Assembly (NCBI GenBank): GCA_002189035.1
Contig: CM007990.1
Coordinates: 5,146,001-5,210,000 of the forward strand
DNA: 64,000 nucleotides
Direction: 5' to 3'
Source of the DNA: Utricularia gibba
Lineage: Eukaryota > Streptophyta > Magnoliopsida > Lamiales > Lentibulariaceae
In this document: positions 1-64,000 of the stretch, piece by piece
Layout: the number at the start of each line of letters is the position of its first letter
How positions within the stretch are numbered: the first letter of the stretch is position 1
Notes under the pieces: generated by a model
What the model was told of the DNA's origin: nothing
The model's input: only the letters and a program-made list of their open reading frames with translations
The model's database searches: none
Made by a program: the position numbers and the translations under genes

Positions 1-923
1 TGCTTGTCGACCTGATTTGATGACAGAAAAAGAGATGCAAGTGTGAATACGAAAATATAGGATAGAAAACTCAACAACAGAACCCACTATACCCTATCAC
101 TCAGTGAGGTTCCAAGGGGAAGAGGTCGAACTGTTACTGTTCCATTCAACGCCTCTTCAAGCACATTGGCAGAAACTGTGGTCTTGATTGGAACACCCAG
201 TTTGCTTCAAAAAAATAAAAAAACATAGAGTCGTATTTTACAGTTAATGATAAAATGAGAAAAATAAATTCTGCAGATAGAGTAAAACCTGAACAAAGCA
301 GCGAACATGGTATTGACTGTTCCAAGATTTGACAAATCAACTTCCATATCTAGGGACTCAGCATCCAGTGCCTACAAATGAAAAAGGAATAACTTCGACT
401 TGGAAAGGACAGCAGAAATTCCCAAAAAGTTTTCTATAGGAATTTAGTAGCTTAAAAAAAGACGTCAATAACTTACCTCAAACCCTGAATTATTATACTG
501 TCTACGCTTTTCGGGGTCTGAAAGAACACTATACGAGTAGGCCACCTCCTGGAAAAGCCCTGAAGCTTCTGGATTATCAGCATTCTTATCCGGGTGGTAC
601 CTGCCAATGCATAAGATTCAACATAAATCCTTTATGGCGTGTATTCCGTGCGCAGAATTTGGCCAAATGTGAACTGATTTTCAATTAAAAATGAGGAATC
701 AATGAAAGCCTTTCTACCAACAATAGACATTAAAGTCTAAATACCGGGTACCCAAATGCACAAAAAAAAATTGGCAAGGCAGAGAAAGATGCACTGCAAA
801 GATAACTCACTTGAGAGCAAGCTTCCTATAAGCTGCCTTAATTTCATTATCAGAAGCGTCCCGAGACACGCCTAGCACTTCATATGGATCCCGCCTCAAA
901 GGTGGAGCAGATGGACCTTCCAT
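1..923 (-). CDS. ARG1: DnaJ (HSP40) co-chaperone, ARG1/DNAJ15-like, 5' part
   Basis: J-domain co-chaperone of the plant ARG1/DNAJ15 group. Known members stimulate HSP70 and act in gravitropic signalling and auxin transport at membranes. Exons in transcript order are 811-923, 477-600, 289-371, 93-204 and 1-11, and the gene continues past the left edge. The start is the ATG at 923 in the context [19 protein letters not shown]. The J domain spans about residues 12-78 and contains the HPD motif (YHPDKN) and SDPEKRRQY. It is followed by the family stretch [20 protein letters not shown] and a beta-rich region. The last 11 bases (VDKQ) match the next ARG1 exon. All splice phases agree. The C-terminal coiled coil lies outside the window. 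The upstream AAACCCTA element on the minus strand (near 1332) is typical of housekeeping promoters. Confidence 0.9.
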
Positions 924-2197
924 TGTTGCACCCACCGTTCTCCTCTTCTCCTCTTAATCGTTTGTAACTCTTTCTCGTCTACAAACCCAACATTTCCTTC
1001 GCTTCACTTCTACTATCCCCTTCAACGTCAACAATCAAGACTAAAGGAAATTTACCAATCCAAATCCTAGTTTAGGAATCACCGCGACGAGTCCCAGCCC
1101 CTAAAAATCTCACAGCAAAAATGATTATTTTTAGATCAAACCTCAAGAAATTCCTACTACCACTACCGAATGGGAAAACACGATGCACCGGATCTATCAA
1201 AAAAGAAAATAGAACGTACATCGTCTTCAACGAAACATCAGCTAAACCATTAAAAAAAAGAAAGAAACGATCCATTTCACAGAATTTCAAACCCCATCGT
1301 TCGAACATTCAAAAATCATACGAACCAAAGCTAGGGTTTCAAAGAATCACCTCGGATTGTGTGCTTTGAGCGACGAAGAGAAATTTGAAACGGCGACCTT
1401 TCTTCCTCCCCTTATTCCAGTTTCAAATGAACCCCAGTTGCTGGAAATGAGCAACAAATATTCTTAACTAGGAAGCAAAATGTTTTTTCAATATATATAG
1501 AATGACGAATGCAAACAAAAAAAAACATTTTATTTCGTTTTAACCTAAATTACAATAACTGGATTGGGCTGATTATTATGGGCCTCAAATATCATGAAAC
1601 TTGGGCTTTAGCTTGAGTTGAGCCCGAGCTTTATGCGCTGTCTGGTTCCAGCTCTTTGGGACAGCGGTAAATCTGGACCGTTGATGCGGAAGGCGAGATG
1701 AACGATGGAAGGAGTTCCGCAGCTTGAACTTGTCTTTTTTGATTGCTGATGTTTACATGAAAAAATTATATTATTTATTGCGAGTAGACTTGACCAAAGC
1801 CGTGAAGGCGCAGGCAAATAAGCAGTTGGTTCACTCGCTGAATCCGATGCAATGTCGGGTAGCGCGGGTCTAAGCTATTGGGGCTTTCTTTCGTGGGGTG
1901 AATTGTGAGTAGAGGACATGGGTATATGAGTCGAACGCCGCTGCGCCACTCATCCCTCACCGGAGACTGCGCCCACCGCCGCAGAAAAGGAGCTCCGATA
2001 TCCAAGTCCAATGCCATTGGTGTCCATGGAAGGGGAGGGGCTTTTCCGCAGAGAGTGAGATGGTGAGTAGTAGACAAGGTGGATGAAAGCCCTCTTTTCT
2101 CTCAAACTAGAAGTATGAACTTAATGGCCTTAAACACACTAAACTTGAGACTCAAAACGGAACCTATTGAAGAAAAACAGGCTGGGAAAAAGGATTA
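924..2197. other. Intergenic: DnaJ promoter and spacer
   Basis: No supported gene. The stretch next to 923 is the 5' UTR and promoter of the DnaJ gene and holds a telo-box-like AAACCCTA (minus strand, near 1332). The open frames here (for example 1121-1369 +) lack homology, splice logic and conserved motifs. The rest of the region shows no recognisable element. Confidence 0.6.
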
Positions 2198-2270
2198 TTC
2201 GGTTGCCGGGACTTGAATCCGGGTCTCTCGGGTGAGAGCCGAGTATCCTAACCACCTAGACTACAACGGA
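2198..2270 (-). tRNA. tRNA-Glu (CUC), degenerate, possibly a pseudogene
   Basis: A 73-nt cloverleaf reads on the minus strand. It starts TCCGTTG, has anticodon stem CTCGG/CCGAG with loop CTCTCAC (anticodon CTC, glutamate), and ends CAACCGA plus discriminator A. It closely resembles plant nuclear tRNA-Glu but has two changes at important sites. The T arm reads GGATTC instead of GGTTC, which breaks the near-invariant 53:61 pair and alters the B box. Acceptor position 70 is C, giving a C-C mismatch at 3:70. Either change could weaken transcription or folding, so it may be a retired copy. No intron and no encoded CCA, as expected for a nuclear gene. Confidence 0.8.
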
Positions 2271-2413
2271 TTTATTAGTTGTCCATTTCAATTAAGAAAA
2301 CTGAAGGTTTTCACACAATAGCCTCATTCAAACTAATAGTTTTCGAGTTCCAGGAGTTGTACATCGGCGGGAGATGCAACTGCACGAGAGGAATCTTCAG
2401 CAACAGCAAATGA

Positions 2414-5110
2414 TCCTGCACCAAAACCATCAGCTACACAACACAGGAGTAGAGCGAGCTCCTTCTAAAGGACACTTACAGTAGCTGATCAGTCCATTAG
2501 AGTACAAGTAGGCCAGAAACACAGCCAGCAAGATGAGAATGATCGAAATCTGACAATTCAGAACAGCACCGGATCACTCTACCAGCAAACACACTTGATA
2601 CACGTACAGTGATTATTTAGAAGCCATGAGGGGAAAAAAAAAAACCTAACCGAAGATGCACTGATCTGGGGCTTGCTCTCTATGATGTAGGATTTCCTGT
2701 TGGATGCACAATACATTAAAGTCTACTCCAGTTTTATCAAGTGGGACAGCAAGATGGTTCCATACCATTGACTCATGGTTCCCGAGCTCTTGCAGTTTTC
2801 CAGAATGGATTCCAGGCGATCTCTTGTCTTGCTGGAATTGGGATCCGCCTCATCAATCTGTATGTTTGCAGAACAAGAGGTTTCCAGAGCATGATCACAA
2901 AATCTAAAAAGGCCAACTTCAATGGCTAGGAAGATTACCTTGGACTTTATAATCAGACAGAAATCATGAAAAGCCCCATAAACATCTGAAATCGTGTTGG
3001 TTCTGTAAATGATTTTAGCAGTCAAACCTACCCCAACATCAAACAAGAATAGTTAGACTTTTGCAGGAGATTAAGGATATGCAAGGAGTGAATATTGGGA
3101 CTCGGGAGCCATGAAGATCATACCGCGCCTCATTTTCACCACACCTCTGAAAACCTGAGGGTTGTTGTAGCACAAAGCTAAAGAGCCAATGGCCATGATC
3201 TGGTTGCATTAAAATGAACCACAGAGTGGGGGAGGGTAAGTGTAAGCTTATTAGTAGAATAGCTTGGGACACAGTAGTGGAATAAACGTGGTATGAGCAC
3301 CTGTGGAATTGCACAACATCGAAAGATGACTGGATCCCGCATGGCAGACATATATTTCAAGCAATCATCTACGTGCGACAGAGCATCCGCAATCATCTCA
3401 TTCAAGCACTGCACAGCCTTCACAGAGTTTTCTTCATACTTGAAGTCCTATGTTCACAAATCCAATCAAAATTCTCTCTCACAGAATACCATCTTTGTCA
3501 TTAGAGAATAACCATACCTCAAGTTTCATGGCGTACTTGCTCCAAATCTCACGAGGCCAGAACATACGTGGCTTTGGCATCTCATTGATATCCTCCAGAT
3601 AGTCTCTGATAATATTGACTTTCTGAAAGAATTAAGCAAGAAAATCCTTAACAGAAAGCCTCATTCTTCTCCCATATAGAATGACAAGCTTGTTTAACAG
3701 AAGTAGGAAGCATGGTGTACGGTTCTCTGAAATATGGGGAGGGAGAATCATAGATAATTGCCGTGTTTTGATCTTATTCATAACACTACTACCACTTCAA
3801 ACAATCCCAAAATCTAGTATCTTGTACCTGCAGAAGGACACCCATTGCATTAGAGAGAGTATCTGAAGCAAGATCTTCCCTCCCAGAAGCATGGAAAAGC
3901 CTCGACAACCCAAGTGCAATAACCCCGCACACACAGTGGCTGTACTCATTAAGATCGTCGACAGTTTCAACCTAGCAAGTACAAAAAATCTCAAACATTT
4001 CACGGCAAGCAAAGACTAGTCAGGCACGCACAAGTACATAAACGAATTTCAGAATCATGTCATTAACAAGTTTGATTATCACGTACCTCCTTGCAAATGA
4101 ATTTTGAAAATCCAGCCCCAATTCTCATGCTCATATCTTGTATTACCTCCTGATAACTGCACATAATTAAAGCCTGGACTTTAGACACCGGATATCACAA
4201 TAATAACGATTTAGCATCCAACATCAGAATGAAAAGCATCTTTCGCCCTCAACGGATCATAACTATAGCTGCACATTTTGCTCACACCTTTTATCAAGCT
4301 CCAAAAAAGCAGTCTGAACATGATAGAACTCATCCATGAGAACTTTGTACTCCTTTGTACCACCTACAAAGAGTAGATTATACTGAACACTCTCAAGACA
4401 GAAAAAAAGCCATTGCCAATATGAGGTAAGGAATCCAGAACTCACATGAAAAATGCCACTCTCGGTCGGGAAAATGACGATAAAAATCATTCAAAATAGG
4501 CACTTTCACATCTGCTTCAATGCTTGTATCGTCCTCTGTTGGAAAAGTATATAACGCGTGAAGCGTAATTAGTTCACATGCAAGATGGACTATGCAACCA
4601 TCAGGACAACGGTTTATGTCAAAGCTTGCTTCTTTAACTAACCCAAAGAAATCAACGCAAAAAACAGAGGAAATCTGTTCACAAGAGCCGAAGAAAACAA
4701 AAGCTTTAGCAGTTGGAATCCTACCAATGGTGTCGAGAGCACGGAGGACTAAATAGAACACGCACATCTGCAACAAGGAGACGTGAAGTGCGTAATGGAT
4801 CCATCACTACTTCAATTCAAATAAATGTAATGCTTGAACAAATGCTTTCTACGGTCCACCACCCGCGTCAGAAAGCACGATGCTGGCAACACACAGTCAC
4901 TAAAAATCCGATGAAATAAAAACTCACGATGTCCCGAAGATCGGAATCCAACTGCTGGATCACGAGAGCGTAACTTCTAGAAACCTTTTGGAGCATGGTG
5001 TAACAAAATCGCCAGTGTGGCTCCTTCGGGATCTGCTTCTCCACCCTCTTCATTGCCATCTTCAATTTCAGCAGCGGGTATATTTCGTCCAAATGCTGCA
5101 GCATCTCCAT
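2414..5110 (-). CDS. SQS: Squalene synthase, copy SQS-1
   Basis: Farnesyl-diphosphate farnesyltransferase (EC 2.5.1.21), which joins two farnesyl diphosphates via presqualene diphosphate to squalene, the entry to sterols and triterpenes. It is anchored in the ER. Exons: 4928-5110, 4725-4767, 4446-4535, 4288-4363, 4087-4156, 3828-3971, 3518-3622, 3301-3447, 3124-3199, 2939-3027, 2766-2857, 2651-2696, 2480-2549 and 2414-2415. The product is 410 aa, the usual plant length. Both Asp-rich motifs are present: DTIEDD at 73-78 and RDYLED at 208-213. A C-terminal hydrophobic anchor covers about 388-404. Odd point: the region around the catalytic tyrosine reads [13 protein letters not shown] (163-175) where the family has [12 protein letters not shown]; the first Tyr is kept. 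If the last short intron is not spliced, a 16-residue tail is added. Confidence 0.9.
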
Positions 5111-6475
5111 TCCTCCACTCCCCTAACCGACACTCTCGTCCCTGGAGACAAGCCGCAGAAGTATGGAAAGAAAACAGCTGTGGAAATGCCCACTCCCCAG
5201 TCATCAGCCCCCACCCCTCTGAGAATCCCATCTTCGACCATACCGACAACCTCTGAGAGTTGGTGAAATATCTAATGTCAATAAAGATATTTGCAGAATA
5301 ACTGAGTTTGATTTAATATTTGTGAACTAACTGACTTTTATAATAATATTTGAGAATTATCCAAAAAACCTTAAATAATTTAGTAATTATTTTTTAGATA
5401 CTTTAAATCACTATGTGAATTATTCAAGTGTCCAAATGAAATGCATTCCTTATGATTTTGTAATTATAATCGAATGTGATTTTTATTTTTTTATAATATT
5501 CATTTAATTTAAAAAAACATTCATAAAATTTAGTAATAATTTCAAGTATTCTACGTAAATAGTCATTATTTGTTTAGTTAAAATATTTTTATTATATGTC
5601 AAAAATATTTTATGTATTTATTTTAATATTAATTTAAAATTTTCTTACACTACGATAATATTTTTAAATTTTGAAATGATTTAGTAATTCATAAAAATAA
5701 TATTGATAATTAATTGTTATATAAGATTAGTTATGTTACGAATGTTTTTTTGAAAACTTAGTTACTTTGCAAATGTTGGAAGTAAACTTAGTTACTTTGC
5801 AAATGTTGAAATTAAACTTATTTACTTTGCAAAGTAAATTCTACTGACACAGCTATTTTGCCAATTTAGCCCAATCACTTTCCCTCCATTTTTTTAACAT
5901 ATTCAAATCCCAAGACAACACAAAAAAAAATTAATTAAGAGTACGAAAAATAAACAAATACTGATATCAAAATATTAATAACATAATATTAAATTTTTTA
6001 ATTAATTGAAAATGTTCTTTCTACTTACTCATCCTTCTTCCTGGGGATTATGCAAAAATATCTACTCTTTTCTTCTATGTTTTTTTTTTCAATCTTTTTG
6101 GTTGTTTGTCCTCTATATGTACTTTTTTTCAGGTGTTGATGTGATTGTTACAAATACATGTGTCTCCTTTTTGTGTTGTTCAACTTTGTTCCATTTTTTT
6201 CCTAGAGTGGCATGTCATGCTTCCTTGTAGAAATTAGATAATTTGGGATGCAAAGATTGAGAAAAATGATCATAAAGAATTAAATAAACTATTTTATTTT
6301 CCTACCTACAAAAACACAAGTTCACATATCAAAGGTTTTTCAAAACACAAAATATGAGAAACTCAACACCATTTAGTGTTTTTTTATTCAATACAAATGG
6401 TTTTTCGAGTTCCATGAGTTGTACATCGGCGGGAGATGCTGCTGCACGAGAGGAATCTTGAGCAGCAGCAAATGA
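5111..6475. other. Spacer between SQS-1 and SQS-2, with an insertion in the SQS-1 promoter
   Basis: 5111-5250 is the 5' flank of SQS-1 and is nearly identical to the flank of SQS-2 (9124-9263). From about 5256 to 5876 there is some 620 bp of AT-rich sequence with no counterpart upstream of SQS-2. The shared flank resumes at CACTTTCCCTCC (5877; equivalent to 9275). The rest up to about 6400 resembles the matching spacer between SQS-3 and SQS-4. No gene seen. Confidence 0.7.
5755..5836. repeat. 30-bp tandem repeat, about 2.7 copies
   Basis: The unit beginning AACTTAGTTACTTTGCAAAT recurs at 5755, 5785 and 5815 with small changes. It lies inside the AT-rich insertion upstream of SQS-1. Likely replication slippage. 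Confidence 0.75.
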
Positions 6476-9123
6476 TCCTGCAGCGAAACCATCAGCTACA
6501 CAACACAGCAGTAGAGCGAGCTCCTTCTGAAGGACACTTACAGTAACTGATCACTCCATTGGAGTAGAAGCAGGCCAGAAACACAGCCAGTAAGATGAAA
6601 ATGATCGACATCTGACAATTCAGAACAGCACCGGATCACTCTACCAGAAAAACACTTGATACACGTACAGTGATTATTTGGAAACCATGAGGGCAAAAAA
6701 AGAAAACTAACCGCAGATGCACTGATCCGGGGCTTGGTCTCTATGATGTAGGATCTCCTGTTGAATGCACATATGATTAAAGTCTACTCCAGTTTTATCA
6801 AGTGGGACAGCAAGATGGTTCCATACCATTGCCTCATGGTTCCCGAGCTCTTGCAGTTTTCCAGAATGGATTCCAGGCGATCTCTTGTCTTGCTGGAATT
6901 GGGATCCGCCTCATCAATCTGTATGTTTGCACCACGAGAGGAGCATCATCACGAAATCTAGAAAGGCCAACTTCAATGGCTAGGAAGATTACCTTGGACT
7001 TTATAATCAGAGAGAAATCATGAAAAGCCCCATAAACATCTGAAATTGTGTTGGTTCTGTGAATGACTTTAGCAGCCAGACCTACCCCAACATCAAGCAA
7101 GGATAGTCAGAAAATATGAGGCACTTTTGCAGGAGATTAAGGATATGCATGGAGTGAATATTGGGACATGGGAGCCAGGATGATCATACCGCGCCTCATT
7201 TTCACCACACCTCTGAAAACCTGAAGGTTGTTGTAGCTCAAAGCTAAAGTGCCAATGGCCATGATCTGGTTGCATTAAAATGAGAAGCACACAGTGGGGG
7301 AGGGTAAGTGTAAGCTTATTAGTAGGAGAACTTGGGACTCAATGGTAGAATAAACTTGGTATGAGCACCTGTGGAATTGCAGAAAATCGAAAGTTGGCTG
7401 GATCCCGCAAGGCAGACATACACTTCAAGCAATCATCTACGTGTGACAGAGCATCCGTAATCATGCCATTCAAGCACTGTACAGCCTTGAGAGAGTTTTC
7501 TTCATACTTGAGATCCTAAGTTCACAAAGCCAATCAAAATTCTCTTCCACAGAATACCATCTTTGTCATTAGGGAAATAACCATACCTCAAGTTTCATGG
7601 CGTACTTGCCCCAAATCTCACGAGGCCAGAACATACGTGACTTTGGTATCTCATTGATATCCTCCAGGTAGTCTTTGATAATATTGGTTTTCTGAAAGAA
7701 TTAAGCAAGAAAATTCTTAACAGAAAGCTTCTTTCTTCTCCCATATAGAATGACAAGCTTGTTTAACAAGAAGTATGATTCTCTGAAATATGGGGAGGGA
7801 GAATCATGGATAATTGCCGTGATCTGATCTTATTTATAACACTACCACTACTACTTCATACATTCCAAAAATCTAATATATTGTACCTGTAGAAACAAGC
7901 CCATAGAGTTGGATAGAGTATCTGAGGCAAGATCTTCCTTTCCAGAAGCATGGAAAAGCCTCGACAACCCAAGTCCAACAAGTCCGGCCACATAGTGGCA
8001 GTACTCATTATAATCATCTACAGTTTCAACCTAGTAAGTACAAAAAATCTCAAACATTTCATGGGTAGCAAAGGCTAGTCAGGCATACACAAGCACATAA
8101 ACAAATTTCAGAATCATGTCATTGACAAGTTTGATTATCATGTACCTCCTGGCAAATGAATTTCGCCATTCCAGCACCCATTCTCATGGTGATATCTTGT
8201 ATTACCTCCTGATAACTGCACATCATGAAAACCTGAACTTTAGACAGTGGATATCACAATAATAAAGATGTAGCATCCACTATCAGAATGGAAAGCATCT
8301 TTCACCCTCAACAGATCATAACTATAGCTGCACATTTTGCTCACACCTTTTACCAAGCTCCAAAAAAGCTGTCTGAACATGATAGAACTCGTCCATGAGA
8401 ACTTTGTACTCCTTTGTGCCACCTACAAAGAGTAGATTTTACTGAACACTCTCAAGACAGAAAATAGCCATTGACAGTATGAGGTAAGGAATCCAGAATT
8501 TTACTCACATGAAAAATGCCACTTACGGTCGGGCACATGACGATAAAAGTCATTCAAAATAGGCACTTTCACATCTGTTTCAATGCTTGTATCGTCCTCT
8601 GTTTGACAAGTAAATAACGCGGGAAGCGTAATTAGTTCACATGCAAGATGGACTATGCAACCATCAACACAACGGTTTATGTCAATTCATAAGAGCCGAA
8701 AAAACAAGAGCTTTAGGAGTTGGAATCCTACCAACAGTGTCCAGAGCACGGAGGACTAAATAGAACACGCACATCTGCAACAAGGAGACGTGAAGTACGT
8801 AATCGATCCATCACTACTTCAATTCAAATAAATGTAATACTTCAACAAATGCTTTCTACGGTCCACCACCCGCATCAGAAAGCACCATGCTGGCAACACA
8901 CCCCACACGTCACTGAAAATCCGATGAACTAAAAACTCACGGTATCCTTAAGATCGGAATCCAACTGGTGGATCACGAGAGCGAAACTTCTAGAAACCTT
9001 TTGGAGCATGGTGTAACAAAATCGCCAGTGTGGCTCCTTCGGGATCTGTTTCTCCACCCTCTTCATTGCCATCTTCAATTTCAGCAGCGGGTATAATTCG
9101 TCCAAACGCTGCAGCATCTCCAT
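6476..9123 (-). CDS. SQS: Squalene synthase, copy SQS-2
   Basis: Same enzyme as SQS-1, with an intact 410-aa frame. Exons: 8941-9123, 8732-8774, 8509-8598, 8347-8422, 8146-8215, 7887-8030, 7587-7691, 7369-7515, 7190-7265, 6993-7081, 6827-6918, 6712-6757, 6542-6611 and 6476-6477. The first Asp-rich motif is DTVEDD. The tyrosine motif is canonical, [13 protein letters not shown], unlike SQS-1 and SQS-3. The second Asp-rich motif reads IIKDYLED, where the family nearly always has IIRDYLED; this Arg-to-Lys change lies beside the diphosphate site. The hydrophobic anchor begins [15 protein letters not shown]. The terminal intron (6478-6541) again splits the stop codon. The promoter next to the ATG is shared with SQS-1. 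Intact and probably functional, subject to the Lys change. Confidence 0.9.
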
Positions 9124-11084
9124 TCCTCCACTCCCCTAACCGACACTCTCGTCCCTGGAGACAAGCCGCAGAAGTATGGAAAGAAAACAGCTGTGGAAAT
9201 GCCCACTCCCCAGTCATCAGCCCCCACCCCTCTGAGAATCCCATCTTCGACCATACAGACAACCATTCACCAGTCACTTTCCCTCCATTTTTTTAACATA
9301 TTCAAATCCCAAGACAACACAAAAAAAAAATTAATTAAGAGTACGAAAAATAAACTAAAATGTCAAATATTGATATCGAAATACTAATAACGTAATACTA
9401 AATTTTTTAATTATTAAAGATGTTCCTTCTAGTTACTCATCCTTCTTCTTGGGGATTATGCAAAAATATCTACTCTTTTCTTTTTTTTGGGTGTCTATTT
9501 GATAAGCGCCCACCTCTCTTCTAAAAAATATGAAAAATACCCATAATCTCAACACGTGTTGATAAATTACCATTGTTAATATTTTATTTAAAATTAAATA
9601 CATAAAAAATAAAATACAATGACATGTCAATGTATTGTATGGCATATTTTAAAAGTTTTTTTTATCTATGCATTTATATATATATTCATATTTATTTATT
9701 ATTTTATTACAATTTTCATAAACAATAATAAATATCATATTATTTGTATTTAAATGTATAATATTGAAAAACATTGTAATAAAATTTGATATATTATATT
9801 ATGTAATTTAGAAAATACAAAATAAATATCAATATAAATATTAAAAAGCTAAGCATAAATATTTTGAATGCTGAGTTTAATAACAATCAACGTACAACAT
9901 ATTTTGACTGTCGTCACATAATTCATAATCTATTTTGGTCATAATTTCAAAGAAAAACAACACTTACAAAAGGTTTTATAAGTAAATACATATTGTATTA
10001 CTCTTTTCAAACATAAATATTTTGATAAAATGATACAATTTTCAATATATAAAAGAGAGATCAACAATCCAAGAAATTTCCCTAAAATATTTGCATCGAT
10101 TAAAATAAGAAAAATTTTATATTCATGAAAAAATTTCCAATTTGAAATAAACTTGGTCAATCATTAACTAATAAAAATCTAAAAATCTATCACAAAAACA
10201 AAATATTCATACAAAACATCCAAAATAAAAGTCATAGCTATCTTCTATCATAAGAATGCCCAAAGTGTTTTTAGGCATCGCTTATAGCCGTAAGCAACAT
10301 CCAAAACATTTTTGGGCACCACTTATAACAGCGAATAACATTCAATGTTTAATGATAAATATTATTAAAAAATTTAATAATTTAATTCTATGTAAAATAC
10401 ATAGTTATAATATTTTGTTTTTTATTGAAAAAATATATTCGTGATATTGTTAAATATAATTTGTAAATAATTTTTTAAAATATTTTTTGAAAAATTTAAA
10501 ATAATTCAAAAAAAATTAAATATATATATATACTTTAATTAAATATATATTAACTTTTATTTTAAATCTGAAGTCTTCTTCTACTCAACTGTGGTTTCTT
10601 CCATCATTCTTTATCTTCAAAATCTACTTCTTCTTTGGGATGTATGTTAGATAAATCTTTTTATTTTTATCAACATATAAGATTTCAAATCTCATCAATT
10701 CATTCAAGATATGTAATATTTTTTTAGTTTTTATATTCCCTACATGTTCTATATTTTCTAATTCCATTAATATTCATAATAATAGATTACTTTTGAAGAT
10801 AGAATCAGACAAAAATATTTAATGCTAGAAAATTTTGTAATATCAAATAAAGAAGAAGATAAAAAATTTTTAAATAAACCACTATAATATGTTGGTCCTC
10901 ATACTTTTTTTAATTAACATGAAAAATTTTAGATGTGAATTAAGATTAACTATTCAAGCATTTTAATGTTATATACTCACCAATAACATCGTGTCAATAT
11001 TATAGATTTTTTACATTAATGAAATTGAAAAAATTAAAATGTACTTCTATAATAACAAATGTATTCTATTTAAAAATATATTCA
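9124..11084. other. Spacer between SQS-2 and SQS-3: SQS-2 promoter plus AT-rich segment
   Basis: 9124-9486 is the SQS-2 5' flank, shared with the other copies. From about 9487 to 11084 the sequence is strongly AT-rich and unrelated to the other inter-copy spacers. It directly abuts the broken 3' end of SQS-3. I see no ORF of a transposase or reverse transcriptase and no convincing terminal repeats. It may be a decayed non-autonomous element or filler captured during the rearrangement that truncated SQS-3. Confidence 0.6.
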
Positions 11085-12993
11085 TCATGAAAATATACTA
11101 AGTTCCAGGAGTTGTACATCATGAAATTGAAAATTATAGATCTGCTTGCATTAAAATGAGAAGCACACGTGTAAGCTTATTGGTAGGATAGCTTGGGACA
11201 CAGTAGTGGAATAAACGTGGTATGAGCACCTGTGGAATTGCACAACATCGAAAGATGACTGGATCCCGCACGGCAGACATATACTTCAAGCAATCATCTA
11301 CATGTGACAGAGCATCCGTAATCATCTCATTCAAGCACTGCACAGCCTTCACAGAGTTTTCTTCATACTTGAAGTCCTACGTTCACAGAGCCAATCAAAA
11401 TTCTCTCCCACAGAATACCATCTTTGTCATTAGAGAATAACCATACCTCAAGTTTCATGGCGTACTTGCTCCAAATCTCACGAGGCCAGAACATACGTGG
11501 CTTTGGCATCTCATTGATATCCTCCAGATAGTCTCTGATAATATTGACTTTCTGAAAGAATTAAGCAAGAAAATCCTTAACAGAAAGCGTCATTCTTCTC
11601 CCACATAGAATGACAAGCTTGTTTAACAGAAGTAGGAAGCATGGTGTACGGTTCTCTGAAATATGGGGAGGGAGAATCATAGATAATTGCCGTGTTTTGA
11701 TCTTATTCATAACACTACTACCACTTCAAACAATCCCAAAATCTAGTATCTTGTACCTGCAGAAAGACACCCATTGCATTAGAGAGAGTATCTGAAGCAA
11801 GATCTTCCCTCCCAGAAGCATGGAAAAGCCTCGACAACCCAAGTGCAACAAGCCCGGACGCATAGTGGCTGTACTCATTTAGATCGTCCACAGTTTCAAT
11901 CTATGAAGTACAAATAATCTCAAACATTTCATGGGTAGCAAAGGCTAGTCAGGCATACACAAGCACATAAACAAATTTCAGAATCATGGCATTAACAAGT
12001 TTGATTATCATGTACCTCCTGGCAAATGAATTTTGCCATTCCAGCCCCACTTCTCATGGTTACATCTTGTATTACCTCCTGAGATCTGCGCATAATGAAT
12101 GCATCAACTTTAGAAAGTGGATACCACAAACAGGCGATTATAACTATAGCTGCACATTTTGCTCACACCTTTTATCAAGCTCCAAAAAAGCAGTCTGAAC
12201 ATGATAGAACTTGTCCATGAGAACTTTGAACTCCTTTGTACCACCTACAAAGAGTAGATTTTACTGAACACTCTCAAGACAGAAAATAGCCGTTGCCAAA
12301 ATGAGGTAAGGAATCCAGAACTCACATGAAAAGTGCCACTCACGGTCGGGCACATGGCGATAAAAATCATTCAAAATAGGCACTTTCACATCTGTTTCAA
12401 TGCTTGTATCGTCCTCTGTTGGACAAGTAAATAACGCGGGAAGCATAATTAAATAGCATGCAAAATGGACTATGCAACCATCAAGACAACGGTTTATGTC
12501 AAAACATGCTTCTTTAACTAACCCAAAGAAATTAACACCAGAAACAGAGGAAATCAATCCATAAGAGCTGAAAAAAAGAAAAGCTTTAGGGGAATCCTAC
12601 CAACAGTGTCCAAAGCACGGAGGACTAAATAGAACACACAAAGCTGCAACAAGGAGACATGAAGTGCTTAATCGATCCATCACTATTTCAATTCAAATAA
12701 ATGTAAAATTTTCATCAAATGCTTTCTACAGTCCACCACCCGCATCAGAAAGCACCATGCTGGCAACACACCCCACACGTCACTGAAAATCCGATGAACT
12801 GAAAACTCACGGTATCCCGAAGATCGGAATCCAACTGGTGGATCACGAGAGCGCAACTTCTAGAAACCTTTTGGAGCATGGTGTAACAAAACCGCCAGTG
12901 TGGCTCCTTGGGGATCTGCTTCTCCACCCTCTTCATTTCCATCTTCAGTTTCAGCAGCGGGTATAATTCGTCCAAATGCTGCAGCATCCCCAT
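11085..12993 (-). pseudogene. SQS: Squalene synthase, copy SQS-3, 3'-truncated
   Basis: Exons 1-8 are intact and in frame (286 codons): 12811-12993, 12601-12643, 12326-12415, 12169-12244, 12016-12085, 11757-11900, 11447-11551 and 11230-11376. Both Asp-rich motifs are kept (DTVEDD, RDYLED). Exons 9-13, encoding the C-terminal helices and membrane anchor, are missing. The start of exon 9 is joined, through about 20 bp of new sequence, to a piece of the 3' UTR (11101-11120) that in SQS-1 lies at 2349-2368. If the exon 9 acceptor is still used, 18 novel residues follow to a TGA at 11085-11087, giving a soluble product of about 304 aa. Sequence type matches SQS-1 ([26 protein letters not shown]). 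Probably non-functional as a synthase. Confidence 0.85.
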
Positions 12994-13622
12994 TCCTCCA
13001 CTCCCCTAACCGACACTCTCGTCCCTGGAGACAAGCCGCTAGAAGCATGGAAAGAAAAACAGGTGCAGAAATGCCCACTGCCGAGTCATCAGCCCCCACC
13101 CCCAGAGAATCCTATCTTCAACCACACCGACGAATGGCGACGTGACTTCCCTCCATTTCTTTGACATATTCAAATCCCAAGACACAAAAAAAAAACTATT
13201 GAATAAAAGTACGAAAAATACTAATCACATAATATTATATGAAAATGTTTCTTCTAGTTCCTTATCCTTCTTCTTCGGGAGTATGCCAAAATATCTACTA
13301 TTTTTTTTATTATTTTTTCAATCTTTTTGGTTGTTTGTCTTTATATGCACTTCCATATCTTCCTTTTTTCAGATTTTGATGTGATTGTTCATGTACAAAA
13401 ACATGTATCTCCTCTTTGTCTTGTTCAACTTTATTCCATTTTTTTCCTAGTGTTGCATGTCATGGTTCCTTGCAGGAATCGAATTGATAATTTACAAAAA
13501 CATAAGTTTACATATCAAATGCTTTTCAAAACACAAAATATGAGAAATTCAACACCATTTAGTGTTTTTTTATTCAATACAAATAGTTTCTCGCGAGAGG
13601 AATCTTCTGCAGCAGCAAATGA
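12994..13622. other. Spacer between SQS-3 and SQS-4
   Basis: Contains the diverged promoter of SQS-3 and the 3' UTR of SQS-4. Segments match the SQS-1/SQS-2 spacer (for example the CTTCCCTCCATTT block near 13146 and the ATACTTCT-rich stretch near 13240). No gene seen. Confidence 0.6.
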
Positions 13623-16336
13623 TCCTGCAGCAAAAACATCAGCTACACAACACAGGAGTGGAGCGAGCTCCTTCTGAAAGAGTCAAACTTACAATAACTG
13701 ATCACTCCATTAGAGTACAAGTAGGCCAGAAACACCGCCAGCAAGATGAGAATGATCGAAACCTGACAATTCAGAACGACACCGAATCACTCTACCAGCA
13801 AACACACTTGATACATGTACAGTGATTATTTGGAAGCCATAAAAACTAACCGAAGATGCACTGATCTGGGGCTTGCTCTCTATGATGTAGGATCTCCTGT
13901 TGGATGCACATATGATTAAAGTTTACTCCAGTTTTATCAAATGGGACAGCAAGATGGTTCCATACCATTGCCTCATGGTTCCCGAGCTCTTGCAGTTTTC
14001 CAGAATGGATTCCAGGCGATCTTTTGTCTTGATTGAATTGGGATCCGCCTCATCAACCTGTATGTTAGCAGAAGAGGTTTCCAGAGCATCATCACAAAAT
14101 CTACAAAGGCCAACTTCAATGGCTAGGAAGATTACCTTGGACTTTAGAACCAGAGAGAAATCATGAAACGCCCCATAAACATCTGAAATCGTGTTGGTTC
14201 TGTAAATGATTTTAGCAGTCAGACCTACCCCAACATCAAACAAGAATAGTTAGAAATAAGAGTCACTTTTAAGGATATGAATGGAGTGAATGTTGGGACA
14301 TGGGAGTCATGATGATCATACCGCGCCTCATTTTCACCACACCTCTGAAAACCTGAAGGTTGTTGTAGCACAAAGCTAAAGTACCAATGGCCATGATCTG
14401 GTTGCATTAGAATGAGAAGCACACGTAAGCTCATCAGTAGGAGAGCTTGGGACACAGTTGTAGAATAAACGTGGTATGAGCACCTGTGGAATTGCACAAA
14501 ATCGAAAGTTGGCTGGATCCCGCAAGGCAGACATATACTTCAAGCAATCATCTACATGTGACAGAGCATTCGTAATCATGTCATTCAAGCACTGCACAGC
14601 CTTGACAGAGTTTTCTTCATACTTGAGATCCTACTTTCAGAAAGCCAAATACAATCAAAATTCTCTTCCACAGAATACCATCTTTGTCATTCGAGAAAAA
14701 ACCATACCTCGAGTTTCACGGCATACTTGCCCCAAATCTCACGAGGCCAGAACATACGTGACTTTGGTATCTCATTGATATCCTCCAGGTAGTCTCTGAT
14801 AATATTGGCTTTCTGAAAGAATTAAGCAAGAAAATCCTTAACAGAAAGCTTCTTTCTTCTCCCATATAGAATGACAAGCTTGTTTAACAAGTATGATTCT
14901 CTGAAATATGGGGAGGGAGAATCATGGATAATTGCCGTGATCTGATCTTATTTATAACACTACCACTACTACTTCATACATTCCTAAAATCTAATATATT
15001 GTACCTGTAGAAACAAACCCATAGAGTTGGATAGAGTATCTGAGGCAAGATCTTCCTTTCCAGAAGCATGGAAAAGCCTCGACAACCCAAGTCCAACAAG
15101 TCCGGCCACATAGTGGCAGTACTCATTGTAATCATCTACAGTTTCAACCTAGGAAGTACAAAAAATCTCAAGCATTTCATGGCTAGCAAAGACTAGTCAG
15201 GCATACACAAGCAGATAAACAAATTTCAGAATCATGTCACTAACAAGTTTGATTATCATGTACCTCCTGGCAAATGAATTTCGCCATTCCAGCACCCATT
15301 CTCATGGTGATATCTTGGATTACCTCCTGATAACTGCACGAAATGAAAGCCTGGACTTCAGACTGTGGGTATCACATAAATAACGATTTAGCATCCACCA
15401 TCAGAATGAAAAGCATCTTTCACCCTCAACGGATTATAACTTTAGCTGCACATTTTGCTCACACCTTTTACCAAGCCCCAAAAAAGCAGTCTGAACATGA
15501 TAGAACTCGTCCATGAGAACTTTGTACTCCTTTGTACCACCTACAAGAGAATAAGAGAGTAGATTTTACTGAACACTCTCAAGACAGAAAATAGCCATTG
15601 CCAATATGAGGTAAGGAATCCAGAACTCACATGAAAAATGCCACTCACGGTCGGCCACATGATGATAAAAATCAATCAAAATAGGCACTTTCACATCCGT
15701 TTCAATGCTTGTATCGTCCTCTATTGGACAAGTAAACAACGAGGGAAGCGTAATTAGCTCAAATGCATTCGGTGCTGAAATTTCAGCACGCAACACCAAA
15801 AAAAAAAAATGATGAGTCCTCTCATAAAAACAAGATGGACTATCCAACGATGAATCGCAAGGGTTTATACCAAAGTTTGCTTCTTTAACCATCCCAAAAA
15901 ATACCCCATTCCGGCCGTAGGGCTTCAGAAATCAATACATAAGAGCAGAAAAAACAAAAGCTTTAGGAGTTGGAATCCTACCAACAGTGTCCAACGCACG
16001 GAGGACTAAATAGAACACGCACACCTGCAACACGGAGACGTAAAGTGCTCAATCGATCCATCACCATTTCAATTCAAATAAATTTACTGTCGCATCAAAT
16101 GATTTCCACGGTAAACCACCCGCATCGAAAAGCACAACAAAACAAAAACTCACGGCATCACGAAGATCGGAATCCAGCTGCTGGATCACGAGAGCGAAAC
16201 TTCTAGAAACCTTATGGAGCATGGTGTAACAAAACCGCCATTGTGGCTCCTTCGGGATCTGCTTCTCCACGCTCTTCATTGCCGTCTTCAGTCTCAGCAT
16301 CGGGTATAATTCGTCCAAATGCTGCAGCATCCCCAT
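13623..16336 (-). CDS. SQS: Squalene synthase, copy SQS-4
   Basis: Most upstream copy and the one closest to the family consensus. Intact 410-aa frame. Exons: 16154-16336, 15982-16024, 15631-15720, 15465-15540, 15264-15333, 15005-15148, 14708-14812, 14484-14630, 14322-14397, 14136-14224, 13966-14057, 13851-13896, 13693-13762 and 13623-13624. Motifs are [19 protein letters not shown] and IIRDYLED. The C-terminal anchor reads [18 protein letters not shown]. Exon 2 starts [13 protein letters not shown], as in most plant enzymes. An indel in the terminal 68-nt intron would shift the read-through tail relative to SQS-1 and SQS-2, while the spliced C-terminus is unchanged. This is the best candidate for the ancestral housekeeping gene. 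Confidence 0.92.
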
Positions 16337-17517
16337 TCTTCCACTCCCCTAACTTACACCCTCGCCCCCTCCCCCTGAATCCTTGAACCCAGAAATAGGA
16401 AAAGCAAACAGCAGCGCAAATGCCCAACTGCCCAGTCAGCGCGCTGTTGGAAAGTCGCCCCCCCCCCCCCCCTGCCCCGCAGAGAATTCAACCTTCAACA
16501 ACGCCAACGAATGACAACCGTTGCCGATAACTCTGACCCGAGGAACAACTGCGGTTTTTTTAATTCGTTTTTCATCACTTATTACATTAATTTCTGTATT
16601 AAAAAAAAGATCTTTTTTTCCTTTTGTCCTCGTCCTCCAGGTTGAACTTCGGGAGTTCTAAATGGGAGGCGTATTTGACTGAGGGCTGACCCGGTCAACA
16701 TTGACTAGTCAAACCATATGGGCTTCAAATTCAAAAAAATTTTAATTTCAAATTACCAATTATTATTTTTATATTAATTGATAAATTCGCTTATATTCTT
16801 TTTGCAAGTTAACCTGATTAAGAAGATATTAGGGTTACGTGATAGAGGAATAGTTTATGTTACTATTTGGATGTACTAAATATTGTACACTATAACGTAA
16901 ATCCCAATTAACATATTTTTATCAGGCGGCATTTAATAAAGACGTCAACGCCAATTAATAGTTTTTGGAATATGGGAGACTTTCAGCACCCCTCGTCAAA
17001 TTACGTCAACCGAGTTTTTATTTTATTTATTTATAGAGAATTTATTTCACCTTAAATTAAAACACACGAAAAACAAAAAAGAGTTGTCCTGAAATCGCAT
17101 CAAAAGAGGTTTGGGGAATGATTGACGGCGCAGTGAAAACAGTCAAATCCCACAGTAAAAAAAAGTTGGTAGGGGCGATCACCGTAAATTTTGAATTCGT
17201 GGTAAATTTCAAATAAAATGATGAGATTCGCAAGAATTTGGGGGGAACAAATTTAAAATTTTGGGATCATTTTTCATAGAGGGGTGCTGATCTCCTTTTT
17301 GTATAGTTGTATCTGAGAGTTAAACCTACCATGGACTCATCGTCTCAGAGATAGCAGCCAATGCCATATGTCACCACTACCGAGTTTGCAAGGATGAACT
17401 ACATGCAGTTGAGCAGGAAGGCCAAAGGACGGGGCATGATGATCGCTGCGCAGATCCGGGAAGCTCCTTTCTTTCAAATCCCTGGGCTTTCTTTTTTGTT
17501 CTTGGGTAGGCTAGGGA
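16337..17517. other. Intergenic: SQS-4 promoter and AT-rich spacer
   Basis: The SQS-4 5' flank contains an unbroken run of about 15 C (16458-16472). The remainder to 17.3 kb is AT-rich without recognisable genes. A 57-codon open frame (17361-17534 +) overlaps the 3' end of the next gene in antisense and is discussed under findings. Confidence 0.6.
16458..16472. repeat. Poly-C run, about 15 bp
   Basis: A homopolymer C tract upstream of SQS-4. Its length is likely to be unreliable in any assembly. Confidence 0.8.
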
Positions 17518-18619
17518 TTAGGGATTATGATTAGCAGCACGTTTTCCTGGGAACCCTCCTCGCCGGTTTCCCACCAGCGCCACAGAAGTTTTCTGTCCCG
17601 TCCCATCCCTCGCCGGCGTAAAGCTTACAGGAAGAAACTCGTCACTTTCACAATCGAATATGGACTCCGAGAAGTGCTTCACCAACGCCTCCTTCCCCTA
17701 CAAAGTATGCATGAAATGAAAAGCTGTGAAACTGTTGGGGGATGGCGGCCTCGGAAAAGGAAGCGAGAGCGGGACCTGGACTTTCGCGGAGACGACTTCG
17801 ATCTTCTTGTGCCAGTTGTCTCGGACGGGGAGGCAGCTCCACTCTTTGGAATGGAAGGCCTGGAAAAAGTTCCATGCTGATAGGGTGTTGGTGAAGTTGA
17901 CGAAGGCAAACCCTCTGCTTTTTCTAGTTCTGTGGATGCATGAATCATGGATTCAGACGAGAGCTAAAGGGTTTGAGTTTCAACTATTTGTATACCTGAA
18001 ATCAATTGGCAAGTAGACAAAATCATAACCACAGACAACACCCAGATCTGATTCTTTGCTGTTTTGTGTGACACAGAAGGAATCGATGACCGAAATCAGC
18101 TCTGTGCGGCTGTAGAAAAACCAGCAAGATGGAAACAAATCAGTAAAAAAAAGAACAGAACAATTTGACAAGGAAAGAAGAGAAAAGAAGAAAATACGCG
18201 CAATCATAAGGTATGTTCTTGATCATGACTGTTGTTTTACTGTCTTCTCGAGCAAGCGGCACGGTCTCGTGCGGGGTGATCACTTTCCGTATGCTGTCAT
18301 CTCGTGTGAGAAACCCTAGACGACCTTTCTCGTTTCGTCCTTTCAATCTGCTTCCTCGAGATGGTTTCTTCGCCTCCCAGGTGTATCCAGAAGCCGCTTG
18401 GCGATGGGGTTTCTCGAACGGAGGAAGCGGCGGTGAGAGAGAATGGAGATGGTAGTAGCGCGGGAGTTCGTAAAAGGAGGAGTGCTGCGCGAAGAGAAGA
18501 GTAGGAGAAGACGGCGGCGGGAGGTAGTCGACGTTGAAGGCGGCGCATGGAGGAAGCGAGAAGATGAGGGCGGAGGATGGACTGAATTCCGGTGCACCGG
18601 GGTTCAAGCGGCGTGGCAT
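17518..18619 (-). CDS. Mei2-type C-terminal RRM protein with PAM2 motif (MCT-like)
   Basis: RNA-binding protein of the plant group that keeps only the Mei2-like C-terminal RRM. Exons: 18198-18619, 17996-18109, 17776-17914 and 17518-17697; 284 aa. The start is the ATG at 18619; the frame remains open upstream, but its candidate start there is GTG. Residues 1-14 (MPRRLNPGAPEFSP) match the PAM2 consensus LNPxAxEFxP, which binds the MLLE domain of poly(A)-binding protein. A low-complexity Ser/Pro/Arg stretch follows. The RRM begins TTVMIKNIPYDCARTELI (RNP2-like), continues through YDFVYLPIDFR and contains GFAFVNFTN (RNP1). A basic Gly/Arg tail ends GGFPGKRAANHNP. Relatives (TEL and OML proteins) act in meristem and leaf initiation; that role is inferred here. 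Divergent from the IQD gene, about 740 bp between starts. Confidence 0.85.
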
Positions 18620-19359
18620 ATTTCTCGGTGTCCGTGGCGAAGACGCAAAGCGACGCACGGGTTAAACTCAGCCGGAGAAGATAATTCCGACTTATCTTAT
18701 TTAATTTTAACCACGATATTTATAGCTGTATTTTTATTTTTTAACCGACTTATCTTCTATTTAAAAATAATATTGAATATAATTCTTTATTAATCGAAAA
18801 TATTTCAATATTTTTTTAAAAGAAATTCCAAATGATTTAATAATTAATGTGAAAATTGAGTAATCGATGGTTGGGGTGGGCCAAGCCCATCTGGAAAGTG
18901 ACCGTTGGGAACAAGAAATACGATAACCGGCAAGGTGGGCCCATGATCCTGATAACACGGCCCCACCACTGGAACAACCAGCTATGAGTGATGGGAGTCG
19001 GATTGGATTGCGTTGCTTTTCAACCGCTCTGCGTTCGGGAGGAGATCTGTTATCCGCATTCCAAAGCTTTTCGCGCTTTTGTCTGCTTCCTTTTTTGGCA
19101 GAGGGATTCTTGGAGATCTGGGCCACGCTACTCAGGTGATTGTTCGGGTGATCCGATTCGGAATGCTTCTGTTTTTGTCTGATTCGGTGTGCATTAGACT
19201 TCTTTGTATGATGTGGGTCGTGGATGAATTGGGGTATTGGAATCTTTTGACAGGATCTGAGTGACTTTAGATTTGATTGGTTCTGTTGTGAATTTGACTG
19301 ATGAGCAATGCATGGGATGATTTTGTTTCCAGAGAGGAAGGTTTGGTGATGATTGAAGA
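18620..19359. promoter_or_regulatory. Bidirectional intergenic region between MCT-like and IQD genes
   Basis: The 740 bp between two divergent start codons must hold both promoters and 5' UTRs. 18690-18850 is AT-rich. 19326-19359 directly precedes the IQD ATG and may include the acceptor of a 5' UTR intron (TTTGTTTCCAG at 19322-19332). No other element is clear. Confidence 0.45.
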
Positions 19360-21248
19360 ATGGGGAGGAAGATCGGATGGTTATCGAAAGTAAAGAAGGC
19401 TCTCAGTCACGATTCCAAGCGAAAAAAGGCTGAGGTTTGTATGATCTTTTATAGTTTTATTGGCTGCGCAATCCTTTGAACTGCTTTCTTCTTCCTTCCA
19501 GAGGACGAAGGTGGAATGTGATGTAACAGAGAAAGAAAAGCCGTCGGTGAATGTAGATCCACTTACTGAAGTGCCTCTTCCTCCTTTTGTGCCACAAGTA
19601 ACTGAAGAGGCGAAGGTTGAGTTTGAGAATGAGCAGACGGTTCAAGCTCACTCTGTTTCGGATGTAACCGCTGAAGCAGTTGATGCTGCAGCTTCGGATT
19701 CAGAGGTTGCCGCAATTGACTCTCAACAAGCTGCATCTACACAATTGACAGGAAAACTGAAGCGCGAAGTCGCAGCAGTGCGAATCCAGAATGCCTTCCG
19801 AAATTATAAGGTCGTCCCGAATATTCAGTAATCATGGGTGGATTTTGAAGGATTATTGGTGTTGATACTGTTTAAATCATTGTTATTATCATTATCAGGC
19901 TAGAAAGGAGCTAAGGACTCATAGGGGGCTAGCCAGGCTCAAGTCCCTTGTTGAGGGACCGTTTGTAAAACGCCAAACTTCAAGCACCTTGAAAAGCATG
20001 CAAGCTCTGTCCCGTGTGCAGTCTCAGATTCAGTCAACAAGGATCCGAATGTTGGAGGAGAACCGGGCACTTCAGAGACAGCTCCTGCAGAAACGTGCAC
20101 AGGAGCTAGAGAGCATGAAAGTTAGTTTTGGCTGCAATTTTATTAATATTTCGCGCTATTCAGGTGCTAACGTTAATCAAATCACTAGTAACTGGTTCAG
20201 TCCTTTTGATGAGTCATTGGTTAGTGTGGATCACGTGTGCTTGTTCAGATGGATTATTTTCCTTGAATGATGGTGCTGAACTTTTTTCAACTTTTGATGT
20301 CATCTTGTCCACTGTCATTGAAAAAAAAAAATCTTGCCCACTGTTTGTAAATGTATGTGTTGCCCTTTTCCAGATTGGTGAGGATTGGGATGACAGCCTG
20401 CGATCAAAAGAGAAGATTGAGGAGAATTTGCTGCAGAAGTATGAAGCTGCAATGAGACGAGAAAGGGCACTTGCGTATTCATATACTCATCAGGTACTGC
20501 TCTGCATTACACATCATTGAACTTAAGAGTAACCGGACAGGATTCAGATGCAGTAGTTGCCTTTCATAGATTCTGAAACTGGGGTACCTGGTTAATGTCT
20601 TCTTCTCATGAATAGCAAACATGGAAGAAATGTCCAAGACCTATCAACTTATTGTTCATGGACCCGATGAATCTCCAATGGGGCTGGAGCTGGCTAGAAA
20701 GATGGATGGTTCCCACGTCAGTTGAGTCGACAAAGAGCATAGCGGAAAGGGATCTCAATGGTGATCCACCATCAACCGAAAACATTAGTGCAGGAGAAAT
20801 CACCAAGTCTTTTGCTCGCCATCAGCTGAACTCCAAGACCAATCCGTCTACTCCTGCCAGCCAAAAGCTGGGTCCTGCCACCCATTCTTCACCTGCAAAT
20901 TCTTCGTCAAAGATGACCGGGAGAAAAATAAAGACTGGCAGCCCAAAACAGAGCCTGGCAAATCAAGATGATGATTCAAAAAGCAGCACTTTAAGTGTTC
21001 ATTCTGACAGGAACAGGAGGAGCTCAATACCTGGCTCTTCGATGGATGATGCTGAAAGCATGGGCAGCTCCCCTTCTGTTCCAAGTTACATGGCAACCAC
21101 CCACTCAGCAAAAGCCAAGTTGAAGTTGCCAAGTAGTCCCTTGGGAGTGGAAAATAGGCGCCCATTGGAGAAGGCAGCAACTGTTCCTCCCAAGAAACGA
21201 CTTTCCTTTCCTCCATCACCATCAAGGCCTCGGAAGGTCGAGGCATGA
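19360..21248 (+). CDS. IQ67-domain (IQD) calmodulin-binding protein
   Basis: Plant IQD scaffold that binds calmodulin and associates with microtubules. Exons: 19360-19434, 19502-19810, 19899-20120, 20374-20493 and 20616-21248; 452 aa, all phases consistent. The N terminus is basic (MGRKIGWLSKVKKALSHDSK). The IQ67 region spans about residues 108-175: EVAAVRIQNAFRNYKARKEL carries the first IQ motif, split by the phase-0 intron typical of the family, followed by RLKSLVEG and the SMQALSRVQSQIQSTR segment. The next conserved block has FMDPMNLQWGWSWLERWM. The C terminus is Ser/Pro/Lys-rich and ends near PPSPSRPRKVEA. Closest in style to the IQD2/IQD3 group. Same direction as MCM4, 480 bp downstream. 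Confidence 0.92.
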
Positions 21249-21729
21249 CTCCCTTTCTGAGAATGAGATTCTCTGTTGAAGGTTGGTTCATCTCCTCCCA
21301 CCCTGATTTCTTTGAAAACAATGGGCATCAGAGCAAAGGTTGAGAGGGTCGCAAATCACGTTTATCTCCTTGTATGTATTATGTATCCATTGTTTGAGAG
21401 TTTGCTTTCAATAGCTTGTCTGAATCAGTGAGTTATTCATCTGTTGTAAGTTTCTTTGAGTTGTATGAGTAAACTGGAAGTTGTTCCATAAATGTATAAT
21501 TTATTATTTTTTTTTCTCCTGGAATACATTTGTTTAAGGTATGGAGGCCCAATTTTTAATTAAGAAAACTGAAAGGGCCCAGCCCACAAGGTAAAAGCCC
21601 AGAGGGTTTACCTAAGTCGTTGGCGCCACATTCCCACAAGAGTTTCCCGCCAAAACCAACGTCACTGATCTTCATTGCGGACACTTTGCTTCTCTAACAG
21701 TGGTGCTTTCTCCTACTGGTTTGGCGACA
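21249..21729. promoter_or_regulatory. IQD 3' UTR and MCM4 promoter
   Basis: Contains the IQD 3' end and the MCM4 promoter. Site II-type elements occur on the plus strand (GGCCCA near 21547; GGGCCCAGCCCA near 21577). These are typical of promoters of dividing-cell and housekeeping genes. Confidence 0.6.
21620..21651 (+). promoter_or_regulatory. Paired E2F-like sites upstream of MCM4
   Basis: TTTCCCGCC at 21643-21651 is a perfect E2F consensus, and TTGGCGCC lies at 21620-21627, about 80-110 bp before the ATG. Plant MCM genes are known E2F targets in G1/S. Confidence 0.7.
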
Positions 21730-25889
<4,160 letters not shown>

Positions 25890-26527
25890 AAGCTGCTAAA
25901 TACGCATTCTTCCTCTTCCTGTACATGTGCGGTGGCCTTGTCTCCGCATTTGGCTCAGATTTCTCAGCTTCCGTCCAATGAAAGCGATCCAGAAGACGTG
26001 CTCTGCCTCCTACCTACAAGCCCCAGGAGGATCGCCAGATGTCGAACACAGAAATCGGTGTTTGTTTGACAGTTGAAAAAACAAGGTGAAAATGCAAGTC
26101 CTGGATTTAAACTACTACTAGTACCGCACCGCGGCGCCTTCGCCTTCACCTTCACCATTGTTGAAGGTGCTCCTCCACAGCGGGTTCGGGTTTCCGAGCT
26201 GGAGGCTTCTGTTGCTTCCGCCGATCATCATCCACTCGGATTCTTTCAAGTTTCAAAACGCCCAATCGATTGCGACTTAATAGGATATTAACATGTAGGA
26301 TCGCTCCTGCAATTTATTATTAATTAACACAACTCACTCGAATAATTGTAATTAGTAAGAGTATAAATATTCAGAATTTATTTATACTTCGGACATATTT
26401 AATTTGAAAACACACATCATGTAAGTTTTATTAATAAAATATAATTTTTTTTATCTGTTTTAATATACTTGAAAAGTAATAAAAAAAATAATAAATATGG
26501 AATCCAAGTCTCGATATACACTGCACA
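25890..26527. other. Intergenic between convergent MCM4 and RBR ligase genes
   Basis: Holds the two 3' ends. 26300-26520 is AT-rich, consistent with terminators or polyadenylation regions on both strands. No other gene seen. Confidence 0.6.
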
Positions 26528-27421
26528 TCAGCAAATGTTGCCACGAAGAAGACTCCTGTATATGGCAATCATTGATATCAGGAGGAAGATGAAAACCAGT
26601 GAGACGGACATGACCACTAAGACGGCCAGATTTCTCAGACGGCGATATGGCAGTGGCGACATTTCTAAATAACGCAGGGGAGAGTCCTTTTTGATCCGGC
26701 ATTCACAGTAATGGCGATGGAGCCGCCTCCCACAGTTGTAGCAGAAGTCAATCCCGCATCTGAATCAACAAAAACCAGAAACAGGTCGGAAAACAGGGAA
26801 CCCACAAGACCAGAAACAGTAAGATCAGTCACCTGCATCTCATCACTGAGCAGCCCTCCCCCAACTCCACGAATTGCTTGCACCGGGGGCATCTCATCCA
26901 CCGGCTTGCATTCGCAGTTCTCACAAACGCCGCGTCGTCGGGATTCATATTCTCCTCGCATTCATGATCCCTGTGACAAATCATCTGGCACTCGAAGCAG
27001 AACCATTTTTTGCACCTTGGGCACTTGGTTTTCTTCACCCTGTCGTCGCCGCACTCGTTGAGGATCAACTCGCTGCAATTGGGGTAGGGGCAGTAGCACC
27101 TCCTCCCCAAGTCGAAAACGGCGGAATCGCAGAGGACGTCGCACCACCGGAGGAACAGCGCGGTGCCGGTGAATGACTCGGGATCGAGAGCGCAATGGCA
27201 GCCGATCGCGGGGCAAATGATGAGGTCCACGTTGTCTTCGAGCTTGTAGGCGATGTACTCCGCCATGCAGTCGGTGCAGAAGGGGTGGGAGCATCTATTC
27301 CCGTTCCTGAAAAGCCTGCCCTTAGTGAGCTCCATGCATATCTCACAGGTGAACTCTACTTCGCCGCCTGAGTCCGACGGCGGCGCTCCGGCAGCAATAA
27401 TTTTGGGACTTCCCCCCTCAT
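26528..27421 (-). CDS. RBR (RING1-IBR-RING2) E3 ubiquitin ligase, RNF144-like, membrane-anchored; 5' end unclear
   Basis: RBR ligases take ubiquitin from E2 onto a RING2 cysteine before transfer to the substrate. Clear exons are 26833 to about 27335 and 26528-26759. RING1 reads FTCEICMELTKG...CSHPFCTDCM, followed by IBR cysteines (CYCPYPNC, CPRCKKWFCFEC) and RING2 (CPRCKQFVELGEGCSVMRC, then CGIDFCYNC). A hydrophobic C-terminal helix (LAVLVVMSVSLVFIFLLISM) suggests a tail anchor. The frame with the first RING1 cysteines stays open 5' to a TGA near 27460 but has no ATG; the first in-frame ATG (27335) falls inside RING1. An ATG at 27421 would join the RING1 frame only with one extra G in the G6 run at 27412-27417. 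So this is a missed upstream exon, an assembly indel, or a damaged gene. Confidence 0.8.
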
Positions 27422-28071
27422 TGCGTGCCCTTCTTCGTATGGAAGACGATCGATGTGAGAAGCTTATTCACGTCACCTTTATATAATACCTCCACGATAT
27501 AACCTGATTTATTCGAATGTAATATCTGGATAGATCATTCAAACAAATCATATTTATGAAAGATTTGGATAAATTTAATAGTTTGTTTGATTTTTTTTGC
27601 AATAATTAAATGAATTTTAATTAATAAAATCTACTTTAAATATGATTAGTTTGAGGAATTAAGAAAATTAGCAAACCGATTCCATATATATTTGAATTAG
27701 CCGGTGCATTGGATTTCCCCGCGAGCATCGGAGTCGGCGTGGAAGGAGTGTAACCACTTCTCGCCGTTTTTGAACTTGCTTCGAGTCGACTCTTCGTAGC
27801 CGCGATCCGGTGGAGTTGCCAGAGGATTCACTATTGTTTTTCGCGGCGGGAGCTTTCACTCTCAACAATCGACAGAAACAGGTATAAATCACACTAACAC
27901 ATGGATTATGAACGGAGAAATAAGATGTGTAGATTGAATGAGTGGCTGAAGTTGAATACAATCGTTTGTATGTATAAGTGAAGCGGTGTTGGCATAACTG
28001 TTTGTGAAAATGCCTGAGAAAGAATGGATATGGATTATATGCAGGTTGTGTGAGACTATGGGAGTTGTACT
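27422..28071. other. RBR promoter and beta-galactosidase 3' region
   Basis: AT-rich spacer of about 650 bp between two minus-strand genes. 27600-28071 is probably the 3' UTR of the beta-galactosidase. No separate gene seen. Confidence 0.5.
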
Positions 28072-31000
28072 CTATACCAGTGTAACCGATCTTCTGACAA
28101 GGGAAATTCTGGAAGCATCGCCTCCGATTTCTTCGAAAAGTAGCAGCAGGTTCCCGGTAGGCTTCAGCCATGACCGTGGGACATGGTACCTGATTGATAC
28201 ACAGGATCCAAAGGTTAAGAGATGGACAGATGATGGCCAACACAGCTCAGCTCAGTTCACTGAGGTTTGGGTTTCAGCTCTAGTAGGTGAATCGATAAAA
28301 TGTACTTACCATCTTTGAGTAGGGTTTCCACATCCGGATAGGCACTTTTCCGACCTGAATGGGCCAGCGTAGCTGCAAGCATTGCATTGGCCTGCGGCTG
28401 GTGTGGTCCAGTACCGCCCAATGCTCTGGCCATTGATCCATGCTTGGCCTTTGCCCATGCTGCCTAAGTCCAAGGCTAATGGCTCGTTTCCTTGTGGTGC
28501 GTTGAAGTATGCCTGCAAGAGAGAGTATCCACATATTGTGCAACTGGTATGTGGAGGAAGCAACAGATGCATCAGAACATCTGCTGATGAGGTTCATTTT
28601 TCAGTACCTTGTACCAAGTGAGAGGTTGGTGGTTAGCCAGGAGGGATGTATTTGCCGAATCGACCAAAGAAACTCCGGTCAGGTGAGCTAAGTCATTGAT
28701 TTCTCCTTTCAATCCAACCTGAAAATGGAAGGGAAAAAAAGGGTAACAAGGGTACTTCACGAGTTTGCATGCCATCACACACCTTGTATGACCACTTTTG
28801 CCGAGACAAATCTCTCGGTCCACTGTTGAGGCCATGTAAGATAACTGGGCCAAGAACTCCAGTGCTCTGTGTTTCGAAACGAGCGCCATCATTCTTGAAT
28901 TGAAGCAGCAGAGACGAATGATTAGAGCTTGTCGTGTTGGTCTTTGAGAAGGTTAACTTTTGAACAAACTTACAGGCAAGCCAACAGCTACACTGAGCAG
29001 AGCGATGTTATTTATACCAGTATGAAGATTTACACCTCCATTGAAAGTGAATCTTCTGTTTCGGTGAGAGCCAAAAGCTGATCCTGCAACATCATGATTC
29101 CACAGGTTGCAGAAATCAGAACCTTTTGGTCATAAAATCCAATTGAAGAATGTGATTGCAGCAAAACGAAGGAAGAACACCAAACATGGAGTGCAGCAAC
29201 TTCATGCACTGATCAGATAAAGTAAACGAGGAGAACCTGAAAATTGTCCATTTATGAATACATGCAAGACATGGCCAGCTGATTCAACAGTGAGGGCAGG
29301 CCGTTGTCCGCCTTGAAGAAAGGATTCTGATTCAGCTAACTCAACGCTTCGACAAATTCATTCACAGAGCATATCAGAAAGATCGCAGTGGACTGGAAAC
29401 AGAGACGTGGTTTTGCTGACACTGCATACCTGGTCATGTACCACAAGTAATCACTAGTATCTCTTGTGACATTAAGTTGGTCCACTAGGCCAAAGACAGT
29501 GAATTTCGCATCAGCATCATTCTCAGATATGTCCTCATTGAAGGTTTCCCATGAAAGCATTTGAACATTTGCTGGAGTCATTTGCACCCAAGAAGTTCTA
29601 CCTTGAACCTAGGTATGGAAAAAGCAGCATTCTTCTTCAGTACAGAGCATATGCGTGAGCTTATAGATTGTGCAAGACTCACGTTGGCAGTGTTGAAAAT
29701 GGCGTTTCTGCAATCGGGAAGTATGCTGGTTGACCATGGAGGCAGGTGATAGTACATGTTGTTGAACTTGACTGTTACAGCCATGTCCGTGTGGATATTC
29801 GTTAAGAAAGCTGCACAATGTCCTGATGCTGAATGGAAGACATGAGCCTGTATAGGAAGCAAGCATAAAGACTTCGCAGTTTAAAAGAGGAAGGGATGAG
29901 AGACTCAGTTATATCACCATACTTGTTCATAGTTTCCTAGAGCTATGATAGTCGGATCAGCTGACACCAGTGCAGGCTCGCAAAGCTTGATAGCCTTGTG
30001 AAGCTCCCTCAGATGGTCATACTTGGGCTGTCTGAGTAACCCTATGAATAAAACAGTTGAGGTAATCACTTGATATGGCACTAAGCATCGACAACCAGGT
30101 ATCTCACAGGCTCACCATATTCATCTATAGGAGCATCATAGTCATAGCTGGTAGTGATAAAAGGACCTCCCGCAGTTCTTCCAAAATTTGTTCCTCCATG
30201 ATACTGAATACAGGCAGGAGGGAAAAAGTTGCTTTTTTCAGCCAACCCATCTTCAGTTCAATTAACAGATGTAAAGGAAATAACAGGCAGAACAGGGAAG
30301 CTGAGGGGAGGACATATACCATATAGTAGTTGACAAAGGATCCTCCTTTCTGGATGAACCTGGTAACTGCAAATGCCAAATCTTCTACTGGGCGATGGCG
30401 AATCGGGTCCCCATAAGTTTCAAACCTTCGGAGGTAAAAGAAAACACTCATGAATCACAAAGCAGAATCCTCCACAAAAAGGGATGTAGATGAGCAGGGA
30501 AGTGAGAATACCAGCCAGACCAAGCCTCAGTCCACATGGTTGGCTTGTATGGTTTATTAGGGGTGAAATAATCACAATAAAAACCATTACATGTGTTTAT
30601 CTGTCAAACAAGATCCTTCAGGCATCAAGACAGGGATTTCCATTACTGAAATTCGTTAAGGATTCAGATTATTACCACAGGATCTGGGGCATCGTTCTCC
30701 TTGCACATCAGCCATGGCACCCCGTGTTCAAGGATTGAGCCATTTTTGCAGCCCAAGACATGTAAGCATAGCCAGCAGCTCCAAAATTATTGGTAACAAG
30801 CCCATACTCATTTTCAATCTACAGTCCATCAGGGATGGTACTTAAGACAAAGAATTCCCTCACAGTTTTTTTAGACAGAAATCCCAATTTGACAGAGATC
30901 AGAAGGCAGATACAAACAAGACAAACTTGCCTGAGAGAGAATGATAGGGCCACCTTGAGAGTGAAATAACCCTTCGTTCTTCAGCATTTGGACAATTTTT

Positions 31001-31824
31001 TGTGTAAAGCTTTGCATAGCCATCTTCAGAGCAGAAAAAGGGGTGATTTGAGAACCAAAAAAGAGTACAGCAGTTGTTTATTCCTGCAGCAATTGGCCTT
31101 CATACCTTGAAAGGTTCATTGTTAGTTCTGAAGCTAATCCCTGGAACATACTTCAGCCACACAGGAAATCCTCTGATATCAAAGCCAAAAGCAAAGGATA
31201 TGTAAGGAAAGCATTAGCAGCAAATCAAACCTGCTTTAAAGGAAAACTACCCATATTTCCATTCTGCACAGACATAAGGTCCTATGCGAAGAGTTACATA
31301 AAGTCCAGCTTGATGAATCAGTTTTATGAAGCCAACCAAGTTTGCTCTTCCCTCGAAGTTATACTGGAAACCCAAAACAAGTGTCAATTTTGAATCTCCA
31401 AGCGAAGGACTTGCAGAAAATCAGCATATGGTGCAGAAACAGTTTAGAAGTGTCTTTTTTTTTTTTACAGTTCCAGGTGCAGGCTCGTGAAGGTTCCAGA
31501 AAACATAGGTGTCTATAGCATCCAGCCCTCCATCTTTAGCTTTCTGAATTAGCCCCTCCCACATCTGCATTGCAATATATTTTCAGTTTCGCCCTGATGG
31601 TGAAAAACCAAGATCCTTGAAATGCAGCAAGCGTTTATGTCTCCAAAATCTTATACCTCAGGGGTACTTCTGGGATAATGAATGGAGCCAGAAAGAAGAA
31701 TTCTCCTCTGCCCATTGATGATAATAGCTTTTCGGTCATATGAAACACTGCACCGGGAGGGACGAAGAACTGAAACTAAGAGCAGAAAGAGAAGACAAAA
31801 CTTCCTAACAGAAGCAACCCCCAT
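28072..31824 (-). CDS. GH35 beta-galactosidase, secreted, with one-base frameshift
   Basis: Cell-wall exo-beta-galactosidase (EC 3.2.1.23). Eighteen exons: 31657-31824, 31469-31564, 31251-31363, 31106-31172, 30931-31023, 30676-30818, 30512-30600, 30320-30425, 30116-30203, 29923-30041, 29683-29847, 29430-29608, 29237-29346, 28974-29083, 28783-28893, 28608-28718, 28310-28512 and 28072-28189. A signal peptide spans about residues 1-25. Motifs: [28 protein letters not shown] (acid/base Glu, about 183) and MWTEAWSGW (nucleophile Glu). It ends after the galactose-binding-like domain with no SUEL lectin domain; the frame-corrected length is about 729 aa. Exon 30676-30818 is 143 nt instead of 144: four C at 30720-30723 where the family sequence TGVPW needs five, so the literal frame stops at SLNTGCHG. 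The intron at 30930 has a GC donor. Pseudogene or assembly error. Confidence 0.85.
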
Positions 31825-32765
31825 CTTCCCTCTTCAGCAGAAACACTGAAAGTTGCAATTTTTGGGAGTGATAACCGCTGAAAACAGATCCAACTTCCAA
31901 GTTTCATTCGAAGAGGGGAACTCCCAGTTTGCAGGGGAGAAAGTGTGAGAAGAAGACTTAAGATTCACGGATAAATATAACATTGCAATCCCTGTCCCAT
32001 CCTCCTGTACAGATACTTGCAAGCCAGGACCATATCCTTGTTGTTCTTTTCTTTACTGTTGTTTTCCCAACGGTTATATGTAACTGCTACGTCTTTTGAA
32101 AACTCTGCAATATTTTCTTAATATCTCTCAGCGGCGCATATTAGACCACCTTGGTACGGACATGAATTATTCCATTTCCATTTCCTCTCCGGAGATGACT
32201 GGACGGGCTGGAGTTAGCTAAACAAACAGAATCACGTTGCGGGCGGTGCTCATTAAAGGTAAAAATACTTTTTCCGATGCTGTATATGACACCAACTAGA
32301 CCTAATCCCCTTATTCTTGCTGTCGGTTATTACATGATTTTTGTTAAGACAGGCTTTGTTTTCTTATGCCACGGAATCCAATGTATCTGCGCTGGCAAGA
32401 TAAGCACATGAGTAAAGCAGAAAAAGACCTCGTCAATTATCCTCTTTGATTTTCAAGACCCGTCTCTTGATCCATCTCCCATTGTCTGGATCAGATGAGT
32501 GTGCCTTGTAGCCACTCACACGCTTCCTCCTCCCCAACTGGCTCCACACAGAGCCAAGAGACGGCAAGGATGAAATCAAATCACACACCATTTCACACTA
32601 TTTTCCACCTTATCAGCACCACCCAAATAGTTGGTTTTACAACACACAGCAACTGGGAAACCCATATCGCCGGATCATGGCGAGTGGACACCTAACCAAA
32701 AGGCATGATAGGGAATGATGCGTGTCTTATTAGCAGTGGTTGAGAATAGGCGGACCCGCCGGAGG

Positions 32766-32821
32766 ACGACGTCGCACCTTAAGGCGGCTGTCACACCCCC
32801 CTTGTAACGACGTCGCACCTT
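32766..32821. repeat. 15-bp direct repeat ACGACGTCGCACCTT
   Basis: Exact copies at 32766-32780 and 32807-32821, separated by 26 bp of GC-rich DNA. Each contains a palindromic GACGTC (bZIP-type core). Function unknown. Confidence 0.6.
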
Positions 32822-34186
32822 CTGGGTGCTTGAAAACTACCCATATGGAAATATTTCCATATTGCCCCATTATATATACGTTAAAAATATTTCATATTTT
32901 GTGAAGTTAGATATGAATTAATAGATATATTTATAAATAATTTTTAAAAAAATGAAAAAAATAGAATAATTTTAACAAATGTGATGGAAAAAATTATATG
33001 AATATTAATAAATCATGTGTATATTTAAAAATAAAATTTATCTCACAAACATAAACATCGAAAATGATGGCTGACGCGTGGCGACATCGAGTACCTTGAA
33101 TAGCCCTCCCACCCAATTTTACTATTTCGAGTTCCACTTTTTTTTCTACTAATCTTATTCCTTTCTTTATTTAGAGTGTGTACGGTAACTTTTTTGGGTA
33201 ATTTTAATAAATTCTGTTTAATAACCTTTTAAAAAATAATATTTCATTTTAATTGAAGCTCTTGTTGACACCCATTGCGCAGGCGATCGAGTACGGAGTT
33301 CCCGGGGAGGGAAAGCGTCACTTCACTTACCGGGTGTTTTGAAGTATGGGTGCTGATCAAATTTGGGGAATGGTTTGCGAGTGTTTAGGGCGCGATTCAA
33401 TGGGGGCATGTGGTGGGTGCGAGCGCATTCAACTGCGGGGTGCGTCGGCGGCAGTAATTGCAATGGATTCGCCGCACTTTTGTTGGTAGATTGGTATTGA
33501 CCGGATGGTGTTGGGGACTCTTTTGGATGTAGCTGTCTGTGTGTAGGTATTATTAGGGTTTGATTGCTCGCATTATTGCTGTAGATTCACCCCCGTAGCT
33601 TAGGGGTTTGACCATCCAAAAGAATGGTGTCCGGTGAAGGAAATGAGATGGGAAGAAGAGAGGGCTCCCCGCCCGGCATGTCCTACCGCCTTCGTTAGCG
33701 GAGAGCGCAAGGGGTGACAGTTGACACACACAGGAAGAGATCACATCTGGGAAGAGGAGCACTAATTCGATGACGCTGAGACGAATGCAGTAAAGGAAGG
33801 GGGACCTTCACATCTCCCATGGTTCCTGAAGTCGGGGAGGGGGCGGGATGGGCCTAATTCGGGCCTTAGGGACATCAATAATGGGCCTAATGCAGGCCCA
33901 CAATCAGATGGTGCTTTGAAAGGCTTATCTTTTTAGGGACAAATTATGGCAATGCCCTGATTCCTATAATTACGTTCTGTCTTATTATATTTACAAATTG
34001 ATTTTAATAAAAAGAAATTAAATTTATGTAGTTTCCTAGAAATAAAAACATTTTTAAATTAATATTTTTTTATTATAAATTCATTCATATTCGAAAATAA
34101 AATTATTTGTAAAACGTTTTTTTAAAAGATAGAAATTGAGCACACATATGAGACGTATCAGGTGCGTTGGGACCAAATTGTGTAGT

Positions 34187-34393
34187 CCCCGGACACGTTG
34201 CTTGGATCTGTGGCTGTGAATTGGGGGGAACATGCAAACAACTTAATTGTCCCAACGGACACGCCCACGACACGCTGCCGGGGTCTCTGGCTGTGAATGG
34301 GCGCACCATGCAAACATAAAAAAACATAATTAATTGTCGCCCGGACACGCACGACGCGTTTCCTGGGTGGCTGGTTGTGAATTGGCGCATGCA
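34187..34393. repeat. Degenerate tandem repeat, three units of about 56-87 bp
   Basis: The shared core, a CGGACACG block followed by GGCTGTGAATGGG-like sequence and CATGCAAACA, recurs at 34187-34250, 34251-34337 and 34338-34393. Units differ by substitutions and indels. It lies 370 bp upstream of the PECT1 ATG. Confidence 0.65.
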
Positions 34394-34764
34394 TTCAGCA
34401 CCCAGGGCCTTGCGAGTGAAAAGTTTCTTGGATTCACCCACACCCAAATTCCTTCGTTTTTTCTTTTTTTTTTTTACCTGGAGGTGTACACTGTATAGCT
34501 GTTGCTCTTTGTTTTCCTCACTCCAGTTTGTGGTCTAGGTAATCAGTGATCAATCTTGATTCAGGGTTCTTTTCAATTACCGAAGAAACGTCTTTCGGGT
34601 TCATGTTGAAGCTAATTTGTGGGACAAGTCACTTTGATACTGTAATTCTGCCCCTCTTTTATTTCAATTTGTGTTCCCACAGTTCATGTTTTATTCATAT
34701 CCATTTTTTTTTCTGGTTGAGAAGTTTGGTTCAGGACTTTGAAGAGTAAGGGAGAGGCGAAAAA

Positions 34765-36969
34765 ATGGATATTGAGAATTGCTATAGGATGAAAGATGGG
34801 CTGTGTGTATTATCCCACCTGTTTTGTGGTATAATTGTCATATGTGTTTTCCACAGGTTTTCCACCAGTCTTTTTAGCATTCGTACTGTTCCAAAAATGC
34901 CTAGTCTTTTCCCTGGACTGGGGGAATTTGAAAAGGAGAAAACTTCGAAAAAAAAGATTCGTGTTTTTATGGATGGTTGTTTTGATTTGATGCACTATGG
35001 GCATGCGAATGCTCTTAGACAAGCTAAAGCACTGGGGGATGAATTGGTGGTCGGAGTTATTAGTGATGAAGAGATCACAATGTATAAAGGCCCTCCTGTG
35101 TTGCCCATCAAGGAGAGGTATAAGTACTATGATGTGCTTATTTGAATCCTATGATTCGATATCAGAGAATTGTGTTCGCTTTTTTCCAGGCTGGCTCTCG
35201 TTGATGGGCTGCAGTGGGTGGATGAAGTGATCCCCAATATTCCATATGCGCTTAATGAGGATTTCATGAATATTCTTTTTAAAGAATACAGGATTGACTA
35301 CATTGTACATGGAGATGATCCCTGCATTCTTTCTGATGGAACTGATGCTTATGCTCCAGCAATGAAAGCTGGGAAGTATAAGCAGATCAAGCGAACTGAA
35401 GGCATCTCCAGCACTGATATTGTAGGTTGTACATTGTTGCTTCCATCCTAGGTGCTAGCTTTCTGGCGTTGCAAAGGATAATTTTATTCAGCGTGTGCAC
35501 AAAGCCTATTATTTATGCGACTGCTCATCGTTCATATTGCAGGAAGGATACTTTCCAGAAAAGCTCCTCTGTCATCTTCACGATCCATTGAATCCGATAA
35601 CTGTTTGAACACCAAAACCGACAACTCTGTTGTCAGTGGTGTCCAAATGTCACATTTTTTACCAACTTCAAGAAGAATCGTGCAGTTCTCTAGGGGCAAG
35701 GTATTCCCTGCCATTAACATTAAACCGTAGCTTGTTCCCTTTTATTAGTTCATTGACAGACTGAAGTTATGATTCTCTTCATTAGGCACCTGGACCAAGC
35801 TCTCGTGTTGTGTATATTGATGGTGCCTTTGATCTTTTTCATGCGGGGCACATGGAGGTGTGTTAGCTTTTGTGAGCTTCATGCCCATTTGAAGCATTAA
35901 TTCACAATTTTTGGTTCATACCGATGACTAAAAATGCCACAAAATGAAATTTTAAGACAAACCTTCAGTTTTTTACTCTATTTTTATTTGTTGGTGTGTT
36001 CTGCTATAGCCTTTTATTCTCATTTGCCCATGGATTTTGTTCAATTTTTAAGGTGAAAAATAATGTACGTAATCAGGATATTAAAAGATCGGTTTCATAT
36101 TTTTGTCAGCGTAGAATCCTCTAATTTATGTCTTTCTGGTGCCCAGATTCTGAAGAAAGCAAAGCAGCTGGGAGATTTTCTCCTGGTTGGGCTGTACTCG
36201 GACCAGACTATTAGGTATTGCCTTTGTCCCGTTTCTGGCTATTGCATCCGTCACGTGACACCATCACTGATGGCTTCCTGGTTTCCCAGTGAGCTCCGTG
36301 GGAATAATTTCCCACTGATGAATCTCCTTGAACGTTCCCTTAGTGTTCTGGCTTGTCGTTATGTCGATGATGTCATAATAGGTGCACCTTTTGGAGTCAC
36401 CAAGGATTTGGTGAGTTTTATTTTTGTGCACTTGAAAGTCATGTGGAGCAGGTCCCATATTTTGAAAAAAAGAACAGAACCGCTTATTTCTCTTGTATGC
36501 GCCTTATTCAAAAAGCTCACTGTGTTTTCATAATGCATGAAATACAAAAAAGATCACTACGTTCAACGTGTCATTGGTGGTACGAGGTACAATAGCCGAG
36601 AACAACTCTTTGTGGGATGTATGTGAGCGTCTCTCTTTTCCTCTCCTTCCTAAAAAACAAAACTTTGGTCCCTAAATGGATAAATTCACTGCTCAGGGTT
36701 CTTCAGATCCCTACTCCGTGCCTAAGGCAATGGGCATTTTTCGATTACTCGAAAGCCCAGAAGTCATCACCACCAGCTCCATAGCCCAGAGAATACTTGC
36801 CAACCATGATATTTATCTAGTAATTTTCTTTTATCTCAAGCTACCTTCTTCTGTGTCTCCACTAGATTTGGCTACTGATCCTATATCATCTCAACAGGAA
36901 CGCAACGCGAGAAAACAAGTGAGTGAGGAGAAGTATTATGTTGAGAAAAAACATGTGGCAGAACACTGA
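34765..36969 (+). CDS. PECT1: Ethanolamine-phosphate cytidylyltransferase
   Basis: Makes CDP-ethanolamine, the rate-limiting step of the Kennedy route to phosphatidylethanolamine; the Arabidopsis enzyme sits on the mitochondrial outer membrane. Exons: 34765-35117, 35190-35425, 35543-35700, 35786-35857, 36147-36214, 36290-36410, 36553-36618, 36697-36819 and 36898-36969; 422 aa. An N-terminal hydrophobic segment (about residues 14-30, VLSHLFCGIIVICVF) precedes the catalytic part. Two cytidylyltransferase folds are present: the first has MDGCFDLMHYGHANALRQA and the second IDGAFDLFHAGHMEILKKA, both with HxGH-type signatures. The family linker SHFLPTSRRIVQFSRGK joins them. ISSTDIVGR and RYVDDVIIGAP are further conserved blocks. 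Converges on HEN2. Confidence 0.93.
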
Positions 36970-38337
36970 GGTAAAAAGTAGTCACTGCATCATGAAGATA
37001 TGCACACCCCACATTTAGTTTTGCAGCAATAATCAAACGTTTTCCTGTTCCTGGAAGATGAGGAATGATAATTTAATGTATAGAAATAGGAACTTTTTGC
37101 ATCTCTAAATTTATAAATATACCTCTAGAGAAAGCTTATTATCTGCCACAAACACAAGAAAACGTGAAGCTTCACTTTCAGTGTCACGAGAAGGATGCCT
37201 CTTTTCTTCTGATTCTTTTGGTCCCTCTCCTTTTCTTCAGGCCCAGAAAAAACTACTGCACAAAGTTACACTCTGGATCTCATATTCACGTCTGTTTCTA
37301 GTGTTACAAGTTCTAGTATGGCCACCATTCAATTGGAAATTCTGGTATGGCTACTAGTCTTTCTGGATCTCATATTTACTGGTGAAGAAGTTTTTGTATC
37401 TTTGTTAGAACTTAATCTCAAAATGAAGAAGAAACAAAAATCTGATGAAGAGGAAGCAAGAATCAAGCTTAAATTCAGAGTCTTAGCATGGTTGATTTTG
37501 ACCTATCGCATAATAGTTCATTTATTTGGTTGTATTTGTACTTGCATACATAATGTAGTAGTTCACTCTGAACAAATTACCGAAGACTAAACTCTAGACC
37601 TTCACACTTTGCTCTGTACTCACTGTTATTCTCGTGTTGGGAACTGCGGATTCATCCTGACGAATGAGAACATGATGTTTTCAGTAGGCATTTAGGGTTG
37701 TTACACCTCCTGATCCCTCATATTTTGATGTTGAACACTTAAAATCCGATTTGTCTGCGTTTCCTTCAACTGGGTCCTTTTGAAAGCTACTAAAAGATCA
37801 GAATTTGTGTACTTGATGAAGCATCCAGAGGCAGCAGGATACCCTCATCTTTTCTCCTGAGTGACATGCTTCTGTTTGGGAGTTCTTTACTCCAAGTGAT
37901 CAACACAAGGTACAGTGGAGAGAACCTCTCCAGTCTCTCTTTTCTGTGGAAGTGCTCTTCATCTTCGTGATGTCTGTGAATTAGAATAACTGGCATGCGC
38001 TATACTACTACAACGTATTATAAAGATTCGAACATCATGCCTCCAAAGATACGCATTTTGTAAGCTATCCATGTGATGGAACGCAATTAAAAGCTCAAAA
38101 GGCAACGAAATAGCGTCGTGCCTGGTGATGGAACTCCACATTGTTGATTCCTGTGATGCTATTTGGGAAGATGAAGAACTGCACTTGGCAGGGAGGTGGG
38201 GCTTGGATGTTGGAACAAATAATATCTCCCACAAAAAAACGGGTTTTCTTGTTACTGCACAAAAAGGCTAACAGTAGCATTTAGCGCATCATCTAAAGAT
38301 GATCAGAGTTACAGGGATCAAAGGATATCTGCTGATA
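36970..38337. other. Intergenic between convergent PECT1 and HEN2
   Basis: About 1.4 kb containing both 3' UTRs. An open frame at 37318-37590 (+) is hydrophobic but has no family features. No gene called. Confidence 0.55.
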
Positions 38338-41300
38338 TCAGAGATAGAGAGAGTTTGCAAACATGATCCCCCGGCGAAGGCTCTCGCTTGCTGATGCAAA
38401 CTTGTTTTCCAAATCAGTTTCTCCCACTGCATGAGCAGCTCCTCTCAACTGCGACGTCGCAAGGTTTGTGTTAAAAAAATTGTTAGCACGAAATGCGACA
38501 AAATGGGGGGAGGTTAATCACCTGGTTCAGAAACTCGTCAAGTCTTCTGGTTAGTCTTATGATGCTGCCTTCAAAGATATCGGTCATTCGGATGACCTCC
38601 GCAAAGCTTGCTCCCTGCAAACAAAATCAAGCGGATTGATCAGACTTGAAAAATGGCCGAGAGTTAAGCTGAGCATTGCCCTTTCGATCCAAACAGACTT
38701 CAAGATCCGATGCATGCCCATCACCAGAAGGCTATCCCCAGCAGCTTCAAGTGCCAGAGCTTGCCAGTGATGAACACATTTTTATACCGACCTTTGACCA
38801 ACAGTAGATCACATCCATCAAGTATGGTCTGATTGACGCCTCGACATACTCATCTACGTTTATTTCGAGTTTACATTCCCGTTGTACCTGCAACAGAATG
38901 GCATTACCCAGAGATACTATCCATGACATTGAAAATGAACTTACACCAGATCTTTAGGGGTAGAAGTGATGAAGAAATGGTTGTTCCGGACAAAAGCAAA
39001 AAAAAAAAAAAATACCTCTGCTATTCTCCGAGCACTATCTTGGAGTTGCTGCAGAGGTTTAGAGAGTTCAGCTCTCAAATTTATCTGTTCACTGGATTTG
39101 TCGCAAGGTATGAAACAACTTGCCAGTGCCGCAACTTGATGATGATCGAGATCATTGAATGTTCCTATTCAAACAATAAGTGGGCATGGCCCAAAGCACA
39201 GTGCAGTTTATCACAGATATATGGCCCCAAAGTAATATGCATTATGAAGTGAATCTAGCGAGTCATAGAAATATTTGACCCAACCCACTGTCAACGAGCC
39301 TTCCCCCACCAGGGAATTTGCCTAGACATGGATCACGGGCTCTCTCACCCTTAACCTGCTGCTTTTCTCAGCTTAGCTGTGGGGTTTGCTCAAGAAACTA
39401 AATTAAGAGCAAGAGTAGCCCCTAAACAATGTGACAAATGAAACTGGGAATCATTCAAGTGCCTTACCGTTGAACATCAGTTCAGTGACAAGAAGTTCAT
39501 CTCCTGTGTCTATCAAGCATGCTGCCCTTCCCTTCAACTGCACAACACCATCGCTATCAATATGGCCAAGCCTTTTCAAAACGCGTGAGCGATTCTTCAG
39601 TTCATCTCGAAATTTTTGAAGCTACAGAAACAAAAACATGATTATGCGCCAAAAAGAAAGACGAGCTTTAGACACATGAATAAAAGCATCATGCAGTAGA
39701 AGCTAAAAAGCAGACGAAAATACCTGAGAATCACGCATTCTTGACTTCAGCTGTTGAATTTCATGATTAACTTCTGCCTTCTTTTGGAAACTTTTAATCT
39801 GATTTTCATCTTGGGACTGTAGCACAAATTCATGCAACAAGGAGCCAATATACAGACAGTCAGGAGTACCAAACATGCAAACCCGAACGTAGAAAATCGA
39901 AACTGAATGCCAAAGACGAGAGAAAATAATAATAATCATAGTGATGATGATGATAACCGAACCTTGTGCAGTGGATGAGAAGACAATTTATCTTCAAGTT
40001 CCTTAATTTGATTAGCCAAGTCTACAAGTTCTGGGTCATCAATTCCCATATCCTAAAAAAATGAAAGAAAATCATATCACGCACAACCATCGAGTAACAG
40101 AATGAGGTATTGTAACATGATGTAGATGGAGACGAAAAGTAAGAGCAATAGTTTTGGGTAGTGCCTTCCACTGGAAAGAATAAGGTTAACAACTTCACCT
40201 TCAGAGGATCAAACTTAGGAAGACCTTCAGGAAAACGCTTCTCAAGTTCCCGTACAGCAAGGAGAATGTTGTTTCTAGTTTCTAAAGGACGCAAGTCTGA
40301 AGGGACCAATATTTTTAGCTTGCTTAGCGTAGAAATCAGAGATAATTGAACAGGAACCTGGGACAAGATGCGGAAAATTGTCTAGTTATGAGCACAAACA
40401 TTTAAAAATTTCTAGCCTAATGATAATTGTATCACTGGCATACATTGGAGAGAAACAATTTACCACATGCATTTCACCACTCTCTCCAGGGCGAGGAGGA
40501 CAAGGTTTCGGTTGTGATCCGTTGGTACTGGACCCAAGAGAGCAATGGAGTAACACATCTACAATATAAGTACTGCCACGTGAAGAAGCAAGAGCAGCTG
40601 GCAAGGAACTAGATGTTGCTGGAGGTATTTTCACCACATTGACTACAACTCCCCAACCCCAATTTGTTCCACCTTCCCTTACTTTAACCTGAAATTTTGA
40701 AAACGTTTACGTAACTTGTGGAATATACAACATGAATTATGTATGCCAAGCTTTAAAGATAGTAAAGAAACCCTCTAGGGACCTATGACACAGAAAACCA
40801 CGTACTTGAGCTTACCAGTCTACCAGGGGTAAGGAATGATAAAACTTTCTCAGGCCTCGTTATTTCTACCATCAGTCTCTTCTCAAGTTGCGCTATCTCA
40901 AGTTGTAGTCCATGATATTCAGCAATCTCTTTCTAAACATGGATATAAAATTTTGTTAATAAAAATCCAAAGTCAGAAAAACCACTTCAGGAGTGTAAAC
41001 AAAGCAAAACCCTTACCTCTCCAGAAGCATTTAAAACAGCAGCTTCTTCCTCAAGTTGTGCTACCTTCTTCCCAACATCAGGTAAAGCCTTTAGTAGAAG
41101 AGGTGGAATCTTTTTAGTCATTTCCAAGAACACTAGCGTAAGAGATTTTAGTTCATATGTATGACCTTTTCATATTGAAATTGATGGAAGGAATTCTTGA
41201 TAACATGCTCTGCATTAATCTGTCCCTCAGAGCGGCTCATTAAATTCAAAATTGTGTAGTAGCTAAGCCTGAAGGTACTGACTAAAGGTGCAGGTCTCCC

Positions 41301-43251
41301 CAAAACCATGTCCTTCAGAGTATTCATTTCCATCTGATATTGAAACACAACGGCTACATTTTAAGCATAAAATTGATGCTGTCTAAAATACTTAGTCGTG
41401 GCTACATATTCAACCTAACACTTTCATCTCATATATGAGAATGATTTCAGTCAAAGAGTACCAAAACCTTCAACAATATATATAGTATGGTATTTACCTT
41501 GTCATCAATCATTATTATGCATATACCACACTCATCCTTACCACGACGCCCAGCTCTGCCACTCATCTACAACATAGACTAAATATCAGCAAATGTGGGT
41601 TGGCAGCAGATAGTTAATGAAAATTCTCACTGATCACCTGGATATATTCACCAGAGCCCATTAGACGATGACTATCACCATCCCACTTCTTAACAGTTGT
41701 AAAAACGACAGTTTTCGCAGGCATGTTCAACCCCATCGCAAACTGTTTATAAGGAAATTGAGTAAAATTCCCAATGATAAAAAAAAAAAGGCTCACTGGG
41801 ATGCTATACAAACGTAATGGTGGCACCGATAAAAAAACAAGTTACAGAACATTACTGTTTCTGTGGCAAAAAGTGCCTTAATAAGCCCTTCTTGAAAAAG
41901 AAGTTCCACAAGTTCTTTGATAATAGGGAGCAAGCCAGAATGATGCACAGCAATTCCTCGCCGAAGTATTGGCAACATTAGCTCAATGGCAGGTAAGCTT
42001 CTGTCATCCTCATTCAAACATAAGATGGCATTTGTAAACACCTGATCCACCACATCTTTCTCCTCCTGAGTATTGAGATCAAGGTTTTTCATCGAGAGTG
42101 CATGCTGTTCACATTCTTTTCTGCTAAAGCTAAAAATAATTACAGGCTGAAACTTCCGTTCTACGATCATCTGCAGAATTAGCACCTTTGGATGTCATCA
42201 TCATCAAACAGGCATCAAAAGAAGAATAAAATATACCAGAAATCATGCAAATAGCTTTAAAATATATGGATTTTGTCACCTTTATAATTCTGCTTATGTC
42301 AGAAAAACCAGAAGCACTTCCTCCTTTCGAAATTCTGCCATTGGCCTTGCCATATGAAGCGCTACTCCCCTTTGTATTTTTCTGAGTGAAGGTATCCTGA
42401 AGTTTCAAAAAATTATTTTCTTTAAACTGCTCGTTTTCATCCACTACAAGATATAAGCCAGAACCACCCATGGGAAATACATAATGCTGCAGTGGTGTTG
42501 GCCTAAAATCTGTGTAGGCAACATGACATGGCTGTTTATGTAAATTACATATCCATTCAGCAAACTCAGTTGCGTTTGACATTGTTGCAGAAAGAAAAAC
42601 CATCTTAATGGCAGGGGGGAGGAAGATAATGCTTTCCTCCCAAACAACACCTCTTTCTCTATCCTTCATGTAATGTATCTCATCAAATATGACCCATGCA
42701 ACTTCCTTCAACACCTCAGAACCCCTATAAAGCATTCCTCTCAGAATCTCAGTAGTCATCACCAGACAACTTGCATTAGGAGAAAGTGTAACGTCGCCTG
42801 TCATCAATCCAACATCTGAAAACTCCTGGTTCAATTCTCTGTACTTCTGATTGCTCAGTGCTTTTAAAGGAGATGTATAAATAACCCTCTGTTTATCCCT
42901 AAAGGCCATGGCTATCGCATATTCCGCAACAGCAGTTTTACCTGCTGAAGTGTGTGCCGAAACTAAAACTGACTCTTTTCTTTCTAAACAAGATACAGAA
43001 ACCTCCTGAAACGGATCAAGAACAAAAGGGTAGGTTTTAGCCCTTTCCCCAGTGTATCTCGGCTCAGAGAGGGTGCCATACATAGATTCATCCTTGTTAG
43101 AAGTATACCCACTTGGGACTGCTACCTCATGTACACATGTCCGGGCTGTCTTAGAAGTAGACGGATTGGCATCAATTTTCTGTTTGTCGTTTGAATTTGC
43201 GTTCTCCTCCTGGTGCTTCCGTTTAAGAGATACAGGAGACTTACTACCCAT
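38338..43251 (-). CDS. HEN2: DExH-box RNA helicase HEN2 (MTR4 family)
   Basis: Nucleoplasmic helicase that feeds RNA to the exosome through the NEXT-like complex. Exons: 42280-43251, 41856-42170, 41638-41742, 41498-41566, 41166-41333, 41017-41088, 40816-40932, 40464-40688, 40199-40357, 39963-40052, 39724-39816, 39468-39621, 39016-39164, 38792-38887, 38522-38614 and 38338-38448. The product is 995 aa and every phase closes. The start is the ATG at 43251 (the open frame upstream has no ATG). Motifs: Walker A AHTSAGKT (99-106), DEIH (190-193), SAT (221-223), GVMTGD-type motif and MSGRAGRRG (motif VI). The arch region ([18 protein letters not shown]) marks the MTR4/SKI2 group, and the tail [13 protein letters not shown] closes the DSHCT domain. 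HEN2 rather than MTR4 is chosen from the N terminus (ACVHEVAVP-like) and arch sequence. Confidence 0.95.
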
Positions 43252-44190
43252 TTTCGTACTGAACGACGCAGCGGGGGAAAAATCAAAACTTTTCACTAAC
43301 TCCGCTCAATGCTCTAAGTAGACGAACTGCCTCCCTGTTACGCATGAAAAGGTCTCGTACCTCCGCTCATTATGATTGCGTCGACCTCTCGTGTGTCTCG
43401 CCCGGTGCGCCAGCGACAGTAGACCAACTAAAACAAGGAAACAAAAAGCAAACCAATTAACCTAAAGATTAGGGTTTCACCTTCTATGAACAGAAGAGGA
43501 CCAAGTTTGACCAACAGCAAACCTCTTTCAGGAGCAAAAAACTTCCAAGTTGAAATTGATTCACCGCCGGTTAGTCTTCACGAACCCAAACCCTAATTTT
43601 TTTTTTAATTTCCCAATTTTGGAACGCGTCAGCATTTTATTTAATTATTATTATTTTGCAAACTGTTCTAATTCATTACATTATGTTATATATTGTATGA
43701 ATTTACATATAATTTTTACTATAAAATATATTAATAACTAAAAACTCATCATCAACTCTCCATGTTTCGTAGTGTTTTAGGTGCAGATTTCTGTGTTTTT
43801 AGGGTTTCTTCCTAATTGTTACATTTGGTCAGGTTCTTTAGGATGACTGATCTGGTCCTTTTTCTTTGTCCATGAACTGCTTGAAGCCCGTGCTTGTTCA
43901 GAAAGATGTTTTTTTTTCCTGTTGCTGTCAATTCATCAAAAGATACAATGAACAAATATCAAGTATTGGAACCTTCATCTCTAACAAAATCTACCCCTTC
44001 AAAATGAACCAGCTCTAAGATTCTTTCATCAGTTCTGTTCTGAAAAATATTTTGGCACTGACATGCGCTGAGTATCAGAGTGAGTCTGGGATTGGATGAC
44101 CTGCAAGTGATTGATCAGCAAAGTTAGTTGGGATGAACTTACATTATGAATCACTATAGAAGTTACTGACATGATCTCTTATTTTTTGTT
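43252..44190. other. HEN2 promoter and 3' flank of the USP-kinase gene
   Basis: Contains the HEN2 5' flank with two telo-box-like AAACCCTA elements (near 43468 on the minus strand and 43588 on the plus strand). AT-rich stretch 43600-43745. No gene seen. Confidence 0.6.
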
Positions 44191-47071
44191 TTATTCTGCA
44201 AAGAGGGAGTTTTTAGATGAACTTACATAAGAATGAAAACTTTCTTGAGTTGGTGGGATTATGAGACTTGGGGCAGAGTAGATGCGCATTCTCTCTTCAG
44301 CAAATGCTCCCAATCTGTTGAGTTCTGGAAGTACCACAGTCGCAAGGTCAGGCCGATCTTTTCGCCTTAATTCTGTGCACTTGAGGGACATTTTAGCAAA
44401 ACTCAAAGCCTCTTCTAATGGCCAGTCGGGAACTGCAGGATCCAGCATCTCAGGGAAACTTCCTTGTTCTATAGCTCTTTCGACATGATGAGATATACCC
44501 ATTGGAGGCTTCGCCGTTATGATTTGAAGTAGCATTACTCCCAGTGAGTACACATCAGATTTAATTCCCAACATGCCAGTTTGTTGGTACTCAGGGTCTA
44601 TGTAGCAGAAGGTTCCTGCTGTTGCAGTCATTCGATATTGTGTCACGGTGTCGGCTACAGAAGGAGGGACAAGCCTAGCCAACCCCACGTCGCTAATCTT
44701 GCTCACAAAGTTTCCATCAAGGAGAATGTTTCCTGGTTTAAGATCTCTGTGCACCAGTGGCTCTGGCTTTGTTTGGTGCAGGAAAAGAAGGCCAGTGGCG
44801 ATTTCTGCTGCTATTTTGAATCTGATTTGCCAGGAGAGAACTGGAGTATTTCCTCGTCGGAACAAACGATCATCTAAGCTGCCATTGGCCATATATTCAT
44901 ATACCAAGCAGCCATACTCCGGGCAGGCACCGAGGAGGAGAACCATGTTAGGATGCCTAATGCAGCTCAAAACTTCAACCTGCATCACAACATTCATAAT
45001 GTTAAGCCACTGGTTTTTCCAAGGGATATCTAGCTTGCATCTAGTTCCTTTCACCTCTTGTTGAAACTGTGATCTTCCTTGTGCTGCATCTGGTCGAAGA
45101 ACTTTCACTGCAACTGGTGTATGATCAAGATGGCACTTGTAGACCGGGCCATATCCACCTTCTCCAATTTTAAGAGATGTGGAGAAGTTCTCAGTAGCTG
45201 CCTCTATCTCCTCCAAGGTGTATCTCCGGTATCTTACACCACCAGTGAACTTATCCTGCATCTTGATCCCCTGGTCTGCTTCTTTCATGGCTTTCATTTC
45301 TGCATTCATTCTTTTTTGAGCTTCAAGTTCGGCTATTTTTTGTGCTGCTTCTGCCCTCTGTAGAGCAGCCTTGCATTTAGCTTTTTCCTTCTCTGCAATA
45401 GCTAGTGCTGCTTCTTCAGCTAGCCGTGCCTCCTCGAGTCTCTGTTCTTCTTCTACTTTCCAACGATGAAGTTCCATCGCCTGTACAAATACAAGGATAC
45501 ATGATCAAAATATAACATGTTTCTTGAATCCTTTATGAAACAATCTATTGGAGAATTCATTATTTTGCTGTTCAAGAAATATGCCTTCTGTTTCGCACTA
45601 AGTGCTTCCTTGCAGGCCGTGCTGTACATTTCCATTGTCTGTTTGAGCTCCTGCTTGAGCCTTCGCATCTCAGCTTCTACTTCGTCCTATATTATCAATT
45701 CAAACATCATAAAAAAAGAATCCCTTTTATCGAAGATACAACCATTCTTTGACAAACAAATACATGTGCTCACCATGCTTTGGGAGCCAGACCATGAAGC
45801 GTTTAGACTGTCCTCTGAGCTAGATGAGAAGATACCAAAACTGGTACTTCCATCCGAAATCCTTGAATTCGAGAACGCTGACCCGAAACTTGATCTGTTT
45901 TCTGTGTCTGAGTTGGTTGAAAGGCGACAGGCCATCAGCAGATCCTGATCAGATGTCATGGAGCCATTGCTTAGCCGGACTGGGCTAATGAAAGATATGT
46001 CACTCTCAGGCTTTGAAATATCCCCATATTGTCGGTTCAGACCTTTGCCTCTAGTAAAAGGTGACCTACAGACACATGCCATTAAATTTTTTCAGTTCAG
46101 CAAAAAATTTACTTTGACCATGACCAACCTTATTGTATCTGAATCTTCTAGGATGCTCCTTGGTGCTTGCTGGAGCGCTTGCCCTCTTACGGATTCATCA
46201 ACACGAGCATCTTTAAAAACAGAAGATGTAGCTCCTACGTTCAGGCAGTGTTAACTTCTCAAAGCTTGGTGTAAAAATAGGAGCATTTAGGCTAAAGAAG
46301 CAACCTTTTATGGTTTCATCAACGCGGGGAGCATCCCTCGAAGCAGCCTTGATGGAGGCGATTTTCCCTTTAGCAATGGCATACACCATGCAAAAATCTG
46401 GTGCTATTTTAGTGATGGTACCCACGATATCGACAGTCTTGAATCTTCAATCATGAGAAGATGATTTGTAAGTTCTGCATAAAGATCTCCCCAGAGAAAC
46501 TTCTTTTGTATTACCTAATGAATCCATTCTTGACTGAGGATCCTAGCACTAAGGTGTCAATCATGCTGTTCCTCACATAGTCACAGATTGCTCTGCAGAT
46601 GTCTGAATCTTCGAGTATGACTTCCAGAACTTGTATCTGTTGGAAATTTGCTCCATGTTATGTGTATGCAGATTGTGCAAATGTATGGAAGACAAGGGCA
46701 GGACTGGTTTCTTACATCCTTACGAGTGCAGAAGCACCGGAAGGGAAGAAAGATTTCTTTGGCCTGGCTATCGAGAGGGACAACCTTCCCTGCTGGTTCA
46801 ATGCAGCCATTATCAGAAAAACAAACAGAACATCACATGAAATCTGTGCCAATCTGTGTGATATCCGAAGTATATTCCATTGAAAATTACCTTGAGCAGC
46901 AGATGAAGAGGACTTGTGCCTAACATGAATGAGGATGGCCTGTTTGCCTCTGGTCAAGAGATTATCAACAGCCCATTTCAAAGCAGCTTGGCTTCCTTTG
47001 TCTTTGTCTACAGCAATTGCAACTCTGTCAGGCTTCCTTTCTCCTGTACTCAGACCTCTCTGGTTCATCAT
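44191..47071 (-). CDS. USP-domain receptor-like cytoplasmic kinase (no U-box)
   Basis: Plant USP-kinase: an N-terminal universal-stress-protein fold joined to a Ser/Thr kinase. Exons: 46891-47071, 46716-46789, 46515-46636, 46305-46444, 46129-46210, 45774-46065, 45585-45686, 45055-45480 and 44191-44979; 735 aa. The USP fold covers about residues 15-175 ([33 protein letters not shown]). A Ser-rich linker and a long coiled coil ([20 protein letters not shown]) follow. The kinase has [37 protein letters not shown] and [13 protein letters not shown] is replaced by DVG, as in many members of this group. The C-terminal U-box of PUB35/52-type relatives is absent; the protein ends [10 protein letters not shown]. 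The intron at 45584 appears to use a GC donor. Starts MMNQRGL, with two adjacent ATGs. Confidence 0.9.
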
Positions 47072-47796
47072 TTCTCCCTTATGTTGTAGTTTCAGAGGTG
47101 GAACAAGACAAAAGAAAGCTTGTGGTGTTCCACCTCAGGGTCCAAACACTCCCTTCTTCTTCCTTGAGAAGAAGGTTGTTTTGCTGTGTTTCCAGAGGGA
47201 AGGGGAAGGCTCCAAGTTCTACATCTTCATGATTGGGACTGAATGAATGTCTTATTGTTTACCCACAAAGATCTCCTGAAAGTGTGGGAGTTTCTTGAAC
47301 CATCCATCTTATCCCCTGGTTAACAGAGCCCATTCCCCACATGGAAAATGGCATTTCCCATGTAAACAAATGGCCTAGAGATGTTCCCTGATCATGGCAC
47401 TTCTGTTCTTGCATAGAATTATGCTGATTTTTCAACTTGTGGACAATCAATTATCTTATACTAATCAAATAATGTGTACTGTAAACAATGATGATTAGTG
47501 GTAATAAATTTATTGAAGCCATTTTGGTAGCATTAGGAACTAGGAACCAGCAGAAAAAGGCAAGTGCAGATCTTGTAACAACACAAACAAATACATTTAA
47601 CACGCCCAAACACGCATAGGATCTTCTCTACACATCCAAGAGCAAAAAATAAATAAAAGCAAGGATGCAAATTAACAAATAACAAGGATAAAAGCAGCAA
47701 CCAGTTCTTATCATATGCTTGATGCCTCCTCCCAGAGAACGCGACAAGCTGATACAAAATCACATGTCAATCGAAACCAACCGTCACAGGAATCAG
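47072..47796. other. USP-kinase promoter and Raf-like kinase 3' flank
   Basis: About 725 bp between two minus-strand genes. The part near 47072-47250 is probably the 5' UTR of the USP-kinase. Nothing else recognisable. Confidence 0.5.
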
Positions 47797-49380
47797 TCAG
47801 TCTGTGGTTCTGGGCTGGCTGATACAGCACCTGAAGCGTGCCTTCCGAACGGTCGTCATGATCTCATTCTCTGCAGATTCGAGCATTCTTACAACCTCGG
47901 AAAACGAGGGTCTAACATCAGGATTTCCGTCCCAGCATAGGGTCATTATGCGACTTAGAGACGGAAGGCAGTCCTGGGGGATTGCAGGACGAACACCCTT
48001 GTTCACAACGGCAAATGCAGCTTGGACAGCAGTCATGTTCTGGAACGGGAGCAGTCCTGTTATGAGCTCCCATAGCACAATCCCGAAGCTGTACACGTCG
48101 ACTTTTTGGGTGTAAGGCCGATGCTGGATCATCTCACTGCAATTCCACACCACAAGAATGGTAAGAGAAATTATACTGATACAAGATAACCACGATGATG
48201 CACTGGCAATTCCAGTAACACTTGAATGAAAGGCTTGTTCTCAGAAGAAATTCTTATGGGTTCATCTAATTCAAGCAACGCATGTTCATTCATGTCTTAG
48301 TCGAGAAAGGTGAAAGTCTCTTATAGAGTCAACACATCAAATGAAATATAGATTAACATGCATCACCAAAGCCTTGACAGGCAATATTTAGAAATGTGAC
48401 AGTCTACCCCACATCTCAATCCCAATAACTTGCTACTCAGTATATGTTATGCTGCAAATAAAAATGAGAAAAGGCAGAACTTACGGTGCCATCCACCGAT
48501 AAGTTCCAGTCTCTGGTGTCATGCCTTCCGTCTGCACTTCGATACGAGCAACTCCAAAATCAGCGATTTTAATGGACTTGTCAGAAGAAATCAGAAGATT
48601 ATCAGACTTTAAGTCTCTGTGTATCAAATTTAACCCATGGACATATTCCATCCCTCTTGCCACATCCAAGGCCTGTTTCACAGCCAATTTCAAGGGCACA
48701 GAACGATTCTGACGCTTTGTCAAGAATTGTCGCACAGAACCACCCTTGGCATACTCTGTGACAATACACCAGACCATGGGCTTGCGGCATGCACCAATGA
48801 AACGAACTATATTGGGGTGTTTTAACCTTGACAACATCATCACCTCTTGCTGAAATTGCTGCTCCATCAACTGTGCCCTCTCCACATCATTCTCTGGCTT
48901 CTCCAGTAATTTAATAGCAACATCTTCACCATTATACGTTCCTCTATAGAGCTTTCCAAATGCACCCTGAGCAAAAGCATGGCCCATGATGAGCTTCCCC
49001 AAATCAATTGACCAATCATCATAATATCCAAGTCCTTCAGTAGGATACCGAGGATCCATCAAAGCTTGTGCCAGCATATCATTGCTCGGCCCATGAGAAA
49101 CTCTCCCACGATTGACACTGGCAGCTACAGAGTAGTTTTTTACATGCTTAAGGCCCTGATGGCCCAAGATTCGAGTGCGGGATTCATTAGATCCTACACT
49201 ACTATTGTCCACAGACATGGCAACAGATCCTCCATTTGTCAACTGCAAGCTCCCATAACTATCAATGGACATGTTCGATCCCTCATTCAGCTTGCGATAG
49301 AAATTATGTGATAAATCATAATTGTCGTACAAATCATTCTGTCCAATAACTCCGTTAAACTTTGGGCCACCCTCCAACAT
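47797..49380 (-). CDS. Raf-like MAPKKK, group C (RAF22/RAF28 type)
   Basis: Cytosolic Ser/Thr kinase of the plant Raf-like group C. Exons 48485-49380 and 47797-48136; 411 aa; the single coding intron has phase 2. The N terminus carries family blocks [26 protein letters not shown] and DMLAQALMD. Kinase motifs: [20 protein letters not shown] (Gly loop and Lys), [26 protein letters not shown] (DFG intact), [10 protein letters not shown] and [11 protein letters not shown]. It ends [17 protein letters not shown], as in the Arabidopsis relatives. The ATG at 49380 matches the family start (MLE). A 5' UTR intron is likely, with the first non-coding exon near 50.0-50.3 kb. Confidence 0.93.
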
Positions 49381-50890
49381 TTTCCAAGGTTCTCCTTTAA
49401 ACTCTCCGCATTAGTGTCTTTAAGTTTATGTTGACACGTCCAAAACCTGCAAAAACCAAACAACAACAACAAAATACGCGTTATGTACAAGAAAATGGGC
49501 CTACATGAAAGAAAGGCGAGAAGATTAGAATCCACAATTAACAACGCTCGCTAACCCTGGACTAGTTAACTGAAGACAGAGGAACATATAACTTTAAAAC
49601 TGTCATATGCGTATACTACTGCTTCATTTCCACAAGTGGGGTGATTTTAATGTTATCTCAAATAACTCCCGCATTACAACTAAAGCCTTCATAACGCCAA
49701 CCTTGTAAAACCCATTATACCACGTAGATACAAACAAAATCCCCTAAAAAAAAGAAAAAAAAAGGAAATCCAAGCTACCCCATCATCAATTCACAGCGAT
49801 CAACAAGAATCACTTCATCACAAATGACACAGAGCAAAACAAAAACCCACTCATCGCATCAACATGAAACCCCCCCTCTAAAACCTGTAAAAGAAAAATA
49901 AAACAAATCCACCTCCGGATTTCGCTTCGTCAACGAAATACAGTAGCCAAAACCCCAGTAACACCATCAAAACAGATCAAAAAATTCAATGATCCAACAC
50001 TCGTTTTAGACAACTTCCACGAAAACAGACCTCGATCAACGCCTCTTCCGCTTCAGCTTCTACTTCCGGCTCCAATAACACAGATCAACATATATACGAG
50101 CCCCAACTTCAGCTCTTCTCTAGTCCTCGCCCGAAGAAGCAACAGAAGAGTCAAAGCGGCGTCGTACGAGGAGACCAATTCTAGAGAGAGAGAGAGAGAG
50201 AGCGAGAGCAGGTAACAGAAGAGAAAAGGAAGAGGGGAGGAGCGCGAGAGGGGTATGGACGACTGACGAGCGTCTGCAGAGAGAAAGAAACAGTCAGCGG
50301 TCTACTTTTGCTTTTATTTATTTACTTAATTTTTAGTTCCCCTACTCTCAAGTTTTTTTTTTTCCACGCGAACAACTTCCCCTGCATCCCGTGTACACAC
50401 CACACCATCTTTCTTCTTCCTACGCGGGACCCGCCAGAACCCAGCTCGGCCCGCTTCGCGAATCGTGACGCAGGAGTGCACGCAGGCTGCTAAGAAAGCA
50501 AAAAAGGATTCATGTGGTCTTTAGAATCTGTGGAGTTGCAGGGGGGCAAACCACTTGGCTTCAGAAACATATCACATGAAGCTGCAGATTAGCTTCAAGA
50601 AGCAGGAGAAAGAAAAAAATAGGGCAAATGTAACATCTGAATCCGCAAAAAGTACTTCCACATGTTCAAACCATGGCTAAGAAGTTGGATCAGAAAACTG
50701 GAAGAAATAATGTCCTATATAAGAAAGCCACTGTACCATCATATCGAAGGAAAAGCTTCCAAACCGTTGAGAAAAACCAAGTATTTTATTTGGTGGGCAA
50801 CGAATGACCCCCATAGTAATAATAATAATATTCCTGGGGTTCGTATGATTTCTGAAGAGGAACTTTTTTCAACTTTCTCCTTGTTTCAGA
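49381..50890. other. 5' UTR, UTR intron and promoter of the Raf-like kinase
   Basis: No coding gene. 49381-49440 reads as leader next to the ATG; a possible donor/acceptor pair points to a UTR intron reaching about 50.05 kb. The (AG)n tract at 50183-50202 would lie in or near the leader as CT on the sense strand. 50300-50890 shows nothing certain. Confidence 0.5.
50183..50202. repeat. (AG)n microsatellite
   Basis: Ten AG units; CT on the Raf-like kinase sense strand, a common feature of plant leaders and GAGA-type promoters. Confidence 0.85.
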
Positions 50891-51594
50891 AGCCAGCCTG
50901 TTCTTTGAAATTTCTGGAGACAATTTTTTTGCCTGCAATGACAGAGGGATTCAAAGAAGCGCCTCTTTCATCCTGTTTAGGTAGGTTCTTATCACAGATC
51001 AAAGGCAAGTGCAATACACAACCCTGTAAAAGCCACAATGTGAGGCCATGAAAGAGAACACTCAAGTAGCCAACCTTATCAGCAAGCGTATGCAACTCGG
51101 GAGCTCTCCTAGCCGCATCCTTCAGGTTAGTTTCACAATCATTTTACCAAGCAGTTAAAAATCTACTGCAATCGAATAAGGATTCCATATCCTCCATAAA
51201 ATTACGCAGTTCGCTTGTCATAGTAGACAAGCACATCCAACGTCCTGATCACCGCCGGCAAGTGAAAGTGGTTCACATACATTGCTCCTACTAATCGCTC
51301 ACAGTGCCATTTGAATCCAATAGACACACACAAAAAACTTTCACAGTCCTTATACCAGTATTATACGCAGAAAAAAAACGTAAGAAATGCAACAACTCAC
51401 CGTCTGATGAAACGGAGGCGAACTGACCAAGTTCTGCAGATTCGCATTGAAACCGAACACATCCAGATCTAGCGCGATTCAAGGGCACAACAGAGATGCA
51501 ACAGAAACTGAATAACCAGCAACCTAATGCAGTAGTAATCCATCAGCATCTTTCGAGAATGTGAACCTCTAACCGGAGCTTCGCGCGACTCCAT
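50891..51594 (-). CDS. Possible small multi-exon gene, unidentified
   Basis: Not recognised. A minus-strand ATG at 51594 opens an exon to 51567 that splices in phase to 51401-51468 and gives 32 residues (MESREAPVRDLDVFGFNANL, then QNLVSSPPFHQT). A third exon, 51206-51297, can follow in phase (RLVGAMYVNHFHLPAVIRTL, then DVLVYYDKRT) with a GTAATT donor. Further coding-like sequence (KDAARRAPELHTLADK) lies at about 51060-51120, but I could not connect it without breaking frame. Third positions in exon 3 are GC-biased. The upstream 51.65-51.78 kb is rich in site II promoter elements, which supports a real housekeeping-type gene. Exon limits downstream of 51206 are uncertain. Confidence 0.35.
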
Positions 51595-51655
51595 GATCGT
51601 TGTGTGCGAGTGTCATAACAACGCTTATTTCAAACCCAGACCCATCGGGAGGTAA

Positions 51656-51775
51656 TTTTGGGCTGGGCCGAGATCTTGCAGGCCTTCGGCCCAAAATACT
51701 GAGTAGAGATCACCAAATAACGCAGCCTGGCCCATCACAACATGCAGGGCTCCATAGAGCTCGGCCCACGACAAA
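51656..51775. promoter_or_regulatory. Cluster of site II (TGGGCY) elements
   Basis: GGGCCGA, CGGCCCA, TGGCCCA and CGGCCCA motifs lie within 120 bp, just upstream of the putative gene starting at 51594. Site II elements bind TCP factors and mark promoters of ribosomal, mitochondrial and cell-cycle genes. Confidence 0.5.
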
Positions 51776-52244
51776 TGCTGTGTTCAGTCCCACTTTGCTT
51801 TGACAGAGAACGTTTCTGTGCTGCTCGCTTTGCTTCATCTGTGTCTCCTCATTTTGGCTTTTGTTTTTTGCTATCTTTTTTGTGGGCGATGGGGCAGAGA
51901 AATCAGTGTGTGGTGGAGGGTGATGTGTAGCTGTGTTTAATATTGCGCAGAAAATTAGGCCACTCTCACATGGTTCTGAGTCAAAAAGACATATGAATCA
52001 AAGAAAAGTCTGCCATGGTTCTTGATTCAATGCTGGAGGGTCTGAACAAAAAGGCTGTCACTTCATTTAAGACAAGCACAGTTTTGGCCTAGATTCGAGT
52101 GTAATGCAATAAAGTGCCGTGCAAATCAAACAACGCTACAAAAAGTAACAATCTTTTTATTCAGGCACTCAAAGCTACTTCAGTCCGTACACGCCACAAT
52201 CTAAAATTCTCTAGTAAAACAAGGAAGCATTGACCAGATGTGTC
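51776..52244. other. Spacer between the site II cluster and the SPL gene
   Basis: No gene recognised. 52100-52244 is probably the SPL 3' UTR. Confidence 0.5.
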
Positions 52245-53726
52245 TCATGGGTTACCTGAGAAGTAGTTGCCGGAGTTGAATAACTGGTATTCCGGCGGAT
52301 GGTCGGTGGTGACGTTGACGGTGTTCATCAGGGAAACAGGCAATGAGACTGATGTATTATTTGGATGAAACAATGAAAGTGGATATGACTCTGAATTCAA
52401 GTGTGAGATTGTTGGAAGGTAGTTCCCACGAAGAAAGACCTGCATAGGACTAGTTTCACTCTCGTTCAAAGTCCATGTGTTTGATGACAGAAGAGAGGGA
52501 GCGGTGCCGAGAAGATCTGGTGCAATTGGAGAATTGGTTGTGGGTATGTGTAAGCCTGCCACACTCAAGATTGGATGCAAGAAGAGATGAACAAAAGAGA
52601 AAGAAAAAAAGAGACCTGAAATAAGGGGATGCTTTACCTTGATCCATGATGTTTCTGGTTGAATCCAGATGTAAGCTGGAGACTGAATTGCGCATCTCAT
52701 CATTGGAGAAACACAGAGGTCCATCAAGTGCTCCTGTTTGAGAGATGGGGAATCCATTCAACAGTAAGTTGTGCTCCATCTTGTGACTTGCCCCTAGAGA
52801 CACAAGCAAAAAGATGACAAAATCAGATAAAAGGTGTATAAGTGGTAAAATCTAAGGGCAGCAATAGGGGGAACCAAAAAAGACCATAAAGAGCAGAGGG
52901 GAGTCCTTGAGAGTTAAGCTGAAAAGACTCTGGCTGAACTCTACGCCGCCGGGCGTTGTGATCGGAGAGACGCCTTCTGCAACTTCTTTTCTTGTCATCA
53001 AACTCAGACAATTCATGGAACCTTTCGGATCAAACAAAACGGGAAATAGCAACCGGTGAATGACATGAAACCGCAATTTCCTTCATGTTAGAAGAAGAAA
53101 AGAATCATATTTTCTCACCTGCTGCACTGTTGGCAAAACCGGCGTTCCAATCCTGAGACAATAACCTTTGGGCTCTTTGAGTGATTCTCACAGATCCTGT
53201 GTCTCCGGTGGTAATCCTTGGCTGACTTGAGATCAAGATTGCATCCTTCTACTTGGCAACATGGATTCTGAAGACTATGATAAGAAGCTCTGGAACGTTT
53301 CATTGGGAAGGAAGAAACAGGGAGTGAAGAAACAGAGGATTTAGCACTGCTACTACTAGCAAAAAAACTATCCCCATATTCTTTGGGTATTCCAAGCCTT
53401 AAACCTATAGTTGGCTCAACTGAGCCAGCAGGGGAAGATGAAAATGTCCCACCAAGATTGTGCATACTAAAGAGATCTTCATATGTGCTTTTGTAGTGAG
53501 CCACTTTTCCCAGATAATCCATTGACGGTTTGGTTGATTCATGAGAAGCACAGGAGATGGGATACTTCGAGGAAGAACAGGTTCCAAGATCATTTCCACA
53601 TAAAGCATTACTGCCTGATGAAGACATAGAAAAACAAATCTGTTCTTGGAATTCAATAGGCTTCCCACTGTACAAAGCTAAGTCTTCCCACTCAAGCCCA
53701 CTACTGCACATGGACTTCCTCTCCAT
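52245..53726 (-). CDS. SBP-box transcription factor (SPL, SPL13/SPL16-like)
   Basis: Squamosa-promoter-binding-like factor controlling phase change and organ growth. Exons 53119-53726, 52885-53021, 52638-52793 and 52245-52555; 403 aa. The SBP domain starts [13 protein letters not shown] at about residue 154 and has both zinc sites (C-C-H-C: QVEGC...[24 protein letters not shown]) and the bipartite NLS (KRSCRRRL...RRRR). The intron inside the domain, after QQCSR, is at the conserved family position. The ATG at 53726 ([10 protein letters not shown]) is used; the frame upstream lacks an ATG. The last exon carries a miR156 complementary site encoding PSLLSS. It ends YFSGNP. Confidence 0.92.
52485..52504 (-). 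promoter_or_regulatory. miR156/157 target site in SPL coding sequence
   Basis: On the sense (minus) strand the 20-mer CCGCTCCCTCTCTTCTGTCA is complementary to miR156. The mismatches are at the two positions facing the miRNA 3' end and one central-3' position; the seed side and cleavage centre are paired. Its location in the final exon, encoding an ALSLLS-like peptide (APSLLSS), is that of other SPL genes. Confidence 0.85.
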
Positions 53727-56661
53727 TACAGAGACAAGTTTAAAGAAAGTGGATTCCCCCAAAAAGTTTGAGACTGAAAAAAATATTTGCCTCTTTAAGA
53801 CCCCGGAATCCCATGCATGAGCAATAGAATAAATTTATTTCATATTCAACGACATGAGTGACTTTAAATTGGCATTATCATCCCATGTTACACGCAAAAC
53901 CCAAGAATTTAAGCAGAAACATATAGGGTAGGTGGCGGACAGCTCAGTGTTTCCCTCTAAGAAAACAGGCTACATAGGATGCACCGGGGCCTAGAGGTTA
54001 AAAGCCTCGAATTGAATGCATAATAGACAAGTGGTAAAAGGACAAAAGGCTAAAAAACAATATAGGGCTTGCACTACCGTTTTACTTTTACTTTTTGGAT
54101 TTAACTCTTCAAGTTAAGTCCTCAGCAGGGATACATCTCATCAAAGTGTCATTGAATTAAGAAAATAGTCTTTTACATCAGAAGTAAAAATAATAGTAAG
54201 GGCACAGGTTCAATTTGTCTGACATCTCATGTGGGTTTCAGCCTACCCCATTTCGGCCCAGACAGAGTTCAATCACCACATTATTTGCATAGAATACAAG
54301 CGGGAGAGAGTTGCTAAAACTTAGTTTATCTTTCTTTAGTTAAGGGAAAACCCCACAAACAAATGAGAATAGTTTGCCAAAAAAAAAAAAAAAAACTGAC
54401 AACAGAACCCCCTCAACCTAAACCTAAACCGAACAACATGAAGTCAGTTCTTGCTGCATTTATATGTATAGCCTCCTCACATTACCCGTCATCAGGCAGC
54501 CTGCTGCCATTTTCATACCTCTCTCCCATCTCTCCACCTACAGCTTGTGAACATTCTGGGCAAAAGTTCTCTTCTGTTGATTGTTCCCTCCGTGTTTCTC
54601 TGCAACAAACAATAACTGCCCATAACATGTTTGCTGAGCAACCATTAAAGCATCAACTAACAGAGATCCACCGTTCTCATGACCAGCCGATACTATTGAT
54701 GGGAGCCATATTTTTACCATGACGACAGACCATTTAGTCCAATAATAAATTCCACATCTTTAACGCTGTCCCATCCACGAAGCAGATGGATCATTCAAGC
54801 GTAGGGCATTCTTTAATGAATTCAAACGTCGGTCTCATATTGCATGTTTTCTTTTTACCGCATTCAAAAAAATATAACCCGGAAAAGAATTAAAATAAAA
54901 CTCTTGAAAATAGTTTCAGAAACACATGCCAAACAAAAGGGCATACTAGGAAAAAGGAACCTTGTTTAATGTTAAGGCTATTAACAACAAATATTATAGT
55001 ATAGCAACAGTCAATCAGGCACTTTGGGACTTTCGACAAACACCTAGTCTACAACATTATAAAACTGTAGACCACAACCAACCTTGCCTAATTCTATCAA
55101 TAAAATACTAGTGTCAGCTACTCCACACTCAAGAATGAGAATAATGTCAAAACAACTTAAAATCAAACAAACAATCCACTCGTACTCACCAATGAAGAGA
55201 ACTACTTCAATTCACGGCTAATCTACCTGATGAGAACTTAGACAAAAGCCACGTGCTACAAAAAACGAAAAAGGTGTTCTGGTTTCCGGTTGGTCAGCTG
55301 TTTGAGGCCTCAATAAATGCGCGTAAATGAACTTCTTTCCAGTTTTCCATCCGCCTGATTGGAACATCAATAATGCAGAACATAAATTCCACTCATAGTG
55401 TTAAATCCTATGTCAAATTAATGGATCATAACACCGTGAAGAACACAACCGCCACAAGCTTTTTCACCATCACCCTTCTCCCCCCATCGAATCGGAAAAT
55501 ATTCCGACTTGTGGAAAATATGCTTGAATTGCATGATATATGGGCAATAAAGACGTACATGGGATGCCAATAAGCAGTCACATGCAGCGGAACTGAGAAG
55601 AACAACTCAACCGATGACAACGACGCGACACCTATGGCTGCAATCATGGACCCGACTACTGGCTCTGCCTCCAGCACGTCACACCCTCGCTCCACCTCTT
55701 CAATTCTCTCGTAAAAAGCATTTACATTTGTCAATAATTTGTAGGGTGACCCCCGCTAGGCGACACTTATCAAAGGCATGATCTTATGCTGAGTAGCCTG
55801 CCGTGTTTTAAGAGACCGGTAAACCATTGTCTCGCCCCAGCCTTTGGACGCCATAATGGGTTCTGGAATCAGTCCAATCCCATTCAAAAACACAACACCC
55901 ATGTTCCATTTTTCAATATGGACAAGTAGAATGACTCAAAATTTGAATTTTGAACCAGAGGCCTTGGTGTCCGATCTCCGGTGGAGTTAACCAACTCCCT
56001 TCCGGACGCTGATGGTCAAGTGCTGGACTAACCCCGCGTTGGTTGGCTCTAAAATAAATCTTAATCATGCAATAAAATACTCGTCCGGTAAACCAGTTTT
56101 CAATTGGATGACCAACAGGAGCAGAAGATGACGAGGGGGGAGCAGAGAGACTGAACCCCACAAGGGCAACGGACTCGGGTGAATCGTGACGCATACCACC
56201 ACCACCTAAAGGCTAAGATTAAATCGTGTCTGGAAGTACACGATGATCCGACAGGATCCTAAATGGCCTTTTCACAGTGCAAAACTGTACGAATGCTAAC
56301 CAACAATTAATAGGACCGAATTACAATAAGACAAGAACACAACTCAGGAGCAAATTATTGGCTGCCGCTTTTGGGGATAAAAAGAGAGACATCTCAATGC
56401 TAGACCTCGGCCGGGAACGGGAACGAGTCGTACGGCAAGAGCGATCGCCATCTGAAATAGTATATCTGTCTGGAAAATGCAACGAATGCAGATTCTGCTG
56501 GAAAATGCAACGAACGTTCAAACCCTATAAACATTCGGGCTGTGGCCCGTTTCGTGACCCGGGAAGATCGGCCCAATATTATTATGGGCTGTGGAGCTCG
56601 TCGGTTCAATTTGGGCCTAATGGGCTAATACCCGTGAAGCAACATCTATTGATCTGTTTAG
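53727..56661. other. Intergenic, about 2.9 kb, between SPL and GH17 genes
   Basis: 53727-54350 is SPL leader and promoter. An A-run lies near 54379-54396. 54400-55700 shows no gene with a start codon and recognisable domain. 56530-56635 has several GGCCCA/TGGGCY elements, and 56344-56451 (-) encodes a 35-residue presequence-like peptide (see findings). Confidence 0.5.
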
Positions 56662-58212
56662 TTACTGAAAAATGAAGATCAAGCTATATATCAACAGCAG
56701 CCCCGACAAGGCTGCTCGTCCGGCGGTCAAGTCTCCGGCGAATGACGTCGCCGGAATTCTGGGCGCCGCCTCATGTCTCCCGTTGTCAATCATGACGGGG
56801 TACCTACAGGAACCGTATCGGGCACTTGGATCGATCCTGGTAAGCGCCGCCAGATTCCCGAACTGTTCACACGAGCCCGCCCGCTGGTTCATCGTCTGGT
56901 AATACATGTTAAAGGCGTACGACGCGTTGCCGCGGGTATCCATTCCGGCGCATGAAGACCCAAATCCGAGACTCGTGCAATCGGCATAGGTACAAGCGAA
57001 GTTGATCCTTTCCGGGAGATTGGGATCCGAGACGTCGGCGTTTGAGGCCATCACACACCATTGTCGATCAAGGTAACGGACTCCCCTAGCCGCCGTGAGA
57101 TTCCGGCCTGATCCCAGATTCAGTGGGTACTTGATCGTTCCGTCATAGGCGAAAACCCCCCAGTGTCGTTCAAAGTTTCCCGGTTGAAGATTCTTGGCGT
57201 CTTCATCGATCAGGGAAAACAGGTATATATCAGGGGGATTTGGGCGTCTAGGTGTACCGATTCTTTGATTTATCCGGTTGATCAAACCTTGATTAAACCG
57301 CCGCGCTAGCTCCGGATTAGCGTTGGAAACGCCGTCCGTTGGCCAGCCCACTTCACCGATAATGATGGGTATCGCCGAAAAACCGTTCTTCTCCAGAGCG
57401 GAGATGAGGGTATCGTAATTCGCATCAAAGACATTGGTGTAGGTGATGGATCCGTCGACTACCGGGGAAGCGTTGCCGTCGAAGAATGCGAAATCGAGCG
57501 GGAAATGGGGGTCAGCATTCATGCTCAGAAATGGGTAGATGTTGATTGTGAGAGGGGCGCCATTGTTGTCCAGAAACCTGATCAACGAAACCACGGTATC
57601 CTGTATGTCCGGCCGGAAAATCCCCCCCGACGGGACTCCGTTTTCCGATAGGTAAACGTCGGCGTTTAGCGGAACCGTCGCTTTGACGTCGCGTCCCAGA
57701 CCTGCTCTTATCAACGCCGCCTGAATATTCTGCAGAGCCGGCAAAGTCACCGCCGTGAATCTGTTGTTGTACGTCGCCAGAAACGGCTCATTTCCGACAG
57801 CAACATACCTGAAACAAGCAGTTGGATAAATAACGAATCATATCGACGCCGACGTTCGAAAACGATGAAAGGACCTTATGTCGACGCCCTGGTTCGACAA
57901 ATAATACGACACATTGCGCGAAACCCATTCCTCCGCGGCGGCGAGGCTGCTGGCCATGGTGGCCAACATGTCGTTCGGAATGCCGACCATCACTTGGATG
58001 CCGGACCTCCCCAGACTGCGCATCACCCTCGGATCAGCCTCAAACAGTTTCACTCTGTTGAATCCATTGTCTTGCATCAGTTTCACAACTGTGTTAGGAG
58101 ACAAAGGGTGCGTGGACAGAATTCCCCAGTTGCAGCTGAGTCCGGTAACGAGCATGGCGCCGGCGAGCAAAACGGAGGACAGGAAGATGACCACCACCAC
58201 ATGATAATCCAT
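56662..58212 (-). CDS. Glucan endo-1,3-beta-glucosidase, GH17 + CBM43, GPI-anchored
   Basis: Cell-surface beta-1,3-glucanase that trims callose at the wall or plasmodesmata. Exons 57875-58212 and 56662-57808; 494 aa. A signal peptide covers about residues 1-26 (VVVIFLSSVLLAGAMLVTG). The GH17 barrel starts SCNWGILSTHPLSPNTVVKL. The acid/base Glu is in YVAVGNEPF (about 120) and the nucleophile Glu in IIIGEVGWPT (about 265). The X8/CBM43 domain begins near RQWCVMASNADV with the expected Cys spacing (FACTYADCTSLGFGSSC; SCEQFGN). The tail has a small-residue omega region and a hydrophobic end (AALSGLLLIYSLIFIFQ), which predicts a GPI anchor. The intron falls just before YVAVGNEP, as usual in the family. 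Confidence 0.93.
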
Positions 58213-58496
58213 TCGTGGGGAAATGTCAGCAGATTCTTAGCTACCTTCGTGATATAAACATGGAAGATCATCTAAATTTCTTTTCTGGTACTTTGGAAAC
58301 AAGAAAGATTGTCTTTTATGGATCTAAAAGGAAGGAATGAAACTGCAGAAGGAATTCAACAAGGAACATGATTCCCATGTAGCCACAGGCTGTACGTTTG
58401 GAACATCTGTGCTCACAATTCAGCTCTGAATAAAGAAGATCCAAGCTACAAGCAATGATTAAGAATGAGAGAAGCTACACTACACAAGACTCACAA
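58213..58496. other. GH17 promoter and RING-H2 3' flank
   Basis: Short spacer between two minus-strand genes. Nothing distinctive. Confidence 0.5.
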
Positions 58497-58991
58497 CTAT
58501 AGAAGCAGATCATCTCCGAAGAGGTAAAGCATCTGCTCCACCACCCAGCTTGGATTCTCCGGCGGAGGGGGCATCGTGGGAAGAAGACTGGCCCGACAAA
58601 GTGGACAAGACAATCGATTGTCGTACGCCACCCATTTCTCTAAGCAGTGCTTGTGGAAAACATGGCTGCAGTTTATCAGCTCCCAGACTTGGCAGCTTGG
58701 CTTCAGTTTATCAAGGCAAACAGCACATGATGAATCCGTATTCTGCATCTGGGAAAACTTGATGTTTCCTAGTGTTGTTGAAGTCATACTCTGTGTTACC
58801 AACTTGATGTTACTTGATGAACATGATGCAGGAGAGCAGCATGAAGAGGCAGAGGAGACATGTGAAGAAGAAGAGGCCCCCATGAAATGGTTGAAGAGGT
58901 CCAAAGCAAGAGACAAGAAGCATCGTATGGCAACAAGCACGAGAGCTGCTTCACACCCCAAAAATTGATCATAAACCGCCATGATCGGCAT
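58497..58991 (-). CDS. RING-H2 zinc-finger protein (probable E3 ligase), N-terminal hydrophobic segment
   Basis: Single-exon gene, 164 aa from the ATG at 58991 (MPIMAVYDQFLG); a second ATG lies three codons later. The upstream frame is open but has no ATG. Residues about 11-33 are hydrophobic (AALVLVAIRCFLSLALDLF), suggesting membrane association. A Ser/Cys-rich linker precedes the RING-H2 finger CAVCLDKLKPSC...CSHVFHKHCLEKW...CPLC, with the C3H2C3 ligand order. The finger is followed by RASLLPTMPPPPENPSW and a short acidic end. It resembles the RHA/ATL-type ligases; the substrate is unknown. Confidence 0.85.
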   Translation of the reverse strand: MPIMAVYDQFLGCEAALVLVAIRCFLSLALDLFNHFMGASSSSHVSSASSCCSPASCSSSNIKLVTQSMTSTTLGNIKFSQMQNTDSSCAVCLDKLKPSCQVWELINCSHVFHKHCLEKWVAYDNRLSCPLCRASLLPTMPPPPENPSWVVEQMLYLFGDDLLL

Positions 58992-60042
58992 CTGAAGGGA
59001 GTCACTGATCAACCAAGAAAGCAGAGAAGTGAGACCAAAGAAGCGGATAGAAGTGAATGAAATGAAGGATAAGGTTCATTTGGAAGTAAAAGACAGTTAT
59101 ATACATAAGAAAAGCAAGTCTGGTGCAGTGCAAGCTTAGCACAGAGATGACCTAACCAAACCTTTTGCCTCCTCATCAACACCACACTGGAAATTACAAC
59201 TAAAGGCCAAAATTTGCAACCAATATCTTACAATTCAAAAAGTGTGCATAAAAAAGCAGGGCGCAGTGCAAGCTTAGCACAGAGATGACCTAACCAAATA
59301 CCCCTTTTGCCTCCTCATCAACACCACACTGGAAATTACGACCAAAGACCAAATTTTGCAACCAATATCTTGCAATTCAAAAGTACCCAACGACATTCAA
59401 AGCATCACAGGCTAAAGTATGCAATCTTTATCACGCCCACCTGTTCCACAGTTGTAGCTCTTCCTTATCCACCTTCAAAAAAGAAAAGCATCTAAAACCA
59501 TGAAAAATCAATCACTGGTAACGCAATTTGACCATTCCAATTGGCAAAGACCTATTTGTTCAACAGGAAAAGTGGAGCCATATTCAATATTCTCATCCCA
59601 CTGAACCGTCGTCGATTGAGACCAAGTCCCTGTCACTTTATCCAGTGAACGATCGCATAGCTTCCAAATCCATTAATCAAATAACTAACGCAAGAATCAG
59701 CACACCAACTCAGACAAGGAACAACGATCAATCGCCAGCCGCCAAAATTACATGAAAAACGAAAGCACCACGAGGCGACGAAAAGGGACCCCCGAACAGT
59801 ACGGGGTCCATCGTCGTCTTCCATTACGGCACGGTATGCCCACTAGCAGGAAAATTTAAACACGTGTTCGAAATCTATTTTCATATATAACATTAAACTT
59901 GTATTTATGATTTAATATTTAGTCCGTACAATCAATCAACCAAAACCTTCTTCACACCCATTTTCGCTTAAATAGAAGTCTGCAGTTTTAGAGCAGATCT
60001 GGGAATCCTGTCCTGCACTGAGTTTGTACAAACCATGGTAAC
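58992..60042. other. RING-H2 promoter, local duplication and LKR/SDH 3' flank
   Basis: Includes a 120-bp tandem duplication (separate entry). A minus-strand open frame from 59824 begins with an acidic MEDDDGP but has no family features. 59830-60042 is AT-rich 3' flank of LKR/SDH. Confidence 0.5.
59125..59384. repeat. Tandem duplication of about 120 bp
   Basis: 59125-59242 and 59263-59384 are about 90% alike, each starting GCAGTGCAAGCTTAGCACAG and ending near ATTCAAAAGT. Period 138 bp. It lies upstream of the RING-H2 ATG, perhaps in its promoter or leader. Confidence 0.85.
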
Positions 60043-63000
60043 TCACAGTCTATCGATCTTGGTCTGTAACTTGATGCCGCAGGCCTCCAAAATCTCCAAC
60101 GCTGCAAGAGCATGATACTGATCAGAAGCCATGAGCTTGAAAAGAACCAAGTTGAAGAGTGCAGACCAAAGCAATTACATACCAGGCTCGTAAATTTCAG
60201 GGAGTATAGGCCTCAACACGCCCTTTGCTTCCACGTTTCCCCACAATAGGAGCTTCAAACATTTGCCACCATTGATCAAAAATGGAGAATGTAAGGTAAA
60301 GAGTGCAGAGGAAAGCAATTACCAGTGCTCCAATGGCCACAGGGATGCCAACTGTTAGAGCCATGGCTGTGCATTTTCTTGGATGATCTGTCTTCCCGAA
60401 CTCCAGAAGAGTCGCTCGGTGGTTTTCTACATGCCCATCATTTGGGAACTCGGATTCAACTTCGTGGAGTAAGAGCACCATATCCTTGATCACATATGCG
60501 GTTATCATTATCAAGCTACTGTCAAACAACAGGCAATCAGGGAAGGAGTATGCTTTGTTTACCTTCTCTTTGTCCGTGTACGCCATGCGTTCTTCGAAGC
60601 GTAGGCAAGAAACATCAAAAGCACATCGGCAAGATGATGGTATTTCAGTCTTGTCCAGGAAGCCTAGAAATCTAGAACAAGTGCAGGCTCAAATAGATTA
60701 AAGAAGGATCACAGAACTGATGCATGTACCTTCCATGAAGTGATGAAGAGCTTACATTATAGTTTTGGCAGCGTTCGCTGCCACTTCACTCTCTTTGCAC
60801 AACCCAAGGGAAATTAATTTTTCATAAATCCATTTCTCACTCACTACAGATTCGTCCAAGTTCTCCACCTGGGATTCAAGAAGCGATAGAAGAAACGCTC
60901 TGTAAGTTGGCCTTTCCTTCTTTTCCATCAGTGAAGTTGCTTCGGAGTTAAAGAAACCGATTTTCGCAAGTGTTGCCATTATTTTTCCAAAACCTGCATT
61001 ATATATGGACGTTGTGCCGATGTGATCATGATTTGCACAACACCAACTTGCATAGACCGAACTACATATGAAAACAAACCTTCATATCTGAGTGTTCCAC
61101 GAAAGATTGTTGATGCTTCATTCTGTATTCCGTAAAGATCTCCATAAACCAAGGAATTCCGGTTTGGAAGACATTCCAATGCAAAAGCTGGATAATCTGG
61201 TATTCGAAGCCTTGAAGCGGAATCATATAAGTTCTTCCCTGTATTCAGATACCAATAAAACCAGGATGTATGAAGTAACATACAGTTGATCTAAGAAGGA
61301 TGCGGTTGATTATGCCAGTAAAAACACACCATCAACATGCACGATGTCTCCACCATAGCGGTATGTTGCAGGATTTTGCCCAGCTCTAATAGCACCCATG
61401 GGACTCCAACTGAAAATTATAGCAAATATATGAATCATCTGAACCTTAAAATTTTTTCCTTAGTTTCCACAATAACTCTAGATGATAGATGATAGTGCAC
61501 CTAAACTTGTAAGCGAGAGGATTGTTTGCAGCATCTGGGGAGGGAAGTCCACCACAATAAGAAATGAAAGACTTAATCCTTCCTCCCTGCGCTTTTGTTT
61601 CATTTATCATCTTCATTGCCAGCATATGATCTGTAAAAAACCCACTCCATTTTACCTTCTGAAACTGGAGTTGAGAAAAATGTTGGTGATGAAAAACTAC
61701 CTATCCCCGGATCCAATCCCATTTCACATAGGATGGAAATACCAGCTATTTTTGCTGGTTCATCCAACTTGGACATGGATTCATCCACATAGCTTGCAGT
61801 AGCAAGATGTTTTTTGAACTGCATTGGGAACACAAACAGACTGATGTAATCAGTCCCTTGCCTTCAGCGAATTACAAAAAGATAAGAATCTGTCACCTGG
61901 ATACATGCGTTCGCTATAATAACATGGCAACTAGGAGGTATTAAGCTGATAACCACATCAACCTGTAGAAACAGAAGGAACCTTTGTTTACAATTTATTT
62001 CCTTTTCGGAAGATTTTTCACTTAGTGTTTCTGAAATAGAGTAAGAAAAAAAACACAAAACTATTGGAACTTTCCATGAATTCCATGATCTAAACATGCA
62101 AAGGATAGGCACATCAGCTGCAATAATTGTATGGTAAGATTACCTGTGAAATGCAGTCATACAGTTTTTCCTTGTTCATGACATCAAGTTGAACAGCAGA
62201 GCAATTTGGAAGACCCTCAATAACCTGCAAAAAAATTTAAACTTATTTCGATGCCTTGAAAACAGAAAATGCTAGCATTCTATGCTGACCAGACCTCCTC
62301 GGCATCTTTCAGAAAAAGTGAACCAACAATGATATGTACAGAAGTTCTCTCTTTGCTCTCCTTGTCCAAGTACGAGTTCAGCCATTGTTTTGATGGATGC
62401 CCAACAGATGTTAGAAATTCTACAGCTGGTCGACACACATGACCAGCGCCTATAATCAGCACAGTTGATTCACAGACGATATCATTGTCCTTCTCAATGG
62501 GCTTCTCAACTTTGAGAGACATCATGTTGTCGGTGCTCCTAATACTGGCATCACTGGCATTAGCCAGTGAACTCAAAGAATCTATAATTTCATCGAGAGT
62601 GCTTTTGTCACGTGCACTAATCTGCATGAAAAATAAAATGCCATTTATATCAATCTATAATCTATATTGTAAACAAGCCATCATTGCTATGCCATTTGAT
62701 ACGGTCACATTATTTTGGTATCCAGTTTTACACATTATACATAGCTCATTTCTTGTCAAAAGAAAAGGAAATATCTTTTCCACCAGGGCATTCATAGCAT
62801 CTCATTGAATCTTACCTCAAGTTCTGAGTAAGTGGGAGCATCTGAGCTCTGGCCAACATGACATTTCACAAAATGAAAGGAGCCACCAGCTCCTTCAATG
62901 ATATCCAGGGCCTCATTTATTAAGAACTTATCAAATAAATGGCCTGTTAAGGAGACCTAGAAAGAATACCACAGTTAACTACTCCCTCAAATTTCGATTA

Positions 63001-63914
63001 GATGATAATTAATTTGATAACCATAAAAACCTTTATGTCAACTAAGAAAGTAAACAAAAACCTTCTATTTGATCAAGTAAGGGTGACAATACATGTAAGT
63101 AGGGTAAGGTGAAATTCCAGATGATTAGAGCAAAAGTAATTTCTTAGAATTAAAAAATAGGATTCAAAAAAAAAAAGGAATTGCTATTTGTATATGACCG
63201 TGGGCTGCCCGGGATTCGAACCCGGAACGATTCGGATGGAGTAGATAATTTCTTTTTTAAGTTAGTTAAATAAAGAAAGACCGCTCCCCAAGCCGTGCTT
63301 GCATTTTTCATTGCACACGGCTTTTAGAAAACAATATGGGAAACAGCTAATACCAGTGTCGTGTACTTCACTTCTGCAGCCGTTGCATCTTGTGGAGTTT
63401 CTGATAAGTCGCTGCAAGGAAGAAATACAATTATGCTGTCACCAAGAACTCTGCTCATTTTGGCACAAGAGTTTGACGTGCAGATTAAACCAGAAATCTC
63501 ACGGAGATTAATAAATAACACTAAAAAAGAAAAAAAAAAAGAAACACTACTTACCCAGTATCTAAGTTTCTCATTCTAGAAATATATTGATATAAGGATG
63601 TGACAGCTCCAGAGTGAACTATGCACGATTTTTTTAAATGCTGTGGTAATGTATCAAGACATTTTGAAGATGCTAAGCTTCCAGTAAACTGAGATAGAAT
63701 GTCGCTGAAGTGTTGGGAAGCCTGCAATTAATAAAATCATGTCAATGTCGTATACATGAAGAAGGAAAAATTTTAAATGCAGAGGGCCGAAGAAAATTAC
63801 AGAATGAGGCTTCTCACCTCCCTAGCAAACTCAGTAGGCAGAATGTCAACAGCAAGGAAGATTATGCCATTGCCCTCCATGTTATGATGATATGATTCGT
63901 CAAAAGGATCGTAT
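60043..63914 (-). CDS. LKR/SDH: Bifunctional lysine-ketoglutarate reductase/saccharopine dehydrogenase, 3' part
   Basis: First two steps of lysine catabolism (EC 1.5.1.8 and 1.5.1.9). Exons in view: 63818-63914, 63555-63721, 63354-63411, 62816-62956, 62295-62621, 62144-62224, 61897-61962, 61701-61818, 61501-61630, 61330-61409, 61080-61238, 60756-60993, 60563-60671, 60323-60484, 60183-60252 and 60043-60101. About 687 codons, all in phase; the LKR N-terminal part lies beyond the right edge. The LKR end includes [12 protein letters not shown] and [20 protein letters not shown]-type sequence. The SDH domain begins near [19 protein letters not shown] (dinucleotide-binding loop) and continues through [36 protein letters not shown] and [16 protein letters not shown]. 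It ends KIDRL at 60043. Between exons 8 and 9 of this list, an upstream CTAG is the true acceptor, giving TIIFLGF. Confidence 0.93.
63201..63325 (-). other. trnK-UUU (fragment): Plastid DNA insertion (NUPT): trnK-UUU 3' exon and group II intron end
   Basis: On the minus strand the segment reads as the 3' end of the plastid trnK intron, with the domain V hairpin (arms GCCGTGTGCA and TGCAAGCACGGC, near 63288-63323), then domain VI-like sequence and the 3' exon of tRNA-Lys ending in TTCCGGGTTCGAATCCCGGG plus CAGCCC (63202-63238). The 5' exon, matK and the anticodon half are absent, so no tRNA can form. It lies in the LKR/SDH intron 62957-63353, 28 bp from the donor, in the same orientation as the gene. 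Confidence 0.9.
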
Positions 63915-64000
63915 CTGCTTTTGATATCAGTTGCATTAATAAAAGCAGGATGCAGTAGAATAGCTCACGAAAGAAAGAAAAAAAAAAGGAAACTAAAGAA

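Follow-up and report, generated by a model that had tools for sequence, protein, structure and literature searches.

The window analysed here, a 64,000-nucleotide stretch of the Utricularia gibba genome, carries four squalene synthase (SQS) loci on its minus strand, arranged head to tail between 2.3 and 16.3 kb (Table 1). Gene models come from a spliced alignment of plant SQS to the minus strand. Copies 1, 2 and 4 each comprise 13 exons, all introns being GT-AG and all frames open, with the frame of copy 1 running from an ATG at 5110 through the C-terminal membrane segment, and copy 3 consists of exons 1 to 8 only. Every copy scores above the curated whole-protein cutoff of TIGR01559 (squalene synthase; 286.75 bits), with the full-length genes ranking copy 4, copy 2 and then copy 1, and every copy encodes Tyr171 and the Asp-rich motifs DTxEDD and DYLED. 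The C-terminal domain and membrane anchor are present in copies 1, 2 and 4 and deleted in copy 3. A sequence-only reading had described four SQS genes in tandem at this position; our models and whole-assembly searches bear out the four loci and their order, but one of them is incomplete, so that the array amounts to three full-length genes and one truncated locus.

Table 1. Features of the SQS array, with positions as numbered in the window.
Feature	Position	Strand	Basis
SQS copy 1, A type	2496..5110	-	13 exons, all GT-AG, no frameshift; TIGR01559 459 bits
SQS copy 2, B type in exons 5-7	6558..9123	-	13 exons, open; TIGR01559 486 bits
SQS copy 3, A type, 3'-truncated pseudogene candidate	11224..12993	-	exons 1-8; TIGR01559 368 bits, partial
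SQS copy 4, B type	13709..16336	-	13 exons, open; TIGR01559 510 bits
Copy 3 deletion junction	11101..11145	-	comparison with copy 1 3'UTR and intron 8
Conversion tract, copy 1 with copy 3 (approx.)	3479..3919	-	mid exon 6 to intron 7
Copy 3 partner of A tract (approx.)	11408..11848	-	pairwise scan
Conversion tract, copy 2 with copy 4 (approx.)	7715..8009	-	exon 6 to intron 6
Copy 4 partner of B tract (approx.)	14836..15127	-	pairwise scan
Multi-copy dispersed repeat upstream of copy 1	5256..5870	.	14 further genome matches (15 including its own)
A+T-rich multi-copy dispersed repeat, spacer 2	9484..11098	.	72 further genome matches

These are the only SQS loci found in the genome: the DNA of copy 2 and the protein of copy 4, each used as a query against the 100.09 Mb assembly, returned the four copies and no fifth. 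Other matches to the SQS_PSY domain lie on contigs C1, C4 and C413, and since the SQS protein search misses them, they are probably phytoene-synthase-like. A tRNA-Glu(CTC) gene sits at the edge of the array (2198-2270, minus strand), and a J-domain protein can be read from the sequence upstream, at about 920.

Copy 3 keeps the donor site of exon 8 and has lost exons 9 to 13. At the junction we found a 20-nt remnant of the 3'UTR (AGTTCCAGGAGTTGTACATC), followed by a short A+T-rich filler and then the exon 9/intron 8 edge. Reading through into the intron adds 31 residues before a stop, the TIGR01559 match ends at profile position 260 of 337, and the C-terminal helices and anchor are absent, making copy 3 a candidate 3'-truncated pseudogene. 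Its truncated 3' end is abutted by the 1.6-kb repeat of spacer 2, which has 73 matches in the genome, its own included, in both orientations; repeats like it also match C413:1962784-1969923, inside a cluster of oxidosqualene cyclase genes. The second repeat, of about 615 bp, lies roughly 150 bp upstream of the copy 1 ATG and is missing from the flank of copy 2, where the corresponding empty site can be seen at 9245-9300. This element is likely a non-autonomous transposon.

The SQS copies are gene-conversion mosaics, overall about 8 to 11% divergent from one another. The alignment contains 82 four-way informative sites, and the relationships that they support switch along the gene. From the 5' flank through intron 4, 19 of 28 sites set copies 1 and 2 against copies 3 and 4, eight favor 14|23 and one favors 13|24; from exon 5 onward, 51 of 54 sites favor 13|24. 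The best single break falls at the intron 4/exon 5 boundary (maximum chi-square, 65.6), and none of 20,000 permutations was as extreme. The sequence-only reading had assigned copies 1 and 3 to one protein type (A) and copies 2 and 4 to another (B); the motifs that it quoted from exons 6 to 8 agree with our gene models and residue table, and the switch in type lies far past chance. A single branching order along all exons and flanks, which that reading had named as evidence against mosaicism, was not seen.

Within the region of the switch, pairwise scans identified short, recent tracts of about 300 to 450 bp in exons 6 and 7. Copies 1 and 3 show three differences in 444 alignment columns, and copies 2 and 4 show two substitutions and one gap in approximately 300. 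For each pair, none of 5,000 permutations matched the observed tract at scan widths of either 300 or 400 bp, and outside the tracts divergence within the pairs rises to roughly 4 to 10% on both sides. Given that the shared tracts include introns, they point to exchange of DNA and not to selection at the protein level alone. The earlier proposal of conversion or unequal crossing over is thus supported by both the informative sites and the tract scans. The description of copies 1 and 3 as one variant holds for their shared type, but not as uniform identity: the two differ at 9 of 144 positions of exon 6, and their near-identity is confined to the stretch between mid exon 6 and intron 7.

Exon 6 also showed an excess of synonymous change between A and B types. 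In this exon (copy 1, 3828-3971) about 11 of 36 synonymous sites differ, compared to 16 of 189 sites in intron 6 (P = 0.0008). A divergent donor that has since been lost is a possible source, and a search of the genome for such a donor sequence found none.

The flanks and spacers bear on how the array arose. Directly upstream of the ATG, copy 1 differs from copy 2 by 0%, with copy 3 at 6% and copy 4 at 29 to 31%, and the 5' halves group copies 1 and 2, together with 3, against copy 4. The flanks of copies 1 and 2 had been called almost identical; they are in fact identical over approximately 96 aligned bp at the start codon, but copy 1 is then interrupted by its repeat insertion. Spacers 1 and 2 are 89.7% identical, compared to 74% for spacers 1 and 3 (plus an 80-bp stretch at 94%) and 68% for spacers 2 and 3. 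At the other end of the genes, it is copies 2 and 4 whose 3' flanks diverge least (6.7%, versus 19 to 25%), and therefore no single history can fit the whole region. Stepwise growth of the array, with local conversions later, would fit this pattern of flanks and spacers.

An alternative, proposed by the sequence-only reading and concerned with the history of the array and not with its function, is a clean duplication of an AB pair to ABAB, followed by conversion of the copy 1 and 2 flanks. The types do alternate along the array, and the closeness of the 3' flanks of copies 2 and 4 is what such an event would leave behind. A duplicated two-gene unit should, however, also pair spacer 1 with spacer 3 and copies 1 and 2 throughout with copies 3 and 4, and both the spacers and the 5' halves disagree: the closest spacers are 1 and 2, the 5' halves favor 12|34, and the likeness of copy 1 to 3 and of copy 2 to 4 peaks in the short tracts, with more divergence on either side. 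We therefore reject block duplication as the sole explanation, and consider it unlikely even with a subsequent conversion of the flanks.

To relate the two types to enzyme function, residues were numbered by alignment to human SQS from the PDB, with the offset checked at Tyr171. At positions where the human and Arabidopsis enzymes agree, copies 1 and 3 share the replacements C172S, G180A, S206A, L209V, T214V and F288C. Copy 1 further carries F54Y, Y174C, A176C and V179I, copy 3 carries F54C, V175A and A176S, and copy 2 carries Arg218Lys (R218K), Tyr276Cys (Y276C) and Cys289Ser (C289S). Published work places Tyr276 and Phe288 in the central cavity, with Phe54 walling the pocket; Arg218 likely stabilizes the leaving pyrophosphate, and mutants of Phe288 lose the second half-reaction (PMC10378455). 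Because Phe288, kept in copies 2 and 4, is replaced by Cys in copies 1 and 3, these two copies appear to be SQS-like by descent only. Out of 131 positions shared by human and Arabidopsis SQS, counts that rest partly on an Arabidopsis SQS1 protein used as a guide, copy 4 retains 119, copy 2 112, copy 3 103 and copy 1 100 (copy 1 versus copy 4, Fisher P = 0.002). Neither the human sequence nor the TIGR01559 scores depend on this guide, and both agree with it.

Purifying selection has been lost in exons 5 and 6 of the A type. Over 164 sites, we counted approximately 16 nonsynonymous differences within the A pair compared to 0 within the B pair (P = 2 × 10^-5), while synonymous change was equal in the two pairs, suggesting that constraint is relaxed or altered on A and strong on B. 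The A type also appears to be the derived one.

We consider it most probable, at roughly two chances in three, that unequal crossing over and conversion shaped the array, with copy 4 serving as the housekeeping SQS while copy 2 drifts and the non-canonical A copies degenerate. In this scenario the tandem array, which holds all detectable SQS, would have grown through unequal crossing over, as the homologous spacers that recur between its genes suggest, and short ectopic conversions between copies would then have turned the genes into mosaics, with copies 1 and 3 exchanging the A-type segment and copies 2 and 4 the B-type one. Copy 4, which has the most canonical residues, is likely the housekeeping gene, and would encode a standard enzyme converting farnesyl diphosphate to squalene for sterols. 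Copy 2 is intact and would be accumulating changes in its active site. Copies 1 and 3 have diverged in active-site exons 5 to 8, where Phe288 is among the conserved positions lost, and their catalysis is probably impaired; copy 3 would be dead through its deletion, and copy 1 may at best carry out the first half-reaction, to presqualene diphosphate. In this scheme the copy number, gene structures, mosaicism, tracts, truncation, residue losses and the loss of purifying selection in A-type exons 5 and 6 are observed; what each copy catalyzes, and in which order the events took place, we infer.

Copy 1 is no old pseudogene: it retains all of its splice sites and both Asp-rich motifs, and its exons are free of indels. 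Exonic indels number 0 in every copy, compared to 25 distinct gap intervals in the introns, implying that the frame of copy 1 was kept until recently, or still is. Given that its frame, splice sites and Asp motifs are intact, copy 1 may still make a useful product.

The sequence-only reading had further suggested specialization for triterpene supply, in which several active SQS copies would feed oxidosqualene cyclases in particular tissues. Three full-length open reading frames, two squalene epoxidase loci and the presence of cyclase genes in tandem arrays at other genomic sites are consistent with this. The cyclase clusters lie at C413:1916591-1973752 (at least four loci) and C304:2813263-2833253 (at least three), with further loci on C237 and C375, and these arrays may bring with them a demand for squalene. 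Against such a role, however, conserved active-site residues are lost in copies 1 to 3, Phe288 among them in the A type, copy 3 is truncated, and a repeat is inserted close upstream of copy 1. Ten long open reading frames scanned elsewhere in the window encode a DUF4005 protein, an MCM protein, an IBR protein, a DEAD helicase, two kinases, an SBP factor, a GH17 glucanase and two unmatched products, and no terpenoid-related gene was recognized among them. At the level of titles and abstracts, the literature on Utricularia and squalene or triterpenes held nothing useful. Extra triterpene supply is thus poorly supported and in our judgment rather improbable, and ordinary decay of duplicates is the more likely account of the array.

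We give a similarly small chance to neofunctionalization, in which A-type copy 1 works with an altered product or a partial reaction (for example, to presqualene diphosphate), and selection keeps A and B apart while the ends of the genes are homogenized. Such a history has a precedent in Botryococcus, where duplicates of SQS changed function (PMC4823828), and it would accord with the intact reading frame of copy 1 and with the concentration of substitutions in active-site exons 5 to 8, where Ks between A and B is 0.23 to 0.26, compared to 0.05 (copies 1 and 2) and 0.06 (copies 1 and 4) in exons 9 to 13. On the other hand, the Ka/Ks of the A copies in exons 5 to 8 is 0.93, about the neutral ratio, and one of the two A copies is truncated. 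At F54, I146, M150, A176 and L280, copies 1 and 3 have changed to different residues, a pattern more in keeping with relaxed constraint than with a new function common to both. An old island of divergence kept by selection over exons 5 to 8 is likewise a weak candidate, as A-B divergence is alike in introns 5 to 7 and 9 to 12 (9% versus 7%). A more specific proposal, by which copy 1 would encode an active SQS-like enzyme with a remodeled pocket (F288C, G180A, C172S, A176C and L209V) that stops at presqualene diphosphate or makes another C30 product in this carnivorous plant, with selection keeping the active-site exons distinct as the rest of the array is homogenized, is very doubtful. Least credible is an assembly artefact in which haplotypes or chimeric reads were joined as tandem copies, since the copies are well diverged overall, with distinct spacers and insertions, all lie within one multi-Mb contig, and the region has no second copy elsewhere in the assembly.

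Returning to decay within a converting array, the locus is real, cleanly mosaic and of a known kind, made of tandem duplicates, conversion and degenerating members. It closely parallels the SQS1 (At4g34640) and SQS2 (At4g34650) genes of Arabidopsis, where a canonical and a diverged SQS likewise lie in tandem. The change in SQS2 is reportedly Phe287 to Ser, which corresponds to human position 288. SQS2 is the inactive member of the tandem pair (PMC4996051). The U. gibba array differs in having four copies, Phe changed to Cys, conversion mosaics and one truncated member. In Botryococcus braunii, the SQS duplicates SSL-1, SSL-2, SSL-3 and LOS have changed function with their Asp motifs intact (PMC4823828); new products were measured for those enzymes, whereas the A-type pattern, known from sequence, resembles relaxed constraint. 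Tandem multigene arrays with ectopic conversion show the same short tracts, local switches in topology and divergence on both sides, and beside them nothing here is unusual except the gene concerned. The array nevertheless offers a compact natural case, in a very small plant genome, of an essential enzyme, usually low in copy number, whose tandem copies have had their active-site exons shuffled by conversion. For annotation, or for squalene engineering from this plant, copy 4 should be used and not copies 1 to 3.

One observation outside the array concerns mitochondrial COX1 (C515:183547-185854), which encodes two contiguous cysteines (LLLLCCSALVEVG), presumably at the place of the double cysteine of Utricularia and Genlisea. 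Two contiguous cysteines have been described in the COX of Utricularia and some Genlisea (PMC3141634). The gene is split by an intron with a reading frame for a LAGLIDADG-like endonuclease.
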